DNA from: Rhabditophanes sp. KR3021
Lineage: Eukaryota > Nematoda > Chromadorea > Rhabditida > Alloionematidae
DNA: 64,000 nt
Direction: 5' to 3'
Assembly: GCA_963281155.1 (NCBI GenBank)
Contig: CAUJLY010000003.1
Span: 2,852,001 to 2,916,000, forward strand
Shown here: positions 1-64,000 of the stretch, in pieces
How the letters are laid out: each line of letters begins with the position of its first letter
How positions within the stretch are numbered: position 1 is the first letter of the stretch
Position numbers and translations under genes: made by a program
The notes under the pieces: generated by a model
What the model saw: the letters and a program-made list of their open reading frames with translations, nothing else
What the model was told of the DNA's origin: nothing
Databases searched by the model: none

Positions 1-615
1 ACTGTATGATGTACTACAGTTGCATTTTAATTCTCCTTTTGAGTATATTTTTTCCAAATTAATATTTTTAAATTTATGTATACATTTTTTGAACATATAT
101 TTCCTTAAAGCTTAAAAAAGACTTGTTTATTTGAATCAAAAAAATTATTACCACCGACCAGCCTTCTTAATAACAAAAATTTCTCGCAAACAAAAGTCTT
201 GCCATTCTTTGAAGTCACCAAGTATAACTAACCACCACCATCAAACAAATAATTCTCATAATATATTCATAACTAATTCATACGCTAGTTGATACTACTA
301 ATTCATAATAATTCATAATAATTGAATGTCCATAATAAATATTGTTATTAAAAAAACTCCTCAAAGATAACTTAACACCATTCCTTAATGTATTCATAAA
401 TGTAAAGCGATTGTATAAATGCATTAAATGATCCTGTACATTATTTGACAAAAACAAATTTGTATTTTGAAAATATTTGTTGGCCTGCATATATTATTTT
501 TGGTACAAAAATGGAGGTGTAGATGGCACATCATCTTTCATTTGCTTAAATACTTTTACGCTTTCTAATCATGTTATAAATACTTTTTAGCAAATAAATT
601 ATGCTTCATTTTAGA
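1..615. other. AT-rich flank without a recognised gene
   Basis: No reading frame here looks coding in either direction. A T-rich stretch ending in TTTTAG lies directly before the receptor start at 616, so the last bases are probably the end of a 5' intron or a trans-splice acceptor. Confidence 0.4.
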
Positions 616-3424
616 ATGATTAACGACACCTACAATACTATATATCATTCGGATGATGAGATTCGTAACAGGCTTAGCAACTCCAGTGATTCGGCAAGAG
701 ATGTAAGCTTTTCTTAATAATAAGTACAGTATCGCACATAAATAAATCTAAATTAATGTATGGATATCTCAATATTAGAATTATTCATTACTTTACAACA
801 AGTATAAAAAAACTACATTCTATCGTAGGCTTCATTTTAAAGATTAATATTCAAAATCGTCCTTACTTTGTCTCATTGCTGAAACCTGTATATTTTCAGC
901 AACTAATAAATGCATTGATGCAGAGAACGGAGATTCAGATTGTCTTGCCACCCCCTAATCACGAAGACTTACATGTACTAATTATGGCTGTATGCTACAT
1001 GATTTTATTTTTGGTTGGAACAGGTGGAAATGTAGCAATTTTGACGACTATTTACCATGTAGTCCGTTCACAAAAAACAGCTCTAGACAATACCTTAATT
1101 TATGTTATTGTTTTATCGTGTGTCGATTTCGGAGTTTGTTTGTCTTTGCCATTTACCATAATTGATCAGGTATGAACAATGTAAAAAATTAATAATTTGT
1201 GATAGATTCTTGGCTTTTGGATGTTCGGAAATGTACTTTGCAAGCTACACGCTGTTTTGGAAAACTTTGGCAAAATATTATCTTCTCTAATCTTGACAGG
1301 TGCGTATATTTTTTGATGCTTCTAAATTAACGACACTTTTTGAATATATTTTTAGCAATGTCATTTGACCGTTTTGCAGGTGTTTGTATGCCACAAAGAA
1401 AAAACCTTCGTTCCACAAGATTTGCCATTTACATGCTTGTAGGCTTGACTGTGTATGCGTTGGCTGCACTCCTGCCACTTCTGCTCAGCTTCTCAGCTAG
1501 AGAACTTGTTCTTTTTGAAAAAGAAACAGCTCCATACAAAATCACACGCATGAAAATTGAAAAGTGTACAATGAAAAATATCAGTTCTTTCAGCTTCACT
1601 GCATTTACCATTTATCAATGTGTCCTGTGCTTCATTGTTCCCTTGGTTCTGATTTCCTTCTTTTATTACAAATTGCTATCCAGATTAAGGCAGCATTCTC
1701 GCAACTTTAAGGTCGATCCCTTTTTAATGATCTTAACTAATTTTTTTATTTTTAGGTAATTATATCAACGTTGCAAAAAAATTATCAAAAGACAGAAAAT
1801 TAAAATTTGGTCTCAGAAATTGCTCTTGTCTCAAAGGCCATTCTAACTAAAATAGCTCCAATTTTTTGGCATTGTCTGAGTTGAGAAGGCACGTTTCTTT
1901 CATGGAGCACTTTCCGTGATCACAATTTGTGCTTTGCCACTTGTAGCGTTCCATGGGAATGAATTTAAGATTATCGGTTAGTTCTTTGGAACTGACAGGC
2001 AGCATCACAACAACTATTCTAAACCAGCATTGATGACCTGACTCATTATATTCTCTTTTCTGTCAAATAGATCGCCTTTCTCTAATTTTGCATTGAATTT
2101 GTAGTAGTATGCATCTGGTCTCTCATCTTTTTCAGATTTTCCTTTTGCTCATCATCACATAATTATTCGCAGGCACGACGTTGGATGTGTTTGGCGTAAC
2201 TAAATTGAGAATCAATTGCAAATTTGCAATATTCACAGAACTTTTCCCTACCACAGAAATCACCTTCTCTGTGATTGCCAAGAAATTCTTTGCAGGGAAA
2301 GAGTAGAGAACAGTACTTGCATTTGTGTGTCATAGGTTAAACAGATTCTAAGGATGGAAATTCCTTGATTTCATACTCGACTGCCATGACATTAAATAGT
2401 TTTATCTGACATTTAAATGTATTAATATAATTTTGCGTGTGAAGGTAGATCTAAATATAGTCTGTGAAACAATTACCTATCAGAAGTAAAATGTCAAAAA
2501 ACAACTAACCGTCTTTTCATAATTGACCACACATTTTTAGGGAACACATATACCTTTGGCACGTATATCCTTGTATACATTAGCTATTGCTTGTTTCTAT
2601 TTTATTTCCTGGATGCCATTTTGGGCATCAATTGCATTGTAAGTTTATTATTTTTAAATTATTTAAATGAATGTATTTTTAGATCTGTTTATCTTGAATA
2701 TGCCGAGGATACTAACAAAGAAAGCAACATTCCACATTTCTTTGTTTATTGCATGTAAGTTAACGGAATATTCAAATTAATTTTGGACCCAAGGGGATTG
2801 CTCGATTTTGTTTATTTCATAAGGCCTAATTCTTAACTTATTGAAATTTTCAGGTATTTTGTACATGCACTCCCTTATTTTAATAGCTCAATGAATTGGT
2901 TTTTATATGGAGCTCTAAACAGTCAACTTCAACTCCGTGCCAGAAACGGTGGGAATTTAAGAAGCGAACTAACAAACAATGCATCATACAACGCGGGAAA
3001 TAACATGAGTGTTGTTAAAATTGCCTGTACTCATTCTACATATGAGACAGGTAATAATACTTCTGTGAATAAGGTATGTGATTAAAGACGTTTATATTAA
3101 ATATTTAATTAGCCATTCATAAATTAACAACAATTTTAGAACTCATACAAACTTAGCGCTCCATTAAGTTCAAGCAGCATCAAGGAAATCCAACCTTTGA
3201 AGGAGAAATCTTCAGCAGCCACAGAAAGCAGTTTAATGGTTGCTCACGGAAACACGATCATAGTGACATCTATTTGCGATGCAGATAAACCCCAAACAAA
3301 GCCTGATTCAGATGACGGAACATGTTCTATCAATTCCAAAGTTACCGACGCACAAAGTCTCAAAAGCAAGGAAAATCTGATTGCAATCGGATATGACTGT
3401 GAATCCGATGGAACTTTTCTTTAA
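616..3424 (+). CDS. Rhodopsin-class GPCR, probably a neuropeptide receptor
   Basis: Spliced seven-helix receptor of the plasma membrane. Exons read as 616-702, 900-1169, 1206-1299, 1356-1711, 2541-2638, 2683-2754, 2854-3073 and 3140-3424, with GT-AG introns that keep the frame. Visible marks are the TM1 motif GTGGN, TM2 LSCVD in place of LAxAD, WMFGNVLCK before TM3, DRF in place of DRY, SWMPFW in TM6, and NSSMNWFLYG in place of NPxxY in TM7. The N-terminus is short with Asn-X-Ser/Thr sites; the tail is long, Ser/Thr-rich and cytosolic. The start ATG follows a TTTTAG acceptor. The 829-nt intron at 1712-2540 is unusually long and contains antisense coding relics. The ligand cannot be told from sequence. 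Confidence is high for the class and low for the subfamily. Confidence 0.85.
1800..2480 (-). pseudogene. Antisense zinc-finger-like coding relic in the GPCR intron
   Basis: Read on the minus strand, 2190-2340 encodes two Cys/His clusters of the form CxxC-x(11-12)-H-x(5-6)-C (HKCKYC and KFCEYC, then AKHIQRRAC). About 1830-1960 encodes another Cys/His-rich piece. Frames are short and interrupted, so this is a decayed insertion and not an active gene. The clusters resemble those at 30248-30583, which suggests one repeat family. Family identity is not established; zinc-binding parts of a transposon protein are possible. Confidence 0.4.
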
Positions 3425-4718
3425 TCTACATAATTTAATTTTAAAGTACGGCGGGTTATTTCAAATATCTAATTGTGCAAAAACATTCTATCATCATAAA
3501 TACATTATTGTTTTATATTATTCTGAATAACTTCATAAAATATAGGTGTAAATCAATCCAGACTAATCGTCTTCATTTTAAACTTTATATTAAATAAACA
3601 TTTTTAATATCTCTGTTTTATATGCTTAGACACTTAATTTTAGATCAAATTATATTAAACACCACATTTGATATACATATTTTAAAAAATCTATATTTGT
3701 CATAAGTACATACATCTGTTTATTTCACTCAAACTATCAATCTACCTCTTCTCTCCTTTTTGATTTAGCCAAATTTGTCTGAAACTATCTTACAAAAATA
3801 CACAGCGTAAATGTCTCGAATCTTGAAAAACCAAATTCTTCATTACGTTATTACAGTAAATATACCATCTAGAAGATATATTTATTTAAAAGATACTTTA
3901 TTATTTCTATAATTGTAATATTGCTTATGTAATTTATGGTGACCCATTACAGGATTTGTAGTGGTAATGGAGCAATTTGGCATTTTTGTAAGAGGTCTTG
4001 TAATTTAAATAAAGTATTTGCTTGTTTTATTGTTTGGCTTAGTCTTATTAGGGCTAGGGAGCTGTAACCTCATCTATTTTTTTACTTTACTTAAAAATTA
4101 AAATGAAGAAACTGTGTTTTGTAATGTCGCTTCAAGCTTACTGTGAATCATACTAATACTTATTAATATCTCCTAAACTTGAATGTCTATTAAAAATGGT
4201 TTATTCACTCCAAATCCACTTATTCTGGATCATAAACTACATAACAATGTGTAGATAACAATTATTGAAGTGTTTTTACCAAATGATAATCATCGGGAGT
4301 TATACTAAATATTTTGTGTGATGCTTGCTAGCCACCTCCAATGCCAAGAAGTTAACAAAGTGACTATCTTCCATTTCTCGTTATGAGAGGTAAAAAAAAT
4401 TTACAAAAGTTCTTGATTATTTTATAAAAATTATTATTGACATTTTTGGTTAAAATTGTACCTTACCTTAATGTCTTCTTTTAAAGGCACTTTAAAATTG
4501 CAAAATAATATTTACCATACATTTAGGTCGATTTGAAGTTTGAAACTAACCACGCTTTACTTAAAACAAGACCCATAAAGGAAAGCCAAACCACAGTATC
4601 TCCTTTAATTGAGGTTAGTTTAAGATGACGAATATGTGTCCTAATGATTCTTATAGTTTGTTGTTTGCTTATTATTAATTGTATTATTAATAAGAAGTTA
4701 ATTTGTTCTAATTCAACT
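3425..4718. other. Intergenic, GPCR 3' UTR and PUF 5' region
   Basis: AT-rich. It contains AATAAA-type signals near 3593 and 4007 that would suit the 3' end of the receptor. No ORF, RNA gene or repeat could be supported. Confidence 0.35.
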
Positions 4719-7056
4719 ATGGATATGATTAAAGGACACTGGGGACAAAACTACGAAGGAAATAATCCTTGGAGTACCCACAAATCTGACAATGATTCTG
4801 CTTCTTCAGCTGTATTGAAGAAATCCCAGCCAATCGCGATTAATAATATGATTTCTTCCCAGTCAATTGATCACTCTGGACTAATGAATAAGATTATTGA
4901 CAACATTCTATGCTCTTCACCAGCTGGTAACTATTCGTCATCTGTCTTACCTCATGCTCCGGTTGAAACGTTTCCTACAAACCCTGATTTTGCTATCAAG
5001 AAACCTAAACTCGAAAGATTTCAAACCATCGAAAGTGAGTCTTCTTTGTTTGCAACTCCCGGAATATCACCTTGCGATACACCCAACTTTGGTGCTTTTG
5101 GAATGAACAACGATTTGATGTACAAAAAAGCCAATCAAAATTGCCCACAAATGATGTCTGCTCAATATAACAATTACTGTTATGGAAATAACAATAATGG
5201 TTTCATAAACCAAAACATTTTCAGTCATAATGGTCATGACTTGAATGGATGGGGTTTCAATCATCAATTCTCAAATCAAATGCCACTCTTACCACACCCC
5301 GAAGAGGAGAGAGTCAGAGAAGCCATGAATATGTATTCAGCCTCTACAATGATCGGTATCAACAACCATCCTTACAACTCCTATCAAAGCATGATGAACA
5401 TGGCAGCTCAGTTTGAAAACATGCTCGGAGACAATGGCTACAACGATCGAGAGACCCATCACAATGTCAGCCATCATGGAAAAAAATTGTTTGAATCCAA
5501 TTCCCACCATCAACACAGCCACCAACAACCTGTAAATAAGCAAAGTCCAGTTAAGGAGACACCTTACAATAATGTTGCCCATAGCAAGAATATTGCCCAG
5601 TCTGGTGTAAAAAATTGCAACCCTGCTAACATTTCCATCAACAATACCATGTCATCAAACTTCAGCAGTGGTAGACGCAACACTCGCAACGAACATCATC
5701 GCCATGACGTAAATCGTTATGATAACAACGATAAAAGAGAATTTGGTTCTCTTCTTGATGACTTCCGTAACAACAGAAACCTTGAAATTGAAGTTGTTAC
5801 ATTGGGAAAGCAAATTATCGACTTCGCCCAAGATCAATATGGTTCTCGCTACATTCAGCAATGGCTTGAAAACGCCAATGATAAAGAAAAAAGTATCGTC
5901 TTTGAACAAATTGTTATGCAAGCTAAGGAGCTGGCTACTTCCGTCTTTGGCAATTACATCATTCAAAAGTTTTTCCAATACGGAACTCAAGACCAACGCA
6001 CACGTTTGATTGCTGTCATCAAGGGAAATGTCATTGAATTGGCTTCTGCTTTGTATGGTTGCCGAGTTATCCAAAAGGCATTTGAAACAGTACCCTTGAC
6101 GGATCGATTGGAACTTCTTCATGAAATGAAAAACTCTATCATTCCTCTTATTGTGGGCCAAAACTCGAACCATGTTATTCAAAAAGTAAGTACTAAAACT
6201 TTTGGCATTACAAATTCAATCATTTTCAGGTAATTGAAAAAGTTCCTCCAACTGAATTACAATTCATAATTGACGCAATATTCCAAGAAGGCGATGAAAC
6301 AGTAACGTCTCTGTCCTGTCAACCTTATGGCTGTCGAGTTATTCAAAGAATTCTCGAGTATTGTACTCCAGAGCAAAAGAGACCTATTCTCGAAGAAATT
6401 CACAAGCATATCCAAAGAAACATATGCAATGAGTATGCAAATTACGTAGTTCAACATGTTAGTTCGATTACTTAAGACATAGATTATACAAATTTCAGGT
6501 ACTTGTTCATGGAGAAAAAGAAGACATTGGCCGTATCGTTGAAGAAGTTAAGAATAACTTATTGGAGTATTCTCAACACAAATTTGCTTCAAACGTAATT
6601 GAAAAGTGTCTAGATACTAATGGAAATTACTACAAAAATTCAATCATCAACGCCGTTTGTGCAGAGTAAGTAATAACTACCACATTTAATTGCTAATTTA
6701 GTTAAACAGCAAAACCAACATGATTGAAACTCTTCTTCGGTAAGTCATTTTACAATAAAATATATAATAGCTTTTTATTATAGCCACGAATTCGGAAATT
6801 TTGTAATCCAGAAGATGCTTGATGTCGCTGATAATTCACACTTAAAGAAGTTGATGAATTGTATCAAGCCACACATTTCATCCTTGAGAAAAGCCAATTA
6901 CGGAAAGCATATTATCGGTAAGCTTGTGAAATGCAAATAAATAATTCATATTACATTTCAGCTAAGCTTGAAAAATATTTCCTTAAAAGCAATGTAACCC
7001 CGTCTTCTCAAGTTTACTATGATTTCTATGGAGATAACGTTGAAGATTCAAACTAA
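4719..7056 (+). CDS. Pumilio/PUF RNA-binding protein with canonical eight repeats
   Basis: Post-transcriptional repressor binding 3' UTRs in the cytoplasm. Exons are 4719-6185, 6230-6457, 6499-6665, 6710-6739, 6784-6917 and 6962-7056, all joined in frame by introns of about 41-44 nt. The first 340 residues are Asn/His/Gln/Ser-rich and disordered. Eight Puf repeats follow, with recognition triplets read as SRxxQ, NYxxQ, CRxxQ, NHxxQ, CRxxQ, NYxxQ, SNxxE and NFxxQ. By the known Pumilio code this predicts UGUANAUA, as in fly Pumilio and human PUM1/2, unlike the altered FBF-type nematode PUFs. An in-frame upstream ATG at 4644 would add a hydrophobic stretch out of place in a PUF, so 4719 is preferred. 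Confidence 0.95.
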
Positions 7057-7897
7057 GAAATGAATTGGGCAATTTAACTTAGTTTATCCCCGTTCTTGTA
7101 ATTTTACAACATCTTTTCATTGTACATTTGTGTATGATGCTAAATTAACTTGTTTTTATATTTTTAAACCATCAAAATTGTAATTTTACAACTTTTGCTT
7201 GTTTTTTTATGTTCATATTGTTAGGTTTCGTGAATTTTTGTAAAAATGTACAAAATGTAAAAAGTCTTTTACCAAGATTATTAACCATATTGCTTATTAT
7301 TGATGCAAATTGTATTTCCCAAATCAAAACCATGTTATGTTTGTCCAAATTTAACATCACCAATCTTTTTACATACAATTCTGTTACACATATCTTACTA
7401 TTCTCAATTTACTACCCTCAAATTCGATAATAGTAACCATATCTTAATTATGCATTAAAAAATTGTTAGGTAAATAAATAGTACACAATAAAATCGTTTC
7501 TGCTATATGTGCCGTGTATTTGAATTTGGTTGTTTCACTCACGTTGAACTTAATTTATAATGGGTTTCAAATTGCTTTTGCTCAAATAAACAATGATAAG
7601 TGACATCATTCTTTACATACAAATCATTCTAGGATATACTCTAATCACATGCCATTGCTGAATTTTCAGGTTTAGTTCTGAACCACAACTTGGCAATATC
7701 TTGTTGCAATTTCCGAATTTTTTTGAATTATACAAGCACTAATATTATTTAACCTAAGTGCTTCCTGCATTTCGCTTTCCGTTCGTACATCCATCCAAAT
7801 ATTCCAGCTCATGCAAATATGCTTCTGTATTTTCAGAGTACCCAAAACATAAAAAATATCTTAAATATCCTTTTTCTCTAGGCCTTAGGAGGACTAC
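7057..7897. other. PUF 3' UTR and intergenic sequence
   Basis: AT-rich, with several TGTA-containing words (for example near 7121 and 7240) but no exact TGTANATA site that I could find close to the PUF stop. An AATAAA occurs near 7487. No gene supported. Confidence 0.3.
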
Positions 7898-8253
7898 AAT
7901 AATTCCAGAAAATTAGATCAACTTTATCAAAAGTAGCCCTCGACACAGCACATAATAACGAAATTGCTGAGTTTGCCTTAAACAATACTATCAACAATGA
8001 TCCAGCAAATAGAATGTCGAATACATACCCAATTACCAGTAGTCAACAGCGTAATGGAGGTAATTATTTATTTTCTTTAAACTTAATATTGCTTTCTTTA
8101 TAGTCATCTCAATTAACAAACAGTCTTATGCTTACTTTGATTATGAGGTCGATCCAAGTGCTTTGGTCAAATACATGTACTATATGTTGGTTGTACAGGG
8201 ATACACTAAAGTTGGTATTGGAAGTCATCTGTATTCTGCCTCACTATCGAAGT
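7898..8253 (+). other. Possible two-exon gene fragment of unknown identity
   Basis: An open frame from about 7902 runs to a GT donor at 8059. A 44-nt T-rich intron ends in TATAG at 8103, and the same frame continues to a TAG at 8251-8253. The second exon encodes a plausible globular piece (DYEVDPSALVKYMYYMLV). No start codon was found, and an in-frame stop lies just upstream of the first exon, so it may be the 3' end of a spliced gene or a decayed one. No family recognised. Confidence 0.25.
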
Positions 8254-8656
8254 AGGCCCCATATTTATCACTATTACACATATTAATATGCAACTTAATA
8301 AAGCATACCACCTATTAATTTTCTTATTGTTTTTACATCTTGTGCATGCTGCTACCAAATCTTTTTGATCTAGCACATACATCGTCAAAAAAATCAACAT
8401 CTGTTACGTCTATAAAATGTACTCTCCTCTGTATAGCAATGTCTGTTTTACCGCTCAACCAAATATCCCCAAACGACACCCATGTCACTAATGTGCCGGG
8501 ATTGGTAAAATGTTTAGTTAATAGTGGTTATTTTGTTGCCCATCCACACAATCTTACTTGCCATTTGTGTGGTCGTTTGTTTTTAAATAAACTTATCTGA
8601 CTTTATTCGTGATTAATGGACATAATCTAATCCTTCGTTTTATTTTAGATACAATC

Positions 8657-10852
8657 ATGTCCGGCATTCCTAGCATACCTGCCGAAATAGAATCCATCAA
8701 AACAACAATAGCCACTTTATACTTTGAGGATTCAAAAGGTGGTAAGAATTTCGCCCTCAATGACCAAGTAACCAATTGTGCGCGTCGTGAAAGTTGCGTC
8801 GTATTTGTGGAATTAGACCACATTATGTCTCAAAGTCCAGAGTTGGCTGAGAAGATTATGAAGAATCCAGTGAGATACGAGAAATTATTCATGCTAGCTA
8901 TTGATGCTATTATTAAAGAACAACAAGAGAATGGCCTGCCTGTTGTCAAGGATGCTTTGGATGCGTATCTTTTGCAAAGAATCAAAATGCTCCAAGAGTC
9001 AGAGAGTGCCCATCAAAAGGAAAATGAAGCTCCTAGAGATCACAATAGGAAGTTCCCGCCAGAGTTGTTGAGAAGATATGAAATTTGCCTTAGATCTTTG
9101 TCTGGGGATGGACCTCTGCCCGTGCGTGATGTCAAAGCCAAGCATATTGGGAAGCTAATAACGGTCATCGGAATTGTTATTAGCGTAACCGAAGTTTGTC
9201 CACATGCCCAAGTTATCACTTACTCCTGTGACACTTGCGGTTGTGAGACTTTCCAAACTGTTACAGGGGAAAGCTATGTTCCTGCTGTTGAGTGCCCATC
9301 CAAAGAATGTGTTGAGTCTAGAGCTTCTGGCAGATTGACGATGCAAGTCAGGGGATCCAAGTTTATTAAGTTCCAGAAGATTAGAATCCAGGAAACTTCT
9401 GGACAAGTCCCTGTTGGGTGTATTCCTCGTGCTATGACTATTAATGTGACTGGAGAAAATACGAGACAAGTTACGGCGGGAGATTCAGTCAGAATTAGTG
9501 GCATTTTGCTTCCGCAATTGAGAAGTCAAGGCATGCGTGGACAAGGGGGGGCTTTGGTCACAGACACTTATCTGAGAGCCACCGATGTTCAAAAGTTGAA
9601 TACGGACAATGCTGGACATGATGAGATGAATAGGTTCACGGATGAGGAATTAGCTCTTTGCAACATGCCAAATCTTTATGAAATGTTGGCTTACTCTATT
9701 GCTCCTGAAATTTACGGCATGATTGACATCAAGAAGACATTGCTTTTGGCTTTAGTCGGCGGAGTTGACAAGAATGCTGCTGGAATGAAGATTAGAGGAA
9801 CCATCAATGTGTTGCTGATGGGAGACCCAGGGGTAGCTAAGTCCCAATTGCTGGGCTTCATTGATCGTTTGTCTCCAAGGAGTGCCTACACTACTGGCCG
9901 TGGTTCTTCGGGAGTTGGATTGACTGCTGCCGTTACAAAGGATCCTTTAACAGGAGAAATGTGTCTTGAGGGAGGTGCCCTTGTTCTTGCCGATCAAGGC
10001 ATTTGCTGCATCGACGAGTTCGATAAAATGCTGGAACATGACCGCACAGCTATCCATGAAGTAATGGAACAACAAACGATTTCAATTGCGAAAGCTGGCA
10101 TTATGACCACTTTGAATGCTCGTACTGCCATCATCGCTGCTGCCAATCCAGCTGAAGGCAGATACAACCCGAAGAAGTCAATCGAAGCTAACATTCAACT
10201 TCCGGCTGCTTTGTTGTCTCGCTTCGATATCATCTGGCTGATCAGGGACAAAATTTGCAAAGAAAGCGATCTCAAGTTGGCTGAGCATATCTCATTCGTA
10301 CACATGCATGGAAAAGAACCTGAAATTTCGGGTAAAAAACCTTTGTCAATGGTTTTCATGAGAAAATATGTTGCTCTTTGCAAGGAAAAGAATCCCGTTC
10401 TTCCAGATGAACTGAAGGGAAGGGTTGTAGATTTGTATGTAGAGATGAGAAAGCAGGCTAGATTAATGGAAAATACCACTTACACATCTGCAAGAATTTT
10501 GCTCGGAGTAATCAGAACTGCCACAGCCATTGCTAGGTTGAGGCTTTCTGACGTCGTTAGTATGGCTGATGTAGAAGAAGCCATCCGAATTACTGAAACC
10601 TCCAAAGCTTCTCTTTATTCAGAGGAGGAGAGAAGTGGAGTTATGCGATACGAAAATCCTATCGACAACATCTACGCCCTCATTCGTGATCTGAACGACA
10701 AGAAGAAGGGAAGTTCAACACCTGTTGGAGAAATCATTACTCTTGGTAATACTAAAGGGTTCAAGGAAGCGGATGTTCGCCAATGTATTGCACAATATTG
10801 TGATGCTGGATTACTTCTCATTGACGAAGTTGACAATCTTCATGTCTTGTAA
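8657..10852 (+). CDS. mcm-7: MCM7, subunit of the MCM2-7 replicative helicase
   Basis: Nuclear AAA+ ATPase that unwinds DNA at replication origins as part of the heterohexameric MCM2-7 ring. The 731-residue single exon is close to the usual MCM7 length of about 720. Visible are a zinc-binding cluster CDTC...CPSKEC (about residues 191-221), Walker A GDPGVAKSQ (about 389), the MCM signature with IDEFDKM (about 452), the arginine finger SRFD (about 520) and a C-terminal winged-helix segment. The N-terminal region and the wording around the ATPase match MCM7 better than MCM5 or MCM4. The start at 8657 follows a TTTTAG acceptor by eight bases; the in-frame ATG at 8609 would read through that T-rich acceptor, so it was not chosen. 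An AATAAA at about 10877 suits its 3' end. The long intronless frame is unusual beside its intron-rich neighbours. Confidence 0.97.
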   Translation: MSGIPSIPAEIESIKTTIATLYFEDSKGGKNFALNDQVTNCARRESCVVFVELDHIMSQSPELAEKIMKNPVRYEKLFMLAIDAIIKEQQENGLPVVKDALDAYLLQRIKMLQESESAHQKENEAPRDHNRKFPPELLRRYEICLRSLSGDGPLPVRDVKAKHIGKLITVIGIVISVTEVCPHAQVITYSCDTCGCETFQTVTGESYVPAVECPSKECVESRASGRLTMQVRGSKFIKFQKIRIQETSGQVPVGCIPRAMTINVTGENTRQVTAGDSVRISGILLPQLRSQGMRGQGGALVTDTYLRATDVQKLNTDNAGHDEMNRFTDEELALCNMPNLYEMLAYSIAPEIYGMIDIKKTLLLALVGGVDKNAAGMKIRGTINVLLMGDPGVAKSQLLGFIDRLSPRSAYTTGRGSSGVGLTAAVTKDPLTGEMCLEGGALVLADQGICCIDEFDKMLEHDRTAIHEVMEQQTISIAKAGIMTTLNARTAIIAAANPAEGRYNPKKSIEANIQLPAALLSRFDIIWLIRDKICKESDLKLAEHISFVHMHGKEPEISGKKPLSMVFMRKYVALCKEKNPVLPDELKGRVVDLYVEMRKQARLMENTTYTSARILLGVIRTATAIARLRLSDVVSMADVEEAIRITETSKASLYSEEERSGVMRYENPIDNIYALIRDLNDKKKGSSTPVGEIITLGNTKGFKEADVRQCIAQYCDAGLLLIDEVDNLHVL

Positions 10853-11083
10853 CTTTATTTATCATCATTGTATTTAAATAAATTTTCATTTTCTTAATCT
10901 TCGATAATATAAAAGACATTGTACATATTAATTGCTTTACTAAATACTAATTTATATATGTATGTCCTGCAATAATACGTCAAATTTTGCATCACTTTAT
11001 CCACAAAACTACACTACATTTGGCACTACGCTTTTTGTATAAGAAAATTGGATCTTCACCCTTTTGGTATAGCAGTATAAGGT

Positions 11084-11299
11084 TTAAATCTTCAAACTCA
11101 AGAGGCCGCCACGTCCGAGAAGAGTCGATATTGCGTATTTTCCATTCTTCAACATCAATTTCTTTCCAACTCCAAAAGTATTAAAGATGGGATCTATAGG
11201 TGGTCCATTTTTGTTTTTGTCTGTCTTTGAAGAAAAATTACTTTTATTGCTCAATTCATTCAAAAACTCATCCTTAAAGTAAATAATTGGTGGAGTCAT
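11084..11299 (-). CDS. Small hypothetical protein, convergent with MCM7
   Basis: A 71-codon frame with an ATG start, rich in Lys, Asn and Gly and ending in a GRGGLLSL segment. It lies tail to tail with MCM7. No signal peptide or membrane helix is seen and no family is recognised. Its composition looks more coding than the surrounding AT-rich DNA, but it could be a chance frame. Confidence 0.35.
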   Translation of the reverse strand: MTPPIIYFKDEFLNELSNKSNFSSKTDKNKNGPPIDPIFNTFGVGKKLMLKNGKYAISTLLGRGGLLSLKI

Positions 11300-11631
11300 T
11301 TTTTAGTATTTATATTGCTTAAATTTGGTTATTCAAATTTTAGCTCAAGCGAGCGTATCTATTAACAATATGTATAAATAATTTCAGGTAAAATAAATTT
11401 TGCATATGAGAAGAACAATAGTTAATTGTAAAAAGATTGTTTGTATGCAAATAGTTTGAAGCAAATTGCGGGAAAATAGATTAAATTTATTACTCTAAAA
11501 GCATTATCTTTCTATTAATTCAACATTAGTTCGTGATTTGTGTTTATTGCACGTTGTTTCTTTATTCTACTCTAGATGACGTATTTTACTTGGTTAATCG
11601 GAACCATTTTTATCTGACAAATACTCTTTTA

Positions 11632-11872
11632 TTTTTAGAGAGGATTTAGATGAAATTGGTACATTTTTTCTTGCAACCGTTACAAGGATAAAATATGACT
11701 TTGAACGCGGCACTTGTCATACATATGAAGTTGAGACATATGCATCTTATGGAACTTTAATCGAAATTTTGGCACTGTTTTGCATATTATTTCTACATTT
11801 GAGGGTCATCGTGGGTCTTGTGTTTCGGCTAATGCGAAATATCTTAATCATAACTTTTGGTTTATTTGACTA
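11632..11872 (+). other. Possible exon with one hydrophobic segment
   Basis: After a TTTATTTTTAG acceptor at about 11639 an open frame runs to a TAA at 11870-11872. It encodes a polar stretch (FERGTCHTYEVETY) followed by a strongly hydrophobic segment. There is no start in the frame. It may be the last exon of a small membrane-protein gene whose 5' part I could not place, or a relic. No family recognised. Confidence 0.2.
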
Positions 11873-12150
11873 ATATTAATACCATTTTGGATGAATCTTC
11901 AACGACCCATAAATTATATATTGATGATATGCTTAATGTTGCCCACTTTTAAACTTACTCGACACAACTTATTTTGTGCGAACAACTGAATTCCGTCAAA
12001 ATCTTAATAGATTCAACAAATCATTTGGTATTGATGGAATTCATTTTATATATAAAAATAACCAGATACAAGCGATCAGATGCAAATAAAAACAACCTCA
12101 ATTACTAGAAATAAAGGAACGGCGAAGTTTGTTACACAAACATTTCAGTG

Positions 12151-12348
12151 ATGGTTGGAAACAAAACTTGGTTTACTAATGATAGGATTGATTTATTTGG
12201 AGAAAGCAAAGTTATTCCATGTCAAGAGAATGTTGCCATTTATTATTTTACAACCTATTTGATAATTGGCTTTGGTATAATCACAATTATTGGTCTCCTT
12301 GTTTGTCTCAAAAATAAGAATAAAAAACCGAGGCCTTTATGTTGTTAA
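12151..12348 (+). CDS. Tiny one-pass membrane protein
   Basis: A 65-residue frame. A polar N-terminal part of about 35 residues contains one Cys and an N-glycosylation-like NKT. It is followed by a hydrophobic helix (about residues 34-52, YLIIGFGIITIIGLLVCL) and a short basic tail KNKNKKPRPLCC. That layout fits a type III or tail-oriented single-pass protein. An upstream ORF (ATG at about 12079) stops at the TGA overlapping this ATG, so the start may be reached after a CATTTCAG splice ending at 12148. An AATAAA at about 12370 could serve its mRNA. Function unknown. Confidence 0.45.
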   Translation: MVGNKTWFTNDRIDLFGESKVIPCQENVAIYYFTTYLIIGFGIITIIGLLVCLKNKNKKPRPLCC

Positions 12349-12910
12349 TGTTTAACTTGTGCTTTGTTGAATAAAAGTTGTTAAAGGATTCGAGTAACGG
12401 TAGAAATGAATGTTAGCTCTATAAAAATATGATTGATTTGGTGATAGAAAGAGATGTCTTTCCCCGATCAATGAAAGATCTTTCTCTATTTTCATTTCTA
12501 TTGGTTCCTGATATTGTTAGGAATATCTCCATTGGTTATTTGCTTTGTATAATAAAATATCGAATGTTTGTTTGATCTGTTTTACTTGCCCTTCTTCCGT
12601 GCTGACCAGAAAGGGATCGCAATGACAATGGTGAAGTCTATTTCTAGAAAAGATAATTAGATAACCATTATGATGGATGTAAAAATGATAGATAGCAATT
12701 AAATGAGGATACATGAAATAAAGATTAGCGAAGCAACAAATCAAATATTATTTATTAAAAGGCATATTATGTTTAAAAGTACTTAATGATGAAATATAAA
12801 ATTAAAAATGATTAATATTGCATTAATTATCATTTGGTTCATTTTTCTTGCTAAAGACTGGAATTCTTGAGTTGCTGTCTAAAATATTAAATAAATAAAA
12901 GAAAGACATG
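12349..12910. other. Intergenic between convergent genes
   Basis: AT-rich, with the 3' ends of the small membrane gene (+) and the spectraplakin (-). Minus-strand AATAAA-like words occur near 12740 and 12890. No gene supported. Confidence 0.3.
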
Positions 12911-15900
12911 TTATTTTAACTTGCATGAAGAATTACGTGTTCTAGAAGACATTACAGGTGTTGTTGGCTTGGAATTATTTGCAGTATTTGTTTTAGAATT
13001 AGTCGAAGACGGAGGCATGGAAGTTGTTGGAGTAGATTTATACGACCCATTACGGCTGCTAGAAAAGTTGTTCATTCTCACAGAACTCTGATTTTGTGTG
13101 AGTTTGTTTTCAGCAACATTATTGAAAGATGGTTGACGGCGTTGCCCAAAATTTTCCATTCGAATATTACCGTTGAGATTGTAAATTTCGTTATTCAACT
13201 TGCCAGTCGCACGGCAAGGATCATGCTTGGACAAGAAGGAGTCTAATTGCTCCCATCCACCACCTACTCTGACCATTATTGTGGATTGCAGAATACGGAC
13301 CATGCGAGTGACTGAAGTGCTATTTCCGAACTTGTAAGAAACAAACTCTCTGTTCTCACCAACATGCTCAATAGGAAATCTATGAGAGCATGTACATCTA
13401 TTGCTTTGACGGCCAATTTCATAAACAATCCTTTCTTGATCAGTTTTGTGCAAGTGTCTTTTACTAGGATCGACACGCATAGCAGTGAGAAATTCTTTGG
13501 CATTAATCATACCATCTCCTTTATCAAATTCATCTGCAACTTTTTCCATTTCGAGGACACTTGTTGGAAAGTTTGATTCTAAGATTGGCTTCACAAAAAC
13601 ACACCTTGGAAAGTTTTCAGGGCCATAATCTGCAATGTTTCTGAAGATGTCCGTGAATCGAGCCTTGGCATGATTATTGAAATCAATGTAGCGGTCTCTC
13701 CATTCCTCGAAGGAGAAGTTTTCTAACCGTTTCATTTCGTCCATGTATTCTCTAAGTTTTCTCTCATCGTCTAAGGCCTTGCGTTTTTGTTCTTCTTCCA
13801 AAACTCTTTTCTCGTGCTCTTCGAATTCTCGGAGTGCTTTTTCGTTTTCCAAAGCAAGCCTTTTTTCTTCGATTGCCTTCTGAAGCTTCAACTCTTCTTC
13901 CAAAGCTTTTTCTTTCTCGATTGCAAGTCGTCTTTCCTCAATGGCTTCCTTGCGTTTTTGTTCTTCTTCCAAAACTCTTTTCTCGTGCTCTTCGAATTCT
14001 CGGAGTGCCTTTTCGTTTTCCAAAGCAAGCCTTTTTTCTTCGATTGCCTTCTGAAGCCTCAACTCTTCTTCTAAAGCTTTTTCTTTCTCGATAGCAAGTC
14101 GTCTTTCTTCAATGGCTTCCTTAAGTTTTAATTCTTCTTCTAAGGCTTTTATCTGGAGTTCTTTAATTTCCTTGAGGGCTTGTTCTTTTCTCAAAAGCAA
14201 GTCTTTTTTTCTCTTCTAAAGCTTTTTTCTGTCGTTCTTTCATTTTTTTGAATGCTTGTTGTCGGCGCTCTTCCATTTCCTTAAGAGTTTGTTCCTTTTC
14301 CATAGCGATTCTTTTGGCCTCCTCCAAAGCTTTCTTCTCACGCTCTTCCATTTCTTGACGCTCCTGTTCCTTTTCCATAGCAATTCTTTTGGCCTCCTCC
14401 AAAGCTTTCTTCTCACGCTCTTCCATTTCTCGACGCTCTTGCTCTTTCTCGAAAGCGATTCTTTTGGCCTCCTCCAAAGCTTTCTTCTCACGCTCTTCCA
14501 TTTCTCGACGCTCTTGCTCTTTCTCGAAAGCGATTCTTTTGGCATCCTCCAAAGCTTTCTTCTCACGCTCTTCCATTTCTTGACGCTCTTGTTCCTTTTT
14601 CAAAGCAATTCTTTTGGCTTCTTCCAAAGTTTTCTTCTCACGCTCTTCCATTTCTCGACGTTCTTTTTCCAAAGCAAGTTTCTTTTCTTCTTCCAAAGCA
14701 AGTTTCTTTTCTTCTTCCAAAGCAAGTCTCTTTTCTTCTTCCAAAGCAAGTCTCTTTTCCTCTTCCAAGGCAAGTCTTTTTTCCTCTTCCAAAGCTTTTT
14801 GTTGACGATCTTCCATTTCCTTGAGTGCTTGTTCCTTCTCCAAAATGATTCTTTGTTCTTCTTCCAAAGCTTTTTTCTGTCGCTCTTCCATTTCCTTGAG
14901 TGCTTGTTCCTTCTCCAAAGCGATTCGTTTTTCTTCATCCAAAGCTTGTTTCTGCTGGTCTTCTAATTCCTTTAGCTTCTTCTCTTCTTCCAAAGCTTTA
15001 CGATTTTCTTCCTCTACTTTTTGAATTTCATTTTCGTCGGTTTCCTGATTAATTTCATCTTTCGAGCAAATTTTTGTCAATGAATTGTAAAGAGTAGACA
15101 AATAAGTCATAATACTCTTTTCATCAGGCTCCGCACAATCAACGTCTTCAGCATCCAACAGTCTCGGGACACCAAACTTTTTACTAGCTAATTCAAAAGC
15201 CATTTCAAGTCTCTCTTTATTAGAAACATAACTATTGTTCCACTCATCAGAAGGTAGGCCGATAGAGTCGTGAGCGGACATTATCGCGCAAAACGCTTTA
15301 CCATTGCACCAATGACTCGCGAAGTTGGTTACTGTTACACCATCCCACTTCTCTGTAAATTGTCTCACCCAGTTCAATAATGCGGATTTTACAGTGAAAT
15401 TTGCCCCAGCACTTTGAACGGCCTAAAAGTGAATCATTTAAATTTATATTTTGAAAAATAGTTCATGTATATGTTAGAAAGTAATTTGTTGTGCGAGGGA
15501 TAATTCAATTTCATATATTGATTTACATACCTTGAAGGATCTCACTTTTTCCTCAGCATTAACGTTCTCTTTGTCGTTGAAATCCCCATCATAACTAGCA
15601 CTTGCTTCCATGAAGGAATGATCGTCGTGTTCATTATTATTATTCCCAAGTTCAGTCATATGTTGCTGAATAAAGGATAATTCATAATGCAGAATCAGCG
15701 TCCAAATTAATCCAAGAGTCAATTTAGGAGATCCTTCGTGAATATCCTCGCTACGAATGTTAACGAGTTTTACACCCGACCCTTGCAATAATTCTAAGCA
15801 GGCCGTTATATTTTGAAGAGCGTGAAATCTCGTTTTCCCAGAAGACTTCAGCTAAAAGGGTATTTGATTATAAGACTGAATCAGTTCAAATTTACCATTA

Positions 15901-16162
15901 CAATGTTAGTTAGAGTCTCAACCAAGGCAATCAGATTATGACCATCCTCAAAGCCGGCAAACAAATCGTCAATTGACTTATCACATTTAGACAAGTGATT
16001 GTTTACCCATTTAGTAAACGTTTTCTTCTGTATACATGCCCGTTCGTCTAAAATACATGTTGTAATAAAGCAATTATTTACTCAACAATTACCTTCCAAC
16101 TTCCCTATTGTGTTCTCATAGTCATAGGTACTAAATCTGCTGGATTCTAAATCCTCCGACAT
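12911..16162 (-). CDS. Miniature spectraplakin (CH-CH, charged helix, EF-hand-like, GAS2)
   Basis: Actin-microtubule crosslinker of the cytoskeleton, related to MACF1/dystonin and nematode VAB-10. Four exons: about 16162-16095, 16048-15898, 15852-15532 and 15422-12911. Exons 1-3 give CH1, with the actin-binding motif KKTFTKWVN and the spectraplakin wording KLVNIRSEDI. Exon 4 begins with CH2 (LLDAEDVDCAEPDEKS). About 430 residues of Glu/Lys/Arg/Ala repeats follow, then an EF-hand-like segment, then the microtubule-binding GAS2/GAR domain with CTCSHRF and MVRVGGGW. The tail is Ser/Thr/Asn-rich; I saw no clear SxIP EB1-binding motif. Spectraplakins normally exceed 3,000 residues with plakin and spectrin repeats; here those are absent. 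The frame breaks once near 14190. It is divergent from the gene at 16713. Confidence 0.85.
13781..14125 (-). repeat. 171-bp in-frame duplication in the spectraplakin rod
   Basis: Two near-identical copies of a 57-codon unit, with matching starts at 13781 and 13952. Each encodes a charged helical unit with REFEEHEKRVLEEEQKR. High identity at third positions points to recent duplication. Confidence 0.85.
14300..14680 (-). repeat. 75-bp tandem repeat, about five copies, in the spectraplakin rod
   Basis: The same word recurs at about 14304, 14379, 14454, 14529 and 14604. The unit is 25 codons and encodes EREKKALEEAKRI-type sequence. Because 75 is a multiple of three, copy-number change keeps the frame. 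Confidence 0.9.
14667..14800 (-). repeat. 24-bp tandem repeat, about 5.5 copies, in the spectraplakin rod
   Basis: Unit of eight codons (LALEEEKR or LALEEEKK) repeating at 14667, 14691, 14715, 14739, 14763 and 14787. It abuts the 75-bp array. Confidence 0.9.
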
Positions 16163-16712
16163 ATCTAAAGAATATCAAAATTGTTACTGTCAAAAACAAA
16201 GTTTGGAACGAGTGAGAAATAAATGAAAAAGGTACCACAAAGGAGTACAAAAATTGGTATGACACCTAACAATCTGTTTAAAATAAACGATGAGTTGTGC
16301 AAGTCAAAAAATAAATCAAGCATTTACAGATGATTATTGTTCAATTCAAATTATAAGCAGCGAGTCAATGGTATAATATCAAAGACAAATACATTAAAGT
16401 GTACTAATAAGAGTATCATCAAATATTATAAAATTAATAAACTCATACACTAAAATATGTTTTAAATAAGCTGCATACATATTTAAGATTATCAAGGCCG
16501 AGAGTAATGTGAAGCATGCTTTATTTAGCAGCTGTTTGGGACACATTGAACACATCGTAGTTAAAGGATGATTTTAACACCGATGATTTTCATAATGATG
16601 ATTAAAATGACTCTTGAAAAGGATTGGTTGGTACTTGGTGTATAGTTTAAGGTCATTTATTCTCACCATTTCTTTACTCTTTTAGTTAATTAAGTGTTTT
16701 TATTTTGGGAGG

Positions 16713-17328
16713 ATGTTTTTTGATGACAATCTCATGGATGATGAGGATTCATATTCTCCAGAACCCGGCAAAACGGCCCAGAAAGACCAAAAAAGACACA
16801 ACTTTGTGCTAACTTTGATGGTAGATGAAAATGAGCTTAATAAGAAAAGGATCAACGAAATAGACGTAAATCAACTATTGTTGCCGGATCAGAATCGCTT
16901 ACCTCCCTCAAATATGAAAGTTGCAACTGCCCTTTTGGATTGTAAGACCTACCTAAACAGGGATTTTCGTTTGATTAAATTGAATAGTAGCGTCAATGAG
17001 CATATCAAGTCAATCTTAACAGGCGAACAAAGGCTAAGCATCATTAGGAAAAGTATGAAAAAATTTGTTGAAGAACGTGATTGCCAACAATCCAACAAGT
17101 TGCATGTATTCGAGAAAGACGCGTTATCACTTTATGTTACAAAAGTAAGTAATAAAAAAGTAACAATAAATTTGAATTTATCTATAGATAAAGGATACTC
17201 TTCATGAAGTTGAAAATATTTTAGAGGGACAACAAGGTTCAGATAAATGTGTATCTGCTCTAAAGGAGCACTTGGTTCAAGCTGATTTTCTGTCTAAAGC
17301 AATTGAGAATCTGCTAATAAAAGAATAA
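16713..17328 (+). CDS. Hypothetical acidic N-terminus protein, two exons
   Basis: Exon 1 ends at about 17143 at a GTAAGT donor; a short intron ends in TCTATAG at about 17187. Exon 2 continues in frame to TAA at 17326-17328, giving about 190 residues. The first 30 residues are acidic (DDNLMDDEDSYSPEPG). The rest looks like a compact helical protein without signal peptide or membrane helix. The gene is divergent from the spectraplakin and has its own start after a TTTTGGGAGG stretch. I do not recognise the family; the shape would fit a small nuclear or kinetochore-type subunit, but nothing proves it. Confidence 0.6.
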
Positions 17329-17402
17329 TTAAATTAACCTTTATTTATGTGTCTTATTCCTGCATAATAAAGTATCTGTAATATAACTTTTATATAACGA
17401 TT

Positions 17403-17663
17403 TCAATGAGATAATGTTGATACATTAAAATATTCTATTAATGCGATTCTTACAACGAAATATTGAATATTCATTGGCATTGAAAGGTGTTCATAGTTGT
17501 TGCCGTAATAAACTGCATTTTTTAACGTAACATCCATTCTTTTATCAGATTGAGTCAATAATGCATTGCAATCTTTTGAAACTACGGACATTGGTAAAAA
17601 TGTAACGTAGTCGGGGTTGCAAGTTGTTCCCATAAGTTGACACCGAAAAACTAAGAATGCGTA
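17403..17663 (-). other. Possible terminal exon, unknown product
   Basis: An open minus-strand frame covers these bases, with an ATG at 17633 and further open sequence upstream as far as a TGA (AFLVFRCQL before the ATG). It encodes about 76-86 residues with several Cys and no membrane helix. It lies just downstream of fumarase on the same strand. It may be a small gene or a 3' exon. No family recognised. Confidence 0.25.
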
Positions 17664-17885
17664 TCATTTGAAATGAATAATAATATGGAATATTCCTGGA
17701 TTCAAATGATAAAAATACTGACAATACACATGTTTAAATTTTTTATTGTTTAGCAACGTGATGAAATAATAATGCCCATAAATATCAAAAAACAATTTAA
17801 TAAAAACTAATTTTGCCTTGCAAAATATTTGTTTGAACTTCAATAGTATAAGACATTATTAAAAGTACTGCAATAAATTGTTATC

Positions 17886-20800
17886 CTATTTTGGTGCAAG
17901 CATGTCTTCTGGTCTAACCCACTTCTTGAATTGCTCCTCAGTAAGGATTCCAAGCTTGACAGCTTCTTCTTTGAGTGTAGTACCATTTTTGTGGGCAGTC
18001 TTGGCAATTTTAGCTGCATTGTCGTATCCAATATGTTCATTTAAAGCAGTGACGAGCATAAGAGACTCATTGAGAATCTTGTTGATGTTGTCTTCATTCG
18101 CTACAATTCCGTCAACGCAGTTTTTGGCGAATGAAACACTTCCATCTCCGAGGAGTCTAATGGACTGCAGGACATTCTTGATCATCAAGGGTTTGAACAC
18201 ATTCAATTCAAAATGCCCATTGGATCCTCCAACTGTTACGGCAACTTGATTTCCGAATACTTGACAAGCAATCATGGTCAAACTTTCGCATTGTGTTGGG
18301 TTGACTTTTCCTAAATATCAATAAAAATTAAAATGGTGTAAATTAATATTTGAAACGAGAGTTTTAGTTTTAAGATATTTACGTAGCATGTTTTTTCTCT
18401 AAATAATGAACACACGTTCGATGACAATCATTTACTTAAGGAGAGTTTTGTTATGATTACACAAAAAAGAAAAGAAAAATAACTACAAGACTAAGTTTCC
18501 TTGATACAATATCCTCAACAACGTCGCTTATTCTTGTAAAAAAGACATCAATTTCAAGACTGAGTTTTCCAATTTATTTATGAAAATTAAATGTACTGAT
18601 TTTACCATTCTAATAGTAGAAGGTGATGGGGCTGTCAAGACTCAAGCTAAACGGCAACTAATTGAAATGGTTAATGAAGCACAAATTATTGCAAACTGGG
18701 AAGAATCAAGTGAATTAGGTCTTGAATATGAAGATACGATTCTTGTTCATATCAAAAATTATATGCTCTATGGCATTTTCTTTCTACAGCGGTTCAACCT
18801 ATCGTAAGTTGAGTCTTGCTTATGTTAAGAATAGCAACCCACAAAACGCTTTGAATACAATCACACTCAGGCAGGTTTTAGTAGCTTATTCAAAGGCAGA
18901 TTAAGATCTGTGGGAGGAGCTATTTGAGAACATTTATCCGGAGACCACATCAAATAAGAAACCAAAGGATGTACACTGTAATAAGATTTCCCATACAACA
19001 GATCATTTAGAAAGATTGCATTGTCCTAGTTTGAAAGCTAAGGTCATTGCATTCAGAAAACTAATTGTTGGAAAACTTCTTGCCAAGAATGATGACGAAA
19101 AAGGAGAGATTTTGTATAAGTTGCTTGAGGAAAAGATAGTAGAGATATGCTTAGGAAAAGATAAATAAGGATGGAGCAGTCATTTATGAAATTAAAAATC
19201 CTTTAATGGGCAATACAGAATTAGGTGATGACTTAAGAAAATGTCCTAAGTTGGTAGAGAAAGTCAACATCTTCAACGTAACAACTACTCCTGCTACTAT
19301 CAAACATGAATTGGGTGAAATGAAAGCTGTTGAAGATGATCAAGAGCGTTGGGTATAGTTGTTCATCGATCCTACAAAACTTGGACTAAATTGAACATTT
19401 TCAGAAAGAATCAATGCTACATTTTATATTGGGGTGTGCTTCCTTTTTATAGAAGAATGGTCAGTCACAGGTGTGACTTTAAATTTAACAGTCAATGGCG
19501 ACGCACTTTCAGCAAAAAGGAAAAGTTCTCCATAAAATGGTTGAAGAGAAGAAAAAGCCTATGATTGTAAAGAAAGTCTATCCCTTAAAGAAAATTGGCG
19601 AGAACATCGAATGCATTCTCATCAATTCACAAACTCAGACTCTGGCAAGCCTTCATTGCATTGTACGATTCACATGTATCCAGGGACTAATAGCGGTGTC
19701 GCTGAGCCAATTTTAAAACATTTTCCCTTTCTAAACCTTTAGAGTATATTCGAAAGTATTAATCCATTTTTGCCGTTTTAAATTAGTTAATTAAATCGCT
19801 ACCTGGCATTATGGAACTTCCTGGCTCGTTTTCAGGAAGAGAGAGTTCTCCAAGACCACAACGAGGTCCTGATCCGAGGAAGCGGATGTCGTTTGCGATT
19901 TTCATCAAAGAAACAGCAACAACATTCAAAGCTCCATGGACTTCGACTAAAGCGTCATGGGCGGCCAAAGCTTCAAACTTATTTGGAGCAGTTTCAAAAG
20001 GAAGGCCAGTAAGCTTAGAGACAGTTGTGGCGACATCTTCAGCAAATCCAATTCTAGTGTTAAGGCCAGTTCCGACAGCAGTACCCTGAAATCAAATATT
20101 AATAATTATGAAAAGGAATCACCTAAAATTTCATTAAATATTTAAGTTATTTTTTAAATATCAAAATTTTCAATAAATTATAATTTGGTTTTCAACAAAC
20201 TGTCCCAATTTTGCGTGGTTAGATACTTACACCGGCTGCTAATTGATAGAGATGTGGAAGGGTGACCTTTACACGCTTGATCCCATTTTCAATTTGAGTA
20301 ACATAAGCACTGAATTCTTGCCCAAGAGTAAGCGGTACAGCATCTTGAGTATGGGTACGCCCGATCTTAATAATTTTGGCAAATTCCTTGGCTTTCTTGT
20401 CCAAAGATTCTTTCAACAGTTCAAGAGAAGGAAGGAGTCTGTGGTTGATTTCAATAGCTGCGGCAATATGCATAGCTGTCGGGAAGGTATCGTTGGAAGA
20501 TTGGGACTTGTTAACATGATCATTTGGGTGAACGGGTGTTTTGGATCCTAATTCTCCTCCCAAAAGTTCAATGGCTCTGTTCGAAATAACTTCATTGACA
20601 TTCATGTTTGATTGAGTTCCAGAACCAGTTTGCCAGGTAACCAATGGGAAATGATCGTCCAACTTTCCGGCAATGACTTCGTCAGCGGCTTGCGAGATTG
20701 CATCGGATAATTTTTTGTCCAAACCGAACTGAGTGTTGACGATGGCAGCAGCTTTCTTCAAATATCCAAAAGCATGGATAACTGGCAAAGGCATGCGTTC

Positions 20801-21038
20801 TTCGGGTCCACCAATTTTGAAGTTGATCATAGATCTAAAAAAACATACATTTGAATATCTTTCCACATAAAAGGTTCAAAACTTACCTAGCAGTTTGAGC
20901 TCCATAATATTTATCTGAAGGAACTTTAAGTTCCCCAAAAGTATCTTTTTCTAATCTGAAACCGGCAGAAGACATCTTGCGTAAAAGAGAGGTACTTTGT
21001 AGAAATCTATTTTGCAAGCAATAACTTTGTGAAAGCAT
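17886..21038 (-). CDS. fum-1: Fumarate hydratase (class II fumarase), mitochondrial/cytosolic
   Basis: Tetrameric TCA-cycle enzyme interconverting fumarate and malate. Exons are 21038-20887, 20834-20231, 20085-19803 and 18310-17886, all in frame. Visible are the [14 protein letters not shown] loop, [34 protein letters not shown], and the family signature GSSIMPGKVNP split over the last intron. The first 24 residues lack acids and are rich in Ser, Leu and Arg, as a mitochondrial presequence; an internal Met 24 could give a cytosolic form, as known for fumarases. The ATG follows a CTTTTATAG acceptor. The last intron (18311-19802, 1,492 nt) is far longer than the others and carries plus-strand coding relics. 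Confidence 0.97.
18580..19700 (+). pseudogene. Antisense coding relic in the fumarase intron
   Basis: A series of open plus-strand stretches broken by stops and frame changes. Pieces include a 75-residue run from 18580, a run through 18940-19160 ([18 protein letters not shown]) and one at 19495-19700 containing [19 protein letters not shown]. The last piece resembles 30156-29887 on the minus strand (LKKTYSSEKMAENIEDILI), indicating a shared repeat family. No intact domain is recognisable. It lies wholly within one intron, opposite to the host gene. Confidence 0.5.
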
Positions 21039-21939
21039 AGCAGTCGGTCTATAAAAGTTAAAAATGCGTTAAACACGTGATATCGGAGACACAGAGTTAG
21101 AAAAAAGCGCAACAATACCAAAAAACGATTATTGTCAGAATGTTTGAGGCACTGCCGTCAATAATAATATTTGTGTAGGCCTGCACGTATCATAAAATAG
21201 CAGTCGTATTACTAGGAAGTGACAAGCCAATATACACTGCTCCACCCGTTTTTACTTATATACTTGACTGCTAATGTAAGGACATTCCGTACCCGTTTCT
21301 TTCGTCGTGAAACTATTTTTAAATTTAAAAACACGAAGATAAATATAAATTTTAAATCACACACTCAAAACATGTATTTAAATAGTAACAATATTTATTT
21401 ATGAATAATAACAACAAATATTTTAAATAAAACCCAATTTATTTTGTTAGATATAAATTAATAGGAAACCGCATACATTTTGCATTGTATAAATTTTGTA
21501 AAGTTGTGACAAATGGTTGCTTAAGATATGCGATTAAGCATGTATTTTTGGTAATACTTAAATTATGAAACAGTCACTTTCATGTGAATATCATTATTTT
21601 CACCGGATAAATTCTGGTTCATTGTTTTATCTAAAATATTAAATTTATCAATAATTGAAGTAATCTGTTAAAAATATAAATTTTTGTAATTGGATTAATA
21701 TTTAGAAAGATCAAACGTTGTAATATGATTTGTTTAATTCTCTTATCAATGTGAGTTCAATTTAAATGAGCATTTTTATTTAGGTGAAACTATGGATAAC
21801 ATTTTGTATTAATATGGTAAATCATTTAAAGCTTTTGAGGTATATATCAGGGTTGATCATTGAACCAAACCTCAAAGAAACATTTTAAATTAATTAATTT
21901 CAAGGTAAGGTACAACAAATATTTTAATTAAGGACAAAT
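21039..21939. other. Intergenic between KDM7-like 3' end and fumarase 5' end
   Basis: AT-rich, both neighbours on the minus strand and about 0.9 kb apart, too far for a tight operon. No gene or RNA supported. Confidence 0.3.
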
Positions 21940-24900
21940 TTAATCAAAATTACCGGAAGAAACTGATTGAGAAGCACACTCCTGTGAAGGAGTAGAATGA
22001 GAACCATCGTCTTGTGTAATATATGTTGTAGAAGAAAGAGGCTCTTGCGGGTGTGGCAAAATATTGTTTAATGAAATAGACGGTGAAGATGCTTCTTGTG
22101 GAACAGAAGGATCATTGTCTTGTGTAATAGAAGTAACATTTTCAAATGGAATAGAAGTAATATTTTGAAGTGAAATAGAGGTAGAAGCACTATTCTCTTG
22201 TTGCACAGGCAATAAAATGGCATGCTCCTCGGAGATGTGCTCTTTAGAAACTGGCTCTCTGTAACTGTGCTTTCCAGAAACTTCATCTTCGGGAATGTGT
22301 TTATCAGAATCATGTTCGTCGGGAATGCGCTTCTCAGAAACGTGCATTGGTTCTTTGCGATTCATTTTCTGAGGAGTCGATTCCACTTCCATAATATCAG
22401 TTTCTGATTTACAATTCATTTCATTAGAAGTTGAGTTCACCTCCGTAATATCAGTTGCTAATTCACACCTCATTTGATCAGCAGTTTGGTCCATTCCCAC
22501 TAATAATTCAAGTTTATCAAGGAATATAGTTGAATCATTTCGTAGAGCAGGCATAGATAAGTGACATTTTTTTGAAGTAGTATTGTCTAAAGCACCTTCT
22601 TTCTTTACTCTTGGAATCAAGTATTTTTGTGAAAGCGGAGCGTCATTTTTATCAACTCCATTAGAATCCCGCTCAATTCCTCTTAATTGATCTCCGAAAT
22701 TTAAAACCAATTCAAAAATTTTGAGCAAACAATAAGGTCTAGTGATTCCATGTCCAATACTTGCTCGATATTTTTTCTTATTATCCTCATCCGACCTAAT
22801 GAAATTATGCAATTCATAAAAGCCATTCCACTCTGCCCTACTTAAACTTAGAATGTAATCCTTGTCGATTGATTGATGGAATACTTTAAGATCTGGATTT
22901 TCTTTTAATTGTTTTCTACCACCTGCTGTTTTGTCGAATTTTTTGATCTCCGGTTGCTTTTCAGATTTAAAGTATGTACCATCACAAACTTTCTGAAGAG
23001 CATTTTCGTCATTTAAATAGAACTTTAATAGCGGAAAGGTTAATGGATATCTGCTTGAGAAGGCTTCTGTGTTTGGAAATTCTTCAGGGTTAAATTCACT
23101 ACAAAGATTGTTACTTCTGTTAGGCACGCGAGGATTTGTAAAAACCAATTTTGTGCTTTTTTGAACAAAGTTTGCAGCCACGTGCCAATTTAACGGGATA
23201 AACATAGGCAGCTTATATGAATTAGGAGTTTTTGTTTTGAGTTCGGATTTGAAGATTCTGACCTGATCATGAATAGAAAAATCGTGCAAAAAGTTGCCCC
23301 CAAAGACGATGGAATCTTCCGGAGTATAGACTGCATGTAGCCAACCACTGGGTATGAAAAAAGTCTGACCAGCTTTAAGCGTCACTCTTACACAATTTTC
23401 AGCGACCTTTCCAAAAAAGATTTCATTCAAGCTTGAATTAGACACAGATTCCTCATACAAAAGAATATTTGTTTCTGTTGGTGGAGCCAGCCAAAAGATC
23501 TTTTCTCCTTTTAAAACGTGATACCATACAGATGTGCCGGCAAAATCAATGTGCCAATTTGTGAAACTATTTTTGACACTCATCAGACAGTAGTGTTGGA
23601 CAACGGGCATTGTCTTTGTTTCAAAGTTTGGTGAAGTTATATGTCTAAGTTGACACAATTTCAGTATATCTGGCCAATCTCTGATAAGCCAATCTAAATC
23701 TCTTCGCACAAAAAATTATTAACATATTAAAAAAGATTTCTAAAATAAATATTTAAGACCCAATTTTATCCAAGTAAGATATTTTTGCAATTTGTAAATT
23801 TTAATAAAAGAAATTTCTACCAATTAAAATGTTTCGAGAAATTTGAATGACATCTGATGATATTTTGAGAATGTGATGCCGTATTTCAACATCTTGTCGT
23901 TTTTGGTCAAGAAATACATTGCAAATAATGTCTTAATCAATTTATCTCAGATAATGGCAAGATATTATAACTCGTAATCTTGGGAGTAACGAAACGGTGA
24001 AACTTGTTGAATGATCTTCTATTGGAGTATAAAAACAGTGTTGAAGCCAATCAAATTGTTTATTCATTGAAAGAGGAGCATAGCGATCATAGTCAATTAA
24101 ATATTGGGGGTCAATCAAAGGAGATGGAGCCGATCGTCATAGTAAATCAAGAACATCTCTATGCTTCTAATCTGGCTAAAAATGTGCTAAGAATGATTGT
24201 GCCAAAAAGCATCAAACCACCACTATTTCAATTTGTGGTGTTGGAGGATGGTTAGCTGATGGCGAGTGATTGCCGATTTACTGACAACTGTTATTAAATG
24301 TTAATGAATGAAGATAACATAATTGTTAGGAAAGTTGAGAAGAGCAATTGCAAAGATTGGCCATAGGTTTGGAAGCTAATGAAATGGTAAAAACATTGAA
24401 GATCAAATTAGAAGAGTTGACTGCGACAAAAATGCCTCCTCTCGTATTTACTCTTATATGATTGACGAATTAGTGAACGCTGATTCACTTGTTGGCTTGG
24501 AGTGTACTTATTTTGATGCTTACGGTCTCGAAAATAATGTAAATTGTTCCAAGTCGTATGAAACATTACTCCTCACGCAGTTAAAAGGTAGGTGAATATA
24601 TTGTTAGTAATTATTAGCTTATTTAGATCGCGGTAATTGCCAAAATGTTCTGGAAGTCTTTTGATTATTTATCTGTCCTTGCATCTAGTCAAGGAAAGGC
24701 ATTTGCTATTGGTGTGATGGAAGATGTGGTAAATCAACAGAATTGGACTGCTTATGTCTTTCGAAAAAACAAATACTTCGGTAGTGTTTAATCTACAAAC
24801 CAATTGCGTTGTCTTTGATGGAGATGATTGTTTTACTGAACTGATAATGATTCAAATGGAAAATACGCGGTGAAGCTCTACCTACGCCATAAAGAAGCTA

Positions 24901-26328
24901 TAAATAGAACCAGGAACATCCTATTGGTTGAATTCAGAAAAGAGAATCTTGAAATTGATTGGACTGACCATGAAAGAAAGGCTGTTGTGGAAGAGACCAG
25001 GATTATGAGAGAAAACGTGAATTAACAGCACTTGAAAAAGAAGCCGGTACTCTGGATTGTGGCGACGAGTTGAGTGAAGAGTAGAAGAAGATCTTGGAAA
25101 AACTTCAGAATAGAAGAGTTTCACGTGGTGCTCGGAATGAAAAAAACAAGGAAACTATCTACGGTTGTAGCAAGATCGGACTGAAGTGGAAAAGAGGCTA
25201 TCAAAAGGCAAGATAATCTAAATGCACCGGCTAATAAGTCTTGTTGAAAGAATAAAGAAACTATAAATGCACGTGCGCAGGAGATGACGATAAAAGTCAA
25301 TGGAGCTGCTTTGATGCCATCAAAAGATTGGAAACCCCTGGGGTATAGATGGTGTTGGGAAAAAGAGCAGGACGACCAAATGCAACATGCCGTTGACTTT
25401 GGCTGAAAGGAGAGTGCAATATGATGAAAAGTTAAAGAAATAATCGTCTGTCCCTTAATCATGTCTCATTTTAATTTGCGAAATTTGTTTTTACCCACAA
25501 TGAATATAGTATTATATTATGTTTTTCATCAAACTCACTTCAGAACTTTTGGACATCTAAAAAATAATTGTTATCTAGCTAGTCAAAACTCTACATACCT
25601 TACAATTTCAGCTAATGGAGTAAATGAAAACTCGAGCGATAGTAAATTGAAAATATTTGACGGCTCCGATGTTGGATTCTTGAAATATTGTATAAATTCG
25701 CCAACCTTCTTTCTAACATTCACTCCAGCTTTAGTATCAACAACATCAATATAAGTATCGGACCCAATTAGTTCTTCTATTTTATCAGGAGTCAAATCAT
25801 CTGGCATCAGCATACCCAAATCATGAGCTGATCCAATAACACTTATAGGAATATTGAATCCGTTCTTAGAAAAATAATCTCTTGTGATAGCTGAAAAAAG
25901 GTACCGTAAAAATGATATAGCTTAAGCTTACCACTTGCTTCTAATTTTAAAATCATTTCAGGCCTTTCGAATTCCTTTGTAGTCAAAACTTCTTCAAGAT
26001 CGAAACCAAACCCAGATTTTGACTTGAATTTTTTAGAAAAATAGCTAAGACGATCCGCACTTCTTTTTCTACTTCCGTGTTTGAAGATTTCACTGTCGCT
26101 TTTGTCTTTTTTTAATGCCGGGACGCGTTGTACTTTTCTAGAAGCAGTTAACTCCGTGTTTACCAAATTATTGGGTGAAGTCTTTAGACGATTACTTTTT
26201 CTTGTAACAGGACCAGTAAGAGTTGTGGGTGTCATATTATTTCTATCTTCATCAGTTGCTTTTTGGTCAGGTATTTTCTCTGGACATTCACCCCCGTCTT
26301 TAGTTGTATCGGTTCCACTCTTGCTCAT
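21940..26328 (-). CDS. JmjC histone lysine demethylase, KDM7/KDM2 type
   Basis: Nuclear Fe(II)/2-oxoglutarate oxygenase that demethylates histone lysines. Exon 1 is 26328-25932. Exon 2 (about 25890-25624) gives the family's pre-JmjC part (IDVVDT, FIQYFKNP, LSLEFSFTPL). Exon 3 starts near 23704 and ends at the TAA at 21940. The JmjC core shows HID for iron, GTSVWYH, the distal histidine in GWLHAVYTP and GGNFLHDFSI. The N-terminus is basic with Ser/Thr, and no PHD or CXXC finger is visible. The C-terminal 300 residues are Ser/Glu-rich, with imperfect short repeats about 21990-22480. The join of exons 2 and 3 is tentative because a few residues expected by homology are missing; a tiny exon may lie in the 1.9 kb intron. 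Confidence 0.85.
24004..25440 (+). pseudogene. Antisense coding relic in the KDM7-like intron
   Basis: Several open plus-strand pieces interrupted by stops and shifts: an 83-codon run at 24004-24255, an open run about 24410-24590 (ASSRIYSYMIDELVNADSL) ending near a possible GT donor, a run about 24643-24790 (FDYLSVLASSQGKAFAIGV), and pieces to about 25440. It looks like a once-spliced or longer coding element now decayed. No family recognised. The insertion is antisense to the demethylase and explains why that intron is 1.9 kb long. Confidence 0.4.
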
Positions 26329-27423
26329 TTAAAAAAATAAATACTTGATTGCTATTCGAAAACACTAAAAATATCAAATATTATCACTCTAGAAATATAC
26401 AAAAGAAATCGTATCCTTCATTTATTACCGGCAAAGCATCAATAATATGTAAGATATTCAAAAAACAACAGTATGATTGAATAAAAAGAGAAAAAGCTTG
26501 CCAATATTTAGCAAGGGATCAACCCTTAGATTGGATAGAGAAAAGTATAAGTACAATATGACCACGTAATAAATGAAAACCTTAAAACTACATGAACACC
26601 ACTTAGACTAAGTTTCGAGCTTTCTAAAGGATTGAGATTAAATTAAACGTTCCAAATGACTACAATATCAACTAAGAAAGTAAGTATATAAATGCAAGAT
26701 AATGCTTACACTGATTTTGATGGCGGCCAGACTAAATATTGGAAGAGTGTATATTTAAGTCAAATAAAAACTCCCACAGATCTTAAAGATCCTTTTAAGC
26801 GGGTCTTTTCAAATATAATATTTACCATCGAATAAATTATACATATCAAACAACATTGTGTTAATTAATATCAAAATAGAATGTCTTATTCAAATATAAG
26901 AAGTATTACATTGTGAATTTAAAATGGGAATGTCACAAAATCACGATGTACGAAAGTTATTACAGATGCGGTAATTGTATTTATACCATTCTACGAATGC
27001 TTGAGCCAATAGGTCCAAATTTACTAAATATCAAAACTTAGTTGCAAATTAAAAGAAACTGCTCAATTGCACGTAACACTGGTTTATCAAATTTAAGCAT
27101 TTATTTGAGTTAATAAGGTGTTATAATCTTGAAATAAGATAATTTAAAATAAGATAAGCATATCCCATTACTTAAACTACGTAATTGTATATATAGTTTA
27201 ATATTTAACCACACTATTCTTTTTTTGAATGAAAGTACGCTTTAATAAAGTCTTGAGCAGAATACGTCTATGTAACGGAAACAAAATGGCTATTTAAACA
27301 TAACTTTGTTCCACGCCATGAAGTTAAGTATACTCGGTAAACGTAAATTTTAAAGAATAGAATTTATTAGCTAGTCTTATTTACTAATCTATCTACTCAT
27401 ACTTTTCTACTAAATTAGCAGAC
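26329..27423. other. Divergent promoter region
   Basis: About 1.1 kb between the KDM7-like gene (-) and the orphan nuclear protein gene (+). AT-rich; no ORF, RNA or repeat array supported. Confidence 0.3.
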
Positions 27424-28680
27424 ATGGAAGACGATCCGGCCGTTGAAAGTGAAGGAGAACAAATAGAAAATGATGAAACAAAGGTAGAGTCGAACGAATC
27501 AGATGGTGAATACGACCCTGAAGCTGTTGTTAAGAAAGTTGTGCAAGCCAAGATTCAGAGAAAAAAGAAGACTGAAGCTGCGGAGCCAACAAGATTATCA
27601 AAAAGGATTGCTGCAAGAAAAAGTCTGGCTGAGGAAAATAAAGATGGGGAATCAAGTTCAATAAGTTCAAAAATTGTGATTAGAGACAAAAAGCCTGTTC
27701 AAGAAATTCAGGAAGAATTTACTGAGGAAGTGGTTGAAGGAAACGAAGAGATATCAGAGAATAATGGTGAAAATGTCAAGTCAGTTCAAGAGGATATTAA
27801 GCAACTTGATTCATCTCCTGAAAAATCTGAAGTCGATGACGTAGGTGGAGAAAATGCCGCAGATGAAACTCCAAATGTAGAAGAAGCTGTAGAGGAAGAA
27901 AAAGAAGCCACACCTAAAAATATTGTAGAAGACAGCGAGGAAACTTTGGCTAAGAAAGCAGCAGCTAAAGAGTTGAAAAAATTTAGTTCTAAGATTCCTA
28001 AAGTCAATAAGTACCGACCTAAGCCACGTACTCCAAAGGCAAAAGCTGATGCCATGCCTGCGGTCGTTGAGGAACCAGTAGTTATTGAGCCGCCAGTTTA
28101 TGAGTATGACCCAAAAAATACTGCTGCTGCGCTAGGAACACATAGGCCTTCTACACTGTATCGCAAAAAATCAAGTATTGTTGACAAAGTTACATTACCA
28201 GAAGAAACTATTACTCCAAAAAAAATCAGCCTGGATGAAACAAGTGAGAAAATAGCCGATGCAGAAGAAATTAAGTGCGTTGAGTCTTTAGGTAAAACTG
28301 ATTTAAAATCCCCAGTCTCAGTGTCCAAACCTACGTCTTCAACTCCAACAGTGACGCATGGGGCAACTCCAACAACTCCCAAAAGTATTGACGGAAGTAG
28401 AAAACGTTCAATTGACGAGTCTAAGCTCCCGCCGAGAAAAAACTCCAGAATCGATTTAATAAACACTCAGTCGCCAACCAAGAAGAGATCAGAATTTCAA
28501 TTAAATGAATTGGTAAGTGGTTACAAAATGACCAAAATGCCTCCCCTAGCGAACAAAAACTTTAAATTTCAATCCCAATTTGTGACTCAAGCGGATCTTC
28601 ATCATAAGCTGAGCAGAGGAACTGTCGAAATTCTAAATCAAATTGCCGCCGTTCACGAAGCTTTTGGCAAGGAAATGTAA
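27424..28680 (+). CDS. Orphan charged protein, probably nuclear
   Basis: A 418-codon single exon beginning MEDDPAVESEGEQIEN, with an acidic N-terminus and then alternating Lys/Arg-rich and Glu-rich blocks. Candidate nuclear-localisation clusters are QRKKKT, LSKRIAARKS and SRKRSIDE. The middle is Pro/Thr/Ser-rich with several SP/TP sites that could be phosphorylated. The last 70 residues, after NELVSGYKMTKMPPL, look folded and helical (DLHHKLSRGTVEILNQIAAV). No signal peptide, membrane helix or known domain. The start follows an AAATTAG acceptor. I do not recognise a family; a chromatin or chromosome-associated protein would be a guess. Confidence 0.7.
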   Translation: MEDDPAVESEGEQIENDETKVESNESDGEYDPEAVVKKVVQAKIQRKKKTEAAEPTRLSKRIAARKSLAEENKDGESSSISSKIVIRDKKPVQEIQEEFTEEVVEGNEEISENNGENVKSVQEDIKQLDSSPEKSEVDDVGGENAADETPNVEEAVEEEKEATPKNIVEDSEETLAKKAAAKELKKFSSKIPKVNKYRPKPRTPKAKADAMPAVVEEPVVIEPPVYEYDPKNTAAALGTHRPSTLYRKKSSIVDKVTLPEETITPKKISLDETSEKIADAEEIKCVESLGKTDLKSPVSVSKPTSSTPTVTHGATPTTPKSIDGSRKRSIDESKLPPRKNSRIDLINTQSPTKKRSEFQLNELVSGYKMTKMPPLANKNFKFQSQFVTQADLHHKLSRGTVEILNQIAAVHEAFGKEM

Positions 28681-29694
28681 ACTTAATTTGACTATAACAT
28701 TATTTGATTACTAAATTATTTGCTCATTTAAATTTTCTCAAAGTAAAAGTATTTCTTTTCTAAATAGTGTTTATGTCTTTTTAAAATGAGTAGCAATATG
28801 CAGTCGGTTAATCATTAGGTAAGGTTCCCATATTTTTATTACTTGAAACTTAGGCATAATAACTCTGTAAATTTTGCAAAATGTGTCCTAAAAGATTACA
28901 AGAGCAACTGTGATTTTTAAACAAAACTAAAATAGATAGTATTACCTTATTTGAATACTCTTATAAAAAACTACAACAATTCATATTTGAAAAAACAATA
29001 ATGTTTATGAATCATTAGGCAATCTTAGTTTTAACTTTGACCATAAAAATTAACTTGTTCAGACTAATTTATTACTTATTTGTATTTCATGCATCCATGT
29101 CTTACTCGGGTTTAGATAGAAAATACATTTTTTTCATACTTTAAATTTATTTAGAGCTCAATGCTTTTAATTTTGCAATAAATAACATCTCTTAAAAACT
29201 ATTTCTATTAACAAGTATAAATCCTCTTTTAATATGCGGAAAAGTGATCGTCACTTAAATCATGTAATTCATAACTATAAAGTAATAAACTTAACTATTC
29301 CTTATTACTTTCTTAATAAATCAAACGGTGTTAAATGCTTATTTTTCTCTTTTAACTAATCATTTTTCTCGTTTAGCTTTTAATTTAGCCTCATTTAGTC
29401 ATTCATTTTGTCTGTTATAACTATTTATTAGTATCTTTTAGCTATTTATTAGTATCTTTTAGCTATTTATTTGTATCTTTTAGCTATTTATTAGTATCTT
29501 TTAGCTATTTATTTGTATCTTTCAACTATTTATTGGTGTTTACGTGTTTTAAAATGACATCACTATATTATTTTTATTGTTGTCTTGATTAGCTCCAAAT
29601 GTAAATTGACGCTATTCCAACTGAGAGAAATTTGAAAATCACATAGACAAAGTATCATAAAGTGTAGTATCATTATCTAAACCTATTATCAAGT
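28681..29694. other. Intergenic with a 21-bp tandem array
   Basis: AT-rich (roughly 70-75 percent by eye). Apart from the array at about 29419-29537, no gene or RNA is supported. Confidence 0.3.
29419..29537. repeat. 21-bp tandem repeat, about 5.5 copies
   Basis: The unit CTATTTATTAGTATCTTTTAG recurs with A/T variation at one position. Each unit ends in TTTTAG, so the array presents a row of potential splice acceptors about 150 bp upstream of the ALG1 start. Confidence 0.85.
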
Positions 29695-32600
29695 ATGTCG
29701 AAACATGCCACAGTAGTAGTCTTGGGAGATTTAGGTCTGTATTTAATTTGATTAACTAATCTATTTTATTTGTAGGTATGTTCAAAACAAAGTCAAAAAG
29801 GAAAAAATTTACTGAATTAAATGAGACTTTCTTTGGAGGTTCTCTTAAGTTAATGCGTTCATTACCAACTAGAATGCCTTAGAAAATTAATTTGGTGACT
29901 TCATCCTTTCTTTCTGGAAACATTTGATGGACAATTGCATAAGACACCTTCCTAGAATCAAAATTAGTGTTGACATCCTAGTGTAATCTATTAGGATGTC
30001 TTCAATGTTTTCGGCCATTTTTTCTGAGGAATAGGTCTTCTTTAACACAATCATTTCCTTGCCAGCACGAAAGACTTTGCTCATTGCTTTTCCTTTGAAA
30101 TCAAGCAAAAAGTTCCATTTGTCAGCTCTGTTGTAACAAGACATGTGGCTAACCATTCTATGTGTTTAATATCACTAGTTTTATCTGTATATAATACATA
30201 TCACATGTTGTTTCAGTATCCATTTCACTATCATTCATATCGTCTAGTTATCTTTTGATATCAGCAGATCCTAGGTTTTGAACTTTTGCTTTCTCAAATA
30301 GATCATCGCAAGGTCTATGTTTAACATGATCCGTAAGACTTCGTTGATACGCGAAATAGCTGCCACACTCATTGCATTGAAAATTCGTTTCAATTGTGGA
30401 GTATCTTTCACTATAATCAACACAAAGTGGCTTCTCAATTGCATCGTAAGACCTCCATCTAGATTTTTTTGCATATTGTATGCTACAATGTCTGAAACAC
30501 ATCCCACAGACAAATTTGTGCACCTGTAGTGGCAGCAATGATCGCTCTTTCAACAATTGAAGCACGTCTTTCAAAAAGGTCACCTATATAGGAAACATTC
30601 AAACTCCATCTTTACTCTCAAAAACCTGTCACATTCTTAGACATTTTGAACCTTCTGAACTTTCCATGAGATGTTTCAGATTTGTGCTTCGATAATCTTC
30701 TTTTCGTATCATTTGCTTTCCCAATGTAATAGGAGGATTTCTACTTGTCGTCCATAAAACGATAAGCAGCAAAATCTCCTTCTAAAGCAGATGTTTCCTT
30801 GTACTTTAATCTGAATTCCTTTCTTAACATTTTTTCAATATAACTTACAAATTCTTTAGGCCTTTCCTTCAACCAAGGCAGCGATCTTTTCTCTCTGACA
30901 CCAAATACTTTCTTGAGACTGAGTACAGCTTAAATTGAAAATGTGTTCTTGACCTGCACATTTATCACGGCAAAATCCACAAACAAACGTTCTCTTTTTG
31001 TAGACGATCTTTTTTGTTCCAGAATAGATAGTATCAAATAGTTATCAAAATAATTCAGATTCGTTGTCATTTACTTTGCAGATCACTTTCATGAGAATAG
31101 CGGTTTCCCCAGAGCCATTTCCATTTTTAATCCGTATATTGATACATTTCGACAAACCAGCTGTGAAAATCTTGTCAAAAAAAGATTTTTGATTTGTTTT
31201 ATTCTTCGAGTATCCTTCAATAAATTCAGGTACTGCTGGACAGCTTCTATTGCACATAACAGCTTGACATATTTCCAAAACTTCATTTTTGAAATTAATA
31301 CCCGTATCACATGTCAGGTCCAATCTGCATTCTTCCGGGAAACACATCATCAAAAAGCCTTTCTCTTAGATTCTTAGTCATTGTATCCAAAATATTTATT
31401 CACACAAACAAATTTTTTAAAAGATTTTCCATTAATAATTACTCTTTGCAAATTAGGTCATTCACCACGAATGTGTTACCATGCTTTATCTCTTGCCGAT
31501 CATGGCATCAAAGTACAAATGGTCGGACATTTGAATTCACTGCCACACCAAAAGATATCCAAACATGAGAACATTAAATTTGTTCCAATTAGTCCAATGC
31601 CTTTATCTATTTCATCTAAACTTCCACCACCGGTTGCCTTGTTAATCAAATTTATATGGATGTCAGTCGTACTTTTTTACACTTTGATTTTTTACACGAA
31701 CTGGAGAACATTAATTTTAATGCAAAATCCTCCTGGTTTGCCAGTTATGGCTGTCTGCTATTTGGTAAGATCGTTTTTAAATCAAATAAATTGATAAGAT
31801 CTATGTAGTCCAAATATTAATTGCGACTTCACTCTAAAAGACAATTAATGGGGTTTGTGGTTATTTAAAGTTAACTAAAAGCTTTTTACAGTTGCGATTA
31901 ATCTTTCCTTATTTAATGATGTTTGATTTATTGAAATCCTGACGACTCCGATCAAATACAATCTCCTTATTTTAGGTTGCAAGGTTGAAAGGAGCTTACT
32001 TAATTGTCGACTGGCACAACTATACATGGTCTATTTTGAGGCAAAATTATGGTGAAGTGGGTAATTACAAGGGTGGGCAATCATCGACTTTGTGCAAAAG
32101 TTCAAATTCTCCAAATGAAAGGAATAATAGAAGACGGGACGGCGACAATGATCAAATAAACGATAGTAGAGGGGGTCATGTAAGTCGCTTGAACGATGAC
32201 GTCTCCATTGAAAGAGAAGACAACATTAACTTCACAGCAAAGCAATCATCAACAACATCCATAAATAAGAATGATTTGAATGGAAAGGAGGGCAAGGGAA
32301 ATAAAGGGATGCGGAAGACGGTTATACAAATCATTATCAAACTGACCCATTGGTATGAGGGTTTTTTCGGAAGACGAGCTGACTACAATTTATGCGTGTC
32401 AAAAGCTATGCAACATGACTTACTCAAAGCATGGAATGTCAATAGTTCGGTTTTATACGACAAGGCACCTGGGTGGAATTTTAAAAGGTTAAATGAAACT
32501 GAACAGTGTGATTTATTTATTAGGTTGTCGAAATTGTCATCTTTCAAAGCGTTCCAACACTTAACAACTATCAAAGGGAAACTTTCTAGTGAAAGACCCT

Positions 32601-33271
32601 TGATATTGGTGTCATCCACAAGTTGGACGGAAGATGAAGATTTCTCCATCTTGTTGGATGCTTTAGTTGAATATGATAATATGGCAAACTTTTCAAATAT
32701 TTCGGATGTTTCAAATATATCAGAGAAAATTAAGAATCTCCCCATCCTCCCAAATATTATATGTATCATTACTGGTAAAGGCCCCCAAAAAGCTTATTAT
32801 TTGGAGAAAATAGAGGCATTAAATTTAAGTAAAATTTCGTTTATTACTCCTTGGCTAGAAGCGGAAGATTATCCAAAATTATTGGGATCAGCAGACATTG
32901 GCGTATGCCTTCACACATCAACATCCGGCATAGATCTACCAATGAAAGTAGTTGACATGTTTGGATGCAAAACTCCAGTCTTGGCTATGAAGTTTACAGC
33001 AATTGACGAATTGGTGACCGATGGCTTGAATGGATATCTATTCGATGATTATATAGATTTGAAACAAAGAATCGCTGATTTGGCAACTGGTTTTCTAAAT
33101 AAAGACTCGGTCAGTGACTTTTACCATATCATTAATATCTAACCATAAATGTTATCTCTTTTTTAGAAGCTGGCAAATTTACATCTCAATCTGATTAAGA
33201 GTAAGGCTATCACCTGGGAGATGAACTGGGATTTCGTTTGTTTGCCGATCATCGAAGACATCTATAAGTAA
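29695..33271 (+). CDS. alg-1: ALG1, chitobiosyldiphosphodolichol beta-mannosyltransferase
   Basis: ER-membrane GT33 enzyme that adds the first mannose, from GDP-mannose, to GlcNAc2-PP-dolichol in N-glycan synthesis. Exons: 29695-29734 (MSKHATVVVLGDL), 31459-31764, 31976-33109 and 33167-33271. The first exon joins GDL|GHSPRMCYHA across a 1.7 kb intron. A membrane helix lies at about residues 75-95. Further landmarks are MQNPPGLPVMAVCY, IVDWHNYTWSIL, RADYNLCVSKAM, SSTSWTEDEDF, GVCLHTSTSGIDLPMKVVDMFG and CKTPVLA. A polar insertion of about 88 residues sits between WHNYTWSIL and HWYEGFFGR (nt about 32055-32320). The short first exon's donor, GTCTGT, is weak. The intron carries antisense relics. 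Note that the symbol alg-1 denotes Argonaute in C. elegans. Confidence 0.92.
29887..31353 (-). pseudogene. Antisense coding relic in the ALG1 intron
   Basis: Minus-strand open pieces follow one another from 31353 down to 29887, with stops and shifts: 31353-31045 (a Cys-containing 102-codon frame), about 31010-30740 (FVCGFCRDKC then RPKEFVSYIEKMLRKEF), 30583-30248 (two Cys/His clusters, CGMC and FQCNECGSYF...HVKHRPC) and 30156-29887. The Cys/His clusters resemble those at about 2190-2340, and the last piece resembles 19495-19700. It is a decayed, dispersed element of unknown class. Confidence 0.5.
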
Positions 33272-36040
33272 TTGAATGTAAATGGATGTGATTAAAGTAA
33301 TTTGTCACGTTTACAAACAAAGTAATTTATCACAAAAATTATTTATCCTTATATTTGTCACAAAAGTATGTATCTTTTTTTAAAACAAAATTATGTATCT
33401 TCTATTTTTGTAAACAAAAGTTAATCTTCTTTTGTAATAATTATTTAAACCCTTATTGTTTATATGTATGTCAAGAAAGTACACTTTACAATTTTTGTAA
33501 TTTATTTGTATCTTAAATGGGAATTCCTAAAAAACAAATACACATCATAATGACAATATCCTTAATTCGACTACCCGACTACTAAATGTAGAAAAGGCTA
33601 TGGGAAGGCATCAAAATTAATAACTTTCACTGGATATTATTTGTCGTTTTTATTTAAAGGAACATGATTTTATGGTGATGTTTACGATTTGGTGCTAGAT
33701 ATCTTTAAGAAGAATGTGTCATCTATTGTTGTTCTGGTCAATTTTCATCCATCAAACTTACTACCATCAATGGAGGCGGCTAAATTTATTGGTTTATTTT
33801 GATTTTTAATTCAAAAATAACTGATCAAAAAAAGCGAAATCATTATTAAGATATTTGTGGGTATTATAAATGTTTTTGAATTGTGGTTAAACTTTTTACT
33901 TCAATCACTTTTTTGCGAGAAATATTTTGTATGAGATTAATTAAAGTTACACTTACAAATATGTATATACTTACCCAAATAGCCTAGTTGGTTGTTGGTT
34001 ATTGTTATTGTGTGATTATGATGATTATTATATGTTATCATTATTATGTTTATTGTGCGTGGAAGAAGAACAATGTCATTATTTGGAATTAATTTAATAG
34101 ATCGGCTTCGCTTTTGAATGTTAACCTACAATTTGAATCGTTTTTAATAATTTGAATAATTCTGATGTTTTCGCATATTTAGTATTTTTCGTATATACTT
34201 GATGTTTTTGACATTTTAAAGAAATAGTAAGATACGGTTGCTTCAATTGCGTATTCTTTATCCTTTCTCTTTTGCTAATTTGTTGACCCTCTATTATATC
34301 CATCTTATCCTCATTTTGTGGGTTTCGAATAGTGGATAGGCGTGTGTGCAATTGTGTATCAGTCATCTGAATCAAACAAAAGGAAGTGTCTCTTTTAACT
34401 GTAGAATGCTTGTAGGCAGCCGACTGGCTCTTCGCTCCAGGCTCTTTTATGATATTGTGGGGTACGCTCCACTTAGCCACTGGTCAAAAGTAGGCCATGC
34501 ACGACATTAGTAGGCAGTCAAATAGTAAATGGACATCTTAGGTGCTGATCGGCTGCTGATCAGTAGCCGCTGTTGCCTTCATTCCTTCGCTTCTCTTCTG
34601 CCCACTCGTATATCCTTCTTTTATGGATAAAATAAATGAACCGACTAAAAATATTGCTGCCCGTGCATGGTACATCAAGAAGTGAAAGGCGACTTCATCA
34701 TCAGAACAACCTGTATTTTCTTGATTTCACTCTTTGCTATGTTATCTGCTCATTGTTTATATGTACCTTTAATCCCATATATGACATTTATTTATCTCGC
34801 CTCTAAAAACTACTGCTAGAATAAACGCACAATTAAAGTATACATTAAACTATGTATTAAGTATTTATTCATAACACCCAAACAAAATAACAATACATAC
34901 TAAACGAACAACTATTTACTTCATATTCTCATGATATCTTTCGCCAACTAACCAACATCCGCTTTTTAGATGTGATAGTGTTCACACTTCTTATTTATTA
35001 AACTCTATTAAACCCCTTTTAAGGTAGTTCATTGAGTGTATGTATTGTCAAAAGTTAATTTACTTTTAGTAGCAACTATTGTTTCATTGCATTTACGGCC
35101 TATCACCATGAACTGCCAAACCATGACCTCGGCTTGTCTCTCGATGGTTAATGTTCATTTTAACCTATCATCCATTAAAACCTGTTTAAAGGTAGTAAGT
35201 GAAATTTAGCAATTACTCTAATTCACAAATTCATTCATGAATATTATCTAAACACATTGCCATGCTACAATTTCCGTTTGTAATTCATTTTTTATTGCAA
35301 ATATGTAATATAGTGCACACAAAAATATACTTTATAGGCCACTCTTTATTCTCTTTTCGAAAAAGAATTGCTAATTCCGCCAAATCGTCTTCGTTATATG
35401 CAGATGCGGTGGAGAAACGATATGACACAAGAAATTATAGCACACACGTACTTTAATTACTTATATCGCTTCTATTAATTTTACTCTCCCATTTATCGTT
35501 TGGCACCGTTCTTAATGTAACCTTTTACTTTTTAAAGACCATTTTTTGTATTCAGTTAGGCAGTGTCTTCATGCATAGCTACCCGGCTGTTTTGATCTAT
35601 ATTTAAGGTTAATAGGTAAAAGTCATTGTGATTTCTGATAGTAGTCGCATTTCTATTCATATAGAGGGCAGCACTTTTCTTCGTATCTTTCTAAATCTTC
35701 TTGACTATGATTATTTATGAATAGGGTGTGTGGATATAAAATGTTTTATCTTGACAAAGCGAAAGCGCAAAGATCTAGAAGGCTATAAGAATAGCCCCTA
35801 AATTGAGTCAATCAAGATAAAGAGTGTTAATATCTTTTGTTGCTATAATTTTGAACTAATATAATAGAATGTATCTAGGTTGTTCGATTAGATTAAAAAC
35901 ATTCTGATTTGACTTACTTTCGCCTGTGTAAACATTCTTTATTAATTTATTAAACATTCTTATTAATTTGTTAAACATTCGTTATTATTTTGTCAAACAT
36001 ATCTTACATTTGCAATACTTAATCTTATTTCTTTTAGATC
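33272..36040. other. Long intergenic region upstream of the zinc-finger gene
   Basis: About 2.8 kb. It contains diffuse repeats of TTATC/TTGTCAC words at 33295-33430, a patch less AT-rich than its surroundings at 34420-34620 with the palindromic stretch CTGATCGGCTGCTGATCAG near 34545, and a 22-bp array at about 35930-36000. A 119-codon minus-strand frame (34480-34121) lacks an ATG and is not called. This may be the regulatory region of the downstream transcription factor, but no element is proven. Confidence 0.3.
35930..36000. repeat. 22-bp tandem repeat, about three copies
   Basis: AAACATTC-type units start at about 35931, 35953, 35974 and 35996, directly before the TTTTAG acceptor of the zinc-finger gene. 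Confidence 0.75.
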
Positions 36041-39000
36041 ATGGATATTATGCTAAGCCAAGAGTCAAATAACACAAAGTGCTCGCAGAGTAACTCGCCC
36101 TCTCTTTCTAGTGATTCGGCCGTTCATTCCCCAGCTTCAAACTCTAATGAACCCGCTTCAATGGAATATACAGACGGTAATAGAAAAACAGTCTCCCCTT
36201 CTCTTTCGTCGTCCAACAAGCGCTGCTATTCTGAAGATAATGATCAATCAGATGACGGTATTGAAATTGAACGATCGTCACCACCAGCCAAGCAAATGTC
36301 ACTTGAATGTGCTCTAGAAGCTCTTGACAGTTTCCGTGCTAATTCAGAAAATAGTGAGAACAAATTTTCTCCTAATTCCTCGTTTGGTTATCGTGGCGAA
36401 TTAAAAAGGCCAGACTTAAAAGGTAAAAAAATGGGTAATAACTTAAATAACATGAATTTTTAAGGAACATTTCGCTGTACAATTTGCCAAAAGATTTTCT
36501 GCCATTCATCTTCTCTTTCGCGACACAGGATGCAGGCGCATTTTAAAAGCTTCAGGTGCACAATTTGCAACCAAGACGTGTCAAGTGAGTTTACTTCTTA
36601 ATATTAAAAAAATATGATGCCAAACGTATTAAAAATATGACGGATTGACCTTGTTTTGTTAGCCTGAGGGTACCTTTTGACCTTTGACGGACCTCTTATT
36701 GCTTTTAATCTCGTTAAATGAACTTTGTCTGTTACCGTTTTAATTAAAACAAGTCATCCAACAAATAAACTAGCCGTCCTATAAAAAGTCGGCAGGACAC
36801 ATAAGTGCATTTGAGATTGTAGTGACGTGCACATGAATATCTCCTTTATCCAAATTTGAAAATGTATAAAAGTGTATTATGTATGTAGTAGATGCACATG
36901 TTTTCTCAAAAATCTATCTTTATCCCGTACCATTTAAAATGTTATTAGAACATCCAAATAGAAAACTTTCCTCGGTCAACACTAAACTCTCCCCTTTTAT
37001 GGATGATCAATCCGTGTTTAATGTATCCACACACCACACCGTAAAATTCATGAATATGTGCGTGGATGTGTAGTACAAAAGACGTGTGTGGATGTGTAGT
37101 ACAAAAGATGTATGTGGATGTGCGATATCCATAGTGATTTGCGGATAAGTAGATAAATACTTTGATCTGGCTGCTTTTGGTAGTGCCTGGTAGCTGCTCA
37201 ATTGTGAAGCCAGATAGGGTTGACACGGACAGACACTATCTGCCTCAGGATAAGGATATGTATACTAGAACATTATTATTTTCTTTGAATTAGTATAATG
37301 CCACAAGCTTTCTTATTTTTCATTGATGCATTGAATTGTCGTGTACTATACGAAATTTACGCACATAATTCGATCAACAAGGATTTGCATTTGACATAGC
37401 AGCAACAACTTTTGTACAAATTTGTTCATATCTTAAGAAACATAATTATATCATAACAATATCTTTACACAATATTAAAATAATTGCATGTGTAAATCAA
37501 AAACGATAGATGATAAAGCATAAATGGAGCTAACAACATTACGATTTTAAATAGATTTAATATATTGGTATTAGAAGGTGGCCTGGTACTGATTTTATTA
37601 GACTTCCTTTAACAAAGCATCATGAATAAAAGTCTAAATTATATAAATCATTGCAAGCATATAAAGTCTAATAAAAATATTTATGATCAATTTGTTATTA
37701 TAATCAAATAACCATTGCATGTTTTATGAGGGTCAGTAGTATTTTGCAACACTTCTATAATATTTCAATCAAATTTTTCATAAGATCACTTTGTATTTTA
37801 CAACCAAATATTAGATTTGGCAACTAACTTTTACACTCAAAATCCAATTATTTTATCATAATCAGTTATATATTCTCCACTCAAATGTTATGAAATGTTA
37901 TAAAATATATAAAACATTATAAAACATTACAGTGTTGTTAAGATCAGGCATATTTTTAACATTATTGCAAGGACATATTACCGTTTTTGGAACATCTGTT
38001 CTTCCTTAGTTAGTTTCGGCTGATTAATAAAAAATGAAAGCAAATCCTTATATGTATATCCAAATAAGTAACTATAGTTACGTTTTGATATCCTATAGGT
38101 AGTAGATGACATGCTGACCGACCATGTTTTAGTTGATGTAGAATTTGCAATAGAATCGTTCACTAGGATTCGGTCTAATTGAGTAAGCGGCTTTTTTAAC
38201 AAAAAAAGTTCATTTTTTATGCTTTAGTGGAGGATACTTTACGAATAGACATGATTCAATTGTGAAATCTCATAAATTTTAAGTACTTAGTCATAATCAT
38301 AATAATTTTGTAGTAGTAATATTGTTAGTAGGAAAATGTGTGGTAATATTATTTGTATTTTTTAATATTAATTTTTTGTTGAGAGCACAAGTATATACTA
38401 CACTTTTTAATAACCACTCTTCATAACACCCCATTCCTCTTCATCTGACTTCATTTGCCTCATTTACTTCATTTGACTTTATTTAAGTATTCTAGGCTAA
38501 TTTGTCTTTATTTATCTAATTTTTTTGAAACTCACTCTTTGCAATTAAAGTTATTTGATATAATTATTTATGAAGAATAAAGTGGACCTCCTTCGAAACT
38601 ATTTTATTTGTACTACACATTTGTCACCATCATGTGGACAACGGTCTACGAGAGAACATCATCGAAGTATCGTAGTGATTGCTGACACTTCCGTAAACTT
38701 TAATCGTAACAATTTTGAGAAGCCTTTTTCGCACAATAATTGGCTTTCGCAGTGCAAAATTTAACACAAAAAATACCTTTCAACCAAAAAATGACGGCTC
38801 TAAGTGATCTTTATCAAAATAACCTACCAATTTTTGAAGTACCGGTTTAAGAAAGATAAACTTAGTTGACATATTTCTTTTGTCAGTTTCCATTCTCAAT
38901 ATATGCTTACGAATCAGCTTAATATGATGCTTAATAATATACTTATTAATATGCTTCTTGTCTAAACTTTGTACCTCAACTAAAGTACTATATTACATAT

Positions 39001-41872
39001 GTTACTCACTCATCTTTTTATTGGTAATCATTTATTGCCAATCATTTATCGTTAATCATTTATTGCCTTTTCGGACATTACCAAATGTTAATAAGTATAT
39101 ATCAATAATACTAAATATTGAAATATATCTTTTCTTATAGCATAATGGTTATTTGCATCTAATTTGTGTGTACTTATTCCTTTCTTAGACGTATATGTGT
39201 GTGTATTTGTTAGTTATGAGATAATTGTTTAATGAAACGTAAACATATGAAGCATTGTCCAATTTGACCTTTATGTGGAAGCATCTTATTTACCCCCATC
39301 CAATGTTATTATTTTTATTTAAACTGTTATAAATTTAGATGGTGCTTGTACAGACAAGTTTAATCATCATGATTGCGCTCTTGCCAAAAAATCCCCCATG
39401 GGCAGGTTTAAAAAAGAGAAACGTGTCTCGATTTTGTTTCAAATTGTTTTTAATGATGATCGCCACTTGAGTTGCACTCCGCGGCATCATGATCCAAAGT
39501 GTCTTCAAATTACCTAAAATACTTGTTCCTACTTTCCCTTTTATTCTTTTAGTCATTTCCTTAATAACAGCCTTTTTTGTTGAAACAATTTTTGATACAT
39601 TGCGACATTTCACTTTTCACCCGTCGGCGATTCTCTCCCTTTTCCAGCTATTCACTCCGGATCTATTATTTTGTTTGGTCAAGATACGAACAAATAAAAG
39701 TATCATTCTGATTAATACAGGGCTGGATAACAGCTTTTTGACAAGTTTCAAACTTTTTAGCGTATTTATTTTATGAAACCTTAACATTGGAATTTCTGTT
39801 TCATTCAAGGTTTTACCACACCACGCGTCCATCACTATTAAAGATTTGAGTTTTTGATCTTGGGTCAAGATCACATTTCATTTTGATTCACCTATTCCTC
39901 CTACGAATGACCATTCTAAACTAGACTGATAACGGGGCATTCTGCCAGCATCATGAATACTGACAACACACCACCACTAGATAACCAATTCTCAACACAT
40001 ACTTCCTCTTCTACTGTACTTTGTTCTGAACCAGAGAAGCGCAAGAAAAAGCCCTACAAAGAGTTAACTCTAGAAGAAAAAGTTCAACTTATTAGGTTGG
40101 CTGAGGATAATAGTGGACTTAGTCAAGCCTCTATAGCTGAGCGGTACACTATAGCCAAGAGTAATGTATGTCGCATACTACAACGTAAACACGAATACAT
40201 ACGTGCATATGAATCAGCGGGCTTTGCTGGGTCTCGTAAACGCAAATTGAGAAGTCCTCATAGTGAAAATAATAAATCCGTAAAGCCTTTTGATCTGACT
40301 TTCACACAACCTTTGGACCAATTTAAAGAGATTAATAGTGATTGTGTTGACATAAACAATCCACTCTTATTCGAACATAATCCTGGTATTCTTAAACCGA
40401 TACCCACTAATCCGTTTCCTACTAGTTTTACAATCAGCAAAGCAGATCCCCTTTCATTCAATAGTAGGTTAATTAACATACATAAAATTAAATAAACTTC
40501 AATTTAAAAGATAAATTTAAAAAAGATCATTTAAAAAAGATCAGTCTAAAAGGGAAAACTTCAAACTTTTTATTTTCTTTAAACAATAACACACTTTTAA
40601 TTACTCAATTTTTTCGCAGATAATGAAACTTTACGCGCACACATGTACAAACAGCATCAAATCTCACGGATGTTTATGTGCAAATGCTGTAACTGGGCCT
40701 TTCCTGACAAAACATCTTTACATATGCACGTTCAGGTATTACTTAAATTTCTTTTTTTCAATTAATTTTTGTAGGCAAAGGAGGAGGGCAAGGCGATTTC
40801 AGTTCCTGTTATCGGCAAGGGAAATCCACCATCAACATCCACACTACAAAATGCAACATCTCATTTATTAGGTTTATCGAATCATCAAACAAATGTCAAC
40901 ATCAATTCGACTCTTCCATCTTCGTCGTCTTTTAATTCACTCCATGGATTAAGTAATTTATCTGCTTCTTTGCCCCTTCAACAAGCATTTGGCTTGGGAG
41001 ACCAAAATTTGTTTCCACAACTTCAAATGATGCAAAATAGTAATAATAATGACCTTATCAACAAGGTTAAAGACAACATTTTCTTAACTTCGTTAATGCC
41101 GAACCTCGGATTGCAAAATTGGTTTGCTGCTGCAATGTCAGCTGCCTCCTCTCAAAGTGGATTTAATTTGTCTAATGTTGAAAATACAATGAATCAGCCT
41201 ATTGATATGGAGAAAGTGTTTGCAACGTTACATAGTCTTGAAGAACAAAATGGACAAGATAATTTGTCTACTCTTGAGACGATGGCATCAAATAAAAAAA
41301 ATAGTGAGCGCGACCAGAATGGAATGGCCGACACTTCTTCTTCAAACTCATCAACCAACTCTTCACCAGCCCCTATTACAATGGAAAAAAATTCAGCAAA
41401 GACATTTTTTAAACATGAAGAAATGGGAAATGATATTCCATTAAATATTTCAGCCGATGATAACTCGCACACACAACAAAGTGCACAGTGTAGTGGGGTT
41501 TCTCCTTCTGAAACAAACAGTAGTATTTCTCCATCCACTGATAATGGTTCTTCGACGGGGTGCTATGATTGCGGCATGCAGAAGAGTAAATTTGCTGTAG
41601 TCGAAAACAGATGCAGATACCTGGAAGAAAGAATGAGTACTTTACAAGCAGAAACACTTCGCTACAGCACGAGATTGACTGTAGCTGAATCATCTTGTCG
41701 CCAAGTGGAGTCTGATTTAAGAAGTCAACGCGAACAAAATGAGCTTTTGCAAAAAAAACTACTAGAATGTCAAGAAAAAAGTTTAGCCTTCATGCAGTCA
41801 GTCGACTACCAATCATCTTCATCAATTAATGCTCTTCTAAATGAGCTCATTAAATCAACAATCTTCCAATAA
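36041..41872 (+). CDS. C2H2 zinc-finger transcription factor with C-terminal coiled coil
   Basis: Nuclear DNA-binding regulator. Exons: 36041-36422, 36465-36584, 40620-40735 and 40775-41872, in frame. The N-terminus is Ser/Asn-rich with an acidic patch. Finger 1 is CTICQKIFCHSSSLSRHRMQAH. Finger 2, CTICNQDV...LRAHMYKQH, is split by the 4.0 kb intron. A third cluster, CKCCNWAFPDKTSLHMH, lacks a well-spaced second His. The middle is Ser/Asn/Gln-rich. Residues after GCYDCGMQKS form a heptad-like coiled coil (RYLEERMSTLQAE to LLQKKLLECQEK), suggesting dimerisation. The ATG follows TTTTAG, so an upstream non-coding exon or spliced leader is likely. I cannot match it to a named nematode factor. Confidence 0.85.
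37056..37122. repeat. 26-bp tandem repeat, about 2.6 copies, in the zinc-finger gene intron
   Basis: GTGGATGTG recurs at 37062, 37088 and 37114, with TAGTACAAAAGA between the first copies. Confidence 0.8.
39335..39874 (-). mobile_element. Degenerate Tc1/mariner-like transposase fragment
   Basis: One minus-strand frame runs from 39874 to 39335 with a single in-frame TGA at 39617-39619. The part after the TGA (KKAVIKEMTKRIKGK, then ILGNLKTL and ATQVAIIIKNNL) resembles the second helix-turn-helix of Tc1/mariner transposases, where TxxxxxxIxxRIKxNP is followed by sxrtvrRvlKxdL. No DDE/D catalytic part or terminal inverted repeats were found. It lies antisense inside the zinc-finger gene intron. 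The family call is from pattern only. Confidence 0.35.
39953..40495 (+). CDS. Nested CENP-B/Psq-type helix-turn-helix protein
   Basis: A 180-codon intact frame inside the 4.0 kb intron of the zinc-finger gene, on the same strand. After a Ser/Thr-rich start, residues 25-95 read KRKKKPYKELTLEEKVQLIR, then LSQASIAERYTIAKSNVCRI and LQRKHEYIRAYE. That is the N-terminal CENP-B/pipsqueak DNA-binding HTH found in pogo/Tigger transposases and their domesticated descendants. The second HTH and the DDE domain are missing; the last 85 residues are low-complexity. It may be a small domesticated DNA-binding gene or an alternative transcript of its host. Start and stop are clear; expression is unknown. Confidence 0.6.
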   Translation: MNTDNTPPLDNQFSTHTSSSTVLCSEPEKRKKKPYKELTLEEKVQLIRLAEDNSGLSQASIAERYTIAKSNVCRILQRKHEYIRAYESAGFAGSRKRKLRSPHSENNKSVKPFDLTFTQPLDQFKEINSDCVDINNPLLFEHNPGILKPIPTNPFPTSFTISKADPLSFNSRLINIHKIK

Positions 41873-42753
41873 TTAACTATTTAACTACTACTCTAATTTA
41901 TTATTCTTTCCATTAAGCCTATAGGTACTTTCACTAATGTACATTACCTTAATTTATTCTTCAAAAAATGCATAACATCACTGCCTTATTAACTTTCAAC
42001 AATTTTCTTCCTAATTCTGGCTGTAATGGATGCTGCAATGCTGATTATGGCATACAAAAATGAAGGATCATAAGTGACATCTTCCAGAATTGAAAGTGCA
42101 ATTATTAACTTATTATATCATTCTATTTATAACGCATATATGGCCGTTGTGTTCCCGGTTTTCTAATAACTAAATTTTGTAAAATATTTAATACATTGCC
42201 TATTTTATAAAATCTTTAATTACTTTGTACTATATAACTGACTTCTTCACTTATATTTAAATTTATTTATATAACTCATTTGATAAATATTCGTACGATA
42301 CAAACTTTTGAAACGTTATTTTTTCGTACATCATTTTGGTAAAAATTTTAATATATACTCTTTTGATACGCATTTTAATACAAACTCTTTTGATACAATT
42401 TTTGATACAAAACCCTAATACATTCTCTTTTGATACAAAGTTCTAATATATACTTTTTTGATTATAAAGATAATAGAACACATTGAAAAAGTAAACATCC
42501 GGTTAAATTCAAATGTAGACGAATAAATTATTTTATTGTAATCCAGTACCTTTGTTTGGTGAAAGTAGTTTTAACAAGTGAAAGTAATAAAAAGGTCAAC
42601 AATTACTTTTGAAACAAGTAAATTAAATCAAGATTTGTAAAGTAATTTTTTTATTTAAAATTACAATTCCTAAAATTATAAAAACTTATATCAAAACACG
42701 GGAAACCATATACGAAGTATAAAATGATTCATACTTTTATCGTGTAATTTTGT
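41873..42753. other. Intergenic between convergent genes, with imperfect repeats
   Basis: AT-rich. At about 42290-42465 the words TTTTGATAC(A/G) and CTAATACA recur at irregular 12-40 bp spacing, as a decayed tandem array. No gene supported. Confidence 0.4.
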
Positions 42754-43683
42754 TCAAAAGTCAGCAGTCATTGGAATCCAGTCATTCCAATAGTGGATTC
42801 TCATTCTTTCTAAAAATTGTTTCAAATTGGGGCAGTCGGAATCAATGATCTCATGGATTGGCATTTTAAACGGCATATAGTAGTTAATTGACAAGTGGCA
42901 AAAAACAGTAAAGTCTGCAGTAGAAGGTTTCTCACCGGTAAAGAACTTTTTATCTCCCAAGATAGCTTCTAAAGCGTGAAGGTCATTTTCAAGGACTGAT
43001 TTAATTTCCTCTGAGGTAAATTTTCCATAGCCGTGGTGGTTTAGTTTTTTCGCTGTGAGTTCTCTAAACTTATTGGCAACAGTGGAGACTAAGAAGGAGG
43101 GAATCGGAGCTCCAGATATGGTTGGATTCATGGCACTAACTGCATTATCTAAGATTTTGTGGTATTGTAATGCTTGGAAAGTACTCCCCTCGACCATTCG
43201 GTCAACAGCTCTTGAAATACCAATTTGTTCAGGAGTCAAACTTTCCTTGATATTGAATTCTTTTTTTAGATGTTCAAGAATAATCTGGGAATCCGCAACT
43301 TGTTGACCATTGAGCTCGATGAATGGCAATAATCCTTTTGCGCTGCGAGTTGTCCATGTTGGCATTACCTTATATGGAATATTGTTAGCTCTCAAATATG
43401 TCTCTACTTTGAAGCAGAAGGGCGACATATTAGGAGTTGATGGCGATTTCTTAAATTGATACAAATAAACCACATCTTTCTTCCAAACAGATTTATGCAA
43501 AGCTACTTTTTCTGACCTTGCAGAGGTACTTGATAATGAAGCACACAAATTAATATTTACTCTATTTGACAAGATCGCTTTTGCATAACTGCTAAACTTG
43601 CTAGCAATCATATCTAAAGAATAAGCCATTACTGTAAATATACACTTCCCAATAACAACAAATAACAAGATGGCTGTAACCAT
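42754..43683 (-). CDS. FAX/CDR-like GST-fold protein
   Basis: Homologue of failed axon connections (FAXC) and the nematode cadmium-responsive CDR proteins, membrane-anchored GST-fold proteins. ATG at 43683 (the frame is open a little further but without ATG) gives 309 residues. An N-terminal hydrophobic helix (about 3-19) would anchor it. The GST-N-like part begins at [14 protein letters not shown] with [20 protein letters not shown], then [11 protein letters not shown] and [10 protein letters not shown]. The C-terminal helical part contains [18 protein letters not shown] and ends RIHYWNDW. It is the last gene of a four-gene minus-strand run, 71 bp after the preceding stop. The substrate and any glutathione use cannot be judged. 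Confidence 0.85.
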
Positions 43684-43754
43684 TTTGAGCAAGCATTAAT
43701 CGACAACAAAAAAATGTATCTAAATCATGAACTAACAATAAAATAATTTAATAT

Positions 43755-44039
43755 TTAACAGTTTGCTTCCTTGTACTCATTAAACTTCACCTTTTGAGCT
43801 TCATATTCTTTCATATTGATTTCATGTTGCAAGCTTAGCATTCTTAGTTTGACTCCTTCTTGTCGTCTAAGACGTTGCCTTCTTTCGTCATACATGACAC
43901 CAACTAATTTTAATAAATAAATGAATAAAAACGGGAAAAGAATGTGATTACCTATAGTCAATGCAGCAAATATACACGATCCGATAAATACTCTTTTACC
44001 ATATTCTTTTGTGATTGGTGGCCTTGGCATTGATTCCAT
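43755..44039 (-). CDS. PET117-like cytochrome c oxidase assembly factor
   Basis: Two exons joined by a short intron (GTAATC to AAATTAG, about 43906-43952), giving 79 residues: MESMPRPPITKEYGKRVF, a helix SCIFAALTIVGVMY, then a charged helix DERRQRLRRQEGVKLRMLSL. Size, single N-terminal membrane helix and the (R/L)x(R/H)(Q/E)GV word match PET117, an inner-mitochondrial-membrane protein needed for complex IV assembly. If the intron were retained the hydrophobic segment would double, which is unlikely. It is third in the operon-like run. The family is small and poorly conserved, so the call is tentative. Confidence 0.6.
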   Translation of the reverse strand: MESMPRPPITKEYGKRVFIGSCIFAALTIGNHILFPFLFIYLLKLVGVMYDERRQRLRRQEGVKLRMLSLQHEINMKEYEAQKVKFNEYKEANC

Positions 44040-44153
44040 GGCTATTTAGTGTGAAGCTAAAATTTAGTTAGTAAGGAGTATTTCACAAATTAAGATATTA
44101 AAGAAAAAAACTATAATGAATAAACAATTACAAGATCAAAAGACATTTATTTT

Positions 44154-45131
44154 TTAAAATGGAGGACAAATTTCCTCTCTAAGCTTTCGTAAGTGAAACC
44201 TTTTTTTGATAACTTCGATTTCCTCGGGTGAATTCCTTGGTGCTAATATCTTCGCAATATTTTTTAGCCTTTCCTTTGATGACAGTGTCCGTACATCAAA
44301 CTTTTTAGGTTTTTTAACCACCACTTCTTCAATCTTTGATAACGGTTCCTCTTGTTTATCCTCATCAATAGTAGGTACGACAACATCGGAAACGCTTTCA
44401 GATTCCTTAATCACTGGTTTTTCCTTCATAATATGAAGTCCGCCAATGTTAGTGTTGAGTTTTGGCTTAATTTTAGGTCTCATTTCTTCCTCTTCGTCGT
44501 CTTCTTGATGAAGCCTTTTCCTCTCGTTTGCCACGAGTTTATCTTTTACATTTCTAAACTCAATTTTTTGTGGCACCACCTCATCTTTCTTTACTGGATT
44601 CAATCTATTAATAAAATACGGCTGGCTAAAAGTGTTTTTGGCTAATTGGGCTTTGTGATATTTTTCTTCTTCTAATTTTCTCACTTCTTCTTCTTTGATT
44701 AATATTTTTTTCTCTTCAAGTTGTTTCCTATAACTAGCCGTAACGAAGACATCTTTGACGCCATAAATCGCTATTTCTGCTTCTCTTTCACGCTCAATCT
44801 TCTTATCCTCCGCAATACTGTTGGTGAGATGTCTTCGTCTAGCAGATTCTTTGAACTTTTCCATGTGCTTGGACTTTCTGGCTTCTTCGTTCCCAAATCG
44901 ACGTTTTGCATCTTCAACCCTCTGTGTATTTCTCTCCTCAACAAATCCATCGTAATCAAATATTTCTTCCTGAACAACTGGGACATCGGGTTTCTTGTAC
45001 ACACTAGCAGATGGCTTATTTACATCAACATCATCGTCATCACTGCAATCGAATAAACTAGCAGGCTTGATTGCAGGGGTTACAGAATCGGTCTTTTTAA
45101 TCAGTCCAAAGACCAACTTATTTCCTGACAT
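44154..45131 (-). CDS. NSRP1/CCDC55-like nuclear speckle splicing regulator
   Basis: 325-residue single-exon protein. The segment IFDYDGFVEERNTQ, followed by a basic helix and DVFVTASYRKQLEEKK, is the NSRP1 N-terminal domain order (YDYD...K...REREAE...FVTxAYKKKL). The C-terminal half is Lys/Glu-rich with QEDDEEEE and nuclear-localisation-like KPKK. NSRP1 proteins bind mRNA and influence splice-site choice in nuclear speckles. It lies 114 bp upstream of the PET117-like gene and 198 bp downstream of the RNF121-like gene, all on the minus strand. Confidence 0.85.
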   Translation of the reverse strand: MSGNKLVFGLIKKTDSVTPAIKPASLFDCSDDDDVDVNKPSASVYKKPDVPVVQEEIFDYDGFVEERNTQRVEDAKRRFGNEEARKSKHMEKFKESARRRHLTNSIAEDKKIEREREAEIAIYGVKDVFVTASYRKQLEEKKILIKEEEVRKLEEEKYHKAQLAKNTFSQPYFINRLNPVKKDEVVPQKIEFRNVKDKLVANERKRLHQEDDEEEEMRPKIKPKLNTNIGGLHIMKEKPVIKESESVSDVVVPTIDEDKQEEPLSKIEEVVVKKPKKFDVRTLSSKERLKNIAKILAPRNSPEEIEVIKKRFHLRKLREEICPPF

Positions 45132-45329
45132 AGTAACAATAAAATAAATAGATAACGTAGATCTTTTTCAACAAGCAACAACTTTTACAAAATCTTAAAT
45201 ATGATACTTTATTCCAATGTTTTTCTTGACGACTAACCATAAAATGTGTTTATTCAAAAATAGTAAATAACTAAATAAAAGCAATAAATAAAATGGTAAA
45301 ATTTAATAGACAACATTTTTATCAACTGA

Positions 45330-46310
45330 TTAAAATTCGTTTTTAACATTAAGATATCGTTTGAATAATTTCATAACAAAAATTGCGATGCCTCCATAAA
45401 CAACTAATATTCTAAAAAGACACAAGAAACAACGGTACAAGAATATTAACTTGAACCAAATGCCTGTAAATAATTTTGTTATCTTGATTTCTTGATTACA
45501 ATAAGGGCAGTTTTTTCTCCTTCCAACAACACACCACGACTTAATACAGTTTTGATGAAAAACGTGACGACAGGATAAATCAAATTGATAATTTGTTTCA
45601 AAGTTGTCGTCAGTTTGAACAGTAAACGTGTTATTATCTTTATTACTCATATGATCTTTGCAAATCGCACAAACATTATCCTGGATGACCGTGATGGGGA
45701 GTCCTTCTTTGGTTATTAATCCAATCTTGAACCCCATGATGTCATACACAACTTCTGCTAAATCTTTTCCAAGCGAACCAAAATAGAGACCATAAAATAT
45801 GACAAACATCGGATATCTGGCAAATACAGCTTTACTTAATCCTAGTGTTTCACAAAGATCAGTTTGATAAAGGATGACTCCATTTAAACCAAAGATTAAA
45901 AGGAGAAAACTTGTTCGGTTGAAGAAAACAAAAAGATAATAGACCATGGTCGGAGTCTTTTTTGAAACAATGTTACGAACTGCTCTTGCGTAAAAATACA
46001 AACTAAGTAACGTAAATGGGATCCACAAATAAAAGCAACTATTATATTTGAAATAAGTCAAAAATAATATTGGAACGATCCACAACAAGATGAAAGTTAT
46101 ATTCTAAATGAGCATATAATTACAATAATTTTGTATACCCAAACTTACTCTGAAACTTTTGTAACTTTTATAATACCAAAAAATACCCAAACAAGTGAGA
46201 ATGATTAAAGCTACTATATCTTCAAGATTTGTACAAACATAAAGTAAATCTAACTTTTCTTTTTCACAAGCATGGTTAGAGCAATTTAACGAAGTAATAT
46301 TATAATTCAT
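45330..46310 (-). CDS. RNF121/RNF175-like membrane RING E3 ligase, copy A
   Basis: ER/Golgi multi-pass ubiquitin ligase family. Exon 1 is 46310-46149 and exon 2 46103-45330, across a 45-nt intron. About six hydrophobic segments are followed by the family word FYGLYFGSLGKDLAE, KIGLITKEGLP, and a RING of CAIC...C(R)HVFHQNCIKSW...CPYC, then one or two further helices. The RING has a long polar insertion between its first and second Cys pairs, typical of RNF121. It is first in the operon-like run, 0.5 kb head to head with the DEAD-box gene. It is much diverged from copy B at 49262. Confidence 0.85.
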
Positions 46311-46805
46311 GCTATGTTTGTGGTAACTTGAAATGAATTTTAATACTTTGTAGTTTTAGAAGGAATGAGTTTTGTCCTGGAATGCCTTGTTTATTAGGAG
46401 AATTTTGTTAAATAGTGAGAATGTCATCTTGTACTATATTTTGTTATGGTTTTAATTAGCAAGGACAAATGGAAGCACAAATTTATTATACGTATTGCTC
46501 CGAAAGTACACTTTGCTTTAGAGCATTTAAAGAATGTAACAAGAACTTTTAATTAACTTTTTGACTTTTAATTCAATCTGTTTAAAGGAAGAACCTTTCC
46601 GATATTTTAATTATTTGAAGATGATGTTTTAAAGTGCAAAAATCAAACACATAAAATAAATTTCAATGCCTTAAAGAATCGATATAATTATGATGACATT
46701 TAATTTTAAATGCCTGCAAGAATAAGCCAAAGGTTATATACTGAACATATAAAAGGCACTTTATTTAAAACGTAGCCATTTTAAACGTCAAATATTATTT
46801 GAACG
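46311..46805. promoter_or_regulatory. Shared upstream region of divergent RNF121-like A and DEAD-box genes
   Basis: 495 bp of AT-rich DNA between two divergent starts. No defined site recognised; called regulatory only from position. Confidence 0.3.
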
Positions 46806-48364
46806 ATGTCATCTAATAAGTTAAAATGTGTCAACAAAAATGTTCAACCATACAATCCACTAATTCGAGATTCGTATAAAACAATTAAGCTAAGAAGGGA
46901 AACGCACGCGCCTGATGCTGCTTTTGACAACGGTGATCAAAAAAGCCTTAAGATTCATAGGTCTCAAACAATATCCAAAAGGGTTGTGTATGGACTAAAG
47001 AAAGAGTCTTTTGCTGATTTAAAGTTGCACGAAATTTTAAATGGACATCTTTTTATGAGTGACAAGCAAAAATTAACTACCATCCAATCGTACGCCTGCT
47101 CTGCGATTATGGCAAGAAAGTTTGATGTTATAATAAGTGCTCCTACAGGGTTCGGCAAAACATTTTCCTATCTTATTCCAGCCATAGATTACGTGTTGAA
47201 GGAAAGAAGACAAAATTTATTTATGGATGAGTTCATAGAAGGAAGAAAGCCGTTAGTCATCATTTTTACTCTGACTCGTGATCTGGCTAGACAAGTTTAT
47301 GAGGAATTATGTGCTTTTGCTGAAGGTATACGATAATTATGGATATGTATTACTTGTTATTATTTATAGGTTCAAAAGTGAAGGGTGTTCTTTGTTATGG
47401 AGAAATTCCAGCAAGGACTATTTTGGATCAATTAGTAAAAGGATGTGATTTTGTTATTGGATGTATGGGGAAAATAAATGATCTTGTTGAAAACTACAAT
47501 GTTGATTTCAGCGAAGTAGATCATGTTATAATAGATGAAGCTGATAGGTTTGCTGATGTGGAAAATTACGAGGCTATGAAGAAAATTATGATTTTAGGAC
47601 GAATTGATATCAAATCTAAAGAAGTAACTACAATCTTGGCTTCGGCAACAATTATTGAAAAGAATCTAAATATTTTAAAGAATTGTTTCTTAAGTGAAGA
47701 TAATGTTTTTTATGACTTCTCTCGTTCGTTGAACCATGATGCCGTTGTCCAAAAGTTTATATTCTGTACTAAGCAAACAAGAATTGACTGGCTTATTTCC
47801 ACAATTAAAACCATTCACAAAAAAGACTCAAAAGGAAAAATCTTAGTGTTTTGTGAGAGTAAAAATATGCTGGAAGCCGTTATGATTAGAATGCTATTTT
47901 GTGGGATAAAAGCGATCAGTACATCCGGTAACCGATGCCAAGAGAAACGAGACGCTGCTATTAGAAAAATGAACGAAGAAGAGGGAACTGTTTTGATTGC
48001 AACAGATGTAACTGAAAGAGGAGTGGATTTTGTTCAATTAAAGTATGTGATTCATCTCAATGTGCCAACTGACAATGCAAAATATTTAAATCGGATTGGA
48101 CGTGCTGGGCGACATAACAATTCCGAAGGATTCTCATATTTGTTAATTGATCACGTTAACGAAGTTAGGAATGTGATGTGCTTAGTTAATGATATGCTTA
48201 CAAATGGATACAAAGTTAGCCCAACATTGCTTTCATTCTACAAATTTCATAGAGAAAAGTTGGCAAAAATCAACACTGGCAGATATGTTGAAGTTAACGA
48301 ATTTCCAAAAGCAACTGTTGCTGTCAATTATAATTTAGATTTAAGTTTTTTATCTACATATTAA
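46806..48364 (+). CDS. Divergent DEAD-box RNA helicase
   Basis: ATP-dependent RNA helicase. Exon 1 is 46806-47325 and exon 2 47370-48364, joined in frame over 44 nt; about 504 residues. Motifs: Q-motif region TTIQSYA, motif I APTGFGKT, Ia LTRDLARQ (PTRELxxQ in most), GG-like region CYGE, motif II DEAD, motif III SAT, motif IV ILVFCES, motif V ATDVTERGVD and motif VI RIGRAGRH. The order fits the Vasa/DDX3 group most closely, but the changed Ia and GG motifs and the lack of RGG or zinc knuckles mark it as diverged. It could be a lineage-specific germline-type helicase. The catalytic residues look intact. Confidence 0.88.
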
Positions 48365-49261
48365 TTGCTATAAAGGAGTGCTTCAAATCACACTTATAGT
48401 GTCTAATATTTTTTTATTTTGTTGTAACATTTATTCCTATCTTTTGAAATTTAATCTTGTCAGATAAACAAATTCTTTGTAGTTAAAATTTAAATTTCCA
48501 AAAGTGTAAATGTCATTTATAAGTAATTTATATAATTTTTTGCATACTTTACTTTCTGATGGAAGAAAATAAGCCACAATTAGTGATTGGGCAAGACGAA
48601 AAAACTCGATCTGTAATTAAGCAAGATGAAAAGATTCAATCTACAACTGGACAAGAAGACAAACAACAAATTTCAAATGTTTAAGTTGTAGTTTTTACTA
48701 AAAATGTTTTTATTAATTGTAACATAAATGTTAAGATCATTGATAAATACTCAAAAATAATTACGTTATGGCTTTCTTCAGTTCATTAGTTTACTTCCAA
48801 TATATCTTACTTCTATTGTATTGAAATCGCCTTCCTGCAAACATTGCATGGATGAATCAACTTGACAATATAATTAAGTGTGCTTACATGTTTTCATAAT
48901 TGATACAATTTAAATGAAGGCATCAGAAACAATGCTATCATCCTGTTGGATAGGTGACACAGCAACATGCACGTGGCATACCTACTCATTGAAATATGAA
49001 TAACATGTATTCATAGTATGTGACTATATTTATATATCATGTATTATATCTAAATAAAGTAGTTGTCTTAATTCTATCCTATAGATCCAAACTTTGACGA
49101 AAATGAAAAAAACATTAAAAATACATACTGTAATTGTTTAAAAAATAATCTTATTAATTGGAACTACTAAATATATCTATTTAAATAACATTTTGCTTAA
49201 TATAAATAATTTATTAAGAGACGAATACTATAATGAGAGAAAAACCATCGTTCGGTGGAGG
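48365..49261. other. Intergenic between convergent genes
   Basis: AT-rich, apart from the small ORF at 48559-48684. An AATAAA-like word lies near 49052. No other gene supported. Confidence 0.3.
48559..48684 (+). CDS. Possible 41-residue repetitive microprotein
   Basis: ATG to TAA frame of 41 codons, Gln/Asp/Glu/Lys-rich, with an internal repeat of about 10-11 residues (GQDEKTRSVI, KQDEKIQSTT, GQEDKQQIS). It is more ordered than chance AT-rich sequence and follows the DEAD-box gene by about 200 bp on the same strand. No signal peptide or known family. It could be a downstream cistron, a relic of a longer repeat protein, or spurious. Confidence 0.3.
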   Translation: MEENKPQLVIGQDEKTRSVIKQDEKIQSTTGQEDKQQISNV

Positions 49262-50200
49262 CTATTCTAATCCAAGGTATTTGTTGATACCTTGGACAAT
49301 AATGATGATGACAGGTTGCCAAACAACCAAGTAGCGTACCCAGTCTAACATTTGGCCATATAACAAATGCGGCTTCTCCCAGGGATTCTTAAAGGTTTCA
49401 GAAATATTTACCTTCTCTTTGCAGTACGGGCATGTCTGCATTTTACCAACTATTGTCCAGCCTCTAATGCAAAATTCATGGAACATATGCTGACATGATA
49501 GAGCTAAAACTGCCTCAGTTTCAGTCTCAAAGTCCTCATCCCCTTGTACATGCAAAGGCTGTCCGATCAATTGTAATTTGTCTCCACAGACGGCGCAAAT
49601 ATTTTGTTCAAGTACTTTCTTTGGCAAGCCTTCATAAGTGAAATACCCTATCTTGCAAGCCATTTTTTCGGAAGCGATTTCAGCTAAATCTTTGCTTAGG
49701 ACACCATAATACACTCCATAACACAAAAAGATAATTCCATAGTCGAGACACGTATTCGAATTAATATTGAATATTAAATTGACTCCGAGGATAGTCGCCA
49801 CAATAAGCACATATCCAGCTATTCCAAGAACATAACTTACCTTATGGAAGGACAAGAACCACTTGTAAACAAGGCGAGGAATCTTGCCTGAGATTGAATG
49901 TTGATTTACTTTGTTAAATAAATATAGATTACAGCCAGTAAAGAGAACCCAGGAAGCCAAAAACCGATACCATCCTTTGTTTATACCAGCACCAAAAGGA
50001 ATTATCCACAAACCTACGAATGAGAAAAGTCTGTATTGCTTGAAATTCTTCGTCTTCCACCACATCAATAGGCATTGGGCGATAATTAGAGCCACGAGGA
50101 AGATTAGCAGCATCTCTGAATGCATAACATCGTGGCCCGCATGTTCCTTGTGCATCTTTTCATGCTCGATCCGCCACTGTTCTTCCTCTGTAATCTCCAT
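49262..50200 (-). CDS. RNF121 orthologue-like membrane RING E3 ligase, copy B
   Basis: 312-residue single-exon protein closer to RNF121 than copy A. It has the N-terminal EEEQWRIEHEKMHKEHAGHD stretch, HSEMLLIFLVALIIAQ as first helix, about five more helices, CYGVYYGVLSKDLAEI, KIGYFTYEGLPKK, and a RING of CAVC...C(Q)HMFHEFCIRGW...CPYC with an acidic insertion. RNF121 acts in ER/Golgi quality control of membrane proteins. Its start is 156 bp from the divergent NDUFS8 start, so a shared promoter is likely. Confidence 0.92.
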   Translation of the reverse strand: MEITEEEQWRIEHEKMHKEHAGHDVMHSEMLLIFLVALIIAQCLLMWWKTKNFKQYRLFSFVGLWIIPFGAGINKGWYRFLASWVLFTGCNLYLFNKVNQHSISGKIPRLVYKWFLSFHKVSYVLGIAGYVLIVATILGVNLIFNINSNTCLDYGIIFLCYGVYYGVLSKDLAEIASEKMACKIGYFTYEGLPKKVLEQNICAVCGDKLQLIGQPLHVQGDEDFETETEAVLALSCQHMFHEFCIRGWTIVGKMQTCPYCKEKVNISETFKNPWEKPHLLYGQMLDWVRYLVVWQPVIIIIVQGINKYLGLE

Positions 50201-50355
50201 TGGTAGATAATGTTATTGTATCCGTAAGCAATGAGAAACAAAATTCTACTGCGACTAGTTGGAATATAGAGTCAAGAATCTTGTCTGGAATAACATGATC
50301 GTTTTTCCAAAACTAGTTGTTCTTAACTCCTCTGATTAATTTTTAATAAAGCAAT

Positions 50356-51091
50356 ATGTCGCTTTCAAGATTCGGAACAGTGTCCAAGACACTGGCTACT
50401 CGTGCCGTCGGAGTAAATCAATCTAGAAACAATTATAGTAAGTCTATTTTACACTAATTACATGCTAAACCTTCATTTAGAATATGTTGGCGAAAAGACA
50501 ATGAGTGATGGTTCTCTGAGTGGAGATATCACTAAAGGCTTGCATTCTGTTTACTTCACAGAATTAATCAGGGGTTTTGGTGTAATGTTAGGGCATTTCT
50601 TTACGGAACCTGCAACCATCAATTATCCTTTCGAAAAAGGGCCTTTGTCACCTCGTTTCCGCGGGGAGCACGCTTTGAGAAGATACCCTTCTGGGGAAGA
50701 AAGATGTATCGCCTGCAAACTGTGTGAGAGCGCTTGCCCAGCAAATGTAAGCCTTCTATTTATTTATCTTAAAAACATCTATTTATAGGCTATTACTATT
50801 GAAACAGAAACTAGACCTGATGGATCACGCCGTACTACTCGTTATGATATTGATATGACAAAATGTAAATACAACTGATTAGGAAATAATTTAAAATTTA
50901 ATTTAGGTATTTTCTGTGGAAATTGCGAGCATGCATGCCCAGTTGATGCTATCGTTGAGGGTCCAAATTTTGAATACTCTACCGAGACTCACGAAGAATT
51001 ATTGTACAACAAGGAAAAATTACTCCTCAATGGAGATCGCTGGGAAGCCGAAATCGGAGCTAACTTGCGCTCACAATATCTATATAGATAA
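50356..51091 (+). CDS. NDUFS8 (TYKY), complex I 2x[4Fe-4S] subunit
   Basis: Mitochondrial NADH:ubiquinone oxidoreductase subunit carrying clusters N6a and N6b. Four exons from ATG 50356, joined by 44-61 nt introns; one begins at about 50438, another at about 50745 and the last splits the codon before IFCGNC. The N-terminal 25 residues are basic and Ser/Thr-rich as a presequence. Then come [38 protein letters not shown], the two ferredoxin motifs [12 protein letters not shown] and [16 protein letters not shown], and the C-terminal [14 protein letters not shown]. The residue after CPA is Asn where Gln is usual. Length and order are typical. Confidence 0.97.
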
Positions 51092-51415
51092 TTTTTACAT
51101 TTGTCTCTAAATATTAGGTTTCAAATTTTTAACAACAAAATTTGGTAATAAAGTGTGTTACTGATTCAATGTGTTAATATAACATCCTTTACTATCTAAA
51201 TCTGTTGCACGAACAATTTACAGCAAATTTGATTCTTACTTAATAAACTAATATTACAAATAAATGGTGAGAAGGTTTTAATCTATGCATGCTCTTTTAA
51301 ATGACATCTTAGACTAAAGTAGTAATCTTTACAAAATAGATTTGAACTAGTATGGATCATTTAAGCTAAATATACTTCCTTAGCATTTAATTATTGCTCA
51401 TTTATTATTATTTGA

Positions 51416-52792
51416 ATGATGGAGTATCTTCTAAATCCTCATTTATCTACTGAATACCCAACTCCTGACCAGGTGGAAAACTTTATTGTCAACAAGTCAA
51501 GGATGGAATGCTGCGTCACTATAAAATGTCCAAAACTAGCCATTAAAAGTTATAAGGAAGGTTATCGTTACCTAAATCCACCACCAATTATTGAGTTTGG
51601 AAATTCATCTGGATGGAGTTTTTATAAATATCATGTCAATACTACTTATTCTAAGTGCTTAAAGGAGTTTGATGACAACAACATCATTTGTAATGATTAT
51701 CCATTAATTGAAGAAAGTTCAGATATAGGAATAGTTTCTACTGTCGAGGGAAATATTAATTTTGCCAAAATCACAAACAAATTTAATGGAATAACCATGA
51801 CTATTCCATTGAAAAATATTTACTTTGATAGTCGACAGGACTATAAAAATGTGTTCATTTCAAGTAGAATATTAACAACCAGTGGAATTACTCTGGGAAC
51901 GTTTGATTCTGGTTCTATTGATGTTGTGAGCAAGTTTTGTCATTCTAAGAAAGAAACATCGAAGAACTTTATAGACAATACTTTTATTAAAAGTGGCGAT
52001 CAAGTCTCTTTATTTCTGAAGGATAAAAAGAAGTTAACAAGCAACTTTGTTAATTGCAATGAAGATGTGTTTTTAGGAAGCCCGACAAATTACAAATGTT
52101 TTGACATTTTTGTAATTGATGAAAATAGAATGGGAGGTGATACTACCGAGTTACTACTTAGCAACTCCAATTTATATTACGGATGTGTAGTTTCAATCAG
52201 ATCTATTAATCCAGACATTCAACTGCCATTGCTTCGGATCATGAAGCCAAAGAATCAAATTGTAACATTGAAAGATCAATACACTCACCAAGAGAACGTT
52301 TGCCAAATGAGTCAAGTTTGCTTTATGATTGTGGATGCTTCAGAATATTACCTATCGTTGCAAGGTCCAAAACTAACTAATAAGATAGGAAACAGAATGA
52401 GTAATTATAAAGTGGAAGTTGATCATACTTGTATTTTTACATTAGCGGGAATTAGTGAAAGAATATACCAGTTTGGGTTCACTACAGGCATTCCCAACGC
52501 TTCAGTTACGCCATGTCCCTTTGTTTTGAACCACTGTGTTAACGTTTGTGATGATATTACAAAATTCGATTTGATTGGAGAAAATTTTACTACAAATTTA
52601 ACGGCTTGGGTTCGCCGAATGGAAATTAAGACAATTTTGAAAACTGAAACTGTTCTAACATTACTCTTTAATGCCAGTCAAATTGATAAGATAAAAGAAG
52701 CATATAGATATGACAATGCGGATGTTTATATTTATTTAGTTCGAAATGATGGAATAATTTATTCTACCAGTATTGAAGCCATTTTTGATTAG
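51416..52792 (+). CDS. Highly diverged CSL (RBPJ/Su(H)/LAG-1) family protein
   Basis: CSL proteins are the DNA-binding effectors of Notch signalling in the nucleus. This 458-residue single exon shows the whole CSL layout. The NTD has CVTIKCPKLAIKSYKEGYRY with NPPP (compare the conserved AQKSYGNEKRFFCPPP), the TxGxxxGTFDSGSIDVVSK region and SGDQVSLFLK. The beta-trefoil has YYGCVVSIRS, LPLLRI, and VCQMSQVCFMI with YLSLQG. The C-terminal IPT-like part ends LVRNDGIIYSTS, a near-perfect CSL word. Several DNA- and cofactor-contact stretches are changed. Normal CSL genes have introns; this one has none. Probably a second, fast-evolving copy and not the main LAG-1. Confidence 0.85.
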   Translation: MMEYLLNPHLSTEYPTPDQVENFIVNKSRMECCVTIKCPKLAIKSYKEGYRYLNPPPIIEFGNSSGWSFYKYHVNTTYSKCLKEFDDNNIICNDYPLIEESSDIGIVSTVEGNINFAKITNKFNGITMTIPLKNIYFDSRQDYKNVFISSRILTTSGITLGTFDSGSIDVVSKFCHSKKETSKNFIDNTFIKSGDQVSLFLKDKKKLTSNFVNCNEDVFLGSPTNYKCFDIFVIDENRMGGDTTELLLSNSNLYYGCVVSIRSINPDIQLPLLRIMKPKNQIVTLKDQYTHQENVCQMSQVCFMIVDASEYYLSLQGPKLTNKIGNRMSNYKVEVDHTCIFTLAGISERIYQFGFTTGIPNASVTPCPFVLNHCVNVCDDITKFDLIGENFTTNLTAWVRRMEIKTILKTETVLTLLFNASQIDKIKEAYRYDNADVYIYLVRNDGIIYSTSIEAIFD

Positions 52793-53275
52793 AAACCCTC
52801 AATATTTTAATTTTCTTGCCAAATAGGTTTTTGATTTCTTTGCTAATTGTTTGAATAAACTAAAATTATCAAAGAATATTGTCTGACCGTTGGAAATCCA
52901 TTCTTCATTTATTTTAACAAATCGTTCTAAATAGTATCATTTTGTTAACTCTTCTATCATTATTTTTATACAATTAATTAAGTGATATTATATTTCAAGA
53001 TAAATAGTGAGAAGTATCCAGTTGTGTAAAATATCTGCAGCAATATTTACTACTAAATATGACAAATTGGAAACAAATATTTATTTAGAGGTTAAGTTGT
53101 GATTAAATAGTAAAGCTAATTTTTAACTTAATTTTTTCAGATCTATTTTTAAACCTGCTCCAAATTTGATGATGTGACTTATTTAAGTATATTTCTACAT
53201 AATTTATGTTTTATTGATATAAAGTTGTTAAAATAACACAGAATTAGTAAATGATCTCAATGAAATGTTTTGCTA
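52793..53275. other. Intergenic between convergent genes
   Basis: AT-rich; no gene, RNA or array supported. Confidence 0.3.
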
Positions 53276-53684
53276 TTAATTGTTGTTACTCTTAGATTTA
53301 AATAAATAATTTAAAACCTTTTTACTAATTCCTTCCGAACAATTCTTACTTAGAATACATTTATTACTTGAGTCTCTGAGGAAGTTTTCTCCACATTGAC
53401 ATCGGGGTTCTCCACAGCTATCGTCTTTTGCAGGATTTTTTTGGGAACAACTTTTTTCTACTCGCTTTGAACATTCTCTCCAAACTTCATTAGTGGCACA
53501 CTTGCGTGAAACATTAGATGTTTCATCTTTGCTTTTAAACCATTTTCCTATATCCAATGAGAATGCACTTGTAATAGTGGTTCCAATGATGGATACCAAA
53601 ATTAGTATAATGAGTTTATGATTCGCCTAAAAATATATGGAGTTACATATTAAGAACTATATATTTTCATTTACTTACTAGCAT
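53276..53684 (-). CDS. Secreted TIL-type cysteine-rich protein, putative protease inhibitor
   Basis: Exon 1 is only ATGCTA (53684-53679). A short intron follows, and exon 2 continues with a hydrophobic signal peptide (LIILILVSIIGTTITSAFS) and ends at 53276. The mature part has eight Cys in trypsin-inhibitor-like order: CATNEVW, REC, KSC, DSC, PRC, QC, NKC, KNC. TIL domains normally carry ten. The NEVWREC start and CGENFLRDSSNKC end are typical. A basic, Asn/Ser-rich tail follows. TIL proteins usually inhibit serine proteases outside the cell; the reactive-site residue cannot be fixed by eye. Confidence 0.75.
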
Positions 53685-54274
53685 CTTTATAAATCTTTGT
53701 TAATAATGAAAGTACCACTTAATGTAAAATGAATTATTCATATAGCAAGGGGTTTTTTGTCATTACAAGCAGCCAATTGAGTTACACCTCTTAATCGAAA
53801 ATATTTGGGAAATGAATTATTTGCTTGAATATGTGTAATTTTAGATTATCGAAAAAGAGTTTTATTTCCTCAAAGTATAAAATACCAAAATATTTATTTT
53901 ATAGTGTATGATCACTTGCTCCAATATTAACTTTAAAGTCATATTTAAGTTCTTTTACGTATTTCATTCTTAAGCTTGTCAAAAATAAAATATTATTTAC
54001 ATAAACATAAGTAATAGTTCAATGCTGACTTTAACTAAATAGTATTGCTTAGATAATTGGGAAGACTTCAACGATTATGGATAATTTATATGTCAGAAAT
54101 TAATATGTTAGATATTGACACTTTACTTAAAACAAAGAAGAATTCATTTGTAAAGTTTTATTTTCTCTTAATGTACGTACAAAATTCTACATTAATTTAG
54201 CATAACACAAAACATTTATTCAGATTATATTAAGATAATTTAAGTAATAAAAAATAGAAAATAGAAACTCCAAA
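53685..54274. other. Intergenic
   Basis: AT-rich; upstream of the TIL gene and downstream of the next minus-strand gene. No feature supported. Confidence 0.3.
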
Positions 54275-54846
54275 TTATTTGGGACAGACATAAGCCATAG
54301 TTATACCCAAAATAGCAGCGATAATTAAAATAACGGTGATGACAATCCAGTGTACTTTCTCAAAAGTAGAGTTTATATCAGTTAAGGTTTCTCTAGTGAA
54401 ATCATCACTCATAATGAGGTTTACTTCCTAAAAATGATTTTTTAATTAATTATTCAACGAAACAAGATTAATTTACAGCAATGTTTGTTATAACCATATC
54501 ATTGTGTTTCCTTACAATTTGATCAGTGTTGTTTTTTACAATCGAATCATTCGTTCTCTTTAAAACAGTTGGATCTTCATAATTGACTTCCTTTATAAAA
54601 GGTATTTGATTATTGTCAAAGCCTGCTTTGATTAAGTTTGTAGTAGTAACGATATTTGCAGTAACTCGGTCTTGCATTTTTGGGGTAGAAAAGTTTTGTT
54701 GAAATGAATTTAGAAATTACAACTTCAGAAATATTTTGTACTGAATTGTTAGTTGTAGTCAATTTGTCAACGGGCATAGATGCAACTGGGGACAATAGGA
54801 TATTTAAGGCGGTAATAATTATATAAGCAGAATACATTGTAAACAT
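54275..54846 (-). CDS. Small secretory-pathway membrane protein with an apparent frame break
   Basis: From ATG at 54846 the frame gives a signal peptide (YSAYIIITALNILLSPVASM) and about 35 Ser/Thr/Asn-rich residues. An overlapping frame then takes over at about 54690 (MQDRVTANIV) and runs to a GT donor near 54473. A short intron leads to a last exon (about 54425-54275) with FEKVHWIVITVILIIAAILG and a tail ending YVCPK. The result would be a type I membrane protein of about 170 residues with N-glycosylation sites. The two frames meet at a CCCCAAAAA stretch, so a one-base difference would join them. Alternatively, the second frame alone is a separate tail-anchored protein. No family recognised. 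Confidence 0.45.
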
Positions 54847-55236
54847 TTTATTTAGCAGTATGTTATTTCAAATGAAACAAGTGAGAAATTAAGTATAACT
54901 TTACCTTTTAAACGCACTTAAAATCTACACATATTTTCGTTATGTGACTCTGGGAAAATAAGGATGACACTATATGTAGTTTAAGTTTTTTAAAAACTCT
55001 TTCTGTAGTAGGTGTCGCTGACCAGTACATTTTTATTTTTTACATGTTGCCAATACACACACACAACTCAATTTTATTTGAGTGATTTTAACCTAACTAC
55101 GTCTATGATGAAACAAAAACTTTTAAAAGTTGACGATCTAATACTTTAACTCATTCCGATTAGAAGTTTGTAACTGAAATACTATAAATTGGACATATCA
55201 TTAAATTTATTTTGCAAAAGATCAATAACAACAAAA
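54847..55236. other. Intergenic
   Basis: 390 bp, AT-rich, with a short (CA) run near 55050. No gene supported. Confidence 0.3.
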
Positions 55237-57014
55237 TTAACAATTTTTCTGAAAAGTAACAATATAATTTCCTTGCTCTAAGATAACTTCAATGACTTCG
55301 AGTCCATCAACCTTATTGACTAGTTTTTCCAATTCTCCTTCAACAAACATGTGATAATACCGTAAGAATTGCTGTTCTCCTGTTTTATCCTTTTGCCAAG
55401 GGACCAACATATCTTGCTGACTAAATTGCTTTCCATTGTGAACTCTTAATAGCGAACAATCACTTATTGTTTCCTCCTCCTCGTCTTTATTCGATCTCAT
55501 TATTTCATATTGAGACGCTTTTTGATCCATTGCCCAAACAGTAACGCAGCCTCTTCCTCCGACTTTTAGAACGTTTGCTAATTGCTGGAAGGCTTGTATT
55601 CTTCTGGCTTCCGTCGACATATGGTGAATTACTGCGATTGAAATGACTGCATCAGCTAAATCATGTTTAAATGGCAAATTCAAAATATCTCCTTGCACTA
55701 CGTCGCATTTCTTTTTACTAGCAATCCGGCAAAGATTAAAACACAAATCACTCCCAATTTTGATCAAATTGTCTTCTCTTATCAAATATTTCCCATTCCC
55801 ACAACCCAAATCAAGTAATACAGAATAAGGCGCTAAACCATCTATGAAATTACTGACTGCCTTCCACTGAGAATACCTGGTTTCATCAAAATGATCAGCA
55901 ATATTTTCATAAACTTCTTGAACATACGTACTCTCCAGGTGCTTCCCTTTCTTATCATCTGCAGGAATTGCCATTTCTCCATTTCTGTCCCAGTCGCAAT
56001 ACTCTATGAATTTGCACTCACACTTTGTGCTCTGGACTTTCCGAAATGTGATGGAGATTCTTTTTTGCCTTTTTACTATTCTATTTGTTATAGGATTGAT
56101 ATCATACTTCCTACTTAAGATGCCATGCTTCCATTTATATCTAGAGTCTTCTTCCATTACTAATAAACAATTCTTATCCAACAAAACATCTCGCATAATT
56201 GCTGGATTGGTGCAATCCTTAAACTGCATCACAACATCTGATAATAAGCTTAGTGATAATATTTGATTTCCAAAAGCAGAATGCGTATCAACGTGAAACG
56301 GTATTCCTTGATTTTCTTCATAAATATTTATGGTAATTTGATCAGGAATCTGGCCGTTTAGTACTTTTCCAAAAATTAGTTTCCGAATTAATGCTTCCAA
56401 TTGTGGTGGAATAGGTGTTGCTTGCTCTAGGGCACAATTTGAGTCATAGTTAAATTTGTAACCAAAATGCAAGACAGTCCTGTTTTTGAGTGTGTTTCCA
56501 TCCTTTTCAGCCAACTGTTCAATATATTTAATCAACTCCTCACTATCCTTTTCATTAATAAAGTCTTTTACTATTTTCATCCCAGTTGGGAACAGCTTAT
56601 TTTGATTGAATATTTCCTTAGGGATGGATTTGACATACGAACCGATAAATGGAACAAATGTTTTATCGTATTTCTTTAATGTGTCCGGAATTGTTCCTTG
56701 GATTTGTTGCAAGGCGGTGGTAGCGTTTTCACAATTTGTGAAGATGACAAATGAGTAGCTTCTTCCTGCTGGATACACTATAAAATTCACACCAGCATCA
56801 AATTTAGTAAATATTTCTTCTAAGTCGTCGTAATTGACTCCACATGAAATGGAAGTATTGCCTACAACAAGAAACTAAATCAGAAAATAATTAATTGGAA
56901 AATGATGTCCGGTATTACCTTTGTTGGAACTGGTGATAGTTCAATTTCATTATTGTGTTTATTCACTTGTCCTAAAACTTTCAAAATTTGTTTCCTTAAT
57001 TTTTTCTGATCCAT
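55237..57014 (-). CDS. ALKBH8, tRNA wobble-uridine hydroxylase/methyltransferase
   Basis: Bifunctional enzyme maturing mcm5U to (S)-mchm5U at the tRNA wobble position. Two exons: 57014 to about 56919, and about 56875-55237. Order: N-terminal helix MDQKKLRKQILKVL, an RRM with FLVVGN and SYSFVIF, an AlkB domain, and a TRM9-like methyltransferase. The AlkB part shows the iron ligands HVD in IPFHVDTHSAFG and the distal His in YKWKHGI, with RISITFR for 2-oxoglutarate. The C-terminal part has SAM motif DLGCGNGKYL, GSDLC, VQGDILNLPF and AVIHHM. A Cys-rich zinc word CECKFIEYCDW links the two. All catalytic residues seen are intact; length about 560 residues, slightly below the vertebrate form. Confidence 0.95.
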
Positions 57015-57506
57015 TTCAATATAATGAGTAAATTAAATTGAGACGTTTAGCGAGTAATTGCCAATTACAAATATATAACATTTTGAATTGCGAATATGTA
57101 TACTACCAATTCATTCCTGTCAAGATTTTCAAGTCGACAAAAAAAGTTCCCTAAATTAAACATATAAAATCATTAAAATGTTGAAACAATTTGATTTGTA
57201 ATTCAATTAATAACTTCTTAGAATAATGAAAAATTTGTATAAATGTTAAAATAGTTCATTTTTATTAGATATTATAAACGCTTATCGTACAAGTGTATTA
57301 TAAAAGAGCACCTTAACAAATCAAATTACTGTTTAGGATCAAAGTTATCTTCATTTTTGTATTAAGCCATTGGGTTATTTTAAATTAAGGAATGACCATT
57401 TTTTAGAACATTAGTAAAATGATAATATTAAAATAATTTAAGCAATAACAATAAAGCTTTTATCTTGTAAAAAATAAATTTACACTACTTCATATTACAT
57501 CATTTA
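57015..57506. other. Intergenic
   Basis: AT-rich; between the kinase 3' end and ALKBH8 5' end, both minus strand. No gene supported. Confidence 0.3.
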
Positions 57507-58784
57507 TTAATAGAAACATCCAGCTGGTTTCTCCCAATCGTAAGGGAATTCTTGGGCATTGGCAGTTTGAAGGGACTTGCGAAGCAGGCCATAGATGTGT
57601 TGGTAGTTAGGAGCATCGTAGTACTTTAAGGCGTCAGTGAACACAAGAATCTCCTGGAATTCCCTGGGACAATTGGCAAACAACTCTTTGATGTAAGAGT
57701 CTTGGCGACAACGTTTCTTGTACTCTCCGACTTGGTTCATGTCTTGGACGTTCTTCCATGGCAAGTTTCCAGTGACCATTTCGACTAACATGTAAATCCA
57801 TGTTTCAACATCATCTTTTCTGCACAATTCTCTTTGCAAATGACAGGAAATTGGAGCATAGCGAACAGTGCCACGGAATCCAGCAGCGGCTCTAGGTTTT
57901 CTAATAACCCCTTGGTCGTTGGTGAATTTTCTGGCCATTCCGAAATCGAGGACATATACTAAAGGGTACTGGTTAATTTAGAAAGCAAATGGAGGAACTT
58001 ACTTTTCCTTAATTCGTAGAGTTCGGCTCTTCCTGCGCAGAAATTTCCTGTAAACATACATGAGTATTAATAAAGATAAACTAAATGTAACGGAATATTA
58101 ATTAATAATTTAACATCCTAGTCCTCTGAATCCACGTCACTATTGCTTACCTGGCTTGACCTAAAAAGTATATGTTAATACATATGTCAAAATGATGCTA
58201 TAAGTTAATAAAGTAATGTTATGTCAACCTAAAATATAATTTCATATTCAACTATAAGTAATATCAACCAAAAGATAATATGAATATTTTAGCAAAGTCA
58301 TGGAAGGATAACATTTGAATATAAGCATACTTACGTCACGATGAAGATACCCAATTCCGTGGAGGTCTTCCAGAGCTTCGAGAGACTGGATGGAGCAGCC
58401 GATAGCACTCCCCATGGACATGTGTTGGCCGGGCCCTTCCTTGCGCAGATCTTGGAGAGATTTGCCGACCAAGGTCATGACGACGTAGTTGAAGGTTCCG
58501 AAGCGTCCTTTGTCCTCGATTTTGCAGAAATGCCTGCCTCCCTTTTTCCCGAGTTCAGACAAGACGTAGACTTCCATCTTGAGTACCTGGATCCCTTCAC
58601 TGATCCCTTCAACCTTCAAAGCGTACTCTCCTGACGAGTTGGACACTTTGTAAACAGCTCCGAACCCTCTGAAAAGGGAGTAAAGGACAAATGCACACTA
58701 GACTTACCCTTCTCCAAGTTTCTTGATGCAGGTCCATTGTTCGATTTGAGCTCCAGGTGCGAGTTGTACTAATTCTTGTGCCAT
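57507..58784 (-). CDS. TTBK/CK1-like protein kinase with a 10-nt micro-exon
   Basis: Ser/Thr kinase of the tau-tubulin-kinase-like group, greatly expanded in nematodes and often sperm-enriched. Exons: 58784-58708, about 58670-58335, 58150-58159 (10 nt), 58047-58003 and 57958-57507. The joined frame gives the Gly loop GEGGFGAV, ALKVE with the ATP-binding Lys, the catalytic loop HRDVKPGNF, DFGMAR in the activation segment, GTVRYAP, and DDVETWIYMLVEM. The loop's VKPG comes from the micro-exon; skipping it would shift the frame. CHLQRELCRKDD replaces the usual HxxxExxRxDD. It ends in a short tail WEKPAGCFY. Catalytic K, D and D are present, so it should be active. Confidence 0.92.
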
Positions 58785-60042
58785 AGTGATAGAATAACGA
58801 TGGTAAACTAGCAAGGAAAATAGTAGATTTGACCCTCATTATATATTAGATTTTGGGCTACTTTTAAATGTAAATTTTGATTTCAATTCGGATTATGATT
58901 TCAATATTCAAATTTTGTTAGAACAAACGATTGAAATTTGCATTCATTTTCATACATATATTAATAACCAATGGACGATACACATAACAATAGCTTATAC
59001 CAAATATACCACTCAAGTTTAATATGATGCAAATGAAAGTAAGTAGTTTTATCATAAACTCAAGAAACACTGGAAAAGAGTTCATTAGTGGCAGTTTTAA
59101 TTTAAATTCAGAAACCTTTTCAAGTTTTATTCCGAAATTTGGTAGTAGAGTTCGTATAGAATTCTGAACGCATACAAATCTTAGTTGGATTTTTTATAAC
59201 CATTTTAGCTTGGCTTAACTATTATTTTGTAGTACAAATATAAAAAACGAAAGCAGGACTTTGCGTTACTTAATAATATATTGGATGAGTACATATCGTA
59301 GGGATAAATTCAATGGATGGAATAGATAAAGCTTAATACGTCTATGTAATTGTTTAGTAAATAGTATTCAATACAAAAAAATCAAATTAAAAATATATGA
59401 ATAAATAATAGGTTAATTTACAATGTAAATATTATAATTTTGTCCGATTAAAATGGAACAATAGATTTAAATGATCTTAAATAGATACATTTTAAATTGG
59501 AAAAATTTAATTTTTTCATTAAATAAATTACACACAAAATTCTGAGTGAACATTGTATTTATTGATTAGGCACATTTTTAATTGGTGGCACGATTTGAAA
59601 TAATAATATTTTCGTTAGTTAAATTTTTCTCAAACTTCTACATAGATTTTTGCAACCAAACTAACATTATTTAATTGAACTATCATATGTTCCTAATTTC
59701 TTGTTATTTTTATGAATAAAAAGTAAAGAATGCATAAAACAATTAAATATAGGAACGAGTCAAGAATGTCTGTTGAGCGAGTAAATATTACCTTTGATTT
59801 GTTTTATAAAAACCATAAGCAGGCAATTGCACTTTGGTCTATAAAAAATCTACGGGCTAATCAAATAAGTATAAATATAGAATACTTCTTTACTTTTTGT
59901 CACTTTCAAAAAAACCTTATTTGCTCTAACTTAATTGTTGCAAACTTTTCATCTCACACTTCCTGATTTTAAATAAACAAAAGAGGCATATTTAAAGAAT
60001 GGGATTCCAAGCATTTGGTATCAGATTAAATCTTACTACAAC
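58785..60042. other. Intergenic
   Basis: About 1.25 kb, strongly AT-rich. A 78-codon plus-strand frame (59730-59966) is not convincing. No RNA gene seen. Confidence 0.3.
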
Positions 60043-60306
60043 ATGAACTTTAAAACAATTGCTGCTCTTATTGCTTTCTTGATTGCCTCAGGATCAGCTC
60101 AATACTATTCCCCCTATGCTGCATACGCCGGATCTGCTTATGCGGGTTACCTTGGAGCTGGATACGCAGGATATTACCCAGGAGCTTATTCCGGTTATTA
60201 CGCCGGAGCGTTTGCATCTCCTTATTATGGTTATGGAAGTAATCAAGCACAAAATAAAGTTGGAAACGGGCCATCAAATGCTAAATTAACCAATAACTTT
60301 GCATAA
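60043..60306 (+). CDS. Secreted Gly/Tyr/Ala-rich short protein
   Basis: 87 residues with a clear signal peptide (KTIAALIAFLIASGSAQ). About 50 residues of Tyr/Gly/Ala-rich repeats follow (AYAGSAYAGY, GAGYAGYYPGAY, SGYYAGAFASPYYGYG), then a polar tail. Similar YG-rich peptides in nematodes include cuticle, eggshell and antimicrobial-type (caenacin/neuropeptide-like) proteins; no dibasic cleavage sites are seen, so a structural or di-tyrosine crosslinked matrix role is more likely. An AATAAA lies at about 60340. The gene is intronless, after the word TACTACAACATG. Confidence 0.8.
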   Translation: MNFKTIAALIAFLIASGSAQYYSPYAAYAGSAYAGYLGAGYAGYYPGAYSGYYAGAFASPYYGYGSNQAQNKVGNGPSNAKLTNNFA

Positions 60307-60779
60307 TTCTCACTTATGAAATGTACAAAGTTGTAACAATAAATGATTTTGACTAATGTTTTCTAATTTATTTATAAATGAAGTTAATGCGTGGTTCCAT
60401 CTAACAATTTAAGGAAACTGTAATTTGATAAACAGCATACAAATAAGAGGATTTAAAGATGTTTGTTATTTAACTTAGATGTAATTTTAATATAAATAAT
60501 TACAAACGTTTTCATTAATTTCACGTCTCCAAACTTAAATATACATATCTGCTTGGATTTGTAAGACTTTGTTGTTTAAAAATGGTTAGGTTAATAAAAA
60601 TGAGAGTACCACGTTATTGGTTCATATCGATAATTGTGCCTTTTTCTGTCTTTGTTTTCTTCGGGTGCATCTCTTTTAGATGAATTAATTTGGGCGATCT
60701 TTGAAAATTCGATTGAGTCAACTCTCATTGTATCAGCTGAAGTAGGGTGTTGGATTCAGGCGCAGCAATTTTATACAAA
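60307..60779. other. Intergenic
   Basis: AT-rich; no gene supported. Confidence 0.3.
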
Positions 60780-60911
60780 TCAGCTGGAGGAATTTGTATT
60801 TGTTTGAGTCCATCTATCGACGTCAGTGGAATTGTTGTCGTCAGGAGATTTGCGTTTCTTCTTGTGGCCGGCAGCAGACGCATGATGCTCATCAGACTCA
60901 GCGGCTCCCAT
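60780..60911 (-). CDS. Possible 43-residue basic small protein or first exon
   Basis: ATG at 60911 directly follows a GTTATCAG acceptor. The frame reads MGAAESDEHHASAAGHKKKR, then KSPDDNNSTDVD, to a TGA at 60780-60782. The composition (acidic start, KKKRK nuclear-localisation-like cluster, SP site) is unlike AT-rich noise, and the local GC content is higher than around it. It may be a tiny nuclear protein or the first coding exon of a gene whose other exons I cannot place. Confidence 0.35.
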   Translation of the reverse strand: MGAAESDEHHASAAGHKKKRKSPDDNNSTDVDRWTQTNTNSSS

Positions 60912-61146
60912 TCTGATAACAACAGAAATAGTACAATAGTCGGCAAGAAAGTGTGTATTTTATTAAATTACGCGTCATTTAATATTAGTAAAACTTGAAT
61001 TAAGCACAAAGTATGTTCATAATATTAGATCCATTAATCAAATGTATAGTGTGTAGACCATTTAATGAAGTTTAATTGGATAATATTGAGAAAGTCAATT
61101 ACACAAATTAAAGAAGAAAGTTTATTTCAGAAAAATATAGGCAAGA

Positions 61147-61801
61147 TTAAACAGTGGCATTCATGTATAATTGAAGCTCTTTATCCATATCTTCGACTGA
61201 TTTCGTGGTATTAATTTTTACTGAGAATTTGGCAAGTTTAGCTTGTTTTACATTTTTTGGATTTACTTTCATTGTCAACTTTAATACCCGTTTGTCAATT
61301 GAAACTCCTTTGAAATCTTTCATGATTTTGGTAATGTCTACCTTCTTTTTGGCAACCAAGTTGCAAATACCAGTTGACTTGTTGTTTTTGCCAAGTTTGA
61401 TAGCAATATTTACTTTATATCCTTTAAATAAGACTTCCAAATCTTTTTTTGAAACATTGAAAGGGATGTTAGCAACTTCAAGTTCAAAAACTTCTTTAAT
61501 CTGTGATTTGCTGTTGGGAGTGATAATATTCTTAATAATTTTTGCATGGCTTTGATTCAACTTACTTGTGATTGCAACTTTCTTGATCATCTTTTGCTTT
61601 TTATTGACTTTCTTGAAATTTTCTTTGTTCTTGATGACTTTGTTGAGCTTTGAAGGATCATGGCTTTTATTAAGCTTATTAGACTGAAATTAAAGAAGAA
61701 GTGTAATTAAAAAATGTAGAATAGATATAACTTACTTTGACAGATTTCTTTTGGGCGATAATTTGGTCCAAAGACATGTCGATAGCAGAAACGGTGTTCA
61801 T
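61147..61801 (-). CDS. Diverged ALY/REF-like mRNA export adaptor
   Basis: Nuclear RNA-binding adaptor linking mRNA to UAP56 and the export receptor. Exon 1 is 61801-61736 and exon 2 61683-61147, in frame; about 200 residues. The N-terminus has IDMSLDQIIAQKK, matching the ALY UAP56-binding motif (DMSLDDIIK). A Lys/Asn-rich linker follows where ALY has RGG. Then comes an RRM-like fold (LEVANIPFNVSKKDLEVLF, and TGICNLVAKKK) with weak RNP motifs. The C-terminus, EDMDKELQLYMNATV, resembles the second UAP56-binding motif (LDAELDxY). All RGG boxes are missing. The ends fit ALY well; the middle is highly diverged. Confidence 0.65.
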
Positions 61802-63047
61802 TTTGTTGAGGAGAGAACTGGAATTTCTAAGTTAGAACTGGAATTTCTAAGTTAGAAATGGTGTCTTATCCTGGTTATTAACGGTATTTATACAACTTAT
61901 CCTGATCTAAAAGTTGCTTGAAACTATTTAAAAATAGATTAATACACAATAGCAGTTTAGATAGACTTGGATGCTATTCGAGAAGTTAAATATAGCTTCC
62001 AATTCAGATAGTCTTTACTGTCCATATCTACAGATTAAGTTCCGCATGTACTATTTTATAAATAAGTTTAGCATGTACATCTAAACTATTGTTGATTGCA
62101 AGCTATTAAAAATTAGACTGATTTGTCAAATGCACATCTTCAGATTTGAAATTAGATGTGAAACATCATGAATCAATTTGTATCAAAACATCAATTAAAT
62201 AGTTTGAGTTACCATATTTTTATTTTAAAAAATTAATTGCTACAGAAGTTGTGAATAAAATTTGAAACCATAAATAATGGATAATCCATATGTAGCAGAA
62301 CATCGTTTGTTGTGTTTGTAGAAATGTCAAAATAAATAAATTATATTAGTTTACAGGCACACAATTTTAAGGAAAAATCAACAAAGTTTAGTCAAATAGC
62401 TAAGTTTAATTTGAACAAAAAGATGCCATATTATTTAGTAGTCTTTATTTTACATAAGTAACAAATTAGTTATACATAAATTTGATACAAACAACAGATT
62501 TTAATAAAAGTAATAAATCAAACACAATAAAATTATTCCCAAGTGTGATGGCTTTTCAAAAATGTAGCTAATTGTGTCCACATTTCCTAAAATAAACTAA
62601 ATTAGCAGCAAAATCAACAAGATTACCATTCGAATCAGTCTTCGAAAGTGGCATCATATCTCCCAGATCATTTTTAACAAGTTATATGGAAGTCGGTTTA
62701 CGTATACATAACTCCCCCTCTGCCTGCTACCATAACATCATCAAGCGGTTTTGTGTCAATGGAATTGCCTGCTGTATTTGTAGAAGTCCATGTAAAGCCA
62801 CTTATTAAAAAGAATGCTGTCAATGCCAACTCATTTCACTTAAAAATATGAATGATTTGGCTACTAGAGTTAATATTCAAATTTTGGTTTGTACGTTAAA
62901 CAAGCCACTCATTTATTTCTTTTTTGTACACGTACGTGCTAATGAACTGAAGCGTTGCAAGTTCAACAAACAAAATTGAGATGAATTTTTAGCACGTAAA
63001 TTACATGTAGTGAAGGATCTATTTGTCATGGGGCTAGATGTCGACCT
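61802..63047. other. Intergenic with a 20-bp duplication
   Basis: AT-rich. Apart from the duplication at 61815-61857, no gene or RNA is supported. Confidence 0.3.
61815..61857. repeat. 20-bp direct duplication next to the ALY-like start
   Basis: GAACTGGAATTTCTAAGTTA occurs twice in tandem (61815-61834 and 61835-61854), 13 bp upstream of the start codon of the ALY-like gene, so it lies in its promoter or 5' leader. Confidence 0.95.
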
Positions 63048-63529
63048 GTGACTGCTAATCTATATTCTGAGTCAGTTTGTGATTGTGCATCCATTTTCTG
63101 GATCAAAAAACCTAACTCGCGATCATGTATGCTTCCTGATTGTGTTGACTCTAATGTTGCAGTCAAACATGGAGAAATAGTTGTGCCAAATTTAATATTA
63201 ACACATCAAGTTCCAGTATTACTAGAGGATATTAAATTCTTTGGCAACAGACGTGCTTTACTCGACAAAGTATTCATTTTAATAAATTTCCAGTAACATC
63301 TGAAGATGTAGTTACTATTTTAGAGTTTGGTTCTATTAGAGTATTGGTTGGAAATAAAAGGACAAGATTTGTTATTGAGATAGGTTTTGCCCATCGTGAA
63401 GAATTTACCACCAACAACAATGATAACCGTTTAAATTTGGAAAGAACACCGACTGTTGAAACGTCATCAGAATCCAGATCGACTATGGTTCAACTTAGTG
63501 ATGATATTAGATATGTGCCAATTGGATAA
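63048..63529 (+). pseudogene. Broken ORF of unknown origin
   Basis: An 82-codon frame to 63296 (CDCASIFWIKKPNSRSC, then VAVKHGEIVVPNLIL) overlaps a second frame, open from about 63291 to a TAA at 63527-63529 (SEDVVTILEFGSIRVL, and RTRFVIEIGFAHREEF). The sense of the protein carries over from one frame to the other at a run ending AATTTCCAG, suggesting a single gene or element with a frameshift, or an unrecognised splice. No family recognised. Confidence 0.3.
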
Positions 63530-64000
63530 ATACCTCCAGTAAATGGAGCAGGATTGACTATATCGCCAATTGCATAATTAACAAATATTAAAAATTCAGG
63601 ATGTATCTCAACCTTTTTGTTTAATATGAATACAAAGAAGCATCACATAAACATTATACGGGAAATAGATTTGATCAAAAAGATGTGCTGCATATGTCTG
63701 TTACAGAACTTAAAAAGCAAGATTCTATATTAGCATCTAAATTAATTCAAACAATCTTTGGGTATTTGTCGGGGCATATTACGTTTTAAGAAGTGTGGTG
63801 CAATTTTTATCTACTTAACCCTCACTTCAATTGATATCTTTCGAAAAGTTTGCCATCAAAATAGATGCTCAATCATCTAAAACGACAGAACTTAAATTAA
63901 TAACTTTTATTAAACTTAGACGAAATTGGTTAAATAATATAATTCTAAATAGAGAGACAAATTATTAAAAGAACAAAGAAACAAGAAGCTATCATTCATT
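63530..64000. other. AT-rich right edge
   Basis: Only a 34-codon frame (63688-63792) is seen, which is too short to call. The sequence may continue the broken element on its left. Confidence 0.25.

What the first reader, a model, noticed from the sequence alone, without database searches (positions are those of the whole stretch)
51416..52792. Intronless, strongly diverged CSL (Notch effector) protein
The frame keeps the full NTD, beta-trefoil and CTD order of CSL and the near-invariant end LVRNDGIIYSTS, yet most positions differ, including the conserved NTD stretch that contacts DNA (YGNEKRFFCPPP becomes YKEGYRYLNPPP). Animals usually have one highly conserved CSL gene. A rapidly changing second copy without introns suggests a retrocopy or a specialised paralogue, possibly with altered DNA or co-factor choice.
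Basis: partly seen in the sequence, partly recalled or inferred. Interest (0 to 1): 0.78.

Follow-up and report, generated by a model that had tools for sequence, protein, structure and literature searches.

The report
Most altered of six extra CSL genes
A free-living roundworm has, besides its normal Notch-pathway switch protein, six heavily rewritten extra copies of it, and the one in this window is the most altered at the sites that normally touch DNA; the same genome also carries odd, simplified Notch receptors, so a second version of this pathway may exist.

Summary
In detail: window 51416-52792 is an uninterrupted 458-codon CSL gene with NTD, beta-trefoil and CTD in order; its AlphaFold model matches LAG-1/RBPJ structures. 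The genome is Rhabditophanes diutinus KR3021. It has one ordinary intron-bearing LAG-1 and at least six diverged CSL paralogues, not one "second copy". They form one fast-evolving group among chromadorean nematodes (long branches). All six lack LAG-1's four core introns; two keep an apparently matching 5' intron, suggesting copying from partly spliced RNA. The window copy keeps 1 of 7 literature-named DNA-contact residues (22 of 22 reference CSLs keep all 7) and matches its own LAG-1 at 1 of 7 named cofactor positions. Silent sites are far diverged yet the frame is intact, so it is kept by selection. The genome also has single-frame Notch receptors whose intracellular parts hold no tryptophan, so no classical RAM motif. 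Best reading: a specialised CSL with changed DNA recognition, probably uncoupled from RAM-type Notch. A co-diverged second Notch-CSL circuit is possible, unproven.

The parts
51416..52792 (+). Diverged CSL paralogue, one exon, 458 codons plus TAG stop
51515..51961 (+). N-terminal domain (LAG1-DNAbind, PF09271), aa 34-182
   Evidence: 38.0 bits, cut-off 25
51548..51586 (+). Altered NTD DNA-contact stretch SYKEGYRYLNPPP (LAG-1: SYGNEKRFFCPPP); of the named contacts here (mouse E89, R91, F92) only the arginine is kept
52061..52372 (+). Beta-trefoil domain (BTD, PF09270), aa 216-319
   Evidence: 45.8 bits, cut-off 25
52019..52033 (+). Beta-trefoil DNA-contact stretch KDKKK (aa 202-206) in place of RLRSQ; mouse R218, S221 and Q222 all read K
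52151..52159 (+). Notch-RAM pocket stretch (aa 246-248): mouse F261 and V263 both read L
52523..52771 (+). C-terminal domain (TIG_SUH, PF20144), aa 370-452, with the conserved LVRNDGIIYSTS end
   Evidence: 43.8 bits, cut-off 24
51380..51383 (+). TTAG, a possible (trans-)splice acceptor, 32 bases between it and the ATG
   Evidence: seen in sequence; function inferred
52854..52859 (+). AATAAA, possible polyadenylation signal, 61 bases between the stop and it
   Evidence: seen in sequence; function inferred

Best explanation
The window gene is a maintained, fast-evolving CSL paralogue of Rhabditophanes diutinus, one of six that descend from the nematode LAG-1 gene, probably through a copy of partly spliced RNA and later duplication. 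It is predicted still to fold as NTD, beta-trefoil and CTD. Inferred mode of action: it sits on DNA with changed or relaxed site choice (NTD arginine kept, beta-trefoil contacts replaced by lysines) and no longer answers to the RAM peptide of ordinary Notch, so it works as a Notch-uncoupled regulator, much as vertebrate RBPJL does. Shown: gene, domains, predicted fold, paralogy, residue changes, maintenance of the frame. Inferred: DNA binding, target choice, loss of RAM response.
For: Three CSL domains over cut-off. Predicted fold with mean pLDDT 84.5 and pTM 0.84; the best 18 PDB matches are all CSL chains, TMq 0.76-0.82 (the input alignment held CSL sequences). Ordinary LAG-1 elsewhere in the genome, identical to the Rhabditophanes sp. 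KR3021 entry over the 514 aa compared. Six paralogues on three scaffolds group together, 100/100. All six are open across the four LAG-1 core intron sites; a phase-1 5' intron within an Asp codon is shared by LAG-1 and two paralogues. Window versus its nearest paralogue: four-fold sites 57% different (27 of 47; 68% expected if random) but the frame is intact; in a substitution-only neutral simulation at 0.1 substitutions per site 0 of 300 runs stayed stop-free, at 0.05 2 of 300. Of seven DNA-contact positions named in print (mouse E89, R91, F92, K195, R218, S221, Q222) the window keeps 1, against 3 to 5 in the five sister copies and 7 of 7 in each of 22 reference CSLs that I picked from the 120 listed and; F261, invariant in those 22, reads L (papers). 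RBPJL is a precedent for a CSL paralogue that does not bind NICD (PMC8508133, passages).
Against: No expression or binding data. The changes could abolish DNA binding altogether: E89 reads G, the same substitution as human E63G, whose mouse equivalent is reported to weaken binding about six-fold (PMC9398005, passages), and six of seven contacts are gone. The cofactor argument is the weaker one: apart from F261, the seven named cofactor positions also vary among ordinary CSLs (only 6 of the 22 references keep all seven mouse residues, none of them a nematode), and two of the window's changes there (E398D, R422K) are mild. RBPJL keeps F261 and still does not bind NICD, so single residues do not decide. 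Extreme divergence makes column placement in loops uncertain. Other nematodes could not be searched well enough to say how widespread the paralogues are.
Confidence: 0.57

Rival explanations
1. Co-diverged second Notch circuit: the CSL paralogues are the nuclear partners of the genome's short RAM-less Notch receptors (C3:1.18 Mb and the pair at C1:2.94/3.28 Mb), assembling through ankyrin repeats and CTD alone.
For: Three single-frame Notch-like genes: LNR and ANK by Pfam in the two that I scanned (L045, L047), the third (L048) 99% identical to L047. No tryptophan anywhere in their 336- or 466-residue intracellular parts, while both conventional Notches have W-x-P with the W 12-13 residues after the membrane segment as I placed it by eye; one aligns to the LIN-12 RAM peptide in 3brd_D (weak, E 0.72). 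In the CSL paralogues the RAM-pocket position V263 is Y in 4, F in 1 and L in the window copy.
Against: Co-occurrence only, in one genome; no interaction evidence; six CSLs against two receptor types; the reading that a bulky residue fills the pocket was not modelled with a peptide. V263 also varies in ordinary CSLs (T, P or S in 4 of 22).
Confidence: 0.22
2. Dominant-negative or titrating CSL: it cannot bind DNA well and instead soaks up LAG-1 cofactors, as the Drosophila Su(H) T4 (E137V) protein is reported to do.
For: The same glutamate is changed (E89 to G) and K195, R218, S221 and Q222 are replaced. The titration mechanism is in print (PMC9398005, passages).
Against: Its NICD and co-repressor positions are changed as well: 6 of 7 differ from its own LAG-1, so it should be a poor sponge for LAG-1 partners. 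The replaced beta-trefoil contacts are lysines, a basic patch.
Confidence: 0.12
3. A decaying retro-pseudogene whose frame is open by chance.
For: No LAG-1 core introns; very high divergence; a sister copy at C1:5.61 Mb has a frame break.
Against: Silent sites are far diverged with no stop in 458 codons; 0 of 300 neutral simulations at 0.1 substitutions per site stayed open. Domain signals and predicted fold are kept.
Confidence: 0.03

Closest known systems
C. elegans LAG-1 / mouse RBPJ / Drosophila Su(H) (class M CSL)
   Same: Three-domain order, predicted fold (TMq 0.76-0.82 to PDB CSL chains), conserved KSY..R..P and C-terminal motifs
   Different: 22-27% identity in alignment A3; 6 of 7 named DNA contacts replaced, and 6 of 7 named cofactor positions differ from its own LAG-1; no introns where LAG-1 of the same genome has four in the core
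Vertebrate RBPJL
   Same: A CSL paralogue beside the ordinary CSL; RBPJL does not bind NICD (PMC8508133, passages)
   Different: RBPJL keeps the R218, F261 and L388 equivalents and binds the canonical site (same passages); the window protein has K, L and V there. Separate origin (inferred)
Fungal CSL classes F1/F2 (Cbf11, Cbf12; seven CSL genes in Rhizopus oryzae)
   Same: More than one CSL gene; DNA binding without Notch
   Different: In the fungal proteins studied all sequence-specific DNA-binding residues but one in one protein are conserved (PMC1973085, passages); in the window copy they are not

Membership tests
CSL protein family (by descent and architecture) | LAG1-DNAbind, BTD and TIG_SUH domains in that order | tested here: met
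   all three over the curated cut-off
CSL protein family (by descent and architecture) | CSL three-domain fold | tested here: met
   (prediction; the alignment held CSL sequences)
CSL protein family (by descent and architecture) | Common descent with nematode LAG-1 | tested here: met
   falls on the chromadorean side with all six paralogues (100/100) and alone (100/100); exact attachment unresolved, branches very long
Canonical CSL effector (LAG-1/RBPJ/Su(H) function) | Conserved residues for DNA contact | tested here: not met
   1 of 7 named positions kept (R91); 22 of 22 reference CSLs keep 7 of 7
Canonical CSL effector (LAG-1/RBPJ/Su(H) function) | Residues that bind Notch NICD or co-repressor (F261, V263, A284, L388, E398, R422, E425) | tested here: inconclusive
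   1 of 7 agrees with its own LAG-1 (V at 388) and F261, kept in 22 of 22 references, is lost; but the other six vary among ordinary CSLs (6 of 22 keep all seven mouse residues)
Canonical CSL effector (LAG-1/RBPJ/Su(H) function) | Binds GTGGGAA and activates with NICD and Mastermind | not testable with these tools
   needs protein
Processed retrocopy | Parental introns absent | tested here: met
   the four LAG-1 core introns are absent; no 5' intron seen for the window copy, though 4 of 6 paralogues have one
Processed retrocopy | Poly-A tract and target-site duplication | not tested
   no search was run; at this age they would be expected to have decayed (inference)
RBPJL-like Notch-unresponsive paralogue | Does not bind NICD but binds the canonical CSL site | not testable with these tools
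   inferred only from residue changes

The most novel reading that the evidence does not exclude
Rhabditophanes diutinus has built a second, parallel Notch-CSL system: Notch receptors that have lost the RAM tryptophan, and CSL paralogues whose RAM pocket and DNA-reading residues have been rewritten. The window gene is the member furthest from the canonical DNA code, giving an orthogonal signalling line next to the ordinary one.
Probability: 0.22. Interest if true: 0.88.

Novelty: new variant of a known kind. Interest (0 to 1): 0.66.

Why it matters
CSL is among the most conserved animal transcription factors; PMC1973085 (passages) calls the similarity among metazoan CSL proteins extremely high. 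A free-living relative of Strongyloides with six rewritten CSLs is a natural mutagenesis experiment: it shows which residues may change while the domains are kept, and lets one ask whether receptor and effector co-evolve when RAM binding is dropped. It makes testable how a pathway with one nuclear effector can split into several.

Tried and rejected
Taxonomic placement by 18S rRNA failed because the search machine did not answer. The species was instead named from the LAG-1 match and the assembly statistics in PMC10676810 (section 15 read: 44.8 Mb, six scaffolds of 11.2, 9.3, 7.8, 7.5, 6.5 and 2.3 Mb; G000 has 44,845,725 bases in 6 contigs, and the four contigs whose lengths I saw, C1, C3, C4 and C6, fit).

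Looking for the paralogues in other nematodes: the profile search returned only the window protein, the C4 copy of the same species (P0123) and a tardigrade CSL among 5441 candidates; the single-sequence search gave only the window protein and the tardigrade CSL among 2659. The method needs shared five-residue words and did not return the other four copies either, nor ordinary LAG-1s, so this is not evidence of absence elsewhere. The LAG-1 query gave 1417 proteins, of which 120 were listed.

Tree placement within Chromadorea is unresolved. The tree program warned of long branches meeting and of odd composition in the window and C1:5.61 rows. An AU test does not reject the paralogues joining Rhabditophanes LAG-1 plus P0004 (p 0.416) or Rhabditophanes LAG-1 alone (p 0.183). 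P0004 is its nearest LAG-1 in the tree; its species name is cut off in the listing. Trees with one paralogue at a time were made for 3 of 6 (6.0, 8.2, window); each falls on the chromadorean side, with an end branch of length 10, which looks like the program's ceiling.

Pseudogene reading rejected by the neutral simulation. No useful dN/dS: four-fold differences over the six pairs of four copies run from 49% to 74% (32 to 48 sites each) against 68-71% expected at random, and the window/C1:6.01 pair (49%) is lower than the closer window/C1:2.71 pair (57%), so these small samples do not rank well. Shared DNA between window 49501-54500 and the six other CSL loci: one 37-base match of 81% to L031, inside both coding regions, so no sign of recent segmental duplication. 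A GST gene lies downstream of the copies at C1:2.71 and C1:8.22 Mb (35% identical to each other); too weak to show joint duplication.

Papers on CSL or Notch duplication in nematodes: in what the searches listed (20 of 84; 20 of 295; 12 of 121; 10 of 1118; none found; 2 of 2) no title or abstract start describes these genes; most subscription journals are not held. PMC10970066 and PMC8166818 were seen as passages.

Full report
OBSERVATION. Window 51416-52792 (+) is an intact 458-codon frame. Pfam-A finds LAG1-DNAbind (aa 34-182, 38.0 bits), BTD (216-319, 45.8) and TIG_SUH (370-452, 43.8), all above their cut-offs. PDB sequence search gives C. elegans LAG-1 first, E 6e-35, aa 13-453. A 42-sequence AlphaFold2 model has mean pLDDT 84.5 and pTM 0.84, and the best 18 PDB structures are all CSL chains, TMq 0.76-0.82; the alignment contained CSL sequences, so this confirms that the protein can take the fold rather than discovering it. 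A TTAG lies 32 bases before the ATG and an AATAAA 61 bases after the stop, consistent with a working gene but not proof.

ORGANISM. The window is C3:2852001-2916000 of a 44.8 Mb, six-contig genome. The conventional CSL on C6 is identical over 514 aa to the Rhabditophanes sp. KR3021 entry P0003, and contig number and size fit R. diutinus KR3021 in PMC10676810 (section 15 read). It is a free-living relative of Strongyloides (PMC7738172, passages).

SEVEN CSL GENES. Searches with the three CSL Pfam models and with the window protein agree: LAG-1 on C6, and six diverged copies at C3:2.90 (window), C1:2.71, C1:5.61, C1:6.01, C1:8.22 and C4:1.17 Mb. The tool states that its counts are lower bounds. 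A further place, C4:1.48 Mb, holds only a CTD fragment inside a 2-kb, 98% identical duplicate of the C4 locus. The C1:5.61 copy is split between two frames near the CTD. The C4 copy is in the protein database with the 5' exon that I had seen in the DNA (P0123).

INTRONS AND ORIGIN. LAG-1 has four introns inside the core (at KR in the NTD motif, after L, after Q, and at R) and a 5' intron within an Asp codon (G^AC). All six paralogues are open across the four core sites. Copies C1:5.61 and C1:8.22 have a phase-1 intron within an Asp codon upstream of the NTD, apparently the same one, though the protein ends around it cannot be aligned; C1:6.01 (phase 1) and C4 (phase 0) have a 5' intron at other codons; C1:8.22 has one extra 38-base intron in the trefoil. 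For the window copy and C1:2.71 I saw no upstream exon, though one could be missed. The pattern, core introns gone and a 5' intron kept, suggests copying from partly spliced RNA followed by duplication and dispersal. This is inference. The window has other long frames, so missing introns alone say little.

PHYLOGENY AND SELECTION. With 22 reference CSLs the six paralogues form one group (100/100) on the chromadorean side of the nematodes, with end branches of 2.3 to 5.4 against a median of 0.42 for the tree; the program warns of long branches and of odd composition in two of the rows. Tested singly, three of the six (6.0, 8.2, window) also fall on the chromadorean side. AU tests do not exclude a Rhabditophanes-only origin (p 0.183) or one shared with P0004, its nearest LAG-1 (p 0.416). 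The window's nearest kin is C1:2.71 (36% identity). Between these two, four-fold sites differ at 57% (47 sites; 68% expected if random), while second positions differ at 37%. A substitution-only neutral simulation of the window frame kept 2 of 300 runs stop-free at 0.05 substitutions per site and 0 of 300 at 0.1. So the protein has been kept by selection. I could not compute a useful dN/dS.

CONTACT RESIDUES (mouse numbering). Positions named for DNA binding in passages of PMC9398005, PMC4176381 and PMC3598750 are E89, R91, F92, K195, R218, S221 and Q222; human E63, R65, F66 and K169 were converted by adding 26, an offset the paper gives for E63/E89 and K169/K195. Each of the 22 reference CSLs keeps 7 of 7. 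The window reads G, R, Y, H, K, K, K: 1 of 7 kept. The sister copies keep 4 (C1:2.71), 5 (C1:6.01), 5 (C4), 3 (C1:5.61) and 5 (C1:8.22). Positions named for NICD or co-repressor binding (F261, V263, A284, L388, E398, R422, E425; PMC9398005, PMC9604145 and PMC8508133, passages) read L, L, Q, V, D, K, T in the window; its own LAG-1 reads F, V, S, V, E, R, E, so they agree at one. Against this reading: only F261 is invariant in the 22 references; the other six positions vary among ordinary CSLs, and 6 of 22, none a nematode, keep all seven mouse residues. The DNA-contact argument is therefore the strong one. Of 166 columns near-invariant in the references, the window copy keeps 58, the sister copies 63 to 80.

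A LEAD BEYOND THE FINDING. The same genome has Notch genes of two kinds. Two look conventional: C4:0.62 Mb (EGF, LNR, NOD, ANK) and C4:4.55 Mb (EGF, NOD, ANK), with the juxtamembrane sequences IWKP and VWMP; the second aligns, weakly (E 0.72), to the LIN-12 RAM peptide of 3brd. Three others are single long frames: C3:1.18 Mb (748 aa frame; LNR, ANK) and a near-identical pair at C1:3.28 and C1:2.94 Mb (893 aa frames; LNR and ANK scanned in the first; 14 of 2679 bases differ). None of these three has a tryptophan anywhere in its intracellular part, so none can carry the classical W-x-P RAM motif. Fragments lie at C4:1.19 and C1:1.15 Mb. In the CSL paralogues, the RAM-pocket position V263 is Y in 4, F in 1 and L in the window copy; in the references it is V in 18 of 22. 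Loss of the RAM tryptophan on one side and a bulky residue in its pocket on the other would fit co-evolution, but this is correlation in one genome. Three DSL-domain places were also found; I did not pursue them.

WHAT IT MOST LIKELY DOES. A specialised CSL that still holds DNA, with changed or relaxed site choice, and no longer responds to RAM-type Notch, comparable in outcome to vertebrate RBPJL. Whether it serves the RAM-less receptors is the most interesting open possibility. It belongs to the CSL family by descent and architecture, but should not be called a canonical LAG-1/RBPJ effector, since the DNA-contact residues fail.

NOVELTY. Animals usually have one CSL, vertebrates two (recalled; the vertebrate RBP-L duplication is in PMC1973085 passages). 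Seven CSL genes are on record for the fungus Rhizopus oryzae (same passages). My paper searches listed nothing on these nematode genes. New variant of a known kind.

Noticed in passing
L045 1324-3567 (-), L047 227-2905 (-), L048 70-2748 (-); C3:1.18 Mb, C1:3.28 Mb, C1:2.94 Mb: Three single-frame Notch-like receptors (LNR and ANK by Pfam in L045 and L047; L048 is 99% identical to L047; membrane segment by eye) whose intracellular parts contain no tryptophan, hence no classical RAM motif.
   Followed up: partly
L055 2255-4632 (-); C4:4.55 Mb: A Notch gene with a LIN-12-like RAM motif (VWMP) in whose 611-aa frame an EGF repeat runs straight into the NOD domain; no LNR was found there or listed near it, so the usual autoinhibitory part may be missing. 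The 178-aa upstream frame was not scanned on its own.
   Followed up: partly
L034 3986-5987; C4:1.48 Mb: A 2-kb, 98% identical duplicate of the C4 CSL locus that carries only the CTD of the CSL gene plus the neighbouring ORF of about 400 aa.
   Followed up: partly
window 45330-46088 (-) and 49262-50200 (-): Two single-frame RING-finger proteins (RNF121-like, name recalled), 34% identical, about 3 kb apart: another diverged paralogue pair in this window.
   Followed up: partly
window 55237-56790 (-): A single frame with a 2OG-Fe(II) oxygenase domain followed by a methyltransferase domain, resembling the ALKBH8 tRNA modification enzyme (name recalled).
   Followed up: no
L031 about 4140; C1:5.61 Mb: The C1:5.61 CSL copy changes reading frame just before its CTD, at a short A-run; either a recent pseudogene or an assembly error.
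   Followed up: no
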